In this document: positions 1-64,000 of the stretch, one piece after another
Layout of the letters: each line of letters opens with the position of its first letter
Position numbering within the stretch: position 1 is the first letter of the stretch
Assembly (NCBI RefSeq): GCF_030696805.1
Contig: NZ_JAUYRO010000112.1
Span: forward strand, 1-64,000
Length of the DNA: 64,000 nt
Direction: 5' to 3'
DNA from: Methyloversatilis sp.
GTDB taxonomy: Bacteria > Pseudomonadota > Gammaproteobacteria > Burkholderiales > Rhodocyclaceae
Made by a program: the position numbers and the translations under genes
The notes under the pieces: model-generated
What the model saw: the letters and a program-made list of their open reading frames with translations, nothing else
Told to the model about the DNA's origin: nothing
Databases searched by the model: none

Positions 1-430
<430 letters not shown>

Positions 431-525
431 CTAAACTGCGCGAAACAGCCGCAGATTCTAGCATTCCGCCCGCAGCGCCCGATGACTGCGCTGCCGTGGA
501 GACGACAGGCGGACAAGGAGAAGAC

Positions 526-2001
<1,476 letters not shown>

Positions 2002-2170
2002 GGGGATGCGGCAAGGCCGCAATCGAAGCGCCGCGGCGGGCACTCGGGCGGGCACTCGGGCAGGCATTTTCCCCGACCGCACGCCGGGCACTGCCCGCGC
2101 CCGCTTCGCCGCGTGCCGGCCACGGTGGCTGCGCCTAGCATGCGTTCGTCCCTACAGTACGGAGCATTCC

Positions 2171-2731
2171 ATGCGCATCCACACCTGCGGCGCCGGCAGC
2201 GCCCTGCGCGCCGCCACCCACACCGTACGCACCCTGGCCGGCGCGCTGTGCGCCGCCGCCCTGTTCGCTCTTCCGGCCCCGACCTCGGCGGAAGGATCGG
2301 GCAACGAACTGAGTTACGAGGCATGGATCGACAGCCCGCGGCGCTTCAAATGCCTGTACGGCTACGCCGCCGACAAGACCGGCGACCACGCCGCGGCGAT
2401 CCGCATCTTCCAGGACTGCGTCGACCGCTGGAACGACGGTTTCTCGATCATCTGGCTGTCGCAGATACTCGAAACGGGCGTCGGCGTGCCGCAGGATCTG
2501 CCGCGCGCCACGGCGCTGCTGCGGCGCGGCGCCGAAAGCGACGATGGCGACGGCTACCACAGCCTGACGCGCTACCACTATGGCGTCGCGCTGTTCGAAG
2601 GGCGCGGCACCGCGACCGATCCGGCGGCCGGCGAATACTGGCTGCGCCGGGCGGCGAGCGAAGGCGTGCGCGAAGCCGACGACTACCTGTCGCGCGTCCG
2701 CGCCGGCGAAGTGACCGCCGCAAGGCGATGA
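2171..2731 (+). CDS. Exported Sel1-repeat-like protein, function unknown
   Basis: A 186-aa protein starting at ATG 2171. The N-terminus carries a long signal peptide (about 1-41: basic stretch, then a hydrophobic core LAGALCAAALFALP and an A-x-A-like TSA site), so the product is probably periplasmic. The rest is helical TPR/Sel1-like: DHAAAIRIFQDCVDRWND, GVGVPQDLPRATALLRRGAE and GRGTATDPAAGEYWLRRAA follow the Sel1 pattern of a G-x-G turn then an A-x-x-W/L-L-x-x-A-A helix. Sel1 proteins are scaffolds, and no specific partner can be inferred. It lies downstream of glpK on the same strand (170-bp gap) and converges on the response regulator that ends at 2753. The shine-dalgarno is weak. Confidence 0.75.
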   Translation: MRIHTCGAGSALRAATHTVRTLAGALCAAALFALPAPTSAEGSGNELSYEAWIDSPRRFKCLYGYAADKTGDHAAAIRIFQDCVDRWNDGFSIIWLSQILETGVGVPQDLPRATALLRRGAESDDGDGYHSLTRYHYGVALFEGRGTATDPAAGEYWLRRAASEGVREADDYLSRVRAGEVTAARR

Positions 2732-2752
2732 AGCCCGGCCGCACGCCGCCGC

Positions 2753-3400
2753 TCAAGCTTCGGCGTTGTCGTCGCGCACCAGTTTCCACTTGATCGCCAT
2801 GCGCATCAGGTCGATGTCGCTCTTCACGCCGAGCTTGGCCTTGATCTGGTAGTGCGTGTTCTGCGCGGTCTTCGGGCTGATGTGCAGCGACAGGCCGATC
2901 TCTTCGGCCGAACGGCCATCGAGCAACAGGCGCAGCACCTCGAATTCACGCGGCGACAGCGCCTCGAGCGGGTTGTCGATGTCGCGCAGCAGCGCCAGCG
3001 CGATGTCGGGCGCAATATCGGGGCTGAGCACGCGCTGGCGGGCGGCGACCTGGTACACCGCCTTGATCAGCACTTCGGGGGCGCAGCTCTTGGTCACGTA
3101 ACCCAGGGCGCCGGCGCGCAATGCCTGGGTCGCGAACAGCGGGTCGCGATGCATGCTGAACACCAGGATGCGGGCGCGCGGCTCGCGCTGCAGCAGCCGG
3201 CGGATCAGTTCGACTCCGCCCATGTCGGGCAGCGAAAGATCGAGTACGACGACGTCCGGTCCGACATTGCGGAAAGCCACCAGCGCCTCGGCCGCGGTCG
3301 CCGCTTCGGCGTCGATGCGCAGGTCGCCGCGCTGCTCGAGCAGGCGGCGGTACCCTTCGCGCACCACTGCGTGGTCATCGACCAGCAGCAGGCGGATCAT
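2753..3400 (-). CDS. LuxR/NarL-family response regulator
   Basis: DNA-binding response regulator of 215 aa. The receiver domain (1-120) has the acidic pair D8-D9, phospho-acceptor D54 (VVVLDLSLPDMGG) and conserved K104 (YVTKSC). A LuxR-type helix-turn-helix follows at about 145-205 (LSPREFEVLRLLLDGRSAEE, ISPKTAQNTHYQIKAKLGV). It overlaps the end of the upstream histidine kinase by 4 bp (ATGA), so the pair is surely co-expressed and cognate. The kinase is divergent from a quinoprotein-associated-type solute-binding protein. By architecture and context the pair resembles MoxYX/MxaYB and the PedR1/AgmR-type regulators of alcohol oxidation; this assignment is inference, and the domain calls are direct. 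Confidence 0.93.
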   Translation of the reverse strand: MIRLLLVDDHAVVREGYRRLLEQRGDLRIDAEAATAAEALVAFRNVGPDVVVLDLSLPDMGGVELIRRLLQREPRARILVFSMHRDPLFATQALRAGALGYVTKSCAPEVLIKAVYQVAARQRVLSPDIAPDIALALLRDIDNPLEALSPREFEVLRLLLDGRSAEEIGLSLHISPKTAQNTHYQIKAKLGVKSDIDLMRMAIKWKLVRDDNAEA

Positions 3401-4806
3401 GCCGGCGCTCCACTGGCGGCCAACGGGAATGCCGGCCGCATCGATGGCCGGCGTACCGCCGCCCGCCCGTCCGGCACGCGCAGCCTGACTTCGACGCGCA
3501 GGCCGCGGCCATCGAGCGGCGCCAGTACCAGCGTGCCGCCGAGCGCGAGCACGCGCTCGCTCATGCCGAGCATGCCCAGCCCGCCGCTGAAGCCCGTGCC
3601 GGGGTCGGACAGACCGTCGTCATCGATGCGCAACAGCAGTTCCGGGCCGTCGCGGCGCAGCGATACCTCGACGTGGCGCGCGTCGCCGTGCCTGACCGCG
3701 TTGGTCAGGCTTTCCTGGACGATGCGGTACAGGCTCACGTTCAGGTTGTCGGCCAGCGAGTCGACCTCGCCGTCGATCACGAGCGCATGCAGGCAGCGGC
3801 CGTGGCTGCTGCGGTTGCGGCTGGCGACGAGTTGTTCGAGGCTGGCGGCGAGACCGAATTCCTCCAGCCCGACCGGGCGCAGTTCGCGCAGGATCAGCTG
3901 CAGCACTTCCATCATGTGCGCGGTGATGCGCGAAATCGCGTCGGCGCTGGGCAGCAGCACAGGCAGCCGGTCGCCTGCCACCTCATGCACATAGGCTGCC
4001 TCGGCCTGGATGGACGTCAGGCACTGCCCCAGTTCATCGTGCAGTTCGCGCGCCAGATGACGGCGTTCTTCCTCGCGGATGTCGAGCAATCGCAGGGCCA
4101 GTTGCCGTTGCTCGGCGACAGTCTGTTCCAGCCGCTCGGCCAGGTGATTGAACACCTCGCTGATGCGCTGCAGCTCGACCAGTTCGAAGGACGGCAAACG
4201 CACCGCCAGGTCGCCTCTTTCCATGCGCGCGAGCCGGTTCAGGATGTCGGCGGTAGGCAGCAGCGCGCGGCGCACCGGCAGATAGACCAGCACGTTGAGC
4301 AGCAGTACGCCACCGGTGATGAACAGCAGGTTGCGCACGTCGCGCCACACGGCGGCCCCTTCGCTGGCGAAATGGGGCGTGATCGTCAGTTCGCCCACCT
4401 TGATGCCAGGGAACTTGCCGACGTGGCCGATGAACACCGCGTTGTCGCCGACCAACCGTTGCATCAGCGAGGCCGGCAGCAACAGCGGTTCGGAAGCGTC
4501 GCCAAAACAGCGCCGCACAACCGTTCGTGAATACAGGTCGTCGACCCGCACGCAGAAATGAATGAGGCGGCCCAGGCCCGCGAGAGCGGACAGGTCAAGG
4601 CCGCGCAGATCGCGGTCAAAGGCCGGGGTGGCATTCGTCGCTTCATTCTGGATCAGTTGCTGGATGGTGCCGCCGGTGCGCTGCAGGTCTGCGCGGATAC
4701 GGCTGCGCGCCTCGTGCAGCGTGGCGGCGATCGCGCTGAGCAGCAGCACGAATGCGAAAAGGGTTATGCGCAACAGCAGGCTGCGCTTGAGATCGACACG
4801 TTTCAT
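3397..4806 (-). CDS. Membrane sensor histidine kinase (NarX/MoxY-like)
   Basis: A 469-aa HisKA_3-type sensor kinase. ATG 4806 (MKRVDLKRSLLLRITLF) was chosen because transmembrane helix 1 follows at once (about 10-30); the open frame upstream is uninformative. A periplasmic domain spans about 31-157, TM2 about 158-178 (LLFITGGVLLLNVLVYLPV), then HAMP, then the dimerisation helix EEERRHLARELHDELGQCL with phospho-acceptor H256. The HATPase contains IVQESLTNAVRHG and GFSGGLGMLGMSERV. It is coupled by a 4-bp overlap to the LuxR regulator and diverges across 170 bp from a periplasmic binding protein that could deliver its signal. The ligand is unknown; alcohols, aldehydes or metals are plausible from context only. 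Confidence 0.92.
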   Translation of the reverse strand: MKRVDLKRSLLLRITLFAFVLLLSAIAATLHEARSRIRADLQRTGGTIQQLIQNEATNATPAFDRDLRGLDLSALAGLGRLIHFCVRVDDLYSRTVVRRCFGDASEPLLLPASLMQRLVGDNAVFIGHVGKFPGIKVGELTITPHFASEGAAVWRDVRNLLFITGGVLLLNVLVYLPVRRALLPTADILNRLARMERGDLAVRLPSFELVELQRISEVFNHLAERLEQTVAEQRQLALRLLDIREEERRHLARELHDELGQCLTSIQAEAAYVHEVAGDRLPVLLPSADAISRITAHMMEVLQLILRELRPVGLEEFGLAASLEQLVASRNRSSHGRCLHALVIDGEVDSLADNLNVSLYRIVQESLTNAVRHGDARHVEVSLRRDGPELLLRIDDDGLSDPGTGFSGGLGMLGMSERVLALGGTLVLAPLDGRGLRVEVRLRVPDGRAAVRRPSMRPAFPLAASGAPA

Positions 4807-4976
4807 GAGGGCGTATCCGGGCATTGCTGCCGGACAGTGTCGGCGTGGGCCGCCATGATAGGACGGACGCCACGGACGGGCGGCAGGCAAATTGACCGCC
4901 TGAAGATCGGCATATTGCCGGCGCCCGGCGTGGTTGCGGTCCGTAAGCTGCACCGGCGTATCCAAAGGAGAACTTC
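4807..4976. promoter_or_regulatory. Divergent control region between kinase and solute-binding protein
   Basis: This 170-bp gap holds the promoters of the two-component operon (leftward) and the solute-binding gene (rightward). The octamer GCGTATCC occurs near both ends, at about 4810-4817 and 4957-4963. A GGACGG-type repeat (GGACGGACGCCACGGACGG) lies near 4860-4880. These are possible regulator sites, but no consensus was matched. The rightward gene has a strong AAAGGAG at 4964-4970. Confidence 0.4.
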
Positions 4977-5825
4977 ATGCGTCCGGTCTCGTTCACCTGC
5001 TTCGTCACGGCCGCGATCGCCGCCGTGTGCACCATTGCCTACAGCGGCGCCCAGGCGCGCGAACTGGCGCAGATCCGCAGCAGCGGTACGCTGCGCGTCG
5101 GCGTCTACAAGGACTTCCCGCCCTATTCCGATCAGGGCACGGGCATCGACGTCGAGCTCGGGCACGCGCTGGCCGAAAGGCTCGGCGTCGCGGTCGACGT
5201 ACGCGCATACGACGCCGGCGAAAACATGGACGACGACCTGCGCAACATCGTGTGGAAAGGCAATTTCCTCGGTCTCGGGCCGGGCCCGTCCGACGTGATG
5301 GTGCATGTGCCGGTCGACCCGGGCATGAGCTTCCGCAACCCGCAGGTGAAGATTTTCGCGCCCTACCACCGCGAAACCATGGCGGTGATCCGCACCACGG
5401 AACTGCTGCCGAAGCTCGATGCCATCACCGACGTGACCGACCAGTCACTGGGGGTCGAAACGGAATCCATCATGTCGTTCGCGCTGCTGTCGTCGGACGC
5501 GGGCCGCCTGCGCGAGCAGATCCATCACTTCCATTCGCCGTACGAGGCGCAACGCGCGCTGGAAGAAGGCCGTATTGCCGGATTCTTCGGACTGCGCAGT
5601 CAGGTCGAGCCGATCAAGGCCGCGACCGGCGCAAAATTCGTCATCAGCACGCCACCGCCGCTGCCCGGCCTGCCGCAGGCCGGCTGGGCGCTCGGCCTCG
5701 CGGTCGAGGCGGATAACGCGGAACTGGCGCAGGCGCTGCAGGACGCCATCGCGGAGATGGCGCGCGACGGCACGCTGGACCGCATCTTCGGCAAATACGC
5801 GGTGACACGGATGGCGCCCCTGTAG
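4977..5825 (+). CDS. Periplasmic solute-binding protein (SBP_bac_3 type), quinoprotein-associated-like, copy 1
   Basis: An exported 282-aa family-3 binding protein. The ATG at 4977 sits 6 bp after AAAGGAG. The signal peptide is residues 1 to about 27 (VTAAIAAVCTIAYSGAQARE). The mature part has the classic start IRSSGTLRVGVYKDFPPYS, then GIDVELGHALAERLGV and the unusual signature ENMDDDLRNIVWKG...DVMVHVPVD. The signature and the overall sequence are shared with the protein at 15078, so the two are paralogues. No ABC permease or ATPase accompanies it, which argues against ordinary import. Families of this kind (MxaJ/XoxJ and MoxZ-type) work with periplasmic quinoprotein dehydrogenases. I infer either a sensory role with the divergent kinase or an accessory role to the alcohol dehydrogenase at 13063. 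Confidence 0.85.
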   Translation: MRPVSFTCFVTAAIAAVCTIAYSGAQARELAQIRSSGTLRVGVYKDFPPYSDQGTGIDVELGHALAERLGVAVDVRAYDAGENMDDDLRNIVWKGNFLGLGPGPSDVMVHVPVDPGMSFRNPQVKIFAPYHRETMAVIRTTELLPKLDAITDVTDQSLGVETESIMSFALLSSDAGRLREQIHHFHSPYEAQRALEEGRIAGFFGLRSQVEPIKAATGAKFVISTPPPLPGLPQAGWALGLAVEADNAELAQALQDAIAEMARDGTLDRIFGKYAVTRMAPL

Positions 5826-5925
5826 CGCCCCGGCACTTCGCCCGCCTGCCCCGCGCGACAGCGAAATGGAGTGCGAATCCGCTGCCGCAGATGGGGCGGC
5901 GGGCGTACATGGGGTTGCGGCTGTC

Positions 5926-6016
5926 GTTGGGCATCGCTGCGCTCACCCCAACCTACTCCGGCAAGCCGCCGCCAAATCGCGTTCCGTAGGTTGGGGTGAG
6001 CGCAGCGATGCCCAAC
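5926..6016. repeat. Perfect 31-bp inverted repeat (dispersed palindromic element)
   Basis: The left arm at 5926-5956 begins GTTGGGCATCGCTGCGCTCA and the right arm at 5986-6016 is its exact reverse complement, with a 29-nt spacer. It lies between the convergent ends of the solute-binding gene and ugpQ. There is no T-run, so it is not a classic intrinsic terminator, although the transcript would fold into a very stable hairpin. Motifs of the form TAGGTTGGGGTGAGCGCAGC recur across many proteobacterial genomes as intergenic repeats. Confidence 0.85.
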
Positions 6017-6038
6017 ATCGTCCACATGCCGGTGCTGC

Positions 6039-6785
6039 TCAGCCCGGCCGGGCGAACGCCATGCAGTCGGTGAACAGCCCGCGCACACCGGCCGCGATCA
6101 GCGCGCGCGCGCGCGCCATGTCGTTGACCGTGTAGCAGAGCACTGGCACGCCCGCGTCGCACACCTGGCGCAAGACGTCATCGTCGAGGGCTGCCTCGTT
6201 GCAATGGATGGACACCGCAGCGTGCTCGCGCAAGCGGGCTGGCCAGTCATCGGGAATGTCTTCGAACAGCAGGCCGCGCGGCAGGTCGGGCGCCGCCTCG
6301 CGCGCCGCCTCAAGGGCGTCCATCGAGAACGAGGACAGCAGCGGCGGCGGCCGGTCGGCCGGCCAGCGCGCGGCGACCGCGAGCGCAACGACCTCGCCGG
6401 TGCGTCGCTCGAAGCCCGTGGCCGGCTTGATTTCGATATTGGCGGTGATGCCCAGCGCGAGCAGGCAGTCGAGCGCCTGATCCAGCGTCGGAATGCGCTC
6501 GCCGGCAAAAGCCGGGCCGTGCCAGCGCCCGGCGTCCAGACGCAGCAGCGCCCCGGCGTCGAGCGCGCTGACCGCGCCCGCGCCATCGGTCGTGCGTTCG
6601 ACGGTTTCGTCGTGGATCAGCAGCGGCACGCCATCGCGGCTCAGCATGACGTCGAATTCGACCATGCCGAAGCCGGCTGCCGCGCCGTTGCGAATCGCGA
6701 CGAGCGTGTTCTCCGGCGCCGCCGAGCCGCCACCGCGATGGGCAATCCACAGCGGATAGGGCCAGGGCGACCGCCTGGACGTCAT
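6039..6785 (-). CDS. ugpQ: Glycerophosphodiester phosphodiesterase
   Basis: A 248-aa cytoplasmic GDPD-family enzyme hydrolysing glycerophosphodiesters (for example glycerophosphocholine) to sn-glycerol-3-phosphate and an alcohol. There is no signal peptide. The catalytic His-rich start WIAHRGGGSAAPENT, the metal-binding EFDVMLSRDGVPLLIHDETVERTTDG and NIEIKP are all present, and the C-terminal GVPVLCYTVND and GVRGLFTD are typical of UgpQ. It is the last gene of a minus-strand operon, 10 bp after the 78-aa gene and downstream of a UgpB-type binding protein, which supports joint use of phospholipid head-group diesters. Confidence 0.93.
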   Translation of the reverse strand: MTSRRSPWPYPLWIAHRGGGSAAPENTLVAIRNGAAAGFGMVEFDVMLSRDGVPLLIHDETVERTTDGAGAVSALDAGALLRLDAGRWHGPAFAGERIPTLDQALDCLLALGITANIEIKPATGFERRTGEVVALAVAARWPADRPPPLLSSFSMDALEAAREAAPDLPRGLLFEDIPDDWPARLREHAAVSIHCNEAALDDDVLRQVCDAGVPVLCYTVNDMARARALIAAGVRGLFTDCMAFARPG

Positions 6786-6795
6786 CGGGTCGGCT

Positions 6796-7032
6796 TCAGG
6801 CCGGATCGAGCAACTCGCGCGCCTGACGCGCGACGTCGTCGTCGGTCAGCCACGCGATCGCGCTCAGCATTCCCACCGATGTGCCGGCGGCGACGCCTTC
6901 GCGCACCCACTTCTCGATCGCCTTGACGCGCGCCGCGTCGTCGAGCGCAAGCAGCCGGCGCAGCGGTTCGCCGACCGCGGCGTCCTCGCGCGCCGAGCGG
7001 ATCAGCAGGACGAGTTGATCGACGTCAGACAT
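6796..7032 (-). CDS. Small conserved-looking protein (78 aa) between ugpB and ugpQ
   Basis: A 78-aa soluble, helical, acidic protein (MSDVDQLVLLIRSAREDAAV...). Its ATG at 7032 lies inside the end of ugpB, giving a 31-bp overlap in a different frame, and its stop is 10 bp before ugpQ. Translational coupling is therefore likely. A repeated L-L-x-L-D-D-A-R and W-L-T-D-D-D-V-A-R-Q-A-R-E-L-L pattern suggests a compact helical bundle. I do not recognise a family. Position and coding-like composition support a real gene. Confidence 0.6.
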   Translation of the reverse strand: MSDVDQLVLLIRSAREDAAVGEPLRRLLALDDAARVKAIEKWVREGVAAGTSVGMLSAIAWLTDDDVARQARELLDPA

Positions 7033-8384
7033 GGGCCTGCCCTCAGGACTGCCGTGTCGAGCACGGCCTTGGCCGGTTTGCGGTCGGCCCACAATTCTTC
7101 CAGTTCTTCGTCGAGCACCGCACGCACACGCGGGTCGCTGGCCGCGTGGCTGGTCTGTTCGTCCTTCGCACCCGCGCGACCGGCCAGCTGGCGCAGTGCG
7201 ACCCGGGCGACGCTGTCGGCGGTCGGTGCATCGACCGGGCTGATCGCCACCATGCCGGCGCGGTTCAGCGGAATGAAGCCGGTGGCCAGCGACCACTGGG
7301 CCTGGCGGTCCGGATCGAGCAGGAAGGTGACAAAGCGCGCGATGGTGCGCGTTTCCTCGGCGCCACGACCGGCGCTCACCCACAGGCTGGCGCCGTCGGC
7401 CAGCGTGTGGCGCGGCGCATTGCGGATGTCTTCATGGAAGGGCAGCGCTGCAACGCCGACATCGAACCTGGCATCGCGCTTGATCTGCGGCCAGGCGGAC
7501 GAACGTGCCGTCAGCACCTGACACTGGCCACCGGCGAACATCGGCACCGCCTCGTCAGCGCGACCGAAAATGTGCAGGTAGCGGCTCTTGTACCAGGAGG
7601 ACATCATCGCCAGATGCTTCACCTGCACCAGGCCGTTGATGGCGAGCGCTTCGCCGGTCTTGCCCTGCTTGCGCGCGAATGGCTCGTTGTGCCAGGCGCT
7701 GATGTTGTCCACGTGGATCTGCGTCGGACGCGCGCTGGTGTAAGGGCAGGCGTAGCCGCCGTCGCGCAGCGTGCCGAGCGCTTCCTGCAGCGAAAACCAG
7801 TGAGTGGGCGGCACGTTCGGGTCAAGCCCTACACGGGCGAAGGCGTCGCGGTTATAGAACATGACCGGTGTGGTCAGGCCGATCGGCAGCGCATTCAGAC
7901 GGCCTTTCGCACCATTCAGGTAAGGGGGCATCGGCGCGGGAATCGCTGCCTGGGCGAACTTTTCCTTCGCGGTCGTCATCACCTGGTGCAGCGGAGTGAA
8001 GCGCGGCTTGCCATCGAGAAAGCGCTGACGCGCGCCGTCGTCGAGCACCAGCATGGCCGGGAGTGTGGGCACCGCAGCGTCCGCGTCTTCCCAGTTGCGC
8101 GCGCTGAGCACGATCTTCTGTCTGGCTTTGCCGCCGGCGTTGAAGTCGTCCACCAGCGCCTGCAGGGCCACTGCTGCTGCGTCGTCCAGACCGTGCGCCA
8201 GTTCGAGTTCGGCGGCTTCCTTCGGCGCGGCGGCCTTGGTGCCGGCTTTCGCGCTGGACTTTACGGCGGGTTTGCTTGCCTTGGCGCTGGCTGCTGGCTT
8301 GGCGGCTGCTGTATTGGCACCCGCCGACATCGGCGCGAGCATGACGCTGGCCGCGATCAACGCGGCTAACGGCTTGATGAACAT
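7002..8384 (-). CDS. ugpB: UgpB-type glycerol-3-phosphate/oligosaccharide ABC binding protein (orphan)
   Basis: A periplasmic family-1 (MalE/UgpB) solute-binding protein of 460 aa. ATG 8384 was chosen for its GAGGAG ribosome site and the signal peptide that follows (MFIKPLAALIAASVMLAPMSAGA). After cleavage comes an unusual Ala/Lys/Ser-rich linker (about 25-60, PAASAKASKPAVKSSAKAG). The binding fold starts at ELELAHGLDDAAAVALQALV. UgpB-like stretches include LPIGLTTPVMFYNRDAFARV, GGYACPYTSARPTQIHVDN and the ending NRAGMVAISP...VRAVLDEELEELW. No UgpA/E/C transporter genes are adjacent, so the permease must be elsewhere or the protein serves another role. It overlaps the 78-aa gene and follows the aldo/keto reductase by 38 bp. 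Confidence 0.85.
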   Translation of the reverse strand: MFIKPLAALIAASVMLAPMSAGANTAAAKPAASAKASKPAVKSSAKAGTKAAAPKEAAELELAHGLDDAAAVALQALVDDFNAGGKARQKIVLSARNWEDADAAVPTLPAMLVLDDGARQRFLDGKPRFTPLHQVMTTAKEKFAQAAIPAPMPPYLNGAKGRLNALPIGLTTPVMFYNRDAFARVGLDPNVPPTHWFSLQEALGTLRDGGYACPYTSARPTQIHVDNISAWHNEPFARKQGKTGEALAINGLVQVKHLAMMSSWYKSRYLHIFGRADEAVPMFAGGQCQVLTARSSAWPQIKRDARFDVGVAALPFHEDIRNAPRHTLADGASLWVSAGRGAEETRTIARFVTFLLDPDRQAQWSLATGFIPLNRAGMVAISPVDAPTADSVARVALRQLAGRAGAKDEQTSHAASDPRVRAVLDEELEELWADRKPAKAVLDTAVLRAGPCLTSINSSC

Positions 8385-8422
8385 CCGGAAATCTCCTCTG
8401 TACGACATGGCAGGGCGCCCGG

Positions 8423-9505
8423 TCACGGCGCCGGGTTGGTGTAGCGCAGGTGCAGCGCGTCGATGGCTTCGTTCAGCGCGTTCGACAGCGTTGCGGCCCA
8501 GGCGTCTATGTTTTCCCGCAACTGGGTGCGCGTGGTCACACCGATCAGGGTACTCGCCACGGCATGGCGCCGATAGCAGAATGCGAGCGCCAGCTGGGTC
8601 GGGGTGAGTCCGTGTTCGAGCGCCAGCTGAGCGTAGGCGCGCGAAGCCGGTGCCACGTTCTCCTTGAAGTAACGCTGCCCGAACTGCGGAAATTCTGTGA
8701 TGCGACCGGCGGCATCAGCGCGTTCGGCGTACTTGCCGGTCAGGTGGCCGAAGCCCAGCGGCGAGTACGCCAGCAGCGACACCTGCTCGCGTGTGCACAC
8801 TTCCGACAGGCCGACGTCGAATGTGCGGTTCATCAGGTGGTAGGCGTTCTGGATGCTCACCACGCGCGGCAGACCTTCATCGGCCAGCCGCAGGCAGGTC
8901 ATCAGGCCCCACGGCGTTTCGTTCGACACACCGATGTGGCGGATCTTGCCCGCATCGATCAGCCCGCTCAGCGCTTCGAGCTGGCTGCGCAGCGACTCCG
9001 CCTCGCGCTCGCCCCCCGGGTCGTATTCGTACTGGCCGAACATCGGTACGTTGCGCGCCGGCCAGTGGATCTGGTACAGGTCGATGTAGTCGGTGCGCAG
9101 CCGCGCGAGCGATCCTTCGACTGCCTGCCGGATATTGCTTTCATCCAGCGCCAGCGGCCCGCCGCGTATCCATTCGATGCCGCGCGCCGGTCCGGCCACC
9201 TTGGTCGCCACGATGACCGATTCGCGCGGGCGACGCGCAAGCCAGCTGCCGACGATGCGTTCGGTGTCGCCGAAGGTTTCCGCGCGCGCCGGGACCGGGT
9301 ACATTTCGGCGGCGTCGAGAAAGTCGATACCGGCCTCGAGGGCCTCGTCCATGATGGCGTGGGCCGTGCGCTCGTCGACCTGTTGACCGAAGGTCATCGT
9401 GCCCAGCCCGATGGCCGGGACCTCAAGCGTCGAGCGTCCGAGACGACGGCGCGCGATATCCTTCGTGCCGACAGCCTTCATTCCGGTAACTTTCGTAAGA
9501 TTCAT
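8423..9505 (-). CDS. Aldo/keto reductase (Tas-like)
   Basis: An NADPH-dependent oxidoreductase of the aldo/keto reductase superfamily, about 360 aa, cytoplasmic. The fold markers are in order: LGTMTFGQQVDERTAHAIMDEAL, GIDFLDAAEMYPVP (catalytic D and Y), VIVATKV (catalytic K), YIDLYQIHWP, IRHIGVSNETPWG, LLAYSPLGFGHLTGKY and the cofactor-binding STLIGVTTRTQLREN. The length and PxGGExEAESLRSQLEAL insertion are those of Tas-like proteins. The start is uncertain: ATG 9505 (MNLTKVTG) or ATG 9481 (MKAVGTKD); neither has a strong ribosome site. It is the first gene of the operon with ugpB, the 78-aa gene and ugpQ. The substrate is unknown. Confidence 0.88.
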   Translation of the reverse strand: MNLTKVTGMKAVGTKDIARRRLGRSTLEVPAIGLGTMTFGQQVDERTAHAIMDEALEAGIDFLDAAEMYPVPARAETFGDTERIVGSWLARRPRESVIVATKVAGPARGIEWIRGGPLALDESNIRQAVEGSLARLRTDYIDLYQIHWPARNVPMFGQYEYDPGGEREAESLRSQLEALSGLIDAGKIRHIGVSNETPWGLMTCLRLADEGLPRVVSIQNAYHLMNRTFDVGLSEVCTREQVSLLAYSPLGFGHLTGKYAERADAAGRITEFPQFGQRYFKENVAPASRAYAQLALEHGLTPTQLALAFCYRRHAVASTLIGVTTRTQLRENIDAWAATLSNALNEAIDALHLRYTNPAP

Positions 9506-9591
9506 GCGGCAAACCGGATTGCGTTCCCAAGGACGCGACATGTATCACAGACCGGTCCGCCCGGCACGGATTCACCCTGAACGGATACACC

Positions 9592-10692
9592 TTGAAAACA
9601 AATCCCCTCGGCCTGCTGCTGTATTGCCGTGCCGGCTTCGAGCGCGAATGCGCGCAGGAGATCATGGACCGCTGCGGCGACGCCGGCCAGATGATCGAAC
9701 CGCAGGCGCAAGCCGGCAGCGGCTACGTCGAAGCGTTTGCCGATGCACGCGCGTTGAGCGCACTGATGCGCAAGCTGAGCTGGCAGGACCTCACCTTCGC
9801 GCGCCAGCTGGTGTGGGCAGGCCGTACCGTTGAAGGCATGACGCCACGCGACCGCGTCACACCGGTGGTCGAAGCCGCACTTGAACTGGCGCCGGGCTTC
9901 AGCGATTTCCTGATCGAAACGCCGGACACCGACAAGGTGAAGGCGCTGTCCGGCCTTAGCCGCAAGCTGGAAAGTTTCGTCAGTCAGGCGCTCGAAGCGG
10001 CCAACGCCTTCAGCGACGACCGCGATGCACCGCGCCTGCACATCTTCTTCACCGCGGCCGACCGCGCCACGGTGGCGCTCTCCTGGCCGGGCCGTCGCAG
10101 CGAGTGGCCGGGCGGCATCCCGCGCCTGCGCATGCCGCGCGAAGCGCCGTCACGCTCGACGCTCAAGCTGGCCGAGGCCTTTCACAGCCTGTTGACCGAA
10201 GACGAACAGGAACGGCTGATCAAGCCCGGCATGAGTGCGGTCGACCTTGGCGCCGCACCGGGTGGCTGGACCTGGCACCTCGTGTCGCGCCATTTCGAAG
10301 TGACTGCGGTCGACAACGGGCCGATGAAGCCCGAATTGCTCGAAACCGGTCAGGTGCGCCACAAGAAGGAAGACGGCTTCCGCTTCGTGCCGCGCAAGCC
10401 GGTCGACTGGCTGGTGTGCGACATGGTCGAACAGCCGCGCCGCGTCGCCGCTCTGGTGGCGCGCTGGGTGGCGCAGGGCCTGTGCCAGCACGCCATCTTC
10501 AACCTGAAGCTGCCGATGAAGCGGCGCTATGAAGAACTGCAGCTGTGTTCCGACCTGATTGCCGAGGCGCTGGAGTCGGTCGACAAGAAGCACGAACTCC
10601 GCTTTCGCCAGCTCTACCACGACCGCGAAGAAGTCACCGGCTACCTGGGCGTACCCGGCAAGTCCGCATCCGCCCGCCGCCGACACGGCTGA
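9592..10692 (+). CDS. rlmM: 23S rRNA 2'-O-ribose C2498 methyltransferase
   Basis: SAM-dependent RNA methyltransferase that modifies C2498 of 23S rRNA; 366 aa, the normal size. The N-terminal THUMP-like region (GLLLYCRAGFERECAQEI) is followed by the Rossmann domain with motif I VDLGAAPGGWTWHL (217-230), the VTAVDNGPM strand, CDMVEQPRR and NLKLPMKRRY, a layout specific to RlmM. The start is TTG at 9592; no in-frame ATG gives a better fit and the ribosome site is weak, so low-level translation is likely. It is divergent from the aldo/keto reductase with only about 86 bp between. Confidence 0.95.
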   Translation: MKTNPLGLLLYCRAGFERECAQEIMDRCGDAGQMIEPQAQAGSGYVEAFADARALSALMRKLSWQDLTFARQLVWAGRTVEGMTPRDRVTPVVEAALELAPGFSDFLIETPDTDKVKALSGLSRKLESFVSQALEAANAFSDDRDAPRLHIFFTAADRATVALSWPGRRSEWPGGIPRLRMPREAPSRSTLKLAEAFHSLLTEDEQERLIKPGMSAVDLGAAPGGWTWHLVSRHFEVTAVDNGPMKPELLETGQVRHKKEDGFRFVPRKPVDWLVCDMVEQPRRVAALVARWVAQGLCQHAIFNLKLPMKRRYEELQLCSDLIAEALESVDKKHELRFRQLYHDREEVTGYLGVPGKSASARRRHG

Positions 10693-10983
10693 GGGGAGCG
10701 CCGGTTCCTGTATTGCGAATCCGCGCCAAGCGGGGCGAAACCCCGCTCTGTGCGATAATGCGCGTGCAGTCGCCTCGCCGGTCATGGCGCGGCCCGGAGT
10801 TTCCGATCCGGCCGGATTGCCCGGCCCGATCCTCCACTTCCCCGCCCAGGCGCCTGCGCCCCGGGCTCGATACCCGCGCCAAGCTCACTTTGGCGCGCAC
10901 TCGCGCCGGGTTTTCCGGAACCGATTTCCCCAGCCTGAACCGGCATGCCAGGCGGAAGTCCTTACACAAAGAGCTTCGCATAC
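10693..10983. other. Intergenic region rlmM-rhlE, probable long leader
   Basis: This 291-bp gap has no credible gene. A 7-bp hairpin (GCGCCAA / TTGGCGC at 10876-10882 and 10890-10896) lies about 90 bp before the helicase start. A promoter-like GTGCGATAAT lies near 10750. A long structured 5' leader on an RNA helicase gene would fit autoregulation, but this is inference. Confidence 0.4.
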
Positions 10984-12468
10984 ATGTCGTTTGAAGAACT
11001 CGGGCTCATCCCCGAATTGCTGCGCGCTGTCGCAGACACCGGCTATACCGTGCCGACCCCCATTCAGGCCCAGGCCATTCCCATCGTGCTGGCGGGCCGC
11101 GACGTCATGGGCGGTGCGCAGACCGGCACCGGCAAGACCGCCAGTTTCACGCTGCCACTGCTGCAGCGCCTCGCGCCGCACGCCAGCAGTTCGCCATCGC
11201 CGGCCCGCCATCCGGTACGCGCACTGATCGTCTGCCCGACGCGCGAACTGGCGATGCAGGTGCACGAAAGCGTGCGCACCTACTCCAAGCACCTGCCGCT
11301 GCGTTCGGTCTGCATCTACGGCGGCGTGGACATGAAGGCGCAGGTGAAGGAATTGCGCGAAGGCCGCGAAATCGTCGTCGCCACGCCAGGTCGCCTGCTC
11401 GATCACGTCGAAGGCAAGAGCATTGCGCTTGGCCAGGTGCAGATGCTGGTGCTGGACGAAGCCGACCGCATGCTGGACATGGGTTTCATCCCGGACATCA
11501 AGCGCATCCTCGCGCTGCTGCCGGCCCAGCGGCAGAGCCTGCTGTTTTCGGCCACCTTCTCGGAAGAAATCAAGAAGCTGGCGCAGGCCATGCTGCGCGA
11601 CCCGCAGTTGATCGAGGTCGCCCGCCGCAACGCCACGGCCGAAACCGTGACGCACCGCGTGCACGCCTGCGCGACCGACGACAAGCGCGCCCTGCTGACG
11701 CACCTGCTGACGCAGCCCGACTACGTGTCGCGTCAGGCGCTGGTGTTCGTCAATACCAAATTCGGCGCCAGCCGGCTGGCCGTACACCTGATCCGTCAGG
11801 GCGTGGCGGCCGATGCCATCCACGGCGACAAGAGCCAGCAGCAGCGCACCGAGGCACTGGAAGCGTTCAAGAGCGGCGCCGTCCGCGTACTGGTCGCGAC
11901 CGATGTCGCGGCGCGTGGCCTCGACATCGAAGACCTGCCCTTCGTCATCAATTTCGAGTTGCCGCACAACGCGGAAGATTATGTACACCGGATCGGCCGC
12001 ACCGGCCGCGCCGGGCGCAGCGGTGAGGCAATTTCGCTGATGGCGCCGGAAGAGCGCGGCCGCGTGGCCGACATCGAAAAGCTGATCCGCAAGGAAATAG
12101 AGCCGGCAACGCCGGAAGGCTTCGACCCGGGCCGCGCCCGGCAGCGAGAAGCGCGCGAATCGAGTCCGCGCGAAGGGCGTGGTGGCGAGCGCCCGCGGGA
12201 ACGCGCCGCCAGCAGCGGTGAGCGGGCGGAACGGCCCGAAAGCGCAGCCCGTCGAGGACGGTCGTCGCCGGGCGACGCAGTACGTCCGCCGCGCAGTCCG
12301 CGTTCATCGGCGAGCCAGGTTGCAGCGGACGGCTTCGACTTCAGCAAGCCGTACGAATCACTGCCCTCCGGCGATGACCCGGCCGTCGCGGCCGACGGCA
12401 CCGCAGGCGGCACCCGGCGCGGCAAGCGACAGGTCGCCGCATTGCTGGGCGGCAACGGCAAGCGCTGA
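10984..12468 (+). CDS. rhlE: DEAD-box ATP-dependent RNA helicase, RhlE type
   Basis: A 494-aa RNA helicase. The ATG at 10984 begins MSFEELGLIPELLRAVADTG, where homologues start. All motifs are present: the Q motif PTPIQAQAIP, Walker A AQTGTGKT (45-52), PTRELAM, GG, TPGRLLDH, DEAD (about 158-161), SAT (about 188-190), FVNTK, ATDVAARGLDIEDLP and HRIGRTGR (about 335-342). A long Arg/Ser/Gly/Glu-rich disordered tail (about 385-450) ends in a basic patch, GGTRRGKRQVAALLGGNGKR, typical of RNA-binding tails in betaproteobacterial RhlE. Likely roles are ribosome assembly and cold adaptation. It stands alone as a transcription unit. Confidence 0.94.
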   Translation: MSFEELGLIPELLRAVADTGYTVPTPIQAQAIPIVLAGRDVMGGAQTGTGKTASFTLPLLQRLAPHASSSPSPARHPVRALIVCPTRELAMQVHESVRTYSKHLPLRSVCIYGGVDMKAQVKELREGREIVVATPGRLLDHVEGKSIALGQVQMLVLDEADRMLDMGFIPDIKRILALLPAQRQSLLFSATFSEEIKKLAQAMLRDPQLIEVARRNATAETVTHRVHACATDDKRALLTHLLTQPDYVSRQALVFVNTKFGASRLAVHLIRQGVAADAIHGDKSQQQRTEALEAFKSGAVRVLVATDVAARGLDIEDLPFVINFELPHNAEDYVHRIGRTGRAGRSGEAISLMAPEERGRVADIEKLIRKEIEPATPEGFDPGRARQREARESSPREGRGGERPRERAASSGERAERPESAARRGRSSPGDAVRPPRSPRSSASQVAADGFDFSKPYESLPSGDDPAVAADGTAGGTRRGKRQVAALLGGNGKR

Positions 12469-12689
12469 TCCACGGGGCACCCTCGCCCCGCAGACGAACA
12501 AACACGCGAACCCGAAAACGCCCGACAACAGCACTCGACCACAATTCGACCACAATTCGACGGATACTCTGTCGGGATAATGTTCGCGCCGCGCATGGCC
12601 CGAACATGCTGACGCGCCAGTGGCGGCCGTGAAGGAATCCCCGATAGATCGGGGCGTCACCCCGCCCACTCCGGGACATACCCTCTGGC

Positions 12690-12720
12690 GAACGTTCGAT
12701 ATTTGTACGAACGATTTGTA
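12690..12720. promoter_or_regulatory. Candidate operator with nested palindromes and direct repeat
   Basis: GAACGTTC (12690-12697) is a perfect palindrome. CGTTCG (12693-12698) and CGAACG (12708-12713) form an inverted repeat. ATTTGTA occurs twice, at 12701-12707 and 12714-12720. The block is AT-rich against a GC-rich background and lies about 260 bp upstream of the sigma-54-like promoter, a distance compatible with an enhancer site. No known consensus was matched. Confidence 0.35.
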
Positions 12721-12973
12721 AAAATCGGTTGAAATCCGGACGCATCAGCCGCTCGTGCAACGGCTCCCCCAAAGTCGTCCGGCGCGAACGTGACCGGCCG
12801 CCTCGCTGCGTTACCCACGCCGCATCTGCGCCCCGATAGAACACCTACCCGCCGCAGGGCCTTTATCCGCGCGGCTCAGGGAAGGTATCCCCGCGCCGGA
12901 GCCTTGCCACGCTTGCCGGCGCAGCCGCCCACCAGGTAAGGCCGAGCCGGATTTTTGGCGCAAATCCTGTAAA

Positions 12974-12989
12974 TGGCATGCGTTTTGCA
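12974..12989 (+). promoter_or_regulatory. Sigma-54-like (-24/-12) promoter
   Basis: TGGCATG-CGTT-TTGCA matches the RpoN consensus TGGCACG-N4-TTGCW with one change in the -24 box and exact GG-N10-GC spacing (GG 12975-12976, GC 12987-12988). Predicted transcription starts near 13000, giving a leader of about 60 nt before the dehydrogenase ATG at 13063. The enhancer-binding protein is not in the window. Confidence 0.55.
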
Positions 12990-13062
12990 ACACTCGGGCG
13001 TCGCTCGTTGCGACGAAAAATCCGACAGTCAGACGACTGATCCAAATTCGAGGAGACCATCC

Positions 13063-14820
13063 ATGAAAAGAACTGCTATTGCCGCGCTCGTCCTCACCGC
13101 CTTCGCGCACAGCACCCTCGCGCATGCCGGTGTGACGGACGCCGACATCGTGAATGACGCCAAAACCACGGGTAACGTTCTTTCGTGGGGCATGGGAACC
13201 GAAGGCCAGCGTTTCAGCCCGCTCAAGCAGATCACCACCAAGAACATCAAGCGTCTGGTGCCGGCATGGTCTTATTCCTACGGTGGCGAAAAGCAGCGCG
13301 GCCAGGAAGCTCAGCCGCTGATCGTGAACGGCAAGATGTTCGTCACCGCCTCGTACTCGCGCCTGTTCGCACTCGATGCCAAGACCGGCAAGCGCCTGTG
13401 GATATACGAACACCGCCTGCCCGAGGGCATCATGCCCTGCTGCGACGTGATCAACCGCGGTGCAGCCGTATTCGACAATCTGGTCATTTTTGCCTCGCTT
13501 GATGCGCAGCTGATCGCGCTCGACCAGAACACCGGCAAGGTGGTGTGGAAGGAAAAGATCGACGACTACCAGGCCGGCTATTCGTCGTCCGCAGCCCCGA
13601 TCATCGCGGGTGGTCTGCTGCTGACCGGCGTGTCCGGCGGTGAATTCGGCGTCATCGGCCGCGTCGAAGCGCGCGACCCGAAGACCGGCAAGATGGTGTG
13701 GGTGCGTCCGACGATCGAAGGACACATGGGCTATACGTTCGATGCCGACGGCAACAAGACCGAAAACGGCATCAGCGGCACGACCAACGCAACGTGGCCG
13801 GGCGACCTGTGGAAGGTGGGCGGCGCGGCCACCTGGCTGGGCGGCACGTATGACTCGAAGACGGGTCTGGCCTACTTCGGTACCGGTAACCCGGCACCGT
13901 GGAACAGCCACCTGCGTCCGGGCGACAATCTGTTCTCGTGCTCGACGGTCGCGATCGACATCAAGACCGGTCAGATCAAGTGGCACTTCCAGGGCACGCC
14001 GAACGACGGCTGGGATTACGACGGCACGAACGAATTCGTCACCTTCGACATGAACGGCAAGCGCATGGGCGGCAAGGCTGACCGCAACGGCTTCTTCTAC
14101 GTGCTCGACGCCAACACAGGCAAGTTCGAGCGCGGCTTCCCGTTCGTGAAGGCACTGAACTGGGCCAAGGGACTCGACGAAAACGGCCGTCCGATATTCG
14201 ACGAGGCAAATCGTCCGGGCGACCCGGCAAAGAGCGCCGATGGCAAGAAGGGGGAATCGGTATTCACCACGCCGTCCTTCCTGGGCGGCAAGAACCAGAT
14301 GCCGATGGCCTACAGTCCGGACACCGGCCTGTTCTACGTGCCGTCCAACGAATGGGGCATGGAAATCTGGAACGAACCGATCTCCTACAAGAAGGGTGCT
14401 GCCTATCTGGGTGCCGGCTTCACGATCAAGACACTGGACGAGAAGGCCATCGGGGGCGACTACATCGGCGCGCTGCGTGCCGTCGATCCAAAGACCGGCA
14501 AGATCGTGTGGGAAGTGCGCAACAACGCCCCGTTGTGGGGTGGCGCGATGGTTACCCGCGGTGGCCTGGTGTTCTGGGGCACGCCGGAGGGCTACCTGAA
14601 GGCGGCTGACGCCAAGACCGGCAAGGAAGTGTGGTCCTTCCAGGTCGGCACCGGCATCGTGGCCCCCCCGATCACCTGGGACCAGGACGGCGAGCAGTAC
14701 ATCGCCGTGACGGCCGGCTGGGGCGGCGCAGTCCCGCTGTGGGGTGGTGACGTGGCCAAGAAGGTCGCCTACCTGAACCAGGGCGGCTCGATGTGGGTGT
14801 TCAAACTGCTGAAAGATTGA
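13063..14820 (+). CDS. PQQ-dependent alcohol dehydrogenase, PedH/ExaF-like (predicted lanthanide type)
   Basis: A periplasmic quinoprotein alcohol dehydrogenase of 585 aa oxidising primary alcohols with PQQ and a metal. ATG 13063 follows AGGAGA (13051-13056); the signal peptide is about 1-23 (ending LAHAG). The eight-bladed propeller carries the vicinal disulfide C126-C127 (GIMPCCDV), E194 (SGGEFG), N276 (FGTGNPAPW), catalytic D318 and, two residues on, D320 ([12 protein letters not shown]). That extra Asp is the hallmark of lanthanide enzymes (XoxF, ExaF, PedH); Ca-dependent ExaA/PedE has Ser and MxaF has Ala there. The [17 protein letters not shown] and [14 protein letters not shown] regions are much closer to ExaA/PedE/PedH than to methanol dehydrogenases. 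No cytochrome c gene is adjacent; a paralogous solute-binding gene follows. Family is firm; metal preference is inferred from D320. Confidence 0.93.
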
Positions 14821-14871
14821 TCCGGAAGATCTGAAGACTCCTCCTTGCGCCCCGCTGTTGGGGCGACCGTA

Positions 14872-14899
14872 ACCGGCGCCTCCTGGCGCCGGTTTTTTT
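14872..14899 (+). terminator. Intrinsic terminator after the alcohol dehydrogenase
   Basis: A 9-bp perfect stem ACCGGCGCC / GGCGCCGGT (14872-14880 and 14885-14893) with a TCCT loop is followed directly by seven Ts. It separates the dehydrogenase from the downstream solute-binding gene, so the two may be transcribed mostly independently. Confidence 0.9.
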
Positions 14900-15077
14900 C
14901 TTCACGGTCCGGCTTGCCGGCGCGCGTGCCGAGCGATCCGCCAGCCAGAACACCTTGCAAGCCGCGCTGATGCTGCGGAGCGGATGCCGGTTATTGCAAC
15001 CGATTCCCGTCTGCCGTGCAAAAATGCGGCCTCGCGGGAAACCATCCCCGCACACACAATACCTCTGGAGACCAGGA

Positions 15078-15914
15078 ATGAAGAACAGATTCACCGCGCT
15101 CATGCTGTGTGCCGTCATGTGGCTAGGCGCCTTCGCCGGCAGCGCATGGGCGCAGGGCCGCGACCTCGACGAAGTGATCAAGAGCGGCCAGATCAAGGTC
15201 GCGCTGTACAAGGAATTCGCCCCGTTCTCCGACGTCGCCACGAGCGGCATCGACGTTGACCTCGCCAGACTGCTGGCCGAACGGCTCGGAGTAAAGCTCG
15301 AAATCCTGTGGTTCTCGGCTGACGAGAACATGGACGATGACCTGCGCAACATGGTGTGGCGCGGAACGGTACTCGGCTACGGCCCGGCCGATGTCATGCT
15401 GCACGTACCCATCGACGCGACCTACACGGCACGTAACGACAAGGCCATGTTCTTCGCACCGTATTACCGCGAGAAGTTCGCCATCGCCCGCAACGTCGAG
15501 AAGATCGACAAGCTCGAGTCGCTCGATGCCTTCCGCACCCAGCGCATCGGCGTCGAAGTGGAAACCTACCCCGCCACGGTGCTGCTGTCCGCAGATGGCG
15601 GCGCCTACCGCAACAACGTCGGCCATTACAAATCGGCCGCCGAGGCGCTGACCGCAATGAAGAACGGCGAAGTCAGTGCCGTCATGGCCATGCAGAGCGA
15701 GCTGGAAGCCGGTCTGGCAGGGTCCAGAGGCTACGTCATTTCCGACGTGCCGCTGCCGCTGGTCAATCGCCGCCAGTGGGTGATCGGCCTCGCGGTGAAG
15801 TCAGGCAACGAAAAACTCGCCCATTCGCTGCAGGCCGCGATGAACAGCATTGCGGAAAAGGGCGAGCTGAAGGACGTCTTCAAGCGCCACGGGGTCGAGT
15901 ATCGCGCCCCCTGA
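15078..15914 (+). CDS. Periplasmic solute-binding protein (SBP_bac_3 type), quinoprotein-associated-like, copy 2
   Basis: A 278-aa exported binding protein, paralogue of the one at 4977. ATG 15078 sits just after CTGGAGACCAGGA; the signal peptide runs to about 26 (GAFAGSAWAQ). It shares with copy 1 the order IKSGQIKVALYKEFAPFSD, SGIDVDLARLLAERLGV, ENMDDDLRNMVWRG, GYGPADVMLHVPID, FFAPYYRE and the closing VIGLAVKSGNEKLAHSLQAA. No transporter genes are adjacent. Its place directly after a PQQ alcohol dehydrogenase matches the MxaJ/XoxJ-type pattern, in which such proteins assist maturation or cytochrome coupling; for this subfamily the role is inferred. It converges on the cupin gene. Confidence 0.86.
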   Translation: MKNRFTALMLCAVMWLGAFAGSAWAQGRDLDEVIKSGQIKVALYKEFAPFSDVATSGIDVDLARLLAERLGVKLEILWFSADENMDDDLRNMVWRGTVLGYGPADVMLHVPIDATYTARNDKAMFFAPYYREKFAIARNVEKIDKLESLDAFRTQRIGVEVETYPATVLLSADGGAYRNNVGHYKSAAEALTAMKNGEVSAVMAMQSELEAGLAGSRGYVISDVPLPLVNRRQWVIGLAVKSGNEKLAHSLQAAMNSIAEKGELKDVFKRHGVEYRAP

Positions 15915-15994
15915 CGCACGGGAGAACGGCATTTTGGTGCGGTCAGCGTGCGCGGCCTGTGCGTTTGCCGGCTGAGGCGACCATGCGTCGAAGC

Positions 15995-16032
15995 AAAAAC
16001 AAAAGCCCCGGATCGCCGGGGCTTTTGTTTTT
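15995..16032. terminator. Bidirectional intrinsic terminator
   Basis: A 17-bp perfect stem (arms 15995-16011 and 16016-16032, core AAAAGCCCCGG / CCGGGGCTTTT) with loop ATCG. The A-tract on one side and T-tract on the other make it work on both strands. It sits between the convergent solute-binding and cupin genes. Confidence 0.93.
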
Positions 16033-16061
16033 TCAACCCGCTATCGGGTCATCCGTGTGGT

Positions 16062-16337
16062 TCAGCTGTGCTTGTAGTGCTTGCGCAAGGGCTTCACCAC
16101 TTCCCACATCGACTTCATGCCCTTCGGGAACACCACGAAGTCGCCGGCCTTGATCACCACCTTGTCGCCGCCTTGCGGCGTGACATGGATCTCGCCCTCC
16201 AGCAGATAGGCGCTTTCTGTCATGCCGAAATCGAGCGGAAACTTCGACACTTCCTTCTCCCAGATTTCCCAGCTCGACACGCCCAGTTGCTTGAGCTTGT
16301 CTTCCGACGGATTGTGTTCAACGATGATTTGAGACAT
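16062..16337 (-). CDS. Small cupin-domain protein (cupin_3/DUF861-like)
   Basis: A 91-aa single-domain cupin, probably cytoplasmic. The pattern WEIWEKEVSKFPLDFGMTES, AYLLEGEIHVTPQGGDKVVI, KAGDFVVFPKGMKSMWEV follows the cupin_3 fold, with G-E-x-x-V turns and the final F-P-x-G. The usual metal-binding His residues are sparse, so a catalytic role is doubtful. ATG 16337 (MSQIIVEH) is preferred; ATG 16343 (MTMSQ) is an alternative two codons earlier. It shares a bidirectional terminator with the solute-binding gene. Small cupins of this kind often accompany alcohol-oxidation genes, but the function is unknown. Confidence 0.82.
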   Translation of the reverse strand: MSQIIVEHNPSEDKLKQLGVSSWEIWEKEVSKFPLDFGMTESAYLLEGEIHVTPQGGDKVVIKAGDFVVFPKGMKSMWEVVKPLRKHYKHS

Positions 16338-16786
16338 GGTCATTCCCGGGTTGGTGACTGAAATTGCTGAAAAAAACTGCCTGAGCAAAATTCAGGCAGC
16401 TTGAATATTCCGGACGATCGCGGCCTTCAATCAAGGATGCGACCGGATCTTGCGTCATCGGCACGCGCGACGCATCGTCACCATCGCTGCCGTACGTGTC
16501 AAGGCGGCCCCACGCCTGATCGCAGAAACGAACCACATCGCTCCGGCGCGGGCCAGCTTCCCGTGGGCGAATTCCCGCGAACGGAACAGGTCGGGACTTC
16601 ATTCCGCCGATAGCGCAGCGCAACGACAATCGGCCTGGAGCTGTCCCCGTGGGAGCGGCGGGGACGCCGCTCCACAGCCGCTCCCACAACCTTTCCCAGA
16701 GCGCTTCCACCGCCCGTTCCACACGCAGCATCCACAGACTGCTCCAATAGCGCCCGCCGCCAGAACCGCTTGCAGCAGTCGGGGGC
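16338..16786. other. Intergenic region with inverted GC-rich repeat
   Basis: 449 bp between the cupin start and the end of pbpC, with no supported gene. The only clear structure is the repeat at 16649-16687, listed separately. The cupin promoter should lie near 16345-16450. Confidence 0.5.
16649..16687. repeat. GTGGGAGCGGC dispersed inverted repeat, copy 1
   Basis: GTGGGAGCGGC (16649-16659) is exactly complementary to GCCGCTCCCAC (16677-16687); an imperfect third arm, CGCCGCTCCAC, lies between at 16665-16675. The same core GTGGGAGCGGC recurs at 39415-39425, so this is a dispersed intergenic repeat of REP type rather than a local accident. Confidence 0.75.
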
Positions 16787-19159
16787 TTATCGCAGGACCC
16801 GGGTATCCGGTGCCGGATCGAGCACGAACCTAATGCTGTGGTGGCGCCCCTCCCCGTCCAGCGCGGTCAGCCGGTGTTCGCCGGGGTCGTCGAGCAGCAG
16901 TTTGCCGCCGGCATCCGGCGTCACCCGTCGGCCATCGAGCAGCCAGTACACCGTGCCCTGCGCGCCACGCGCCGCGAGCTGCAGCGACACATGGCGCTGA
17001 TGCGGCGCGGGGCGCAGGCGCAGGCCGTCGGTGAGGCCGACGATGCGCAGCGTCGCGGCCGGGGCGGTATCAATCGGCGCGCAGCCGGGTTTCCAGTCGG
17101 GCATGCGCTGGTCAGACGGCAGCCAGCCGGCAAGCCAGGGATGCAACAACACCGGCCAACGCGCGAAATCCTGTGCTTGCCCATTACCGCAGCCGGACAC
17201 GGTGCGCAGGCCGCTCGCCGCATCGATCCACACGGTCTGCCGCAGGCTGCTGCCGTCGATGCGGTCCGGACGGGTCGGCGGCACGGCGCCGGCGAGCGAC
17301 CAGGCGCTGCGGCGGCGATGACACAGTGGTGCAGGTGTATCGGCCGTGGTCGTGCCAAGCGGCCAGCAGATGTCGACCGCCTGCACCGACCCCGGCCGGT
17401 CACGCGATGCACGCGCTGTCCGCGGTAGCGCCGCGGCGATGTCTTTCAACAGCGGCGCTGCCGCGTTGGCGCCGAAGAAGCCGGGATTGGGCGTACCGTC
17501 AGGCCGTCCTATCCAGACACCCAGCGCATGGCGGCCGGCCACACCGACCGCCCAGGCATCGCGAAAGCCGAAGCTGGTGCCGGTCTTCCAGGCCAGCGGC
17601 GCGCTGCCACCGCCTTCGATGAAGGGACGGTCCGGATGACCGCCGCCTTCCAGAATGTCGCGCACGATCCACGCCGCACCTTCGCTCATCAGCCGTGATT
17701 CCGCGCGCGGCGCGTCCGGCGCTAGGCGCGGCGTTCCAGCCAGGCCGCCGGCTGCCAGTGCGCGGTAGGCGCCGACCAGTTCTTCCAGCGTGACGCCGGC
17801 GCCGCCCAGGATGAGGCTGAGGTTGGGCTGTTCGCCGGTCGCAATGCGCAGTTTGAGCCCACCCTGAGCAAGCCGGGCGGCGAAGCGCGGCGGCGTGATC
17901 TGGTCGAGCAGATCGACGGCCGGCACGTTGAGCGAGCGCTGCAGCGCTTCGGCCGCGCTGACCGGCCCCGAAAAATCGGCCTGGAAATTACCCGGCTGGT
18001 AGCCGCCGAAGGCCTGCGGCGCGTCGATCAGCAGGCTTTCGGAATGGATGAGGCCGTCGTCGAGCGCCATCGCATACAGGAAGGGTTTCAGTGTGGAGCC
18101 GGGCGAGCGAACGCCGCGCACCATGTCGACGTGGGCGCTGCGTCCGGCGTCGGTGAAGTCAGCCGAACCGGCATAGGCGCGCACCTCCAGCGTGTCAACA
18201 TCCATCACCAGCGCGGCGATCGAGACTTTCGGCGGCAGCACCGAGGCGCGGTCGGCCAGCAGGCGCTCGACCGTGCTCTGCAGTTCGCGGTCCAGCGTGC
18301 TGGCGACGCGAGTGAGGCCGCGGCGGTCCGATCGGCGCACCTGGCCGCGCAGACGTTCGGCCGCCAGCGGCGCCAGCCAGCCAGCCTGCAGGCGCTGTGC
18401 GATGACCGGTTCGATACGCGCGTCGGCCACCTCTTCGGGCGACCAGATGCCGAAGGTGGCCATACGTGTCAGCACGCGGTCGCGCGCGACCTGAGCGGCC
18501 TGGGGCGCGCGGTCCGGACGCAGGCGGCTGGGCGCGCGCGGCAAGGTCGCGAGCAGCGCCGCTTCGGCTTGACTCAGGTCGCGCGACGGCTTGCCCAGGT
18601 AGGCGCGACTGGCCATTTCGACGCCTTCAACGATGCCGCCCATCGGCGCGTGGTTCAGATACAGCGTGAGGATGTCGTCCTTCGACAGCCTCCATTCGAG
18701 CTGCAGCGCACGCGCCATCTGGCGCAGCTTGCCGCGCGGCGTGCGCGGCACCGGTTCGAGAATGCGTGCGACCTGCATGGTGAGCGTGGAGCCGCCGGAC
18801 ACGATGCGCCCGCTGCCCGCCCACTGCCATGCGGCGCGCGCCAAGGCGGCCGGATTGACGCCCGGATGCCAGCGGAACCAGCGATCCTCATAGCCCAGCA
18901 GTGCTTCGACATAGCGCGGCGACACATCGGCCAGCGTGACCGGATAGCGCCACGCGCCATCCGCACCCGGCCATGCGCGCAGCGGGCTGCCGTCTCGCGC
19001 CAGCACGATGAAACCATCGTCAGGGCCGGGCAAAGGCGGCGGAAACAGGCGATCGAGCAGCCACAAAGCGCCAACAAAAAGTAGTGAAGCGAGGAGGATG
19101 CGGCTGCCCAGGCGCCCGGCGCGCGGTGCCGCCGGACCGATTGCAGCCGGCACGGACAC
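16787..19159 (-). CDS. pbpC: Penicillin-binding protein 1C
   Basis: A bifunctional class A penicillin-binding protein of 790 aa, anchored in the inner membrane by TM 20-36 (RILLASLLFVGALWLLD). The glycosyltransferase (about 75-240) shows EDRWFRWHPGVNP (91-103) and GGSTLTMQVAR (122-132). The transpeptidase has SxxK at S355-K358 (RSPGSTLKP), SLN in QRSLNVPAV and KTGTS. The C-terminal BiPBP domain (about 690-790) is typical of PbpC. The start is GTG at 19159, directly abutting the stop of the DUF2007 gene (TGA-GTG), so translation is probably coupled. The alpha-2-macroglobulin partner usually found beside pbpC is absent here. Confidence 0.94.
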   Translation of the reverse strand: MSVPAAIGPAAPRAGRLGSRILLASLLFVGALWLLDRLFPPPLPGPDDGFIVLARDGSPLRAWPGADGAWRYPVTLADVSPRYVEALLGYEDRWFRWHPGVNPAALARAAWQWAGSGRIVSGGSTLTMQVARILEPVPRTPRGKLRQMARALQLEWRLSKDDILTLYLNHAPMGGIVEGVEMASRAYLGKPSRDLSQAEAALLATLPRAPSRLRPDRAPQAAQVARDRVLTRMATFGIWSPEEVADARIEPVIAQRLQAGWLAPLAAERLRGQVRRSDRRGLTRVASTLDRELQSTVERLLADRASVLPPKVSIAALVMDVDTLEVRAYAGSADFTDAGRSAHVDMVRGVRSPGSTLKPFLYAMALDDGLIHSESLLIDAPQAFGGYQPGNFQADFSGPVSAAEALQRSLNVPAVDLLDQITPPRFAARLAQGGLKLRIATGEQPNLSLILGGAGVTLEELVGAYRALAAGGLAGTPRLAPDAPRAESRLMSEGAAWIVRDILEGGGHPDRPFIEGGGSAPLAWKTGTSFGFRDAWAVGVAGRHALGVWIGRPDGTPNPGFFGANAAAPLLKDIAAALPRTARASRDRPGSVQAVDICWPLGTTTADTPAPLCHRRRSAWSLAGAVPPTRPDRIDGSSLRQTVWIDAASGLRTVSGCGNGQAQDFARWPVLLHPWLAGWLPSDQRMPDWKPGCAPIDTAPAATLRIVGLTDGLRLRPAPHQRHVSLQLAARGAQGTVYWLLDGRRVTPDAGGKLLLDDPGEHRLTALDGEGRHHSIRFVLDPAPDTRVLR

Positions 19160-19699
19160 TCAGCGCAAGCGCTGTGCGGCGCCGTACCCGGGCGAGGACG
19201 GCGCCACCGGAAGCACGTCGGCGTTCGTCGCACGGCCGTCAATGCGACCGCCGACATCGGTGACTTCGACCACCTCGACGGCCTCGACCGCGCGCGCGTA
19301 CAGCCAGCATGCCGTCGCGACCACGGCCACGGCAATCCACATGCCGAAGGGGTTGCGGCCATTGCGCCGGCGCTGCGGGGGCTGATGGGGCTGCCGCTGC
19401 ACAGACTGCTCGCCAGCAGGAGCGGTGACATTGTCGGGCGACGCGTCGTCATGCACCGACTGCTGCGAAGCGTCAGCGATGTCGCAGACCGCGCTGGCTT
19501 CCCAGCGTTCGATGACCGCACGCCCCGCGCCATAGTGGTGATCATCCACCATCAGCCGGACCAGGCCGGCAGCCGGCAGTTCGCCCATGCCACCCTGCAG
19601 GAACTCACCGTGGATCACCGCCGGCACGCCTTCCTGTGCCAGCAGATCCTTCAGCAGATGGGCTTCGACGAGGCTGGCCGCTTCGTAGAGGGTTTTCAT
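19160..19699 (-). CDS. DUF2007-domain membrane protein
   Basis: A 179-aa protein. Residues 1-67 are a DUF2007 (PII-like fold) domain: MKTLYEAASLVEAHLLKDLL, QEGVPAVIHGEFLQGGMGEL, GLVRLMVDDHHYGAGRAVIE. A polar Gln/Arg-rich linker and one transmembrane helix (119-137, GMWIAVAVVATACWLYARA) follow, then a short tail. The start at 19699 fits the domain border; an ATG ten codons earlier is possible. Its stop touches the GTG start of pbpC. DUF2007 proteins are putative signal transducers, and coupling with pbpC suggests a cell-envelope role, which is inference. Confidence 0.8.
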   Translation of the reverse strand: MKTLYEAASLVEAHLLKDLLAQEGVPAVIHGEFLQGGMGELPAAGLVRLMVDDHHYGAGRAVIERWEASAVCDIADASQQSVHDDASPDNVTAPAGEQSVQRQPHQPPQRRRNGRNPFGMWIAVAVVATACWLYARAVEAVEVVEVTDVGGRIDGRATNADVLPVAPSSPGYGAAQRLR

Positions 19700-19856
19700 C
19701 GTGATCGGTGCACAGAGGATGAATGACATGAAGGGTACATCACCGCCGCGGGCAGATCATGTTGCAGCGCTCACACAGCAACCGCATCACGGTCCTTCAG
19801 GGGCGCGCTGGGGGCAACAGGCGAACGTGGCGACGCGGCGGTGAATGCGACGGCTT

Positions 19857-20066
19857 TCAGCGGACGCGGCGCACGTTCAACCCCGGCGAAGCGAGGTCCT
19901 GGAAGCACTTGGTCAGCGCCTCGGCCAGCCGGTCTTCAGCCAGCCCGCTCGGGAACGACACCTCATAGTCGCGATGACGCATGCCGGGGCCCAGCCGGTA
20001 GGCGACCCACGCCCCCGACTCCTCGCAAACTTCGATTTCGAACCGGCCGTAGACTTCGAAAACCAT
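19857..20066 (-). CDS. Small conserved protein, DUF7661-like
   Basis: A 69-aa protein starting MVFEVYGRFEIEVCEESGAW, then VAYRLGPGMRHRDYEVSFPS, LAEDRLAEALTKCFQDLASP and GLNVRRVR. The pattern (xFxVYGRFxxEV..., VAYRLGxGxRR, PxxLxExxxxxxLxDxFHExAxPG) is that of a widespread small soluble family of unknown function (DUF7661). ATG 20066 was chosen for that match. It stands alone, with about 300 bp upstream lacking other genes. Confidence 0.65.
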   Translation of the reverse strand: MVFEVYGRFEIEVCEESGAWVAYRLGPGMRHRDYEVSFPSGLAEDRLAEALTKCFQDLASPGLNVRRVR

Positions 20067-20365
20067 GGTGCGTAACCGGTAGATTGAGACCACAAAATCC
20101 GGATATCCCGCCTGAGGCGTACCGGATGCATGTCTGAAGACCAAAAACGGTTCTCGTGGCGCCATCATTCACGATGAACCGGGCCGCTACCGTGATGCCG
20201 CGCGGGCGGAGCGCCTCGCGCAAACAAATACTCGTTTCGCCGGACCAACCTGCTCAACCGCTGCTCAAGCCGGATCGAAGTGCAACCGTAAAATCGAACT
20301 GGAAGACGTTGGCTGAAAGCCCGCGTCACCGGCTGATTGCGACTGCGCACAAGGATAACGCCAAC

Positions 20366-20776
20366 ATGATGAGCGAAAAGGCCTCCGAACAAACCTATGT
20401 TGCGCTTCTGCAAAACTGGATCGCAAGTCTGCGCAAGCGCTTCAAACTCAGCCCGTCGTGGATGGCCGCAATCGACAAGCTGGAGCGCCGTCTGGCCGAG
20501 CGCCCGCAATCGGTCACGGCACTCGATGTGGGCCGCCTGTTCCAGCCGCTCGAAAAGCATCGCGCTGTGACCGAGCACACCCCCGGAGCGGACCGCGCGC
20601 TGCAATATCTGATCGAGTCGGGCCGCCTGGGCGAGATCGAGAATGCATCGGACGAGCTCTATGCATGGTTCCGCAAGCACTACCTGTGGGCCACCGGCAG
20701 CCTGTCGATCAATGTCAGCGAGCTGAACACCCACACCTCCGACGAGGCGATCCGCCAGTACTTCAATGTCGGTTGA
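20366..20776 (+). CDS. Hypothetical protein (136 aa)
   Basis: A soluble, mostly helical 136-aa protein starting MMSEKASEQTYVALLQNWIA. The ATG at 20366 is preceded by AAGGATAACG; a second ATG follows immediately at 20369. It contains a basic helix ASLRKRFKLSPSWMAAIDKL, an acidic middle and the ending AIRQYFNVG. No motif or family is recognised. It converges on cfa with only 9 bp between the two stops. Codon use fits its neighbours, so I believe it is a real gene. Confidence 0.65.
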   Translation: MMSEKASEQTYVALLQNWIASLRKRFKLSPSWMAAIDKLERRLAERPQSVTALDVGRLFQPLEKHRAVTEHTPGADRALQYLIESGRLGEIENASDELYAWFRKHYLWATGSLSINVSELNTHTSDEAIRQYFNVG

Positions 20777-20785
20777 TGCGCCGCG

Positions 20786-21943
20786 TCAATTGATGCGCCG
20801 ATAGCCGCCGGGCACACCGGCCGGCGACAACACCCACTGCCAGAGCTGGATGTCGCGCGCGCGGAAGGCGCCGGCACACGACAGCAGGTAATAACGCCAC
20901 ATGCGGCGAAAGCGCTCGCCAAGCCGGTCGGCAAACTGCGGCCAGGCAGCTTCGAAATTGCCATGCCAGGCCATCAGCGTGCGGTCGTAGTCGGCGCCGA
21001 AGTTGTGCAGGTCTTCGACCACGAACAGATCCTCAAGCGAGTGGCCGATCTGGTCGACCGCCGGCAGATCGCCGTTGGGGAAAATGTAGCGGTCTATCCA
21101 GGGGTCGGTCGCGCCGCGCCGCGTGTTCTTTCCTATCGTGTGCAGCAGCAGCAGGCCGTCCGGATGCAGGCAGCGCCGCGCCACCTGCATGAAGGTGCGG
21201 AAGTTCTTGCGTCCGACATGCTCGAACATGCCGATGCTGGCCACCCGGTCGAAGGCCTCGTCGACCTCGCGATAGTCCTGCAGCCGGAACGCCACCGGTA
21301 GCCCTGCGTAGCGCGCGCACGCCCACTCGACCTGCTCGCGCGACACAGTCACGCCGACGCATTCCACACCATAGTGTTCCGCCGCGTAGCCGATCAGGCT
21401 GCCCCAGCCGCAGCCGATGTCGAGCAGACGCATGCCAGGTTCGAGCTTGAGCTTGCGGCACACCAGATCGAGCTTGGCTTCCTGCGCGCATGCAAGGTCG
21501 CCGGCGTCCTTCCAGTAGGCGCAGGTATAGGTCATGCGCGGATCGAGCATGGCAGCGTAGAAATCGTTGCCCAGATCGTAGTGGCGCTCGCCGACCTGCC
21601 AGGCGCGGCGGCGTGTCTGGCGGTTGAAAATGTGCGCGCTGAGCGCATGCAGGACGATGCGCGCCGGCTGCACGCGCTCTCCCAGACGCGCACGCAACAG
21701 CCGGGCGAAGAATTCGTCGAGATGGTCGGCGTCCCATTCGCCATCCATATAGCTTCCGCCCAGACCGAGGCTGCCCTGCGCGAGCAGACGTGCCGGCAGA
21801 TCGGATGAATGGATGCGCATGTCCCACGGCTCGGTTCCGTCCGTTTCAATGCCGGCCTGCGCAAGCAGCCCGGACAGCACGCGCAATTTCGACGAACGGG
21901 CGACGTCGTGCGCCGGCCCCCTGAAAAGTGCTTCGCGCAACAT
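20786..21943 (-). CDS. cfa: Cyclopropane-fatty-acyl-phospholipid synthase
   Basis: A SAM-dependent enzyme that adds a methylene bridge to unsaturated fatty acids of membrane phospholipids. 385 aa from ATG 21943, preceded by GGGAGGTG. Shown by GSYMDGEWDADHLDEFFARL, the HYDLGNDFYAAMLDPRMTYT substrate region, YWKDAGDLACAQEAKLDLVC, SAM motif I MRLLDIGCGWGSLIGYAAEH, and the catalytic-site patterns ASIGMFEHVGRKNF and HTIGKNTRRGATDPWIDRYI. It is a typical member. Probably stationary-phase or stress expressed. Confidence 0.95.
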   Translation of the reverse strand: MLREALFRGPAHDVARSSKLRVLSGLLAQAGIETDGTEPWDMRIHSSDLPARLLAQGSLGLGGSYMDGEWDADHLDEFFARLLRARLGERVQPARIVLHALSAHIFNRQTRRRAWQVGERHYDLGNDFYAAMLDPRMTYTCAYWKDAGDLACAQEAKLDLVCRKLKLEPGMRLLDIGCGWGSLIGYAAEHYGVECVGVTVSREQVEWACARYAGLPVAFRLQDYREVDEAFDRVASIGMFEHVGRKNFRTFMQVARRCLHPDGLLLLHTIGKNTRRGATDPWIDRYIFPNGDLPAVDQIGHSLEDLFVVEDLHNFGADYDRTLMAWHGNFEAAWPQFADRLGERFRRMWRYYLLSCAGAFRARDIQLWQWVLSPAGVPGGYRRIN

Positions 21944-22058
21944 GGCGACACCTCCCGGACTTCGGATCAACGATTCCAGACTACGGCCAGAGTACCGCGC
22001 GGGTGCCGGCGCAGATCGGAAATTCGCGCAATCTCCGATCGGGAAAATCGCGAAGCGA

Positions 22059-23990
22059 TCAGCCGCCCAGGCTTTCCAGAAACTGCACCGCCACGTCTTC
22101 GCTGCGCGTGCGGCGCATCGGCGGCAGGCTGCGCCAGATCGTCTTGCCGTAGTGCTTGTCGATCAGGCGCGGGTCGCACACCACAAGCACGCCGTGGTCG
22201 CGCTCGTCGCGGATCAGCCGGCCGGCGCCCTGCTTCATGCTGATCACCGCGTGCGGCAGCTGGTAATCCATGAAGGCGTTGCGGCCTTCGCGCTTCATGT
22301 GTTCGATGCGCGCCGACAGCACCGGGTCATCCGGCGGGGCAAACGGCAGCTTGTCGATGATGACCAGCTGCAGCGCGTCGCCCCGCACGTCCACCCCTTC
22401 CCAGAAGCTCTGGCTGGCGACCAGCACCGCGTTGCCGGCAGCGCGGTGGCGCTCGAGCAGTTCGCTGCGCGTGGCCTGGCCCTGCATCAGCAACGGGCGA
22501 TCAGGGTCGTAAGCCGACAGCTTGTCTTCGATCAGCTCATGGATGCGCTTCATCGCGCGCAGCGAAGTGCACAGCACGAACACGCCGCCGCGGCAGGCCT
22601 TGATCAGCGGCCAGGCGGTGCGCGCCACCGCTTCGGCGTATGTGGGCGCCGACGGCTCGGGCATGTTTTCAGGCGCGTACAGCAGCGCCTGCTCGCCGTA
22701 GTTGAACGGACTGCCCCATTGCGCGGTCTGGGCACCGGCCAGGCCCAGCTCGCCGCAGTAATGGCCAAAATCGCCGCCGACCGCCAGCGTGGCTGACGTG
22801 AAGATCCATGCACGCGGGTTGTCTTCCATCTGGCGCCGGAAAATGTCGGCCACCGAAAGCGGCGTGGCATTCAGCGCCAGCGCTTGCGTGTAGACCTCGG
22901 CCCAGCGCACACGGTCGGGCTGGTCGGGCTTCTGCCAGCGTTCGATGCGCGCCACCAGATCGAGCGAGCGCTGCCAGCACTTTTCCAGCCCCTCGCTGCG
23001 TCCGGCCTGGGTTTCGAGCACGCCGGCCAGCTCACGCAGCGCGTCGAGCACGGTGGCCAGCGCCGGCGCGAAGGCGGCGCGCTCGTCGATCTGCACCGCC
23101 GACAGCCGCACGTTCTCTTCGCGGAACACCAGCCGAAGGTCGCGCGCCGTCTTGGCCATGCGCTCGGCGGCTTCGGGCAACTGCTTGAAATCCTTGGCGT
23201 TGATGACCGCCTCGGCGCGCGTGTCGCGCGCCAGTTCCAGCATCTGCGAGGTCGATACCGACTCGCCGAAAAACAGGCTGGCGGTCTCGGCAAGCTGATG
23301 CGCTTCGTCGAACACCACCGCATTGCAGGCCGGCAGCAGTTCGGCCACGCCCTCGTCACGCAGCATCAGGTCGGCAAAAAACAGGTGGTGATTCACCACC
23401 ACCACGTCCGCTTCCATCGCCTCGCGCCGCGCCGCGGTCACAAAGCATTCCTTCGCGTTCGGGCAGTCCTGGCCCAGACAGTTGTCGCGCGTCGAGGTGG
23501 CGGACTGCCACGCGCCCGACTCTTCCGGCACCTCGGTGCACTGCGCCTTGTCGCCGCTGCTCGTCACCTTGGCCCAGCGCGCGATGGCCTGCAGATGACC
23601 GGCCTCTTCGCGCGACCCGAGCCGGCCGTCGTGCAAGGAACGTTCGAGATGGTAGTGGCACAGGTAATTGGCGCGCCCCTTCAAGAGCGCAATCGTCACC
23701 GGCACGCCGAGCGCGCCGCGCACTGTCGGCAGGTCGCGCTGGAACAACTGGTCCTGCAGCGTCTTGGTGCCGGTTGACACGATCACCTTGGTGCCGGACA
23801 GCAGCGCCGGCACGAGGTAGGCGTAGGTTTTGCCCGTCCCGGTGCCCGCCTCGACCACGAGCACCCCGCGCTGTTCGATCGCCGCCGCCACCCGCTCGGC
23901 CATTTCCGTCTGCTGCGCACGCGGCGTGAATCCTTCGATCGCCCGCGCAAGCGGTCCGTCGACGGCAAAGGTGGTGGGGATGTCTGGCAC
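22059..23990 (-). CDS. DinG/YoaA-family ATP-dependent DNA helicase
   Basis: An iron-sulfur superfamily 2 (XPD/DinG-like) helicase, about 643 aa, acting in DNA repair. Walker A VEAGTGTGKTYAY (about 47-58), four cluster cysteines (QCTEV, DNCLG, QDCPN, KECF, within about 150-200), VVNHHLFFADL, the DEAH box VFDEAHQL, and the C-terminal motifs SQSFWEGVDVRGDAL and QGAGRLIRDERDHGVLVVCD. GTG 23990 (read MPDIPTTFAVDGPL) is the best start; the frame stays open 55 codons further upstream without family similarity. The length agrees better with YoaA-type than with E. coli DinG. It is divergent from the brnTA pair. Confidence 0.9.
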   Translation of the reverse strand: MPDIPTTFAVDGPLARAIEGFTPRAQQTEMAERVAAAIEQRGVLVVEAGTGTGKTYAYLVPALLSGTKVIVSTGTKTLQDQLFQRDLPTVRGALGVPVTIALLKGRANYLCHYHLERSLHDGRLGSREEAGHLQAIARWAKVTSSGDKAQCTEVPEESGAWQSATSTRDNCLGQDCPNAKECFVTAARREAMEADVVVVNHHLFFADLMLRDEGVAELLPACNAVVFDEAHQLAETASLFFGESVSTSQMLELARDTRAEAVINAKDFKQLPEAAERMAKTARDLRLVFREENVRLSAVQIDERAAFAPALATVLDALRELAGVLETQAGRSEGLEKCWQRSLDLVARIERWQKPDQPDRVRWAEVYTQALALNATPLSVADIFRRQMEDNPRAWIFTSATLAVGGDFGHYCGELGLAGAQTAQWGSPFNYGEQALLYAPENMPEPSAPTYAEAVARTAWPLIKACRGGVFVLCTSLRAMKRIHELIEDKLSAYDPDRPLLMQGQATRSELLERHRAAGNAVLVASQSFWEGVDVRGDALQLVIIDKLPFAPPDDPVLSARIEHMKREGRNAFMDYQLPHAVISMKQGAGRLIRDERDHGVLVVCDPRLIDKHYGKTIWRSLPPMRRTRSEDVAVQFLESLGG

Positions 23991-24163
23991 GAAGAGGCGA
24001 TCGGAAGAAGGTTGGCGGAAGTGTACAGCACGCCTCGCCGCTGACCTGCACCGCGCCGCGGATTTCTTGCCCGAAGAATCCTTTTGGTATATTCGACCAC
24101 ACCCCTGTGCAACTGATCCGACGGTGACCACCGCTGCCCTCACACAGTCCATCACGTCCTTGA

Positions 24164-24188
24164 AATGTAACTACATCGTAGTTACATT
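24164..24188. promoter_or_regulatory. Palindromic operator of the brnTA promoter
   Basis: Perfect 11-bp arms AATGTAACTAC / GTAGTTACATT (24164-24174 and 24178-24188) around ATC. It lies 12 bp before the brnT start, where the BrnA antitoxin (a ribbon-helix-helix protein) is known to bind and repress in the Brucella system. The site is strikingly AT-rich for this genome. Confidence 0.8.
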
Positions 24189-24200
24189 GGGATCATCGTC

Positions 24201-24473
24201 GTGATCGTTTTCGAATGGGACGAACAAAAAGCCACCGCCAATCTCCGGAAGCACGGCGTCAGCTTCGAAGAGGCAAAAACCGCCTTCTCGGACGAGCACG
24301 CGCGATTGATCGTTGACCCGGATCACTCGGCAGACGAAGACAGATTTGTTCTGCTGGGTTACGGACACGGCCAGACGCTGCTTGTCGTGTGTCATTGCCA
24401 CCGCGCTTCAGATCGCATCATTCGCATCATTTCGGCCAGATGTGCCACGCGCCGCGAAGCGACGTTTTACTGA
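24201..24473 (+). CDS. brnT: BrnT family toxin
   Basis: The ribonuclease toxin of a type II toxin-antitoxin pair, 90 aa. It starts at GTG 24201, reading (M)IVFEWDEQKATANLRKHGV, the BrnT hallmark (W-D-x-x-K-x-x-x-N-x-x-K-H-G), followed by SFEEAKTAFSD and ending in the conserved IRIISARCATRREATFY (R-I-I-S-A-R-x-A-x-x-x-E-x-x-x-Y). The catalytic-type residues seem intact, so the toxin should be active. The antitoxin gene follows 6 bp after its stop and a palindromic operator precedes it. Confidence 0.93.
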   Translation: MIVFEWDEQKATANLRKHGVSFEEAKTAFSDEHARLIVDPDHSADEDRFVLLGYGHGQTLLVVCHCHRASDRIIRIISARCATRREATFY

Positions 24474-24479
24474 CAGGAC

Positions 24480-24695
24480 ATGACCTTGCGCCCCGAATAC
24501 GACTTCTCGAAAGCAACAAAGAACCCTCACGCCGCACAACCAAAGAAGCAGATCACCATCCGGCTCGATGAAGAATCGATTCAGTACTTCAAGTCACTCG
24601 CAGCAGAGACCGGCATTCCCTACCAGAGCCTGATCAATCTCTATCTGCGCGACTGCGCCGCGTCGCGCCGGACGATTGATCTGAAATGGACGTGA
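24480..24695 (+). CDS. brnA: BrnA family antitoxin
   Basis: A 71-aa antitoxin and autorepressor. A variable N-terminus MTLRPEYDFSKATKNPHAAQ is followed by the ribbon-helix-helix KKQITIRLDEESIQYFKSLA and AETGIPYQSLINLYLRDCA, the standard BrnA layout. The gene order toxin-antitoxin with a 6-bp gap is also standard. It is expected to bind the palindrome at 24164-24188, neutralising BrnT and repressing the operon. Confidence 0.93.
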   Translation: MTLRPEYDFSKATKNPHAAQPKKQITIRLDEESIQYFKSLAAETGIPYQSLINLYLRDCAASRRTIDLKWT

Positions 24696-25014
24696 CTTCG
24701 CTGCAACGCTCGGCAGAATTGGCGTTGCGTAACCGCTACCCCATACGTACGAAGGGAACAGCCGCAGTCCCAAGCAGGACGCAGTTGATGCACAGAGGAT
24801 CGCCGCACGCAGATCGGCTGCCATTTCCGGGTAGGTGACCGACTGGAGACCGCAGCGACCATGGCGACCAGATCGCAGCCAGGCGCCTGGCGGGCTGCGG
24901 CCCGGCGCCCGGCCGGCTGCTCGACCACGGCGTCGATCACGCGTGGTCTTCAGGCTGGATTGTCGTGATTGGCGACAATGCATGCGTCGCCAACCCGACA
25001 GGGCGGCTGCCTGT
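24696..25014. other. Intergenic region downstream of brnTA
   Basis: 319 bp between the end of brnA and the convergent hypothetical gene. No credible coding sequence, RNA gene or strong terminator was seen. Confidence 0.4.
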
Positions 25015-25545
25015 TCAGAGTCTTTTCAGTCCTTCTTCGTAGGTGATGACTTCGTACACCTGGGCGTACTTGAGCGCACCGTCGGCGATGGTGTCGACCT
25101 TTTCGGCCGTATCCATCTTCTTCATCTTCGTCTTGTCGAGGTACAGGAAGTCGATCAGTTCGTTGTACACCGAGGTGTCATCGATCGGCAGTACATAGAC
25201 CGACACGCCGTCGAATTCGATCTGATAGCGCGATGCGCGATCGAGGTCCGACACGTAGATGAAGTACTTGCCGCCCGCCTTGATACTGGGGCCCAGGGCC
25301 GCGATCAATGCCGGCAGCGCTTTGAAGGACGGCAGCGAACCCGCGAGAAACGAAAGGGTCGCTTCGCCGTTGTCCGCAACGGCAATGGTCTCCTTGAGCA
25401 ACACGGGGGGTTCGGTCGTCACGGTGATTTCACCGCGAAAGCCGAAGCGGCCGGGCAGGCGTGTCGGGCCTTTGAGCGCGGGCTTTTGCAGGCGACCTTC
25501 AGCTTCAAGGCGCTGAAACGCGGGGGATTCGGTGGTGGCAGTCAT
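25015..25545 (-). CDS. Hypothetical protein (176 aa)
   Basis: A soluble 176-aa protein from ATG 25545, preceded by AGGA at a proper distance. It is rich in beta-type sequence (FRGEITVTTEPPVLLKETIA, YFIYVSDLDRASRYQIEFDG, VSVYVLPIDDTSVYNELIDF), with a helical, basic C-terminus (LDKTKMKKMDTAEKV...). There is no signal peptide or membrane helix. I do not recognise the family. Codon use is typical of the genome and the ribosome site is good, so the gene is probably real. Confidence 0.7.
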   Translation of the reverse strand: MTATTESPAFQRLEAEGRLQKPALKGPTRLPGRFGFRGEITVTTEPPVLLKETIAVADNGEATLSFLAGSLPSFKALPALIAALGPSIKAGGKYFIYVSDLDRASRYQIEFDGVSVYVLPIDDTSVYNELIDFLYLDKTKMKKMDTAEKVDTIADGALKYAQVYEVITYEEGLKRL

Positions 25546-26038
25546 GTCGTGTCCTGTTGATCCCGTCAGCTGGCTGGAGCGCCAGGGCGGGGGAGTTCTT
25601 TCGGGGGCGAAAGCGGTGGAAGGACAAAAGAGCCTGCCGCGAAAATGCCGGTCGGGCCGGGTCGTTCGTGCAGGTCTTCAAGCAAAGGTGCGCGGCCGGC
25701 CTTGCGTTGCGCAAGACGCGATGGAATCAGCAGTTGATCGACGTGGTGCGGGCAAGATTGCCTGAACCTGCCGTCGCCATGTGCAGCACTCCCGTAGCAC
25801 AGACCAAGCACTTATCGAGCCATGCAGCCAAGGCCGCCGGTTCGCAGTGCCGCCTGACCGGCACGGGCCACGACAATGAGCCTGCACCGGCGCTTGCAGT
25901 CGTGCAGATCGCGGAGCTTCATGCGGAGCAAGCACCGCCTGGTGGCCCCGTGGAAGCCGCTGGTCGACGACCTGCCCTAAGGGTTCCGGTAGGGCGTAAT
26001 TGGTGAAGCGGCCGACGGGTCGGCCGGGGAGCCGATGG
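25546..26038. other. Intergenic region
   Basis: 493 bp between the start of the hypothetical gene and the end of the GGDEF-EAL gene. Short open frames exist on both strands but none has a ribosome site or recognisable product. I see nothing else in it. Confidence 0.4.
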
Positions 26039-28216
26039 CTATTGCGCAGCGGCTGAGCCGCTGAGCGGCTGGCGCCGACCGCTGGCGAGCAGCGCGGTCG
26101 CTTCGGCGGCGGGCAGCGCGCGGCTGAACAGGTAGCCCTGCATGACCTGGCAGCGATGTTCCTGCAGGAAGGCAAGCTGGGGCGCCGTTTCGACGCCTTC
26201 GGCGACGACTTCCATGCGCAGCGCGTGGGCCATGGCGAGAATAGAGGCGCAGATCGCGGCGTCGTCCGGGTCGTCGGAAATGTCGCGTACGAAAGAACTG
26301 TCTATCTTGATCACGTCCAGCGGAAAGCGCTTCAGGTAGGCAAGGCTGGAATAGCCGGTGCCGAAGTCGTCCACCGCGATCGAAATTCCCATGTCCTTGA
26401 TCTGGCGCAGCACGCGTACGGATTTCCCGGCGTCCTGCATGAGCAGCGATTCGGTGATCTCGACTTCCAGATTGCCGGCGTCGAGGCCGCTGTCGCGCAG
26501 CGCGCTGGTGACGGTTTCCACCAGATCACTGCCGGCGAACTGGCGCGCCGACAGATTCACCGCCATGCGCAGGTGCGGGCCGAATTCGTTCACCCAGATG
26601 TGCGCCTGGGTGCAGGCCTCGCGCAGTACCCAGGTGCCGATCGGCACGATCAGGCCGGTTTCTTCGGCCAGCGGTATGAATTCCAGCGGCGACAGCAGGC
26701 CGCGGCGCGGATGTCGCCAGCGCACCAGCGCCTCGAAGCCGGCGATGCGTCCGTCGCGCATCAGATCGACCTTGGGCTGATAGTGCAGCTCGAATTCGTC
26801 GTTGGCCAGCGCGGCGCGCAATTCACGCTCCAGTTCGAGCCGGTTGTTGGCCGCGCCTCCTTCTTCCGGGTTGTAGAAGCGCAGCGTGTTGCGCCCCTCC
26901 TTCTTCGCCCTGTACATCGCGAGGTCGGCGTGCTTGAGCAGCGTGCCGGCGTCCGCACCGTCGGTCGGGAACAGCGCCACGCCCATGCTGGCGGTGCAGT
27001 AGATCGGATGGCCGAGCAGTTCGACCGGCGGCTCGATGGCGCGCATCAGGTTGCGGCACACCGTTTCGGCGTCGGCCGCGCGCTGCAGGTCGGGCAGCAC
27101 GATGACGAATTCGTCGCCGCCCTGGCGGGCCAGCGTGTCGCTCGCGCGCAGGGCGTGCGACAGGCGCTCGGTGATCTGGCGCAGCAGTTCGTCGCCGGCG
27201 TCGTGGCCCATGCTGTCGTTGATGACCTTGAAACGGTCGATATCAACGAACAACACGGCCAGCATGGATTTTCCGTCGGCCTGGCGGGCCAGCGCGCGAT
27301 TGAGGCGGTCGCTCAGCATGGCGCGGTTGGGCAGGCCGGTCAGGGCGTCGAAATTTGCCGCCTGGTAAAGCTTGGCTTCGCTGAACTTGTGCTCGGTCAC
27401 GTCGCGTGCAATGCCGTCGACGCGCACGCGCGCGCCCGATTCGTTGCACACCACGCGGGCGCGATCGTGTATCCAGCGCACTTCGCCATCGGGTCGCACG
27501 ATGCGGTACTCGCTCGCCAGACTGCCGACCTTCGACACATCCTTGAGCGAATGGCGCATGCGCTCGCGGTCGTCCGGGTGGACCATGTCCAGCCAGTCGA
27601 TGCGGCCGTCGAGGAACGCCTCCGCGGGTACGCCGTAGATATTGACCGCAGCCGGATTGAGATAGACCAGTCGCTGCGTCCTGAGATCGATCGACCAGAT
27701 GATGTCTTCGAGGGTGGCGAGGATGCTCTGCAGGCGCAGTTCGCTCTCGCGCAGCAACGCATTCGCAGCCAGCCGCTCGCGATGCGCAGCCGCTTTCTTC
27801 ATCTCGCGATCGATGACGGCCGGCAGGCGCTGCAGGTTTTTCTTCAACAGGTAGTCCTGCGCGCCCGCCCGCATCGCCGCGACCGCAGTGTCCTCGCCGA
27901 TGCCACCCGACACGATGATCAGCGGCAGGTCCGGGTCAAAGCGCTTGACGATATTCAGAGCGTCCAGACCATTGAAGGTCGGCAGCAGGTAGTCGCTGAT
28001 GACAATGTCCCAGCTCCCACGCACCAGCGCATCGCGCAACTCACCCGGTGTTTCGACACACACCGACGTGACGTCGTAGCCACCTGCCCTCAGGCGGACG
28101 AGCAGCACGCACAGGTCAACAGGATTGTCTTCGACGATCAGCGCGCGCAGGGCGACCGTGACCGCGGGAGAGGCCGATTGCTCGCGAACCGCCATGTCGC
28201 GGGGGGTGTCCTGCAT
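26039..28216 (-). CDS. REC-PAS-GGDEF-EAL c-di-GMP signalling protein
   Basis: A 725-aa cytoplasmic response regulator. Receiver domain (about 22-140) with D75 (IVISDYLLPTFNG); PAS (about 165-285, LEDIIWSIDLRTQRLVYLNP); GGDEF (about 290-460) with an intact GGDEF active site at 366-370 (RQGGDEFVIV); EAL (about 470-715) with EAL at 495-497 (GFEALVRW) plus DDFGTGYSSLAYLKRFPLD. Both catalytic signatures look intact, so the protein may make or break c-di-GMP. ATG 28216 follows AGAGGAG. No kinase gene is adjacent in the same operon; the nearest is the divergent sensor kinase at 28779. Confidence 0.94.
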   Translation of the reverse strand: MQDTPRDMAVREQSASPAVTVALRALIVEDNPVDLCVLLVRLRAGGYDVTSVCVETPGELRDALVRGSWDIVISDYLLPTFNGLDALNIVKRFDPDLPLIIVSGGIGEDTAVAAMRAGAQDYLLKKNLQRLPAVIDREMKKAAAHRERLAANALLRESELRLQSILATLEDIIWSIDLRTQRLVYLNPAAVNIYGVPAEAFLDGRIDWLDMVHPDDRERMRHSLKDVSKVGSLASEYRIVRPDGEVRWIHDRARVVCNESGARVRVDGIARDVTEHKFSEAKLYQAANFDALTGLPNRAMLSDRLNRALARQADGKSMLAVLFVDIDRFKVINDSMGHDAGDELLRQITERLSHALRASDTLARQGGDEFVIVLPDLQRAADAETVCRNLMRAIEPPVELLGHPIYCTASMGVALFPTDGADAGTLLKHADLAMYRAKKEGRNTLRFYNPEEGGAANNRLELERELRAALANDEFELHYQPKVDLMRDGRIAGFEALVRWRHPRRGLLSPLEFIPLAEETGLIVPIGTWVLREACTQAHIWVNEFGPHLRMAVNLSARQFAGSDLVETVTSALRDSGLDAGNLEVEITESLLMQDAGKSVRVLRQIKDMGISIAVDDFGTGYSSLAYLKRFPLDVIKIDSSFVRDISDDPDDAAICASILAMAHALRMEVVAEGVETAPQLAFLQEHRCQVMQGYLFSRALPAAEATALLASGRRQPLSGSAAAQ

Positions 28217-28778
28217 TGGGTGTGATCTCCTCTATGTCCTCATATACCGATCGGGACGTGGGTGAGTATCGGCCACAACGCCGGCTCACTTGAGCCGTAT
28301 GCGGCGCCAGGCCATTGCAGGGGTGTGCTGATCGGCGTGTCGTACCGAACGGTGCACTCGGCCGCGAAACGATTCCAATACGTTCGGGCGCTGATGCACT
28401 TGCTGGCACCTTACCATCGCCTTGATGCCGATCTGCTTCCAGCATAGGGCTTTGCGCTGGTCAGTGGCCAAGGATGCAGTGAGTGAGCGAAATCAACGCA
28501 ACAGAACCGTCATGAAACACCCACACTGGCCGAACCCGCAGAATGCGGGATGACTGTCGTCTTGCCAGCGCACACCAACAACCCCCACAATTCATAAGTG
28601 ATTCAGTAATGATCGCCCTTCAGACCCCGTAACGGACGCGCACAGCACGACGCTGCTGGGGAGATCTCTTGTAATCTTGCGCCCGGCAGGGCGTCCGGAC
28701 CACAACGGGAATGAGTCCGCAACCGCCGCAGCCCACTTGATTCAAGCGATGACGCACCGGTTCCACCCGAAGCACTCG
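28217..28778. other. Intergenic region between divergent signalling genes
   Basis: 562 bp between the starts of the GGDEF-EAL regulator (leftward) and the sensor kinase (rightward). It must contain both promoters. No credible gene was found; some imperfect palindromes (for example ACCCGCAGAATGCGGGA near 28537) are present. Confidence 0.4.
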
Positions 28779-30905
28779 ATGAGGATTTGCCTGCCGGCGT
28801 CAGGCCTGCGCAGCACCCGCCTTTTCCATTCTGCAATCCGTCCGCTGCTTGTCGTCATGCTCTGCGTCGGCGCGTGCGGCGCGACATTTGCCGATGCGCT
28901 GCGCTACGGCGGAGACCGCGACTTCCGGCCATTCGAGTTCATCGACGAGAGCGGCCAGCCGCAGGGTTTCCAGATCGAACTGATCGCCGAACTGGCGCGC
29001 GTGACGGGTTTCGACATCGTCCCGCGTCTGGACGACTGGTCAGCCATCGAGGCCGATTTCCGGGCCGGCAGGCTGGACCTGATTGCCATGTCGCACACGC
29101 GCAGCCGCGAGCAGTGGGCGGCGTTCGCAAGTGCGCACGCCACACCGGCCATGTCGATCTATCACCGTCGCGACACTGGCGCACCGGTATCGCTGGCCGA
29201 CCTGGCGCGCGGCGTCATTGCCGTGCCCGACAGCGAACCGATGCGCGAAACCCGTGCGAATTTCTTCTCCGGCGAGCAGTACCGCTTTGTGACTGTTGCA
29301 GATCACGCCGCTGCGCTCGCAGCGCTGCGCGACGGCAGCGCCGTGTTTGCGCTGATGCCGCGTGCCTACGGCGACAAGCTGCTGGCCAGCGGCCGGTACG
29401 ACGCGGTAGTGGCGAGCGACTTCATGCTCCGACTGCAGGATTACGGCTTTGCGGTGGCACCGGAGAACGAGGCGCTGCGCGAAGTGCTGAATGACGCGCT
29501 GAAGGAACTCGAACGCTCTGGCCAGCTCGATGCCCTGCGCATGAAGTGGCTGAGCAGTCATCGCGCCGCGGCGGAGCACAGCGCGCTCGAGGCGCGCGTA
29601 ATCACGCAACGCATGGACCTGATGCTGCTCGGCGCGGGAGCGGCGGTCGCACTGGGCTGGCTGGCACTGCGGCTGCGTCGCCGTGCGGCGCAGACCGCGC
29701 GCGAACGCATCCTTCGCGCCGAAGCAGAACAGGCACTGCAGCGGGCCGAAGACCGGCTGGCATGTGCCTTCACCCATCACCCGGACGCCATGTTGATCAG
29801 CGAATACCACAGTGGCCGGGTGCTCGACGTCAACGACGCGCTGTGCCGGCTCACGGGTGCCGAGGCGGACGCACTGATCGGCGAGCCGATCGACGCACTG
29901 CGCGCCTTCGTCGACCCGGATGGCCTGAACACGCTGCTCGAACTGATGCACACCGACGGCGCTGTGAGCAGCACGCCGTTGCGCCTGCGCAGGAACGACG
30001 GCGACCTGCGCGAATGCCTGGTGTCGTCGGGGGAGTTCCGGTCGGACGGCGCGCGCGAGGTGTTTTCCATCATCCGCGACGTCACCGATCTGCTGCGCGA
30101 CAGCGATGCGCTGCGTGCCGCCTACGACGCGCTCACCGAGTCGGCGCACCGGCAGGCCGAAGCGCTGGCCCAGGCACGAGCTGCGCTGGCGGGCACCCAA
30201 AGCGAGCTGCAGACGCTGACGGCCTCGATCTCGCACGACCTGCGCGGGCCGCTGCGCATCATCCGCGGCTTTTCCAGCATGCTGCGCGACGATCTGCAGG
30301 CGGGCAACGTCGACAAGGTGCTGCGGCATGCCGAACGCATCGACAGTGTCGCGCGCCGCATGGACGACATCATCGAGGCGCTGACCCGGCTCGCCTGTGC
30401 GGCACAGCAGGCGCTCGAACCGGTGCGCCTCGACATGGAGGCCAGCGCTGCCCAAGCCTGGGCGCTGCTGACCGAGATGGGCGAAACCGGCCGCACCACG
30501 CTGCGCATCGGCAATCTGCCATTCGCCACCGGCGACGAAGCGATGCTGGCCCAGGTGTGGCAGAACCTGCTGGGCAACGCCTGCAAATACTCGGCGAAGG
30601 TGGAGGATCCGCGCGTGGCCATCGACGCCTTCGTCGAGGACGGCCGGCAGTGGTACCGCGTAACCGACAACGGCGCCGGCTTCGACATGGCTTATGCCCG
30701 TCATCTGTTCGAGCCTTTCCGCCGCCTGCATCTGGCGAGCGAATACGCCGGTTCCGGCGTAGGGTTGAGCGTCGTGCACCGCATCGTCCGCCACCATGGC
30801 GGTGACATCCGGGCGCGCGGAAGCGTCGGTGTCGGCGCGGTGTTCGAATTCACGCTCGACAGGCCATCCCTTGGCACGGACGCCCTGGCCAAGCCGAACG
30901 AATGA
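28779..30905 (+). CDS. Sensor histidine kinase with periplasmic solute-binding domain (SBP3-TM-PAS-HisKA-HATPase)
   Basis: A membrane sensor kinase of about 708 aa. The signal or anchor region (about 1-40) is followed by a family-3 solute-binding domain (about 41-275: LRYGGDRDFRPFEFIDESGQ, PQGFQIELIAELARVTGFDI, LDDWSAIEADFRAGRLDLIA), a transmembrane helix at about 290-307 (MLLGAGAAVALGWLALRL), a PAS domain (about 335-445), then HisKA with H486 (ISHDLRGPLRIIRGF) and HATPase with QNLLGNACKYS and GSGVGLSVVHRIV. ATG 28779 was preferred over ATG 28749. It has no receiver of its own and is divergent from the REC-PAS-GGDEF-EAL gene, a plausible cognate partner by position. Confidence 0.9.
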   Translation: MRICLPASGLRSTRLFHSAIRPLLVVMLCVGACGATFADALRYGGDRDFRPFEFIDESGQPQGFQIELIAELARVTGFDIVPRLDDWSAIEADFRAGRLDLIAMSHTRSREQWAAFASAHATPAMSIYHRRDTGAPVSLADLARGVIAVPDSEPMRETRANFFSGEQYRFVTVADHAAALAALRDGSAVFALMPRAYGDKLLASGRYDAVVASDFMLRLQDYGFAVAPENEALREVLNDALKELERSGQLDALRMKWLSSHRAAAEHSALEARVITQRMDLMLLGAGAAVALGWLALRLRRRAAQTARERILRAEAEQALQRAEDRLACAFTHHPDAMLISEYHSGRVLDVNDALCRLTGAEADALIGEPIDALRAFVDPDGLNTLLELMHTDGAVSSTPLRLRRNDGDLRECLVSSGEFRSDGAREVFSIIRDVTDLLRDSDALRAAYDALTESAHRQAEALAQARAALAGTQSELQTLTASISHDLRGPLRIIRGFSSMLRDDLQAGNVDKVLRHAERIDSVARRMDDIIEALTRLACAAQQALEPVRLDMEASAAQAWALLTEMGETGRTTLRIGNLPFATGDEAMLAQVWQNLLGNACKYSAKVEDPRVAIDAFVEDGRQWYRVTDNGAGFDMAYARHLFEPFRRLHLASEYAGSGVGLSVVHRIVRHHGGDIRARGSVGVGAVFEFTLDRPSLGTDALAKPNE

Positions 30906-30990
30906 ATCGAACACGTCGGGGCGCCCGTATGAACGGCGTCTTCGGCGCGGCTGACATGGTTCGATCCAGACCGACCCGGGGAGGTTGATC

Positions 30991-31830
30991 ATGACCGTAC
31001 AGACAGATACCGACGGCGACGGCCGCATCCTGACGCGCTTCGACGGCGGTGTTGCCACGCTGACCATGTCGCGCCCGGCGCGGCGCAACGCCTACACATC
31101 GGCGATGATGCGTGCATTGCGGCTGGCGGTCGACGCGGTGCTGGCCGATCCGGCCTGCGAAACACTCGTGCTGCGCGGCGACGGCACCTGCTTCAGTGCC
31201 GGCGGCGACGTGCATGAATTCGCGCAGAGCCTCGCGCTCGACCCGGCAGCGCGGCAGGCGTTGTTCGAGGCGCTGATCGCCGAACAGGTCAATCCGGTCA
31301 TCCTCGCGCTGCGCGCGGCGCACCAGCCGGTCATCGCGGCGGTGCGCGGCGACTGCGTCGGTTACGGCCTGTCGCTGATGCTGGCGTCCGACTTCGCCCT
31401 CGCGGCCGACGACGCGCTGTTCAGCACTGCCGGCATCGCGCTGGCCCAGCCGGGTGCCGGTGGTCAGTCGGCTTTCCTGAGCCGCGCACTGGGCGAGCGC
31501 CGGGCGCGCGAACTGATGTGGAGCGCGCGCCGCTTCGATGCGCACGAGGCGAAAGCGCTTGGTCTGGTCGAGCGTGTCGTGCCGGTGGCCGACTTCGAAG
31601 CAACACTTGCTGCCGAAGTGACCCGCGTGGCTCGCGGCCCGCGCCATGCGTTTTCCGAAATCAAGCGCCTGCTGAACAACGCCGGCAACGGCGCGGCCGG
31701 TCAGCCGCTGGCCGATCAGCTGTCAGCCGAGGCCGCAGCCTTCGGCCGCAGTGCCGCCGGTGACGACTTCGCCGAAGCCGTCCGGGCCTTCGTTGCACGC
31801 CGCAAGCCACAGTTCAGACAGGCCGGATGA
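30991..31830 (+). CDS. Enoyl-CoA hydratase/isomerase-family protein lacking the catalytic glutamates
   Basis: A crotonase-fold protein of 279 aa from ATG 30991, which follows GGGGAGG. The oxyanion-hole segments are present (GTCFSAGGDVHEF and AAVRGDCVGYGLSLMLASDF). The two glutamates that catalyse hydration in true enoyl-CoA hydratases are missing: the GGGCE position reads GLS, and the PE position after the FS/FG strand reads AG (FSTAGIALAQPGAGGQSA). It is therefore more likely an isomerase, a thioesterase-like enzyme or a specialised crotonase than a hydratase. It is followed 7 bp later by the DUF488 gene, probably as an operon. Confidence 0.87.
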   Translation: MTVQTDTDGDGRILTRFDGGVATLTMSRPARRNAYTSAMMRALRLAVDAVLADPACETLVLRGDGTCFSAGGDVHEFAQSLALDPAARQALFEALIAEQVNPVILALRAAHQPVIAAVRGDCVGYGLSLMLASDFALAADDALFSTAGIALAQPGAGGQSAFLSRALGERRARELMWSARRFDAHEAKALGLVERVVPVADFEATLAAEVTRVARGPRHAFSEIKRLLNNAGNGAAGQPLADQLSAEAAAFGRSAAGDDFAEAVRAFVARRKPQFRQAG

Positions 31831-31837
31831 CCGCTGC

Positions 31838-32224
31838 GTGACAGTATTCATCGTGAAACTCGGCAGCCCGCGCCTGCCCGGCGAGGGACTGCGACTGGGC
31901 ACCGTGCGGCGGCCGCCGCGCGGCGTGCCGAAGTCCGAACTCGCTGCGCGCGACTGGTACGACCTGTGGTTTCCGAATCTCGCACCTTCCGCGGACACGC
32001 TGAAGCAGTGGAAGGCCGATCCATCGCCTGCGCAGTGGCCGGCGTTTTCGAAACGCTATCTCGCTGAAATGGCAGCACCGGAAGCGCGGCACGCAATCGC
32101 GCTGCTGGCGGCGCTGTCGCACAGCACCGATTTTTCGGTTGGTTGCTACTGCGCTGACCAGGCGCACTGCCACCGCTGGCTGCTGCGCACGCTGCTGGCC
32201 GAAGCGGGCGCCCTGATGGGGTGA
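31838..32224 (+). CDS. DUF488 family protein
   Basis: A 128-aa soluble protein of the DUF488 family. The GTG at 31838 begins VTVFIVKLGSPRLPGEGLRL and is 7 bp after the crotonase stop. Family signatures are GTVRRPPRGVPKSELAARDW, YDLWFPNLAPSADTLKQW, SKRYLAEMAAPEARHAIALL and the C-terminal CYCADQAHCHRWLL, whose Cys and His residues may bind metal. Function is unknown; DUF488 members are often stress-related. Probably co-transcribed with the crotonase-like gene. Confidence 0.85.
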   Translation: MTVFIVKLGSPRLPGEGLRLGTVRRPPRGVPKSELAARDWYDLWFPNLAPSADTLKQWKADPSPAQWPAFSKRYLAEMAAPEARHAIALLAALSHSTDFSVGCYCADQAHCHRWLLRTLLAEAGALMG

Positions 32225-32320
32225 GGCGGCGGGAACGGTCGCCCGTATCGGCGGTCGGGACGCAGGGCGTTACACTGCGGCCCGCACCATCACTCAGCTC
32301 AATGACTTCGGAGATACACC

Positions 32321-32734
32321 ATGGGTCTGTTCGATTCGATCGCAGGTCAGGTTGCCGGCGCGCTGTCCGGCCAGAGTGGCGCGCAGGGTTCGGGCCTGCT
32401 GCAAATCTTGATGAGCCTGATCAACAACCCGCAGACCGGCGGCTTGCAGGGGCTGATCGCCGCCTTTCAGGACAAGGGTCTGGGCGATCTGGTGTCGTCC
32501 TGGGTCGGCACCGGACAGAACCTGCCGATCACGCCCGAACAGCTGCAATCGGTGCTCGGCAGCGGTCAGATCGGCCAGATCGCGCAGCAACTCGGGCTGT
32601 CGTCGCAGGAAGTGTCGGGCCAGCTGAGCGCGCTGCTGCCGCAGGTGATCGATGGCATCACGCCGAATGGTCAGGTGCCGGAAGGCGACGCCATGCAGAA
32701 CGCGCTCGGCATGCTGAGCGGCCTGCTCAAGTAG
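32321..32734 (+). CDS. YidB family protein (DUF937)
   Basis: A 137-aa soluble helical protein starting MGLFDSIAGQVAGALSGQSG, the typical YidB/DUF937 opening, with Gly/Gln/Ser-rich loops and repeated helices (LLQILMSLINNPQTGGLQGL, ITPEQLQSVLGSGQIGQIAQ, QLGLSSQEVSGQLSALLPQV). It has a good GGAGATACACC leader. Function is unknown. It is followed after 14 bp by a small membrane-protein gene. Confidence 0.88.
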   Translation: MGLFDSIAGQVAGALSGQSGAQGSGLLQILMSLINNPQTGGLQGLIAAFQDKGLGDLVSSWVGTGQNLPITPEQLQSVLGSGQIGQIAQQLGLSSQEVSGQLSALLPQVIDGITPNGQVPEGDAMQNALGMLSGLLK

Positions 32735-32748
32735 GGCGGGCGGCGCGC

Positions 32749-32931
32749 ATGTTCAAGCTGGTCGGCGTCGCACTCGCGATCTACACCGTGTACGCCTTCG
32801 TGAAGGGCGAGGTGTATGCGCGCTCCTTCGTGATGGGTCGCAAGGTCACGCGGGCGGAAGACGAAAACTACTTTCTGACCGTGATCGCGATCTACGGCGT
32901 GCTGAGCGTCGGGCTGATGACCTTTCTGTGA
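32749..32931 (+). CDS. Small two-helix membrane protein (60 aa)
   Basis: A 60-aa protein from ATG 32749. Two hydrophobic segments (about 3-18, KLVGVALAIYTVYAFV, and 43-59, LTVIAIYGVLSVGLMTF) flank a charged middle (GRKVTRAEDENYF), so it is probably an inner-membrane hairpin. No family is recognised. The short distance from yidB and the coding-like composition support it; the ribosome site (GGGCGGGCGG) is poor. Confidence 0.6.
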   Translation: MFKLVGVALAIYTVYAFVKGEVYARSFVMGRKVTRAEDENYFLTVIAIYGVLSVGLMTFL

Positions 32932-33081
32932 AGCGGGTCGGGACCGGGTTTTGCCGCCATAACCGGCCACGCAGGGGGCCGGCAGCTTGAGTGCTGCGCT
33001 GCACTAACGGATAATTCAGCGGTTTCGCGGCGCACCGTGTGCCGCGACGTGCAGTAAACCCTGGCGAACCTTCGCCCTGTC

Positions 33082-33660
33082 ATGACGAGTTACCTCTATC
33101 TGCTGCTGGGTGCCGCGCTGGTGAACAACGTGGTGTTCGTGCGCATCCTCGGCCTGTGCCCCTTCATGGGCGTGTCGAAGAAGCTTGAAACCGCGGTGGG
33201 CATGGGTCTGGCAACGATGTTCGTGCTGACGCTGGCGTGCGGCACCAGCTATTTGATCGACACCTTCCTGCTGAAGCCCTTCGACCTCGGCTATCTGTCG
33301 ACGCTGAGCTTCATCGTGGTGATCGCCGCCATCGTGCAACTGACCGAACTGGTGATCCAGAAAACCAGCCCGCTGCTGCATCAGGTGCTGGGCATCTACC
33401 TGCCGCTGATCACGACCAACTGCGCCGTACTCGGCGTGCCGCTGCTGAATGCCTCGATGGCCCACGACCTGCTCGAATCGCTGCTGTTCGGCTTCGCGTC
33501 GGCCGCCGGTTTCGTGCTGGCGCTGGTGCTGTTCGCCAGCATCCGCGAGCGGCTCGACGGCGCCGACATTCCCGCGCCGTTCCGCGGCAACGCCATCGCC
33601 ATGATCACCGCCGGCCTGATGAGCCTCGCCTTCATGGGTTTTGCAGGGCTGGATTCGTGA
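33082..33660 (+). CDS. rnfA: Electron transport complex subunit RnfA/RsxA
   Basis: Integral membrane subunit of the Rnf/Rsx ferredoxin:NAD oxidoreductase, 192 aa, six helices. Shown by [40 protein letters not shown] and [18 protein letters not shown], the last two holding the conserved membrane cysteines thought to bind a cluster with RnfE. It is the first gene of rnfABCDGE-nth; its TGA overlaps the GTG start of rnfB. Confidence 0.97.
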
Positions 33661-34235
33661 TCACGGCGCTGCTTGTCATGGCCGGTCTGGCGCTGGTGCT
33701 CGGTGCGACGCTGGGCGCCGCATCGGTGCTGTTCAAGACACAGGGCGACCCGCTGGTCGACAAGATCGACGCCATCCTGCCGCAGACGCAGTGCGGCCAG
33801 TGCGGCTACCCCGGCTGCAAGCCCTACGCCACGGCGATCGCCGGCGGTGACGCCGACATCAACCAGTGCCCGCCGGGCGGCGACGAAGGCGTGCGCAAGC
33901 TGGCCGATCTGCTGGGGCGCGAGTACAAGCCGCTCAATGCCGAACACGGCGTCGAGAAGCCGAAGTCGGTTGCGGTCATCGACGAAGCCACCTGCATCGG
34001 CTGCACGCTGTGCATCCAGGCATGCCCGGTAGACGCCATTGTCGGCGCCGCCAAGCAGATGCACACCATCGTCGGCGACCTGTGCACCGGCTGCGAACTG
34101 TGCGTGCCGCCCTGCCCGGCCGACTGCATCGACATGGTGCCGGTGACCGAAACGGTCGAGAGCTGGAAATGGCGCTACCCGGTGTTCGAACTGAAGGTGC
34201 AACCGGCAACGCTACCGGCGAAGGAAGCGGCCTGA
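33657..34235 (+). CDS. rnfB: Electron transport complex subunit RnfB/RsxB
   Basis: Iron-sulfur subunit, 192 aa. The GTG at 33657 overlaps the rnfA stop (GTGA). An N-terminal membrane anchor ([20 protein letters not shown]) is followed by the RnfB cluster motif [19 protein letters not shown]...C, then two ferredoxin-type clusters, [14 protein letters not shown] and [14 protein letters not shown]. All cysteines are present. It passes electrons between ferredoxin and the membrane part of the complex. Confidence 0.97.
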
Positions 34236-34236
34236 C

Positions 34237-35910
34237 ATGCTGAACAAGCTCTTTTCGTTCAACGGCGGCGTCAAGCCCGATCCGAACAAGTCGGCATCGA
34301 CGCGCGAGCCGATCGCCCGCCTGGCGCTGCCGCCGCAGCTCGTCATTCCGCTGCACCAGCACATAGGCGGCACGCCGCGACCGCTGGTGACCGTGGGTAG
34401 CACGGTGCTGGGCGGCCAGCGCATCGGCGCGCCCGACGGCAATGTATCGAGCGCGGTGCATGCGCCCACGTCCGGCCGCGTGGTCGCCATCGAGCCGCGG
34501 CCGATGCCGCATGCGTCGGGCCTGTCGTCGCCGGCCGTGGTGATCGAACCGGACGGGCTGGACACTGCGATCGAGCGCGAGCCTTTCGACTGGCATGCCG
34601 CCGCGCCGGGCGAAATACGCGACTTCCTGCGCGATGCCGGCGTGGTCGGTCTCGGCGGCGCAGTGTTTCCGAGCCATCTGAAGCTCAACCCCGGCAAGTC
34701 GGGTCACACCGACACGCTGGTGATCAACGGCGCCGAGTGCGAGCCCTTCATCACCTGCGACGACATGCTGATGCGCACCGAGCCGGAAAACATCCTGCGC
34801 GGCGCGCTGATCATGCAGCGCATGCTGGCAGCGAAGCAGGTGCTCGTGGCGCTCGAAGACAACAAGCCGGAAGCCGCCACCGCGCTGAAAGCCGCCGCAC
34901 GGGCGCTTGGCAACGCCTCGCTCGAAGTCGTCGTGGTGCCGACGCGCTACCCGGCTGGCGGTGCCAAGCAGTTGATCCGCGTGTTGACCGGCATCGAGGT
35001 ACCGCACGGCAGCCGCTCGACCGACTTCGGCGTGCAGTGCTTCAACGTCGCCACCGCGCTGGCCGTGTGGCGTGCGCTGGAGCACGGCGAAGCCCTGACC
35101 CGGCGCATCGTCACCGTGGCCGGCAATGTCGAGCGCCCGCGCAATTTCGACGTCGCCATCGGCACGCCCATTTCGCATCTGTTCGCCGCCGCCGGTCTGA
35201 AGCCCGACACCGACAAGCTCATCATGGGCGGACCGATGATGGGCATTCCGCTGCCGAACATCGATGCCCCGGTGGTCAAGGCCACCAATTGCCTGCTGGC
35301 CTCGTCGCCGACACTGTTCGCGCCGCCGGAGCCGGAACTGCCGTGCATCCGCTGCGGCGAGTGCGCACGCGCCTGTCCGGCCGACCTGCAGCCGTTCGAG
35401 CTGTACTGGCATTCGCGCGCGCGCAACTTCGGCCGCGCGCAGGAATACAAGCTGTTCGACTGCATCGAATGCGGCTGCTGCGCCTACGTGTGCCCCTCGC
35501 ACATTCCGCTGGTCGATTACTACCGCTACGCCAAGAGCGAAATCTGGGCGCGCGAGCGCGACAAGGACGCCGCCGATTCGGCGCGCGAGCGTTTCGAATT
35601 CCGCAACTGGCGCGCCGACCGCGAAAAGGAAGAAAAGGCCGCCAAGCTTGCCGCACGTAATGCCGCCAAGCCGGCGGTCAAGCCGGCCGACGGCCCGGCG
35701 CCCGCGGCCGATGTTGCGCCGGCCGCCGCCGAAGACCCGAAGAAAGCGCTGATCGAAGCGGCCATGGCGCGCGCCAGGGCGCAGAAGGAGGCGGTCGCGG
35801 CGAAGAACACCGATGCGCTGACGCCGGCCCAGAAGGCGCAGATCGACGCGGCAGAGGAACGCCGCAAGCGCGCATCGGAACTGAGCGGGAGCGACGCCCC
35901 GACCGAGTGA
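34237..35910 (+). CDS. rnfC: Electron transport complex subunit RnfC/RsxC
   Basis: NADH-binding, iron-sulfur and FMN subunit of Rnf, 557 aa. It starts 1 bp after rnfB. The SLBB/Nqo1-like core contains GVVGLGGAVFPSHLKLNPGK and VINGAECEPFITCDDMLM; two 4Fe-4S motifs follow, CIRCGECARACPADLQ (about 370) and CIECGCCAYVCPSHIP (about 409). The C-terminal tail (about 450-557) is Ala/Lys/Glu-rich and variable, a common feature of RsxC in beta- and gammaproteobacteria. Confidence 0.97.
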   Translation: MLNKLFSFNGGVKPDPNKSASTREPIARLALPPQLVIPLHQHIGGTPRPLVTVGSTVLGGQRIGAPDGNVSSAVHAPTSGRVVAIEPRPMPHASGLSSPAVVIEPDGLDTAIEREPFDWHAAAPGEIRDFLRDAGVVGLGGAVFPSHLKLNPGKSGHTDTLVINGAECEPFITCDDMLMRTEPENILRGALIMQRMLAAKQVLVALEDNKPEAATALKAAARALGNASLEVVVVPTRYPAGGAKQLIRVLTGIEVPHGSRSTDFGVQCFNVATALAVWRALEHGEALTRRIVTVAGNVERPRNFDVAIGTPISHLFAAAGLKPDTDKLIMGGPMMGIPLPNIDAPVVKATNCLLASSPTLFAPPEPELPCIRCGECARACPADLQPFELYWHSRARNFGRAQEYKLFDCIECGCCAYVCPSHIPLVDYYRYAKSEIWARERDKDAADSARERFEFRNWRADREKEEKAAKLAARNAAKPAVKPADGPAPAADVAPAAAEDPKKALIEAAMARARAQKEAVAAKNTDALTPAQKAQIDAAEERRKRASELSGSDAPTE

Positions 35911-35951
35911 GCCCAAAATTTACCTGAGCCCATACAACCCCTGAGCTGACC

Positions 35952-35974
35952 CGCTACTGCCCCGGGCAGTAGCG
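35952..35974 (+). other. Intercistronic hairpin between rnfC and rnfD
   Basis: CGCTACTGCC / GGCAGTAGCG (35952-35961 and 35965-35974), a perfect 10-bp stem with a 3-nt loop, in the 97-bp rnfC-rnfD gap. No T-run follows, so it is probably an RNA-stability or processing element rather than a terminator. Confidence 0.6.
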
Positions 35975-36007
35975 ACCCGGCTGCCCCGCCGACCACCACG
36001 GACTCCG

Positions 36008-37024
36008 ATGTACAACTCGCCCTATCTCCGCCAGAACACCAGCGTGCGCCGCGTCATGGTGACCGTGCTCGTCGCCATGCTGCCGGCCATCGCGATGCAG
36101 GTGTGGCTGTTCGGCATCGGTCTGCTGCTGCAGATCGCGATCGCCAGCGCCACCGCGCTGGCCTGCGAGGCGGCCATGCTGTCACTGCGCCACCGCCCGG
36201 TGGCACGCGCGCTCGGCGACGGCAGCGCGCTGGTCACTGCCTGGCTGATCGCGGTGTGCCTGCCGCCGCTGCTGCCCTGGTGGATGATCGTCATCGGCAC
36301 GTCGTTCGCGATCGTCATCGGCAAGCACCTGTATGGCGGCCTCGGCCAGAACCCGTTCAACCCGGCCATGCTGGCCTACTGCGTGCTGATCATCAGCTTT
36401 CCGGCGCTGATGTCGCAATGGCCCGGACTGCAGGGCAGCGACGCAGCCACACAGCTCGACTGGGTGCTCGGTGGGGAGCGCGCGCTCGACGCGGTGACCG
36501 GCGCCACGCCGCTGGACGCGCTGCGCACCGGACTGCTCGGCAACGCCGATGTCGCCGCAGTGATGCAGTCACCGGCTTTCGGTCACCTGGCCGGCGCCGG
36601 CTGGGAATGGGTCGCGCTGGCCTGGGGCGCGGGCGGCCTGCTGCTGCTCGCGCTGCGCATCATCACCTGGCACATTCCGGTCGCCTTCCTCGGCGCCATG
36701 GCGCTGGTGTCCGGCGTGGCCTGGCTGATCGACCCGTCGCACTACGCCAGCCCGGCCTTCCACCTGCTGGCCGGCGGCACCATGCTCGGCGCCTTCTTCA
36801 TTGCGACCGATCCGGTGTCGGGCGCCACCACGCCGCGCGGAAAACTGATCTTCGCGGCATGCATCGCGCTCATCGCGTGGCTGATCCGCGCCTTCGGCGC
36901 CTACCCGGACGGCATCGCCTTCGCGGTGCTGCTGCTGAACATCTGTGTGCCGCTGATCGACATCAAGACCCAGCCGCCGGTGTTCGGCCACAAGGTCGAG
37001 CCGCCGGACGGAGGTGCACGATGA
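36008..37024 (+). CDS. rnfD: Electron transport complex subunit RnfD/RsxD
   Basis: Membrane subunit of Rnf, 338 aa, with about nine transmembrane segments. It opens MYNSPYLRQNTSVRRVMVTV as in the family. Other markers are GKHLYGGLGQNPFNPAMLAY and TDPVSGATTPRGKL, whose SGAT threonine carries covalently bound FMN. It overlaps the start of rnfG by 4 bp (ATGA). Confidence 0.96.
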   Translation: MYNSPYLRQNTSVRRVMVTVLVAMLPAIAMQVWLFGIGLLLQIAIASATALACEAAMLSLRHRPVARALGDGSALVTAWLIAVCLPPLLPWWMIVIGTSFAIVIGKHLYGGLGQNPFNPAMLAYCVLIISFPALMSQWPGLQGSDAATQLDWVLGGERALDAVTGATPLDALRTGLLGNADVAAVMQSPAFGHLAGAGWEWVALAWGAGGLLLLALRIITWHIPVAFLGAMALVSGVAWLIDPSHYASPAFHLLAGGTMLGAFFIATDPVSGATTPRGKLIFAACIALIAWLIRAFGAYPDGIAFAVLLLNICVPLIDIKTQPPVFGHKVEPPDGGAR

Positions 37025-37767
37025 GCGACGCGGAGCGCGACACGCTGGCGGCGCCACCGGCGGCCGACCAGGCACCGGCCGAGGCGGTGCCGAACGAATT
37101 GACACCACCCGCCAGTGCGGCGGGAACCGCCGCTCGATCGGCCCTGCTGCTCGGCACCTTCACACTCATCTTCACCGCGCTGATGGCGCTCACCTTCGAA
37201 GCCACCCGCGAGCCGATCCGCGCATCGGTCGAAGCGCGCCGGCTGGAGCTGATCGCCCAGGTGCTGCCGCAGGGCGACTACGACAATGCGCTGCTGACCG
37301 ACGTCGTGCAGCTGCCGGCGCTGCCGGCGCTGGGCATCGCCGGGCCGGTGATGCTGCACCGCGCGCGGCGCGGCGCCGAGCCGGTGGCACTGGTGTTCGA
37401 AGCGCAGGCGCCCGACGGCTACAGCGGTGCAATCCGCCTGCTGATCGCGCTGCGCGCCGACGGCACGCTGGGCGGCGTGCGCGTTGTCGCGCACAAGGAA
37501 ACCCCCGGTCTGGGCGACTACATCGACCCGGCCAAGGACCGTGCCACACCGAAGTGGATCGCCCAGTTCGTCGGCCGTGACACCGCGCAGGCGGCCAACT
37601 GGACGGTACGCAAGGACGGTGGCGACTTCGCCTACATGACGGGCGCCACGATTTCACCACGCGCCGTGGTGCGCGCCACCGGCCGCGCCGTGGCGGCGAT
37701 CACCCCGGCGCGCGAGGCGCTTTTCGGCCTGCCGACCGGCGCATCGGCTGGTGAGGTGTTCAAGTGA
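37021..37767 (+). CDS. rnfG: Electron transport complex subunit RnfG/RsxG
   Basis: FMN-binding periplasmic subunit of Rnf, 248 aa from ATG 37021. One membrane helix (about 41-60, ALLLGTFTLIFTALMALTFE) follows an Ala/Pro/Glu-rich N-terminal extension of about 38 residues that is longer than usual. The FMN-binding domain has GYSGAIRLLIALRADGTLGG, HKETPGLGDYI and the attachment motif TGATIS (FAYMTGATISPRAVV). It precedes a repeat-rich gap before rnfE. Confidence 0.95.
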   Translation: MSDAERDTLAAPPAADQAPAEAVPNELTPPASAAGTAARSALLLGTFTLIFTALMALTFEATREPIRASVEARRLELIAQVLPQGDYDNALLTDVVQLPALPALGIAGPVMLHRARRGAEPVALVFEAQAPDGYSGAIRLLIALRADGTLGGVRVVAHKETPGLGDYIDPAKDRATPKWIAQFVGRDTAQAANWTVRKDGGDFAYMTGATISPRAVVRATGRAVAAITPAREALFGLPTGASAGEVFK

Positions 37768-37812
37768 TGCGTGCAGCGCCGCCCGCGTTGCCCTCACCCG
37801 GCGCTGCGCGCC

Positions 37813-37953
37813 ACCCTCTCCCGCTGATGCGGGAGAGGGATCAGACCGCCACTCCACCTCTCTCGCTGATGCGGGATCAGGCCACCACTCCACCTCTCTC
37901 GCTGATGCGGGATCAGGCCACCAATCCCCTCTCCCGCATCAGCGGGAGAGGGG
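37813..37953. repeat. Repeat cluster between rnfG and rnfE
   Basis: Two identical 36-nt direct repeats (37851-37886 and 37887-37922, beginning ACTCCACCTCTCTCGCTGAT) sit between two outer hairpins: CCCTCTCCCGC / GCGGGAGAGGG (37814-37824, 37829-37839) and CCCCTCTCCCGC / GCGGGAGAGGGG (37926-37937, 37942-37953). The outer hairpins are reverse complements of each other. The whole block interrupts an otherwise tightly packed operon and could lower rnfE-nth expression. Confidence 0.85.
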
Positions 37954-38028
37954 CCGGGGGTGAGGGCCGCGGCCGTCATCCGCTGTTCCCACGAAAATCC
38001 GCGCTGGACGAAACAGGACGGGCTCACG

Positions 38029-38721
38029 ATGAATCTTGAAGAACGCACGGCCTACGGCGACATCGGACGCAAGGGCCTATGGGAGAACAACACCGCACTG
38101 GTACAGCTGCTCGGCCTGTGTCCGCTGCTGGCCGTCAGCAATACGCTGGTCAATGCGGTCAGCCTCGCGCTGGCGACTGTGCTGGTGATGGCCCTGGCCA
38201 GTGGCGCCGTGGCAGCGCTGCGCACGCTGATTCCGTACGAAATCCGCATCCCGGTATTCATCCTGATCATCGCGGCGCTGGTCACCTGCCTTGATCTGGC
38301 CTTCAACGCCTGGCTGCACGAGCTGTATCTGGTGCTGGGCATCTTCATTCCGCTGATCGTCACCAACTGCATCGTGCTGGCGCGGGTGGAAGCCTTTGCG
38401 GCAAAGAATTCGCCGCTGGCTGCGGCGTGGGATGGCGCCGCGATGGGCGTCGGCCTGCTGTGGGTGCTGGCGCTGCTGGGCGGCTCACGCGAACTGATTG
38501 GCGCGGGTACGCTTTTTTCGGGTATCGACATGATCATTCCGGGCGCGCAGGCGCTCATGCTGCTGGGTGACGACTACCACGGCCTGCTGATCGCCATCCT
38601 GCCGCCCGGCGCCTTCATCCTGCTCGGACTGCTGATCGCCGCGCGCAACGCCTGGGTGGCACGCGCCGCTGCGGCTCGTCCGGCGGCACCGCACGCTCCG
38701 GTGGACACGGCGTCGGCCTGA
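38029..38721 (+). CDS. rnfE: Electron transport complex subunit RnfE/RsxE
   Basis: Membrane subunit of Rnf, 230 aa, homologous to RnfA. ATG 38029 (MNLEERTAYGDIGRKGLWEN) fits the N-xx-L-x-QLLGLCP beginning. Conserved stretches are ALVQLLGLCPLLAVSNTLVN, LGIFIPLIVTNCIVLARVEA and LGGSRELIGAGTLF. The TGA shares a base with the nth start (TGATG). The gap of 261 bp to rnfG is filled by repeats. Confidence 0.96.
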   Translation: MNLEERTAYGDIGRKGLWENNTALVQLLGLCPLLAVSNTLVNAVSLALATVLVMALASGAVAALRTLIPYEIRIPVFILIIAALVTCLDLAFNAWLHELYLVLGIFIPLIVTNCIVLARVEAFAAKNSPLAAAWDGAAMGVGLLWVLALLGGSRELIGAGTLFSGIDMIIPGAQALMLLGDDYHGLLIAILPPGAFILLGLLIAARNAWVARAAAARPAAPHAPVDTASA

Positions 38722-39380
38722 TGGGGGGGCGGTTCAGCAAGCTCGCGCGCGCGGATATCCAGACGATGTTCGAGCGCTGGCGCGCCGCCAACCCGCACCC
38801 GAAAAGCGATCTCGAGTACGGCTCGCCGTTTCAGCTGCTGGTCGCCGTCGTACTGTCGGCGCAGGCGACCGACAAGGGCGTGAATGTCGCCACGCGCCGG
38901 CTTTTTCCCGCGGCGCCGACGCCAGAAGCCATGGTGAGCCTGGGTGTCGCGGGCGTTGAAGCGTTCATCAAGACCATCGGCCTGTTCCGCGCCAAGGCGA
39001 AGAACGTCGTGTCGCTATCGCACCAGCTGCTGGAAAAGCATGGCGGCGAAGTGCCGAACGACCGCGCCGCGCTCGAAGCGCTGCCCGGCGTCGGCCGCAA
39101 GACGGCCAATGTGGTGCTGAACATCGTGTTCGGCGAGCCGACCATGGCGGTCGATACGCACATCTTCCGCATTTCGAACCGCATCGGCCTGGCGCCCGGC
39201 AAGGACGTCATCGCGGTCGAACAGGCGTTGCTCAAGGTCGTGCCAAAGGAATTCATGGACCACGCCCACCACTGGCTCATCCTGCACGGTCGCTATACCT
39301 GCACCGCACGCAGGCCGCTGTGTGGCCAGTGCAACATCACCGATCTGTGCCGGTTCAGGGACAAGAACATCGCGGGGTAA
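38721..39380 (+). CDS. nth: Endonuclease III
   Basis: Base-excision repair DNA glycosylase/AP lyase for oxidised pyrimidines, 219 aa. The HhH motif LPGVGRKTANVVLN with catalytic Lys, the catalytic Asp in VDTHIFR, and the 4Fe-4S loop C-x6-C-x2-C-x5-C (CTARRPLCGQCNITDLC) are all present. It follows rnfE with a 1-bp overlap, the same rsx-nth arrangement as in E. coli and many betaproteobacteria. Confidence 0.97.
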   Translation: MGGRFSKLARADIQTMFERWRAANPHPKSDLEYGSPFQLLVAVVLSAQATDKGVNVATRRLFPAAPTPEAMVSLGVAGVEAFIKTIGLFRAKAKNVVSLSHQLLEKHGGEVPNDRAALEALPGVGRKTANVVLNIVFGEPTMAVDTHIFRISNRIGLAPGKDVIAVEQALLKVVPKEFMDHAHHWLILHGRYTCTARRPLCGQCNITDLCRFRDKNIAG

Positions 39381-39410
39381 ACACTCGGCCGACCGGCCCG
39401 GTGGGCGCTT

Positions 39411-39454
39411 CCCTGTGGGAGCGGCGCTCTGGCTTACACAGGGGCTTCTCCCAC
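39411..39454. repeat. GTGGGAGCGGC dispersed repeat, copy 2
   Basis: Between convergent nth and the GGDEF-EAL gene. CCCTGTGGGAGCGGC (39411-39425) is partly complementary to CACAGGG (39437-39443) and CTCCCAC (39448-39454). It has the same core as the repeat at 16649. It may serve as a terminator-like hairpin for both genes. Confidence 0.7.
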
Positions 39455-39469
39455 TAGAGGTTCGCGCAA

Positions 39470-42400
39470 TCAGCCCTGCAGGAAGCGCATGGCGAATTCT
39501 TCGCCGGGCAGCGGCTTGCTGTAAAGATAGCCCTGCCACGTATCGCAGTCGCGCTCTTTCAGGAATGCAAGCTGCTCGGGCGTTTCTACGCCTTCCGCCA
39601 CGACGCGCATTTTCAGCGTGTGCGCCATGGCGATGATGGTCGCGGCGATTTCCATGTCATTGCGATCGTGCGGGATGTCGCGCACGAAGCTCTGGTCGAT
39701 CTTCAGCACGTCGATCGGAAAGCGCTTCAGATAGGCCAGCGAAGAATAACCGGTGCCGAAGTCATCGATCGACAGTGCAACACCGAGCGCCTTGAGTTCG
39801 CGCAGCCGCATTTCGGTGGCGGCCTGTTCGCCGGCCAGCATCGATTCGGTCAGCTCGAATTCGAGCCAGTCCGGACCGATGCCGAACTCAGCCATCAATG
39901 CGGCGACGCGCTGAGCGAGATCGGCCTGCTGCAGCTGGCGCGCCGACAGGTTGACCGCCACTGTCAGGACATGGCCAGCATCGCGCCACGCGCGCGCCTG
40001 GGCGCAGGCGGTGCGCAGCACCCATTCGCCGATCGGCACGATCAAACCGGTTTCTTCCGCCACCGGAATGAAGCGCGCCGGTGAAATGAGGCCCTCTTCC
40101 GGATCGATCCATCGCACCAAGGCTTCGGCACCGGTGAGCCGGCCGCTGGCCATGTCGATCTGCGGCTGGTAATGCAGCGTGAATTCGCCGCGTTCCAGCG
40201 CACGGCGCAGCCGCGTGTCCAGATGCAGCCGGTCCTGCGCGGCGCGGCTCATCGCTTCGGTGTAGAAGCGAAACGCACCGCGCCCCGCTTCCTTCGCCTG
40301 GTACATCGCCACATCGGAATGCTGGATCAATTCGGTCACGTTGCGGCCGTCGTCCGGAAACACCGAAATGCCAACGCTCGCGCCGATATAGATTTCTCGC
40401 CCCTGCGAAAGGCTGAATGGCGCCGTCAGCAGATCGATCAGCATCTGCGCGACAATGGCGGCGTCTTCCGGCACCGTCATTTCCTCGATCAGCAGCACGA
40501 ATTCGTCGCCGCCGAGCCGGGCCAGCGTATCGACCTCGCGCAACCGGCTGCGCAGCCGTTTCGCGATTGCGGCCAGCAGTTCGTCGCCGGCCGGATGCCC
40601 CAGACTGTCGTTCACGTTCTTGAAGCGGTCCAGATCGATGAACAGCAGCGCGAGATGGCAGCGGCTGCGTGCGGCGCGCTCGATGGCGTGCTGGATGCGT
40701 GACTGCATCAACAGGCGGTTCGGCAGATCGGTCAGCGGATCGTGGTGGGCCAGGTAGTCGAGCTTCGCTTCGGAGCGCTTGAGCTGGCTGATGTCGGTCA
40801 TGACGGCAACGTAGTGGCTGGGCGCGCCGGCTTCATTGCGCACCGTGCTGATGGTGAGCAGTTGCTGGTAAAGCTCGCCATTCTTGCGCCGGTTCCACAC
40901 TTCGCCCTGCCAGTTGCCGCTGCCCAGCACGGCCGACCACATGACCTGGTAGAACTGCGCGTCGTGGCGCCCCGACCGCAACATGCGCGGTGTCTGGCCG
41001 ATGGCTTCGAATTCGCTGTAACCGCTGATGTGGGTGAACGCGCGATTGACGGCGACGATCTGCGCATTGAGATCGGTGATGAAAATGCCGTCACGCGTGC
41101 TTTCGAACACTGCCCCGGCCTGCCTGAGCGCAGTGGCCGCGCGCACTTTCTGCACAGCAAGGCCGGTGATGCGACTGAAGTCGTTGATCAGCTCAAGCTG
41201 CGCGGCGTCCGGCAGGCAGGGGGTGTCGTGATAAAGCGCAAAGGTGCCGAGCACGCGCCCGTCGTTGTCCTTGTAAGGCACTGACCAGCAAGCACTGAAC
41301 CCGCCCAGGCGCGCCAGCTCGACATGGGACGCCCAGCTCGGGTGCTCGAACACATTCTCGACCAGCACGGTTTCGCCCGCCCAGGCCGACGTGCCGCACG
41401 AGCCCATGCCGGGACCAGGCAGCACGCCTTCGATCGCCTGCAGATAGCGCTCGGGCAGCGAGGGAGCGGCGCCATTCACAAGTCGGCCGCTCACTTCATG
41501 CAACAGCTGGATCGATACGCGCGTCCCCGGTTCGATCGCCTGCATGCGCAGCGCAATCGCTTCCAGAATGACCGACAGCGGTTCGGCCGCAACGATGCGG
41601 TCGAGCACTTCGGCACGCGCCTCGCCGATCAGTGCGGCGCGCTTGTCGGCGGTGATGTCTTTCCACGTGCCCACGAACTCGACGACCGAATGACCGCTCT
41701 GGCCGACCCGTCGCAATTCGTCGCGCACCCAGATCGAGATTCCGTCTCGTCGCTTGAAGCGGTAGTCAAGACTGATGTGTCCGTCCAGCAAGAGGCCTTC
41801 GGAACGCGCCAGCATGACATCGCGGTCCTGCGCATGCAGGCCGGCCTGCCACCAGCCGGGGGCCAGCACCTCGGCCACCGTATAGCCGAGGATGCGGGTC
41901 ACGTTCTCGCTGACCCATGACGACTGGAACTCGCCGTCCTGCAGGCGCAGGCTGTAGACAACGGTCGGGCTGGCCGCCAGCAGTTGCGACATGCGCTGGT
42001 TGGTGGCGTTGAGACGTTCGCTCTCAAGCACCAGCTCGGCCCGGCGATGGACTTTTTCCAGCGTCGCGGGCAGTTCGAACAAATAGCCGGGATGCTTGAC
42101 CAGATAGTCGTCAACACCCAGGTGCAACGCGCTGGATGCCAGTTGCTCGCTGTCCTGACCTGCCAGCATGACGATGGGCAGCGACAGCTGGCGCTCGCTG
42201 CGGATCAGCTTCACCAGGTCGAGCCCGGTCGTTTCATCGGGCAGCGCGTCGATCAGCAACACGTCGAACGTCGCTTCGACATCGGGGCCTGCCGGCAGCC
42301 GGTTGATGACTGCATCGACGCTGCCTGTGCTTTCCAGGCGGATCTGCGGCGCGTGCCTGAGCAGGTGACCGCGCATCAGCTCTACATCTGCAAGGCTCGA

Positions 42401-42817
42401 TTCGGCGCACAGCACGCGGATCGGCCGGTCGCACCGGGCCGACATCGAACGGTGCCGCAGCAGGGCCGCGTCAAGCACGCGCGGCAGGCGTTCGAGGTAA
42501 AGGCCGGATTTGATGAGATAGTCATCGGCACCCGCCTTCAGCGCCGCAATCGCCGAACTGCCGTCGCCCGACCCGGTCAGCACTACCACCGCGACCGGCA
42601 GGGCGTGTTCCCTGATGTGAGCCAGCAATTCGAGCCCGCTGCCATCGGGCAGCTTCAGGTCGGTCAGCAGCAGGTCGACGCCGGCCCCGGCGAGACGCTG
42701 ACGGGCGTCCTTCAGCGTGGGCACGATTTCGATCTCCAGCCCGCTGTCGCTGCGGCGCAGCGCACGCTGCGTCAGATCTGCGTCGAACTCCGAATCTTCT
42801 GCGTAGAGGATGCGCAT
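39470..42817 (-). CDS. REC-REC-PAS-GAF-PAS-GGDEF-EAL c-di-GMP protein
   Basis: A 1115-aa multidomain response regulator. Receiver 1 (about 1-120, LLLTDLKLPDGSG) and a second receiver (about 132-255, VLLIDALPDETTG) are followed by PAS (about 275-395), GAF (about 405-565, MQAIEPGTRVSIQLLHEVSG), PAS (about 570-690), GGDEF (active site 769-773, RLGGDEFVLL) and EAL (898-900, GAEALVRW; also DDFGTGYSSLAYLKRFPID). Both catalytic motifs are intact. It is the last gene of a four-gene minus-strand operon, its ATG sharing one base with the stop of the single-domain regulator at 42817. It is the likely output of that pathway. Confidence 0.95.
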   Translation of the reverse strand: MRILYAEDSEFDADLTQRALRRSDSGLEIEIVPTLKDARQRLAGAGVDLLLTDLKLPDGSGLELLAHIREHALPVAVVVLTGSGDGSSAIAALKAGADDYLIKSGLYLERLPRVLDAALLRHRSMSARCDRPIRVLCAESSLADVELMRGHLLRHAPQIRLESTGSVDAVINRLPAGPDVEATFDVLLIDALPDETTGLDLVKLIRSERQLSLPIVMLAGQDSEQLASSALHLGVDDYLVKHPGYLFELPATLEKVHRRAELVLESERLNATNQRMSQLLAASPTVVYSLRLQDGEFQSSWVSENVTRILGYTVAEVLAPGWWQAGLHAQDRDVMLARSEGLLLDGHISLDYRFKRRDGISIWVRDELRRVGQSGHSVVEFVGTWKDITADKRAALIGEARAEVLDRIVAAEPLSVILEAIALRMQAIEPGTRVSIQLLHEVSGRLVNGAAPSLPERYLQAIEGVLPGPGMGSCGTSAWAGETVLVENVFEHPSWASHVELARLGGFSACWSVPYKDNDGRVLGTFALYHDTPCLPDAAQLELINDFSRITGLAVQKVRAATALRQAGAVFESTRDGIFITDLNAQIVAVNRAFTHISGYSEFEAIGQTPRMLRSGRHDAQFYQVMWSAVLGSGNWQGEVWNRRKNGELYQQLLTISTVRNEAGAPSHYVAVMTDISQLKRSEAKLDYLAHHDPLTDLPNRLLMQSRIQHAIERAARSRCHLALLFIDLDRFKNVNDSLGHPAGDELLAAIAKRLRSRLREVDTLARLGGDEFVLLIEEMTVPEDAAIVAQMLIDLLTAPFSLSQGREIYIGASVGISVFPDDGRNVTELIQHSDVAMYQAKEAGRGAFRFYTEAMSRAAQDRLHLDTRLRRALERGEFTLHYQPQIDMASGRLTGAEALVRWIDPEEGLISPARFIPVAEETGLIVPIGEWVLRTACAQARAWRDAGHVLTVAVNLSARQLQQADLAQRVAALMAEFGIGPDWLEFELTESMLAGEQAATEMRLRELKALGVALSIDDFGTGYSSLAYLKRFPIDVLKIDQSFVRDIPHDRNDMEIAATIIAMAHTLKMRVVAEGVETPEQLAFLKERDCDTWQGYLYSKPLPGEEFAMRFLQG

Positions 42818-43260
42818 CAGATCGGCGGCTGGTTGAGTTCGAACCAGTAACGTCCGATCTGGCCCGTTGCCTCGACGAAACGATCGAAATCCACCGGTTT
42901 GACGATGAAGGAATTGACGCCCAGCGAATAGGCATCGAGCAGGTCACGCTGTTCCGCCGATGAGCTCAGCATGACCACCGGAATGCTGCGATGCACCGGA
43001 TGGCGCTTCAACTGGCGCAGTACCTCGAAGCCATTGACGCCTGGCAGATTGATGTCGAGCAGTATCAGCGCTGGCGGCGGCTCACCCTTGTCCCAACTGT
43101 GCATGAAGCCGAGCGCCGTTTCGCCATCACGCGCCACGCTTACCGGACCGGCCCGCGGGTCGCGGGCGAAGGCGCGGCAGGTCAGATCGATATCGACCGG
43201 GTTGTCTTCGACCAGCAGGATGGGCGGGGCACCGGACGGCAGAAGCGTGGCGAGATTCAT
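42817..43260 (-). CDS. Single-domain response regulator (Rcp1/CheY-like)
   Basis: A 147-aa receiver-only protein. [20 protein letters not shown], the phospho-acceptor region LILLDINLPGVNGFEVLRQL, VVMLSSSAEQ and FIVKPVDFDRFVE give all receiver positions. This subtype (E-D-N-P-x-D at the acidic pocket, LPGVNG) usually pairs with phytochrome-like multi-PAS kinases, as here. It overlaps the kinase stop by 4 bp and the GGDEF-EAL start by 1 bp. It probably relays phosphate to the downstream effector. Confidence 0.94.
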   Translation of the reverse strand: MNLATLLPSGAPPILLVEDNPVDIDLTCRAFARDPRAGPVSVARDGETALGFMHSWDKGEPPPALILLDINLPGVNGFEVLRQLKRHPVHRSIPVVMLSSSAEQRDLLDAYSLGVNSFIVKPVDFDRFVEATGQIGRYWFELNQPPI

Positions 43261-46200
43261 GCCGGAAACTCCAGGTGGAAGGTGGCCCCCTCGCCCGGCA
43301 CACTTTCGGCCCAGACGCGACCATCCATGCGCTGCATGGCCTTGCGCACCAGCGCAAGCCCCACCCCGGTGCCCGAGAAGTCTTCGTTTCGATGCAGCCG
43401 CTGGAAGATTTCGAATATCCGTTCGTGATACTTCATGTCGAAACCGATCCCGTTGTCGCGCACGCTCAGATGGGCGCGCCCATCCCGCACGGCCGCGTGC
43501 AGCGTGACGATGGCCGGATTGGCATCGCGACTGAACTTCAGCGCGTTGTCCAGCAGATTGCGAAGCACCATTTCGACTCCCTGATGATCGGCACGTACGA
43601 TGATGGACGGTACTTCGCCCACAATCTGCACTGACGCCGCTGCGATTTCGTCGCTGCGACGGTGCAGCACATTGCGCATGACCTCGCCCAGGTCGACCCG
43701 GCTCGCTTCAAGCGAACGCCGCTCCATGCGCGAGTACGCCAGCAGATCCTCGATCAGGGCATGCATCTGGCGTGTGCCGTTGCGAATGTTGGCGAGAAAG
43801 CGCTGCCCCTGTTCGTCGAGGCGATCGCCGTAATCTTCCAGCAGAATCTTGCTGTAGCCGTCGATGCCGCGCAAGGGCGCCTTCAGGTCATGCGACACGG
43901 CGTACGAGAAGGACTCCAGCTCCTTCATCGCATCGGACAGCGCCTGCGTGCGGTCGGCGACGCGCTGTTCGAGGTCACGATTAAGCTCGCGCAGGCTGTC
44001 CTGCGTTTCACGGAATTCGGTGATGTCGCGTGCGATACCAAGCACGCCGACCAGCTTGCCGCCGGCATCGTGCATCGGTGTCTTGATGGTCTGCAGCCGC
44101 ATCCGCTCGCCGGTTTCCCGCATGGTCACCCATTCTTCGTTGGCGCTGTTCTGGCCGACACGCATTGCAATTTCGTCATGGCTGCGGAACAGATCGGCTT
44201 CTTCCTTGCTGAACAGCTCGTAATCGGTCCGGCCCAGCAGTTCGGCTTCAGTCCTGCCGCACAGGCGTTCGAACTGCCTGTTGCACGACAGGTAGACACC
44301 TTCCGGAGATTTGAGCCACACCAGATCGGGCAGTGTGGCAAACAGCGTCCGCAGATGGGTACGCTCCTGCTCGACCGCATGCTCGGCGTTGTGGCGCGCG
44401 GTGATATCGACGTCCATGCAGACCATGATCGGGTCCTTGTCGAGCCCGGGGATGCTGAACAGTGTCGCTTCGATCCAGCGCGGTGAGCCGTCGCGATGCC
44501 TGACCAGATACTCCGAAGGACCGATGGACTGTCCGCTGCGCGCGATCTGCGCAAACGAATCACGGAATGCATCGGCCTCTTCACGCGTGTGCATCAGGGT
44601 ATCGACACTGCGCCCGATCGCCTCGTCCGGGGTCCAGCCGTACAGCCGGGTGGACCCGCCGTTCCAGTACAGCACGCGGCCTTGCGCGTCGAACCATTGC
44701 ACCGCCACGTTCGGCGCCTGTTCGAGCGTGGCGCGCAGCCGCTCCTCGGATGCGCGCAAGGCTTGTTCGGCTTCGAACTGATACGTCACGTCCAGCAGCG
44801 TTCCGACGTACTTGACCACGCCGCCAGCATCGTCGGTGACCATCTGCACGCTGGGTCGCAGGTGGCGCACGGGCCCGATATCCGGCGAGGTGCGATGGAC
44901 GAAAATGGGTACTTCGGTCGCTCCCTGTGCGAGCAGACTCATCACACGCCCCACCAGATCACGGTCGTCCGGGTGCAGCAGATTCAGATACTGCTCGGGT
45001 GCGGGGACACCGTCGGCCGGATCAAGGCCGAAAAACGCGTGCATCTGTTCCGACCACCAGCCTCCGCCGGTGGCTCTGTGATACTCCCAGCTGCCCAGGC
45101 CGGCTATGCGCTCCGCTGCACTCAGGCGGTTCCGCTCGAGCTTGAGCGCCTGTTCCGCCTCGTGCCGCGCCGTGATGTCCTGAATCACCGCCAGGTGATA
45201 GTCGGGCTCGGCGCCGGGCGCCCACAGCGGCGACACGCTCAGTGCGACCCGGATGACGCGGCCGTCCTTGTGGAACACCCGATGTTCAATCGAAAACTCG
45301 CGGATCTCACCTCTTTTGAGCGAGTCGAGCAACGCCAGATTACCCGGGAGATCCTCCGGGTGCGTGACGCGCATGAAATCCAGGCGGCGCATGTCGGCAT
45401 CATCGTAGCCTATGATTTCACTGTATTTCTTGTTGACGGACATGAAGTGGCCGAGGCGGCTGTCGATGCGTGCCACACCCACGCCCGCCTGCTCGAACAT
45501 GGCGCGGAACTGTCGCTCGCTGTCCAGCACCGCCGCGTGCTGCGCCTGCAGCCGCACCGCCATGTCGTTGAATGCCGAACCGATTTCAGCGAGTTCGTCG
45601 CGCCCGCCAAGATCGACGCGGGTGTCGAGCCGGCCCTGTCCAAGCGCCCGTGCAGCGTTGGTCAATTGCGCGGCGCGACGGAACCAGATCAGGTGCAGGA
45701 ACAGCGACAGCAGCAGGGACCAGCACAGGATCAGCGCGGCATGCCGCCACAGTTCGACGCGGCTGGCATGCAGTCGCTGACTGAACGGCTGGGTCAGGTC
45801 CGAACGCACCAGCAACTGGTGGCCGCCTTCGAGTGCCATCAGGCCGGTCAGCGCTGTGCGCGAGGCATCCACCTGCACCAGCAGCGAGTTGTCGGGTGCG
45901 CGCGGCGCATCCAGCAGTACCGCGCCGCCGCGTGTGTCGGCGGCGAGGATGTCGGGCAGCGTCTGCCCCAGATCGGCACGCGCCAGCGAGCCCACGATGC
46001 GGCCGCCGGGCGCGGTGAGGTAGGCGTGCGTCAGGTGGGGGCGCAACGCCAGCTCGGCCACGGCACGCCGCAACTGCACTGGCCGGTTCTGCAGGATGAG
46101 TTCATCGAGCGCCGACTGTTCGATGCCCAGCCGCTCGACCAACAGCTGCGTCTGTTCCTGCTCCACGCGCAGGCGGTAGTCGGCCCGCTGCAGCATGTGG

Positions 46201-46277
46201 TCGAAGCCGACCATCACCAGCGCGACCACCGTGATCAGAGCCGGCACCACAGTGCGGGCAGACAGGCGCAATGTCAT
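43257..46277 (-). CDS. Membrane multi-PAS sensor histidine kinase
   Basis: A 1006-aa kinase. TM1 about 11-27, a periplasmic domain about 28-178, TM2 about 180-198 (ALILCWSLLLSLFLHLIWF), HAMP (about 199-252), then four PAS/PAC units (about 260-780) and a HisKA domain with H796 (VSHDLKAPLRGIDGY) and HATPase (LRNLLDNALKFS, GTGVGLALVRKAM). The C-terminal half resembles phytochrome-type kinases paired with Rcp1-like regulators. The start overlaps the lipoprotein solute-binding gene by 4 bp, suggesting that ligand binding in the periplasm is passed directly to this kinase. Confidence 0.94.
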   Translation of the reverse strand: MTLRLSARTVVPALITVVALVMVGFDHMLQRADYRLRVEQEQTQLLVERLGIEQSALDELILQNRPVQLRRAVAELALRPHLTHAYLTAPGGRIVGSLARADLGQTLPDILAADTRGGAVLLDAPRAPDNSLLVQVDASRTALTGLMALEGGHQLLVRSDLTQPFSQRLHASRVELWRHAALILCWSLLLSLFLHLIWFRRAAQLTNAARALGQGRLDTRVDLGGRDELAEIGSAFNDMAVRLQAQHAAVLDSERQFRAMFEQAGVGVARIDSRLGHFMSVNKKYSEIIGYDDADMRRLDFMRVTHPEDLPGNLALLDSLKRGEIREFSIEHRVFHKDGRVIRVALSVSPLWAPGAEPDYHLAVIQDITARHEAEQALKLERNRLSAAERIAGLGSWEYHRATGGGWWSEQMHAFFGLDPADGVPAPEQYLNLLHPDDRDLVGRVMSLLAQGATEVPIFVHRTSPDIGPVRHLRPSVQMVTDDAGGVVKYVGTLLDVTYQFEAEQALRASEERLRATLEQAPNVAVQWFDAQGRVLYWNGGSTRLYGWTPDEAIGRSVDTLMHTREEADAFRDSFAQIARSGQSIGPSEYLVRHRDGSPRWIEATLFSIPGLDKDPIMVCMDVDITARHNAEHAVEQERTHLRTLFATLPDLVWLKSPEGVYLSCNRQFERLCGRTEAELLGRTDYELFSKEEADLFRSHDEIAMRVGQNSANEEWVTMRETGERMRLQTIKTPMHDAGGKLVGVLGIARDITEFRETQDSLRELNRDLEQRVADRTQALSDAMKELESFSYAVSHDLKAPLRGIDGYSKILLEDYGDRLDEQGQRFLANIRNGTRQMHALIEDLLAYSRMERRSLEASRVDLGEVMRNVLHRRSDEIAAASVQIVGEVPSIIVRADHQGVEMVLRNLLDNALKFSRDANPAIVTLHAAVRDGRAHLSVRDNGIGFDMKYHERIFEIFQRLHRNEDFSGTGVGLALVRKAMQRMDGRVWAESVPGEGATFHLEFPA

Positions 46278-47257
46278 GGCCGCTGCCTCGTGGCCATGAC
46301 ATCTGCCGCAACGCGGCCGTCAAATAACTGTGTCCAGTCCGGTTCGGCCATTACGCGCTGACTGGCCTTCAGGTCGGCCACCAGCTGTCCGAGTGCCAGC
46401 ACGCGCGCCTCGGGCCCCGCATCGAACAGCACCACGCTGTCTTCCAGCGCCAGCAGGCGTACCTTGCCGAGTGCGCGAAGGTAGGCGACGGTATCCAGAT
46501 CGGTGCCGGCGGCCAGCGTTCGTGCCGCTTCCTGCGGCTGCGCCAGAAGCGCCAGGCGGCCATCTTCGAAGGCGCGCAACAGGGCACGTACCTGGGCCGG
46601 CCGGGCGCTCAGCGCTTCGCTGCGGACCACCAGCACGTCGACCACCTCGCCCGGCATGTCGGCGCTGTCGAGCAGCACACGATAGCCGGCCGACACGAGG
46701 CTGGACAGGACGGGCTCGAAGGTGATTACCGCATCGACTCGACCACGCATCAGCGCATTCTCGTGCTCGAACACCGGCAGCCGCGACAGCGACAGCGCAT
46801 CGCGCTGCAGCGCGCCGGCTTCGAGCAGGCGCTGCAGCATGACATCGGCCAACGCGCTGTTTTCCATGCCGATGCGCGCGCCTTTCAGTGCCGCAGCATT
46901 CGCGAAACCAGGCTGCGCGACCACCGCGTCGGCCCCTTTCGACAAGCTGAGGATGGCCACCACCTTGATATCCATGCCCGAACTTGCGAGCTCGATCGCT
47001 TCGGCCAGTGTCAGACCGGCCGCTTCAAGCAGCCCGTTGCGCAGCTGCCGCGCACTTTCGCCGCTTGATTCGAGTTCGACGACGCGCAGGTTTGCCGGAT
47101 CGATCAGGCCGCGCTCACGCGCCAGAACGAGCGGATCGTAGCCCAGCCATGGATTGAGGCCGACCCGCAACGGCAACTCGGGCGGGCCGCTGCACGCAGA
47201 AAGCGCCATACAGGCAGCCAGCAGAATGATGGATCGACACACTACGCAAAGGCGCAT
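46274..47257 (-). CDS. Lipoprotein solute-binding protein (NrtA/SsuA/ThiY-like) coupled to a sensor kinase
   Basis: A 327-aa lipoprotein: signal peptide with lipobox LSAC (Cys22; MALSACSGPP), then a periplasmic-binding fold of the nitrate/sulfonate/thiamine-precursor type (PLRVGLNPWLGYDPLVLARE, GLIDPANLRVVELESSGESA, LTLAEAIELASSGMDIKVVA, GRVDAVITFEPVLSSLVSAG). No ABC permease or ATPase gene is near. Instead its stop overlaps a kinase gene by 4 bp, and a receiver and a GGDEF-EAL gene follow. I infer a sensory binding protein feeding c-di-GMP signalling rather than transport. Confidence 0.9.
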   Translation of the reverse strand: MRLCVVCRSIILLAACMALSACSGPPELPLRVGLNPWLGYDPLVLARERGLIDPANLRVVELESSGESARQLRNGLLEAAGLTLAEAIELASSGMDIKVVAILSLSKGADAVVAQPGFANAAALKGARIGMENSALADVMLQRLLEAGALQRDALSLSRLPVFEHENALMRGRVDAVITFEPVLSSLVSAGYRVLLDSADMPGEVVDVLVVRSEALSARPAQVRALLRAFEDGRLALLAQPQEAARTLAAGTDLDTVAYLRALGKVRLLALEDSVVLFDAGPEARVLALGQLVADLKASQRVMAEPDWTQLFDGRVAADVMATRQRP

Positions 47258-47357
47258 TTCGGATCGGACAGTTCGCTGGCTGTGAGGAGGAAGGTGATTT
47301 TTACAAATTCTTACCTTGGACAGCTCACAGTGTGCCGCGTTTCCCCAAAGTTGCCAC

Positions 47358-50628
<3,271 letters not shown>

Positions 50629-50645
<17 letters not shown>

Positions 50646-51750
50646 GGCGCTGCGCGATGTCGATGAAATTGTCGTAACGGGTGATGAAGGCATCCACCAC
50701 ATCCGGATCGAAGTGGACGCCGCGACCGGCGATGATTTCGCGCTTCACCTGGTCGGCCGGGAAGGACGCCTTGTACACGCGACAGGTGCTCAGGGCATCG
50801 AACACGTCGGCGAGCGCCATCAGGCGGGCAGACACCGGAATGGCATCGCCGGCCAGCGCGTCCGGATAACCGCTGCCGTCCCAGTGTTCGTGATGCCAGC
50901 GCGCGATTTCCTTGGCCAGTGACAGGAAGCCGACCTGTTCGTCGCCACCTGACCCGGTGCTTTCACGCTCGGCCCGCTCTATTGCCTGCGCGCCCAGCAG
51001 GGCGTGGGTTTTCATCACCGTCCATTCGTCCGGATCCAGCTTGCCGCGCTTGTGCAGGATGTGGTCCGGAATGCCGACCTTGCCGATGTCATGCAGCGGC
51101 GCCGAACGCGCCAGCAGATTGATGTAGGCCGGGGTCAGCGTGGGGGCGAAGCGCGGATGCGTGGCGAGCTGTTCGGCCAGCACGCGCACGTAGATCTGCG
51201 TGCGCAGGATGTGCGCACCGGTTTCCTGGTCGCGTGTTTCCGCCAGTTCGGCCAGCGCACGGATGCTGACCGCCTGGATGCGGTCGTTTTCCGTCATGCG
51301 CCGCGCCACCTCCTGCTCCAGCCAGGTGTTCTGGTCACGCAGCACGTCGCGCGCCAGCTTCGCCTGGAGCTGGGTGCGCACACGCGCCAGCACGACCAGC
51401 GGCTTGAGCGGCTTGGCGATGTAGTCGACCGCCCCGCGCGCCAGCCCGGCTTCCTCGTCGCCCGCGCCGGCAAGCGCCGTGACGAAAATGACCGGGATAT
51501 CACGCGTTGCCGGGTCGGCTCGCAGCGCATCGAGCACGGCATAGCCATCCATGCCCGGCATCATGACGTCGAGCAGGATCAGGGACGGCGCGTCAGCATC
51601 CTGCGCAAGACGCAGCGCCGAGCGACCGTTGTTCGCCGCCTTCACGCGATACCCCGCGGCACGCAGAAGGCCATCCAGCACTTCGAGGTTTTCCGGCATG
51701 TCGTCGACGATCAGGATAGTCGTCGCGCCCGGCGCACCTGTTTCGCTCAT
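50629..51750 (-). CDS. RpfG-type response regulator, c-di-GMP phosphodiesterase (REC-HD-GYP)
   Basis: A 373-aa protein. The receiver (1-125) has D61 ([13 protein letters not shown]) and the lysine in YIAKPL; a helical linker leads to an HD-GYP domain (about 165-365) with HD at 220-221 ([13 protein letters not shown]), [18 protein letters not shown] and GYP at 294-296. All metal ligands appear intact, so it should hydrolyse c-di-GMP. Its 3' end overlaps the hybrid kinase start. It is divergent from the PEP-CTERM gene, with a 361-bp control region between. Confidence 0.95.
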
Positions 51751-52111
51751 GTGACACGTAATGATTTGACAGGTTGCCTAGCTTGCACCGCGACTGTGCG
51801 GGTATGCAACTCGAAATCCGCGGGCAGCAGGCAGTTTTCGATTTTTACTGGGACCGGTTGCCGACCGGGCTCGCGTAGAAGCCCCCCGCTCTGACAGGGT
51901 CGATTGCGGCAAGGGTGTCGGCATGCTTTACAGCGGGTGGGCTGGCTGACCGCATTACAAATTTCCTTGCACGCAAAGCATTGAAAACCAAGGTAGGCCT
52001 TCGCGCCTGGCGCACATTTTGCTGCAGGGCAGCCAGCACCCGCTGACACCCGGCCGGAGCGCACAAGCCAGGTTTCGCCTCACGCATCGATCAAGCAAAA
52101 GGAGCTTTCCA
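51751..52111. other. Divergent control region upstream of the HD-GYP and PEP-CTERM genes
   Basis: 361 bp without a supported gene. The right part contains the sigma-54-like promoter at 52008-52023 and a strong AAAGGAG ribosome site at 52098-52104 for the PEP-CTERM gene. The left part must contain the HD-GYP promoter. Confidence 0.5.
52008..52023 (+). promoter_or_regulatory. Sigma-54-like promoter of the PEP-CTERM gene
   Basis: TGGCGCA-CATT-TTGCT has the invariant GG-N10-GC spacing (GG 52009-52010, GC 52021-52022) and TTGCT at -12. Transcription would start near 52034, about 78 nt before the ATG. RpoN with PrsK/PrsR is the known control of PEP-CTERM genes in Zoogloea and relatives, which supports the call. 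Confidence 0.6.
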
Positions 52112-53113
52112 ATGGCATCCCGACGTCCATCCCTGCACATGACCGGCTTGTTGATCGCGCTGGCAGCCCTCCCGCTTTCGGCCGGCGCCGCAACGCTGGT
52201 TCAGCGTGGCCCCGACTCGGCGCCCGGCACGGTCCAGACGGTGCTCGGCACGGGTCTGCAGTCGCTCAATCTCGATGGCACACCATTCGTGTCTGCCCGC
52301 GGCGTCTCCATCGTGTCGAAGTCCCAGGCCAATGACGGCGACGGTGTCATCCGCGTATTCAGCGAAATCGATTCGCGCGGTGTGTCGGGCATTCCGGATG
52401 CCCTGATCGGCAATGCCTTCGGTCAGGTACAGGCCACCGCGGCCGTGGTCGGCGAGGGGGATGGCGGAGCGGTCGATGTGACCTTCGTGTTCAACTTCGA
52501 TGGCGCCTTTCACACCTACAGCGGCAATGTGTTCCACCTGCTGGGGGCGACGCTGACCGTCGCCCTGCCCTCTTCGACGGTGGCATTCACCAATGTCGAA
52601 TACGCCGCAGCGATGGATTTCCGCACCGACCTGCTCGATGCCGAGGCGGTCAACGTGTCCGGCAGCACCGTCAAGCGCTACTTCGAGCCGGGCTTCGTGC
52701 AGGTCGTCGAGGATTTCGACGGCGCAAGCTATACGGTCGACAGTCAGGAGATGGCGGACGTCGCCGGCGAACTGCGGCTCACGATGAGCCTCCTTCCGGG
52801 TCAGAGCTTCCAGCTGATCGCCAATCTGTTTACCCAGGTGTCACCCGAGCCGCTGATTCCGGTCAGCGGCGCGCTCGATTACAGCCAGTCGTGGGGCGCA
52901 GTGGATGGCTTCAATACCGGCACGCTGAGCATCCTGCTGCCGCAGGGGTATGCCCTGTCCGGCGATGCCGGACTGCTGACCAACCCTGCCGTCGCGGCGC
53001 CGATCCCGGAGCCGGGAACCTGGGCGATGCTGCTGGCGGGTCTGATGACGCTGTGGGGTACGGGTGCGTGGCGCACACGGTCACGGCGAGCTTCATGCCC
53101 GGACCCGCGCTGA
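52112..53113 (+). CDS. PEP-CTERM sorting domain-containing exported protein
   Basis: A 333-aa secreted protein. ATG 52112 follows AAAGGAG; the signal peptide spans about 1-27 (GLLIALAALPLSAGAATL). The middle is beta-rich and acidic (FNFDGAFHTYSGNVFHLLGA), without known enzymatic motifs. The C-terminus has the PEP-CTERM tripartite signal: P299-E300-P301 (IPEPGTWAMLLAGL), a hydrophobic stretch and a basic end (WRTRSRR), so the protein should be sorted by an exosortase to the cell surface or matrix. The exosortase gene is not in the window. In floc-forming Rhodocyclales such proteins help build flocs; the role here is inferred. Confidence 0.93.
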   Translation: MASRRPSLHMTGLLIALAALPLSAGAATLVQRGPDSAPGTVQTVLGTGLQSLNLDGTPFVSARGVSIVSKSQANDGDGVIRVFSEIDSRGVSGIPDALIGNAFGQVQATAAVVGEGDGGAVDVTFVFNFDGAFHTYSGNVFHLLGATLTVALPSSTVAFTNVEYAAAMDFRTDLLDAEAVNVSGSTVKRYFEPGFVQVVEDFDGASYTVDSQEMADVAGELRLTMSLLPGQSFQLIANLFTQVSPEPLIPVSGALDYSQSWGAVDGFNTGTLSILLPQGYALSGDAGLLTNPAVAAPIPEPGTWAMLLAGLMTLWGTGAWRTRSRRASCPDPR

Positions 53114-53283
53114 ACCGGGAGCGGCGCGCACAGGCCGTTTTTCACTTGCGCAGCGATCGACACCGGAATCTTTCGTAGGGCATCGCGGCATCCATCGCCG
53201 CAGCTGACAGGCCGTACGCGCTGCCCACGCCGAACCGGTCAGCCCGGCCCGGCGCTCCGCGGCTCACCGCCGCCGCCGCGCGC

Positions 53284-54066
53284 TCAGTGCGCCGTCCAGC
53301 CGCCATCCACCGGCAGGACAGCGCCGGTGATCGAGGCGGCATCGTCGCTGCACAGGAAGCACGTCAGCGCAGCCACCTGCTCGACCGTCACGAACTTCCT
53401 GGTCGGCTGTGCGGCCAGCAGCACGTCGCGAACGACGGCCTCGGCCGTGATGCCGCGTGCCCTGGCGGTGTCCGGGATCTGTGCATCGATCAGAGCGGTC
53501 CGCACGTAGCCCGGGGCGACTGCGTTGACGGTGATACCCGCTTCGGCCACTTCGAGCGCCACCGACTTGGTGAGCCCGGCCACGCCGTGCTTCGCAGCGA
53601 CATAGGCCGACTTGAACGGACTGGCCACCAGCGCGTGGGCGGAGGCGATATTGACGATGCGGCCGAAGCCCCGACTCTTCATGGCCGGTAGCGCAAGCCG
53701 CGTGGTGTGGAAGACGGCCGTCAGGTTGATCGCGAGGATGGCATCCCACTGTTCGACCGGAAATTCGTCCACCGGCGCCACATGCTGGATGCCCGCATTG
53801 TTGATCAGCAGGTCGACGCAGCCGAACTCCGCCAGCGCCGCGGCCATCATGGCCTCGATCGCTTCGGGCCGGCGCATGTCGGCACCGTCGTAGCGCACCT
53901 GCACGCCGTAGCGTTCGGCGAATTCGTCCTTCAGACGGGCCATGGCGGCCGGATCGCCGAAGCCATGGAGGATCACGTTGGCGCCCTGCGCGGCGAGGCC
54001 GTGAGCGATGCCCAGGCCGATGCCCGAAGTGGAGCCGGTCACGAGTGCAGTCTTGTCCTTAAGCAT
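53284..54066 (-). CDS. bdhA: 3-hydroxybutyrate dehydrogenase
   Basis: NAD-dependent short-chain dehydrogenase interconverting 3-hydroxybutyrate and acetoacetate, 260 aa, part of polyhydroxybutyrate breakdown. TGSTSGIGLGIA (10-21) binds NAD; NNAG is at 89-92; the catalytic triad is S142-Y155-K159 (NIASAHALVASPFKSAYVAAK region). HVAPVDEFPVEQWDAILAIN and the ending ITGAVLPVDGGWTAH are characteristic of BdhA rather than a generic SDR. It is a single-gene unit; the genome presumably makes PHB. Confidence 0.94.
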   Translation of the reverse strand: MLKDKTALVTGSTSGIGLGIAHGLAAQGANVILHGFGDPAAMARLKDEFAERYGVQVRYDGADMRRPEAIEAMMAAALAEFGCVDLLINNAGIQHVAPVDEFPVEQWDAILAINLTAVFHTTRLALPAMKSRGFGRIVNIASAHALVASPFKSAYVAAKHGVAGLTKSVALEVAEAGITVNAVAPGYVRTALIDAQIPDTARARGITAEAVVRDVLLAAQPTRKFVTVEQVAALTCFLCSDDAASITGAVLPVDGGWTAH

Positions 54067-54704
54067 GGTGCGATGTCCCGGTGGGGTGAAAGAAACGTGC
54101 GCCGGTCAGGCGGCACTTGAAGCTACGCTCGCGCGTGCTTTCGGGTTGTAGCAGCATCCTGGCGGTATGCCAGTGCCGTCATTTTGATGTGCGCTTACTT
54201 TTTCCTTGCATGCGATGGGTTCGCCGACGGCGGCGCAGCATCTCCGGGCGATCCGGCGCACGGTAAGGCGCCAGGCAAGCAGTCATCGTTACCCACGCTT
54301 CCCTTCCTGATCGGCAGGCAGCCATGCCGACGCCCCATCAGTGCCGATTCCTTTCAGCCCGAACTCAGCCACGATCTGCTCGGCAGGATGGTGAGAAACC
54401 GGGCCCTTGTTTCCGGCCTTCGGCATTGAGGCGGACTCCCCCCTGAATCGTCTTACTACTTTTCCGGATTTTCCTGCACGCCCCGGAGCATCACCGCCGA
54501 TGGTCTGTACCGCCCCGCCTAGCCGCTCGGCTGCACCTGCGAAGCCCCTTCCTTGGCGGCGACCCAGAAGTCGCGCACATGTCGGTCGTTGAGCATGATC
54601 GCTTACATCGAAAAAAACGAAGTTTATATCCGCCTGAAGTTGATTTGTTCGAACTACACTTCTCGTGAGACTGCTACCTGATCAGTCATCGGGGTAATTT
54701 AATT
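54067..54704. other. Intergenic region at the left border of the accessory stretch
   Basis: 638 bp with no supported gene. The last ~120 bp are AT-rich (for example AAAAAAACGAAGTTTATATC near 54610) and are a good place for the promoter of the membrane-protein gene at 54705. The composition shift here marks the transition from core genes to the accessory segment. Confidence 0.5.
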
Positions 54705-55118
54705 ATGCTCTACGCAATCAGCTGGTTTGTCATGTTCTGCCTGTTGGCATTTTGGTCACTGGGCGTCTGGGCGTTTCACGCCGCCACCGTCTGGGCGGTT
54801 TCCAGTGCCGGCGCGCTGACGGGCGCTGGATCGCGAGTCGAGGGCCTTCGTCAGCCGGATTGGTTGGCGCCCTGGGTGCCGCCGGATATCGTGCAGGCGA
54901 TGACGTCGCTGCTTTCTGGCGTAGCGTCAGCCGTGCAAGGTCTGCTACAGGCGGCGCCATCGCTGGCTGATGGTCTGAGCGTAGCCGCCTGGGTGATCTG
55001 GGGCGTCGGCAGCGCACTGCTTGTCCTGCTGGGCGTGGGCCTTCACCTGCTCGTTGCGATGTGGCGCCGACGGAGTGGCGGCTCCGGTCCCCAGCCACGC
55101 CCGCCCGTGACTGCTTGA
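54705..55118 (+). CDS. Hypothetical membrane protein (137 aa)
   Basis: A 137-aa protein with an N-terminal membrane segment (about 5-33, ISWFVMFCLLAFWSLGVWAF) and a C-terminal one (about 92-118, VAAWVIWGVGSALLVLLGVG), with an Ala/Ser/Gly-rich amphipathic middle and a basic tail MWRRRSGGSGPQPRPP. No family is recognised. The ribosome site (GGGGTAA) is modest. It leads a same-strand group with the cation antiporter and exoD. Confidence 0.6.
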   Translation: MLYAISWFVMFCLLAFWSLGVWAFHAATVWAVSSAGALTGAGSRVEGLRQPDWLAPWVPPDIVQAMTSLLSGVASAVQGLLQAAPSLADGLSVAAWVIWGVGSALLVLLGVGLHLLVAMWRRRSGGSGPQPRPPVTA

Positions 55119-55335
55119 TGGGTTTGGCTTTCTTCGACAGGCGCGACGCCATGCGTCCATGCAGATCGGAGCCTCTGACGGCTCGGGTCAGGGCAGCGCC
55201 AGGCCGTGCGACTGCGCCGAGCGCAACGTCTTCGGGGTCTGTACGGGGAACTGAAGCGCAGGCCTTGCGCTGTGCGGGCCATGTGACGTTACAGCCCGAG
55301 GTGGGCGAATTTTGTTTTGGCTACGGTGCTTAATC

Positions 55336-56421
55336 ATGAACATGCTCATTTTTCTCGGCGGCCTGATGCTGCTGGTCATCGGCGCCAACGTGCTCGTGCG
55401 CGGCGCGTCCAAGTTGGCCCTGTCGTTCGGCATCAGTCCGCTCGTCGTCGGACTCACCATCGTGGCCTTCGGCACCAGCGCGCCCGAGGTCGCGGTGAGT
55501 GTCGGTGCCGTGCTCGATGGCAAAACCGACATTGCCATCGGCAACGTGGTGGGCAGCAATATCTTCAATGTACTGTTCATCCTCGGCATCAGTGCGCTGA
55601 TCGCGCCACTGGTGGTCAACATCCAGCTGATCCGTCAGGAAGTGCCGATCATGATCGGCGCGAGCCTGCTGCTTCTTGCGCTCGGGTTGGACGGCCGACT
55701 GTCGTTTTTCGACGGTGGCGTTCTTTTCGTGCTGCTCGTGTCGTACACGCTGTTCCTTGTCGTGCAGTCAAGGCGCGAAACACAGGCCGCCCAGGATGAG
55801 TACGCCCAAGAGATCAAGCCGGCGGAAGCGGGGGCTTGGGACGACCGGCTACCTGCACAGCTGCTGCTGATCGGAGCCGGCCTGGCGGCGCTGGTGTTCG
55901 GATCCGAGTACCTCGTGCAGGCCTCGGTGAACTTCGCCAAGGCGATGGGGGTAAGCGACTTGGTCATTGGCCTGACCATCGTCGCCGCCGGAACCAGCAT
56001 GCCCGAGGTGGCCACCAGCATCACCGCGGCCATCAAGGGCGAGCGTGACATTGCGGTGGGCAATGTGGTCGGCAGCAATACCTTCAATATCCTCGGCTGC
56101 CTGGGCCTGTCGGGCCTGGTGTCGGGTGACCTTGGCTTGGCCATGGCGTCGTCGCTGCTGGCCTTCGACATCTGGGTCATGCTGGCCGTGGCGCTCGCTT
56201 GCCTTCCGGTCTTCATCACCGGCCGCGAGATCGCTCGCTGGGAAGGCGGCGTCTTCCTGGGCTACTACGTCGCCTACGTGGCCTACCTGGTCCTCGCCGC
56301 GCAGCAGCATGCCGCGCTGCAGGCGTTTTCGGGCGTCATGCTCGGCTTCTTCATTCCTCTGACGGTGGTTACGCTGGTAGTGGTGATGATCCGCCGTCCG
56401 GCGGCATCCAGTGCGCCGTGA
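55336..56421 (+). CDS. Calcium/sodium:proton antiporter-like membrane protein (CaCA family, YrbG-like)
   Basis: A 361-aa inner-membrane cation antiporter with about ten helices. It contains both family alpha-repeats: GTSAPEVAVSVGAVLDGKTD with IAIGNVVGSNIFNVLFILG, and GTSMPEVATSITAAIKGERD with IAVGNVVGSNTFNILGCLG; the acidic residues of GTSxPE are the ion ligands. An acidic loop (about 145-170) divides the halves. ATG 55336 was chosen; ATG 55342 is an alternative. Substrate may be Ca2+, Na+ or K+ and is not decided by sequence. Confidence 0.92.
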   Translation: MNMLIFLGGLMLLVIGANVLVRGASKLALSFGISPLVVGLTIVAFGTSAPEVAVSVGAVLDGKTDIAIGNVVGSNIFNVLFILGISALIAPLVVNIQLIRQEVPIMIGASLLLLALGLDGRLSFFDGGVLFVLLVSYTLFLVVQSRRETQAAQDEYAQEIKPAEAGAWDDRLPAQLLLIGAGLAALVFGSEYLVQASVNFAKAMGVSDLVIGLTIVAAGTSMPEVATSITAAIKGERDIAVGNVVGSNTFNILGCLGLSGLVSGDLGLAMASSLLAFDIWVMLAVALACLPVFITGREIARWEGGVFLGYYVAYVAYLVLAAQQHAALQAFSGVMLGFFIPLTVVTLVVVMIRRPAASSAP

Positions 56422-56635
56422 GTGAGTCGATGAGCACTCAGGACAATATGCTCGGTCCCCGCCGTGCCCTGCAGGTCGACGTTTTGGAGGGGCATCAATC
56501 GCGACGCGGCGTCTGCGCGACCCGGTGCGCGCGCAACCCGACGCTGACGGAGTGCTTCGGCCTTTTCGCCGAAGCCATTCGTGCGGTGGTGCCGCTGTGG
56601 AAGACGCGCTGGCGCCGTGCTGACGTGGAGGCAAC

Positions 56636-57241
56636 ATGACGGAATCTATCGTGCAACGATTGCGCGAAACAGCCGCGACCCTGCCTGCCGACAGGGTGTC
56701 GATGCAAACCCTGGCGCAAGCCCACGGGCCTTCCGCACACGGCACCTGGCTGCTGCTGATGGCGGTGCCGTGTCTGCTGCCCGTGCCGGGCGTCGGCACG
56801 GTGCTCGGCCTCGGGATGGTCGCGCTGGCGACCGCGATGTGGCAGGGTCAGTCGTCTTCATGCCTCCCTCAGCGGGTGGCCGAACTTGAGCTCTCACGCC
56901 ACTGGGCGCAGCGGGTGCTGGGGATGCTTGCATCTGCCTACAGCGTGGCCGGACGCTTCGCAAAGGCCCGGCTGAGCCATCTTGCATCGGTGGAAAGACG
57001 GTCATCGACCGCCGCCGCCATTGGGCTGATGGCTCTCATCGTCGTGCTGCCAATCCCCTTCGGCAACGTACTCCCTGCGCTTACGCTGATGCTCATCGGG
57101 CTGGGGCTGGTGTTTCGCGATGGTGTGGCAGTTGTGCTGGGGCTGGCTATGGCGGGACTGGCGCTATGCGTCACCCTGGGCGCCATACTTTTGGGACTGT
57201 CATGGGGGAGTGAGCGACTGCCGGGCTGGCTTTTCGCTTGA
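56636..57241 (+). CDS. ExoD-like exopolysaccharide synthesis protein
   Basis: A 201-aa membrane protein of the ExoD family. HGTWLLLMAVPCLLPVPGVG, TVLGLGMVALATAMWQGQ, and the C-terminal helices IGLMALIVVLPIPFGNVLPA and LTLMLIGLGLVFRDGVAVVL are typical. GGAGGC lies 4 bp before the ATG. ExoD affects exopolysaccharide amount and alkali tolerance in rhizobia. It forms a same-strand group with the antiporter and the decayed DUF2062 gene. Confidence 0.9.
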   Translation: MTESIVQRLRETAATLPADRVSMQTLAQAHGPSAHGTWLLLMAVPCLLPVPGVGTVLGLGMVALATAMWQGQSSSCLPQRVAELELSRHWAQRVLGMLASAYSVAGRFAKARLSHLASVERRSSTAAAIGLMALIVVLPIPFGNVLPALTLMLIGLGLVFRDGVAVVLGLAMAGLALCVTLGAILLGLSWGSERLPGWLFA

Positions 57242-57262
57242 ACAGACCTTGCAAATCATCCA

Positions 57263-57821
57263 GTGACCCGCAAGATCTTTCGTATGCTGTCCATCGTCGC
57301 GCGGAACGGCTTCGTCGCTGGTTGCCCACCGCACAGACGATGGAACAAACGCGAAGCTCCGTCTCGCGCGGCCACTACCTGCGTGAAAACCCCTGCATGT
57401 GGGTGCTGCACCGGCGCAGTGTGGCCTCGGGGCGTAGCGTTGGGCGTCGGCATCGGCGTGTTTCCGCTGCCACAGCAAATACCAGCCATCATGCTGCGAC
57501 TGTGGCGCTGCGGGCCAATGTGGTGGCAGCCGCTCTGTGCCACCGGACTGACCAACCCCTTCACCATGGCGCCGATCTGGGGCCTGTCCGCCCACGTGGG
57601 CGCCTATGTCGTGCAGCAAAAGGTTACGACGACGCCTTCGCCGGCCATGGCCCGCTGCCTTTTGGAGGCAGGTGACGTCCTGGGGTCCAGCCCTGCTGGT
57701 GGGTTTTCCCATCGCCGGCGCCGTGCCGGGGCTGTGAGCCTACGCCTTTGTGTGCTGGGGCTGGGCCGTGCTCATCAAACAAGAACGGCGGCGGCGCCCG
57801 CGGCGTGCTAACGGGGGCTGA
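57263..57821 (+). pseudogene. Decayed DUF2062 membrane-protein gene
   Basis: Pieces of one DUF2062 protein lie in three frames. The start MTRKIFRMLSIVA (from 57263) is in one frame. ERLRRWLPTAQTMEQ and ENPCMWVLHRRSVASG (57304-57430) are in a second. GVALGVGIGVFPLPQQIPAI and TGLTNPFTMAPIWGLSAHVG return to the first, with the shift at a GGGG run near 57428-57431. WGPALLVGFPIAGAVPGL then stop (57735-57737) and AYAFVCWGWAVLIKQERRRR are in the third. At least three shifts and one stop make a pseudogene certain if the sequence is right. Confidence 0.8.
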
Positions 57822-57875
57822 GGAAAGCCAGCGCGCAGCAACGCCCGCAGGCCCCGCAACGGTTGCTGTCATCGA

Positions 57876-58358
57876 TCAAGGCGGTGTGTGAAGCGCGCAC
57901 CCGAAGCGTCCGGGAGGCTCCGGTCGCGTCGCCTGCCGGCGTGCGCGAGGTGCAACAACGGGCTCCTCACCGTCGAACAGCTGCCAATGGTGACGGGCCG
58001 CCTCGACAACCCTGGCTTCGCCGTCGGCGAGGTGGCCGTCTGCCCTTGCAGCAGCCAGCGACAGGCGCAGCACCGTCCTGCGCAGCACCGGGTCGGAGAC
58101 CTCGGCCATCAACGATGCCAAAGTGCTGTCGTCGACGTTGTCCAGCAGCGATCCCGTCCCGTAGCCGCCCAGCATAAGTTCTTCACGCAGCGTGTAGACG
58201 AGGTGGGGCAGAAGCTGCGGTACCAAGCCAAGTTCGCGCTCGGCACCCAACTTCTTCAGGATATCGAACTCGGACATGCACACTTGACCGTCGGCGATGA
58301 GCACCATCGCGACGATGCGCGCTGCGGCTTCAGGGCTGTTGTGGGGGTAGCTGCGCAT
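57876..58358 (-). CDS. TerB-like domain protein
   Basis: A 160-aa soluble helical protein. SPEAAARIVAMVLIADGQVC, MSEFDILKKLGAERELGLVP and DPVLRRTVLRLSLAAARADG with HLADGEARVVEAARHHWQL fit the TerB (tellurite-resistance/co-chaperone-like) helical fold, in which acidic residues after ADG bind metal. The start ATG 58358 lies inside the end of the HPF-like gene (29-bp overlap). Its ~30-residue Arg/Pro-rich tail looks unstructured. No other ter genes are present, so tellurite resistance is not implied. Confidence 0.7.
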   Translation of the reverse strand: MRSYPHNSPEAAARIVAMVLIADGQVCMSEFDILKKLGAERELGLVPQLLPHLVYTLREELMLGGYGTGSLLDNVDDSTLASLMAEVSDPVLRRTVLRLSLAAARADGHLADGEARVVEAARHHWQLFDGEEPVVAPRARRQATRPEPPGRFGCALHTPP

Positions 58359-58842
58359 GATGATTGGCCTTGGATGTGAACGGGTTGCTCAAAGGTGGGG
58401 CTGAAGGAAGGGGTACTGTCTCCCGCCTTGCGCGGATCCGAAAGACCGTCGCGCGGGCCCTCTGTTCGTGCAGCAGCAGCGGGCGGACGCCGGCGACCAG
58501 CGCCCCGGCCATCGTCTGCGGCTCCATGACCGTTGCGCGGTGCGTTTGAAGCACGACCTTTTGCCGCAGCCGGGACGCCACGGCCTCGACCGAGTCCCGC
58601 CAGGTTCGAGCGGTCGCGCTGATGGCCACAGGGCCGCTCCCCTGCTGCACCAGAACCTCGACGCAGCCGGGCTTTTCGGCGCCGCCTGAAGCATCGTCGA
58701 CGTCGTCCAGTTTGACCTTCACACGTGCCCCCAGCGCCTGGCACAGCCTGTTGGCCACACGCTGTTGCCACTGCTGGCCTTCACGGTCGTTGGATCGAAA
58801 CTGAAACTTCACGATGACGGTCCCGCATGGTTGAGATGCCAA
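58330..58842 (-). CDS. HPF/RaiA-like protein with unusual C-terminal tail
   Basis: A 170-aa protein. Residues about 8-105 resemble the ribosome hibernation promoting factor fold: an N-terminal strand (TVIVKFQFRSND), then QRVANRLCQALGARVKVKLD, DVDDASGGAEKPGCVEVLVQ and SVEAVASRLRQKVVLQT, comparable to the R-L-x-D-V-N-G-x-x-G-G-x-D-K-x-C pattern of some HPF relatives. The last ~60 residues are Pro/Arg/His-rich and do not fit the family, perhaps from a frameshift. It overlaps the TerB-like gene. Assignment is tentative. Confidence 0.5.
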   Translation of the reverse strand: MASQPCGTVIVKFQFRSNDREGQQWQQRVANRLCQALGARVKVKLDDVDDASGGAEKPGCVEVLVQQGSGPVAISATARTWRDSVEAVASRLRQKVVLQTHRATVMEPQTMAGALVAGVRPLLLHEQRARATVFRIRARRETVPLPSAPPLSNPFTSKANHHAQLPPQQP

Positions 58843-59182
58843 GACTCTGACGGCTTCAGGCGTTCGGTAAAAGCATAATTTGCATTACACCAAGTTCTAA
58901 AATTACGAAGTCTTTGCAGCCATGTGCTCGGGCCACGGCGAGCAGCTCGGGCAGGTCCGCGACGTCCAGACCCGGTGAACGGGGCTGTCGCGGGGACAGG
59001 CGCGCTCAGGGGCGTTGGCGCTGCACGGGGCTGACCACCGTGCGGAAGCTGTCACGCCCGGCAAAGGACTGGGCGACGCACGGTGATCGCGCCCCTGCGT
59101 TCGGGCCTACGGCCCTCACTACGGGGCGCGATCACCAACTGTGCAAATGCAATGGGTGTGTATCAGTTGTAAATTGGCAAAC
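58843..59182. other. Gap left of the IS element with a nested inverted repeat
   Basis: 340 bp with no supported gene. GTGATCGCGCCCC (59083-59095) is exactly complementary to GGGGCGCGATCAC (59123-59135), enclosing a smaller GGGCC-TAC-GGCCC hairpin (59103-59115). The left end is AT-rich and probably holds the HPF-like gene's promoter. The structure is 48 bp from the IS left end. Confidence 0.55.
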
Positions 59183-59245
59183 TGAATCGCCCCGGATTTT
59201 CTAGACACCCTGTAGCCTCACAATCGAGGCATGACGGAGGTGTTT

Positions 59246-59536
59246 ATGGAAGAGAAGAAGTCGGGTCGTCGCTTCACCGAAGAGTTCAAGGTCGAAGCGG
59301 TTAGGCAGGTCACCGAGCGTGGCCACCCAGTGGCGGAGGTTGCCGCACGCCTTGGTGTCAGTACGTACAGCCTGTACGGCTGGATCAAGCGCTATTCGGT
59401 GAGCCCGGCTCAGCGGGTACAACAAGACGGTCAGGCCGATGAGATTCGGCGCCTGAAGGCGGAATTGCGCCGGGTGAGCGAGGAGCGCGACATCCTAAAA
59501 AAGGCCGCCGCGTACTTTGCCAAGCAGTCCGGGTGA
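59246..59536 (+). CDS. IS3-family transposase OrfA
   Basis: A 96-aa DNA-binding protein of the IS. ATG 59246 was chosen because GGAGGT lies 5 bp upstream; ATG 59231 is possible. The helix-turn-helix (FTEEFKVEAVRQVTERGHPV, AEVAARLGVSTYSLYGWIKR) recognises the IS ends; a leucine-zipper-like helix (ADEIRRLKAELRRVSEERDI) follows. The A6G slippery site lies near its 3' end, allowing a fused OrfAB transposase. Confidence 0.93.
   Translation: MEEKKSGRRFTEEFKVEAVRQVTERGHPVAEVAARLGVSTYSLYGWIKRYSVSPAQRVQQDGQADEIRRLKAELRRVSEERDILKKAAAYFAKQSG
59497..59503 (+). promoter_or_regulatory. Programmed -1 frameshift site of the IS3 element
   Basis: A AAA AAG in the orfA frame (codons CTA AAA AAG). After a -1 slip the frame is open to orfB (GGC CGC CGC GTA ...), giving the OrfAB fusion transposase, as in IS3-family elements. 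The normal orfA stop is TGA at 59534-59536. Confidence 0.85.
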
Positions 59537-60408
59537 AGTACGCCTTCATCAAAGCCCACGAGATGGAATATCGCGTACGGCGCATGTGTTCGGTGATGCG
59601 CGTGCATCCGAGTGGCTATTACGCCTGGCGCACACAGCCTGCGTCGGCTCGCGCCCGAGAGGATGCCCGGCTGGGAGCACTCATCCGCACCAGTTGGGAA
59701 GAGAGTGGATGCGTCTATGGGTATCGCAAGATCAACAACGATCTGCGTGACCTGGGTGAGCGCTGCGGCAAGCATCGCGTGGCGCGTCTGATGCGCCTGG
59801 CAAAGATGAAGTCACAGACAGGGTATGCGCGCAGGCCGCACTTTCGATCCGGCAAGCCGGCAGTGGTAGCGCCGAACCATCTGCAACGCCAGTTCGCTGT
59901 CAGCGCACCGAACAAGGCTTGGGTTACCGACATCACGTACATCCGCACGCATGAGGGTTGGCTGTATCTGGCGGCAGTCCTTGATCTGTTCTCGCGGCAG
60001 GTGGTGGGCTGGTCGATGGGCGAGCGCATGACGCGCGATCTGGCCATCAACGCCTTGTTGATGGCTGTGTGGCGCCGCAAGCCGACCGAGGAGGTGATGG
60101 TGCATTCCGATCAGGGCAGCCAGTTCAGCAGCCACGACTGGCAGGATTTCCTGAAGGCGCACCATCTGAAACCGAGCATGAGCCGGCGCGGCAACTGTCA
60201 CGATAACGCGGTGGCCGAGAGCTTCTTCCAGTTGCTCAAGCGCGAGCGGATCAAGCGCAAGATCTATCCGACGCGGGCTGATGCGCGTGCCGACGTGTTC
60301 GACTACATAGAGATGTTCTACAACGTGAAGCGTCGGCATGGTTCCAGCAACGAGCTCTCGCCGGTAGAGTTTGAAAAGCAATACTTTCAGAGGCTCGGGA
60401 ACGTCTAG
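59533..60408 (+). CDS. IS3-family transposase OrfB (DDE domain)
   Basis: A 291-aa reading frame, in the -1 frame to orfA and overlapping its stop (GTGA). The HTH_21 region (GCVYGYRKINNDLRD, KHRVARLMRLAKM) precedes the rve integrase core with catalytic Asp in WVTDITYIRT, Asp in VMVHSDQGSQFSS and Glu in HDNAVAESFFQLLKRE, 35 residues on. No stops or frameshifts were seen, so the element should be capable of transposition. Confidence 0.94.
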   Translation: MKYAFIKAHEMEYRVRRMCSVMRVHPSGYYAWRTQPASARAREDARLGALIRTSWEESGCVYGYRKINNDLRDLGERCGKHRVARLMRLAKMKSQTGYARRPHFRSGKPAVVAPNHLQRQFAVSAPNKAWVTDITYIRTHEGWLYLAAVLDLFSRQVVGWSMGERMTRDLAINALLMAVWRRKPTEEVMVHSDQGSQFSSHDWQDFLKAHHLKPSMSRRGNCHDNAVAESFFQLLKRERIKRKIYPTRADARADVFDYIEMFYNVKRRHGSSNELSPVEFEKQYFQRLGNV

Positions 60409-60550
60409 AAAACCCGGGGCGATTCACCTCGAACCGCTTCCAAGCGACAGGTCATAGGCTATCCACCTTCTGCACGCTTGGCGGCGCATCGAGAGCCGTC
60501 CCCCCGCTTGGGACATCAACGATCCGCAGCTTTTACCGTCACGAAACCCG

Positions 60551-62155
60551 TCACTCCCACTCAATCGTCGCCGGCGGCTTGCCCGAAATGTCGTACACCA
60601 CGCGATTGATGCCGCGCACCTCGTTGATGATGCGGTTGCTGGTGCGGCCGAGCAGGCTGTGCGGCAGTTCTGCCCAGTGGGCGGTCATGAAGTCCTGCGT
60701 CTGCACGGCGCGCAAGGCCACCACCCACTCGTTGGTGCGGCCGTCGCCCTTGACGCCGACCGACTTCACCGGCAGGAACACGGCGAAGGCCTGGCTGGTG
60801 AGGTCGTACCAGCTCTTGCCGCTGGCCGGGTCGAGGGTGTTGCGCAGTTCTTCGATGAAGATGGCGTCGGCGCGGCGCAGCAGGTCGGCGTACTCGCGGT
60901 GGATTTCGCCAAGGATGCGCACGCCCAGGCCCGGGCCGGGGAAGGGGTGGCGATAAACCATGTCGCGCGGCAGGCCGAGCGCCACGCCCAGTTCGCGCAC
61001 TTCGTCCTTGAACAGTTCGCGCAGCGGCTCGAGCAGCTTGAGGCCGAGCTTTTCCGGCAGGCCGCCGACGTTGTGGTGCGACTTGATCACCGTCGCCTTC
61101 TTGCTCTTGGCGCCACCGGACTCGATCACGTCCGGGTAGATGGTGCCCTGGGCCAGGAAGGACGCCCCCTTGTGTCCCTCACCGCCCGCCTTCAGCCTGG
61201 CCGCCTCGGCCTTGAACACCTCGACGAATTCGCGGCCAATGATCTTGCGCTTGGCTTCCGGATCGCTGACGCCCTTCAGGTGACCGAGGAACTGGTCGGA
61301 CGCATCGACGTGGATCACCCGTGCGTGCAGCCGGCCGACGAACATGTCCATCACCATTTGCCCCTCGTTCAGGCGCAGCAGGCCGTGATCGACGAACACA
61401 CAGGTGAGCTGGTCGCCGATGGCGCGGTGGATCAGCGCGGCGGCGACCGATGAATCGACGCCGCCGGACAGGCCGAGGATGACCTCTTCGTCACCGACCT
61501 GTTCGCGGATGCGCGCGACCGCCTCCTGGATGTAGTCGCCCATGATCCAGTCGGCGGCGCAGCCGCAGACGTCGATGACGAACTTGCGCAGGATGTCGGC
61601 GCCGCGTGCGGTGTGCGTCACTTCGGGGTGGAACTGCAGGCCGTAGAAGCGGCGCGTCTCGTCGGCCATGCCGGCGATCGGGCAGCTGTCGGTCGACGCC
61701 ATCAGCTTGAAGCCGGGCGGCAGTTCGGTCACCTTGTCGCCGTGGCTCATCCACACCTTGAGCATGCCGTGGCCCTGCTCGGTGCGGAAATCCTCGATGC
61801 CGTCCAGCAACTTCGTGTGGCCGCGCGCGCGCACTTCGGCGTAGCCGAATTCGCGCACCGTACCGGCTTCCACCTTGCCGCCCAGCTGCTGCGCCATCGT
61901 CTGCATGCCGTAGCAGATGCCCAGCACCGGCACGCCCAGTTCGAACACCGCCCGCGGCGCGCGGTCGGTTTCTTCCTCGTACGCCGACATGTGGCTGCCG
62001 GACAGGATGACGCCCTGCGCGCCGAAGCCGCGCACGAAGTCGTCACTCACATCGGCCGGATGGATTTCGCAAAAGACATGCGCCTCGCGCACACGGCGCG
62101 CGATGAGCTGGGTGACCTGGGAGCCGAAATCGAGGATGAGGATCTTGTTGTGCAT
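60551..62155 (-). CDS. guaA: GMP synthase (glutamine-hydrolysing)
   Basis: Makes GMP from XMP, ATP and glutamine; 534 aa, slightly longer than the usual ~525. The class I glutaminase has [17 protein letters not shown], catalytic C81 ([17 protein letters not shown]) and HPEVTHT. The ATP-pyrophosphatase has the P-loop [16 protein letters not shown] (about 234-249). The C-terminal dimer domain ends [20 protein letters not shown]...IEWE. It lies downstream of guaB on the same strand, but a 461-bp insert with a broken gene separates them. Confidence 0.97.
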
Positions 62156-62172
62156 GGGATATTCAGGAATCA

Positions 62173-62196
62173 GGGGACAGGGGCTGGGGTCTAGGG
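62173..62196. repeat. Left G-rich repeat flanking the S23-like pseudogene
   Basis: GGGGACAGGGGCTGGGGTCT, plus AGGG, matches the reverse complement of the block at 62591-62618 (GGGGAACAGGGGCTAGGGG), forming an imperfect inverted pair around the pseudogene. Confidence 0.7.
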
Positions 62197-62572
62197 TGAG
62201 TCCGCGAGGCGCGACGATAGGGACGCTTGCAGACCTCTGATCATCCGGCCGAGTTCATCGGCGTCCTTCAGCGTGACGTTCATTCGTTGCGCATCCACGT
62301 AATCAAGGCGATGCGAGAGAAGGAGCCGGGTTTCGATCTCGGCAAGAGAGCCGGCTGCGATCGACAGAAAACGCAGGAAATCACGCGTGGAGCTTCTTGC
62401 ATGGCCTTCGGCGATATTTGAAGGGACCGAAACAGCGGCGCGTCGCAACTGGCTCACCAGTGCGAAGCGCTCGCCCTCGGGGAAACACCGGCTCAGGGCA
62501 TAGACAGGCAAGGGCGAGATCCATTGCTCGTTGCCAGACCAGCAAATCGCGATAGCTGCGCACCTCGCTCAT
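62191..62572 (-). pseudogene. Four-helix-bundle (23S rRNA intervening sequence, S23/IVP) protein, frameshifted
   Basis: A typical S23/IVP protein split by one extra base. The first frame (ATG 62572) reads MSEVRSYRDLLVWQRAMDLAL, and the rest, VYALSRCFPEGERFALVSQL, RRAAVSVPSNIAEGHARSST, RDFLRFLSIAAGSLAEIETR, LLLSHRLDYVD, is in the next frame. A single inserted T in CCCTTGCC near 62510 explains the break; without it the protein would be about 126 aa, the family size. It lies between guaB and guaA and is flanked by inverted G-rich repeats. It could also be a sequencing error. Confidence 0.8.
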
Positions 62573-62590
62573 CCAGCCCCGGTCCCTCCA

Positions 62591-62616
62591 GCCCCTAGCC
62601 CCTGTTCCCCAGCCCC

Positions 62617-62618
<2 letters not shown>
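62591..62618. repeat. Right G-rich repeat flanking the S23-like pseudogene
   Basis: GCCCCTAGCCCCTGTTCCCC then AGCCCCTC is the imperfect inverted partner of the repeat at 62173-62196. It abuts the guaB stop codon at 62617-62619. Confidence 0.7.

Positions 62619-64000
<1,382 letters not shown>

Follow-up and report, generated by a model that had tools for sequence, protein, structure and literature searches.

The closest described relatives of the enzyme analyzed here are quinoprotein alcohol dehydrogenases of the ExaF/PedH group. For PedH of Pseudomonas putida KT2440, a passage of the review PMC11845868 gives Glu199, Asn281, Asp323, and Asp325 as the metal ligands of the structure with Pr3+ (6zcw), and a table in the same review has Methyloversatilis with XoxF5 only, among the rows shown. 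Strains of Methyloversatilis were reported in 2018 to carry two ExaF/PedH enzymes each, along with one calcium-type ExaA/Mdh2 (excerpt of PMC6028718). Oxidation of both C1 and C2 alcohols by M. universalis FAM5 was described as requiring a homolog of ethanol dehydrogenase (extract of PMC5023235), and the terms "lanthan-" and "rare earth" are absent from the available text of that paper.

Lanthanide-type ExaF/PedH enzymes are already in print for Methyloversatilis at the genus level. A search by title and abstract start found no report of a purified Methyloversatilis PedH, which is weak evidence of absence. Rare earth alcohol dehydrogenases are also said to be the subject of a 2019 study by Huang et al., probably reference 55 of PMC11845868.

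An intact quinoprotein gene under constraint

The window (the whole stretch of DNA that was analyzed, 64,000 nucleotides of one Methyloversatilis sp. contig) carries a reading frame that the first-pass annotation had described as a quinoprotein alcohol dehydrogenase with a catalytic D318 followed by D320. Translation gave 585 aa with no internal stops, and the codons of both residues could be located (Table 1). The protein scored 736 bits against NCBIfam family TIGR03075 (PQQ-dependent dehydrogenase, methanol/ethanol family; cut-off, 480), and a PQQ beta-propeller was matched by Pfam. A longer mechanical reading frame begins at 12973, but the ATG at 13063 is the likelier start, because it has a ribosome-binding-like GAGGAGA stretch upstream and opens a signal-peptide-like N terminus. 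Judging from this N terminus, the protein is predicted to be exported to the periplasm.

Compared with its nearest orthologs (L015 and L018), the window gene had a dN of 0.038 to 0.039 and a dS of 0.42 to 0.46, or a dN/dS of about 0.08 to 0.10. Comparison with the second PedH-type gene of the same genome gave a dN of 0.105 and a dS of 0.58, and dN/dS was 0.17 to 0.18 both for this paralog and for ortholog L016. Since dN lies well below dS in ortholog and paralog comparisons alike, both PedH copies are constrained. The intact frame and low dN/dS also rule out a pseudogene.

Table 1. Features of the window gene and its downstream flank
Feature	Position	Strand	Basis or remark
PedH/ExaF-type PQQ-dependent (predicted lanthanide-dependent) alcohol dehydrogenase	13063..14820	+	Stop included; TIGR03075, PedH nearest solved, PedH clade
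Sec-type signal peptide, approximately residues 1-22	13063..13128	+	Hydrophobic N terminus with AHA-G at its end, judged by eye
Adjacent Cys126-Cys127	13438..13443	+	Aligns with MxaF C103-C104; Cys in 119/119 PedH-group rows, duplicates counted
Metal ligand E194 (= PedH E199)	13642..13644	+	Alignment with PedH
Metal ligand N276 (= PedH N281)	13888..13890	+	Alignment; Asn in 118/119 PedH-group rows
Catalytic base and metal ligand D318 (= PedH D323), codon GAT	14014..14016	+	Alignment with PedH
Lanthanide-signature ligand D320 (= PedH D325), codon GAC	14020..14022	+	Alignment with PedH
Intrinsic-terminator-like site, 10-bp hairpin and run of 7 T	14871..14899	+	Fold and sequence
Family 3 extracellular solute-binding protein with distant likeness to MoxJ/XoxJ; possible accessory protein	15075..15914	+	SBP_bac_3; TIGR03871 44 bits, cut-off 212

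Metal ligands and phylogenetic placement

Alignment with solved chains revealed that all four PedH metal ligands are kept in the window protein. The residue two positions after the catalytic Asp was Asp in PedH (6zcw), XoxF2 (4mae), and XoxF5 (6dam), Ala in MxaF (1w6s), and Ser in ExaA (1flg), the distribution that the first-pass annotation had cited for the extra carboxylate. At the position of N276, the one departure among the 119 PedH-group rows was a Gln in L062. The adjacent cysteines presumably form the disulfide ring known from methanol/ethanol quinoproteins.

A phmmer search of PDB sequences ranked the two PedH entries at the top (6zcv, 817 bits; 6zcw, 809 bits), followed by ExaA (1flg, 652 bits) and XoxF (4mae, 377 bits; 6dam, 368 bits). 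Identity over aligned columns was 62.1% to PedH, 55.6% to ExaA, 42.9% to XoxF2, 37.9% to XoxF5, and 35.2% to MxaF, in agreement with the earlier description of the rest of the protein as ethanol-dehydrogenase-like. PedH (6zcw and 6zcv) thus resembles the window protein in identity, in all four ligands, in the Cys-Cys pair, and in clade. ExaA and its in-genome counterpart L003 share the family and the ethanol-dehydrogenase body (52 to 56% identity) but have Ser at +2 and form a separate clade, whereas XoxF2 and XoxF5 share the four ligand places and the D-x-D pattern but are 38 to 43% identical and belong to another clade.

Placement was assessed in a 162-row tree from a rapid method that gives SH-aLRT values as its sole measure of support and that flagged long branches outside the PedH and ExaA clades. 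It comprised the window protein, five PDB chains, the 80 named loci less any that duplicated another row, paralogs from the same genome, and the best-matching loci of three genome sets: 185 genomes of the class, 13 of the genus, and six that were reached through loci. The tree is a sample drawn from the best 30 matches in each genome set (at most 30 for the genus set), and PedH serves as the lanthanide ethanol dehydrogenase reference in it, ExaF of Methylorubrum extorquens being absent. PedH, the window protein, and 102 other rows formed a clade of 104 with SH-aLRT support of 98. The neighboring ExaA clade of seven rows, which includes 1flg and L003, had support of 100 and left the window protein outside, and placement outside the XoxF/MxaF clade led to rejection of XoxF or MxaF membership. 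The defining features of ExaA/PedE/Mdh2 enzymes, Ser or Thr at +2 and a place in the ExaA clade, are replaced here by Asp at +2 and a position outside that clade. Together with the four retained ligands, the tree upholds the first-pass prediction of a lanthanide-type enzyme, and the outcome named as contrary to it, a Ca-dependent clade with D320 as a convergent exception, did not occur among the 162 rows. Every ExaF/PedH feature tested (family profile, ligands, and clade) is present in the window protein.

Sorting by identity placed 119 rows in the PedH group, equal to 104 distinct strings or, after merging of the same gene with other ends, 98 genes. D-x-D was found in all 104 distinct rows, and Asp was at +2 in 80 of 80 named relatives. 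A partial sequence, L106 (343 aa), was excluded from the tree and counts; it was checked separately and carries D-Y-D. The seven ExaA-group rows all had D-x-S, with +2 Asp in none of them, both MxaF-group rows had D-x-A, and D-x-D was present in all 22 rows that had 6dam or 4mae as their nearest chain, 6dam itself being counted among them. Presence across the PedH group and the named relatives shows that the +2 Asp of the window protein is not a chance occurrence. The 27 rows outside the PedH, ExaA, XoxF, and MxaF groups comprised 11 with D-x-D, 11 with D-x-T, 2 with D-x-S, and 3 with G-x-D, two of which (L140 and L146) are one gene. Because 11 of these 27 rows share D-x-D, the motif by itself is not diagnostic and was dropped as proof; for the window protein it is informative through clade membership.

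In the class sample, matches at least 59% identical to the window protein occurred in 7 of 185 genomes, its own included, and one of these matches was split into two pieces. Among named relatives, those from Methyloversatilis are nearest, at 93% identity in strain XJ19-49 and in a metagenome-assembled genome.

Quinoproteins of the genome and genus

The genome (4.19 Mb, 123 contigs) contains ten PQQ-dehydrogenase-like genes, obtained by merging 14 matches by hand and excluding a BamB-like one at C35. Two are PedH type (the window copy and C1:43307-44893), one is ExaA type with D-x-S (C1:47249-48943), one is MxaF type with D-x-A (contig C52), and five are of other types. The tenth is a XoxF-like piece of 145 aa at the edge of contig C106 (L204, first 3 kb of the contig; 59% identity to XoxF5 over 98 residues). 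The contig end truncates this piece; XoxF5-like genes stand in tandem in several relatives, so the assembly probably broke at this point. Two PedH-type copies plus a calcium-type ExaA/PedE/Mdh2 are the same set as the ExaF/PedH pairs reported for Methyloversatilis, with no difference seen from the account in the excerpt of PMC6028718.

Of the 13 genus genomes, all carried the C1-type (first) PedH copy and 11, the present one included, carried the window copy, with hits placed by tree. In the remaining two of the 13 searched, G196 and G201, the window copy was not found; the G201 match of that rank is probably a tandem XoxF, as it lies 1.6 kb from a XoxF gene.

Another group of Methyloversatilis quinoproteins, about 38 to 40% identical to PedH, consists of two paralogs about 75% identical to each other. 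One has D-Y-D, both in this genome (L006, contig C96) and in nine of nine orthologs examined; the other has D-Y-S in both members seen (L005 in this genome and an ortholog in EHg5). Loci of the group are L203 (contig C71 of this genome), L006, and an EHg5 tandem in L195, and the L202 stretch of G201 contains a different gene. An Asp/Ser switch like that between PedH and ExaA may have been repeated in this second group, which possibly corresponds to a divergent type mentioned in PMC6028718.

Predicted reaction and alternative readings

Sequence comparisons point, with a probability of roughly 0.9, to a periplasmic, PQQ-dependent member of the ExaF/PedH (lanthanide ethanol dehydrogenase) group of alcohol dehydrogenases; it is predicted to depend on a lanthanide and to oxidize multicarbon alcohols. 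By analogy with other quinoprotein dehydrogenases, E194, N276, D318, and D320 would coordinate a light lanthanide ion that polarizes the C5 carbonyl of PQQ, D318 would accept a proton from the alcohol, and hydride would pass to PQQ. Electrons would exit via a c-type cytochrome, probably a PedF-like c550 encoded elsewhere in the genome.

The 56% identity to ExaA (1flg) and the overall likeness to ethanol dehydrogenases would also fit a calcium-dependent ExaA/PedE/Mdh2-type enzyme that acquired its +2 Asp by convergence, but the tree strongly disfavors this reading and makes it very improbable, as the ExaA clade holds the in-genome D-x-S protein and not the window protein, and Asp was found in every PedH-group row examined. 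A less improbable, though still unlikely, reading is a facultative PedH-like enzyme that works with a lanthanide or calcium, in which D320 raises affinity and is not strictly required. According to a passage of PMC11845868, PedH itself can apparently coordinate Ca2+ if no rare earths are supplied during growth, so lanthanide dependence may not be absolute, and a Methylopila calcium-type PedE without the extra Asp retains 60 to 80% activity with 10 mM lanthanides (extract of PMC10409515). Against this, ExaF/PedH enzymes are reported to be better catalysts than calcium-type ExaA/PedE (PMC11845868, same portion), and conservation of the +2 Asp through the PedH group suggests a maintained metal preference.

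The substrate could likewise differ from the one predicted. The genus is methylotrophic, and an ethanol dehydrogenase homolog essential for C1 as well as C2 alcohols in M. universalis (PMC5023235, as excerpted above) would suit an enzyme that in practice oxidizes mainly methanol or aldehydes. This is doubtful, since ExaF/PedH enzymes are reported to have their highest affinity for ethanol (excerpt of PMC6028718), and an MxaF-type gene and the XoxF-like contig-end piece are also present in the genome. An ExaF/PedH enzyme acting on multicarbon alcohols remains the preferred reading.

A second PedH copy away from the exa/ped cluster

The window copy sits apart from the exa/ped cluster, among annotated neighbors of other kinds. 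It differs in this from PedH of P. putida, whose gene lies in the ped cluster, and it is located upstream of a MoxJ-like binding-protein gene. RlmM, a DEAD-box helicase, the binding protein, a cupin, and PBP1C are neighbors common to the window and the XJ19-49 locus. Positions 14840 to 14895 fold into two hairpins (−34.2 kcal/mol; z, −4.53), and with the hairpin and seven-T run between the two genes, transcription of the window copy probably stops short of the binding-protein gene. That gene is one of four TIGR03871-type matches in the genome, one of which is above the cut-off. Of five named orthologs of the window gene, three (L015, L017, and L018) have a MoxJ-like gene beside them, and none was found in the examined flanks of the other two (L016 and L019). 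At E up to 1e-8, 12 of the 80 related loci have a homolog somewhere in the examined flank, some flanks being short. These counts do not bear out a fixed partnership with the MoxJ-like gene.

The C1 copy lies near the ExaA gene, a quinoprotein relay metallohydrolase (TIGR04558), a SoxYZ-like carrier (TIGR04557), and a PedF-type cytochrome c550 (C1:40331-40705; 208 bits, cut-off 122), as well as a sigma-54-type regulator and an aldehyde ferredoxin oxidoreductase-like gene, both below curated cut-offs. A pyridine nucleotide-disulfide-type oxidoreductase also stands beside this cluster (L095, contig C1). The aldehyde ferredoxin oxidoreductase-like gene, the oxidoreductase, and the regulator perhaps serve the aldehyde step.

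A tentative and rather unlikely proposal is that the window copy is a specialized duplicate. Within Methyloversatilis, the other PedH would have stayed in the exa/ped cluster, and the window copy, which would terminate its own transcript and in some species precedes a divergent MoxJ-like gene, would have relocated. The two enzymes might then have diverged in substrate, in preferred lanthanide, or in electron acceptor.

Implications

The extra-Asp reading made from raw sequence alone proved right, and the window enzyme would add a further example of lanthanide-type oxidation of alcohols by a facultative methylotroph in which calcium-type enzymes are retained as well.
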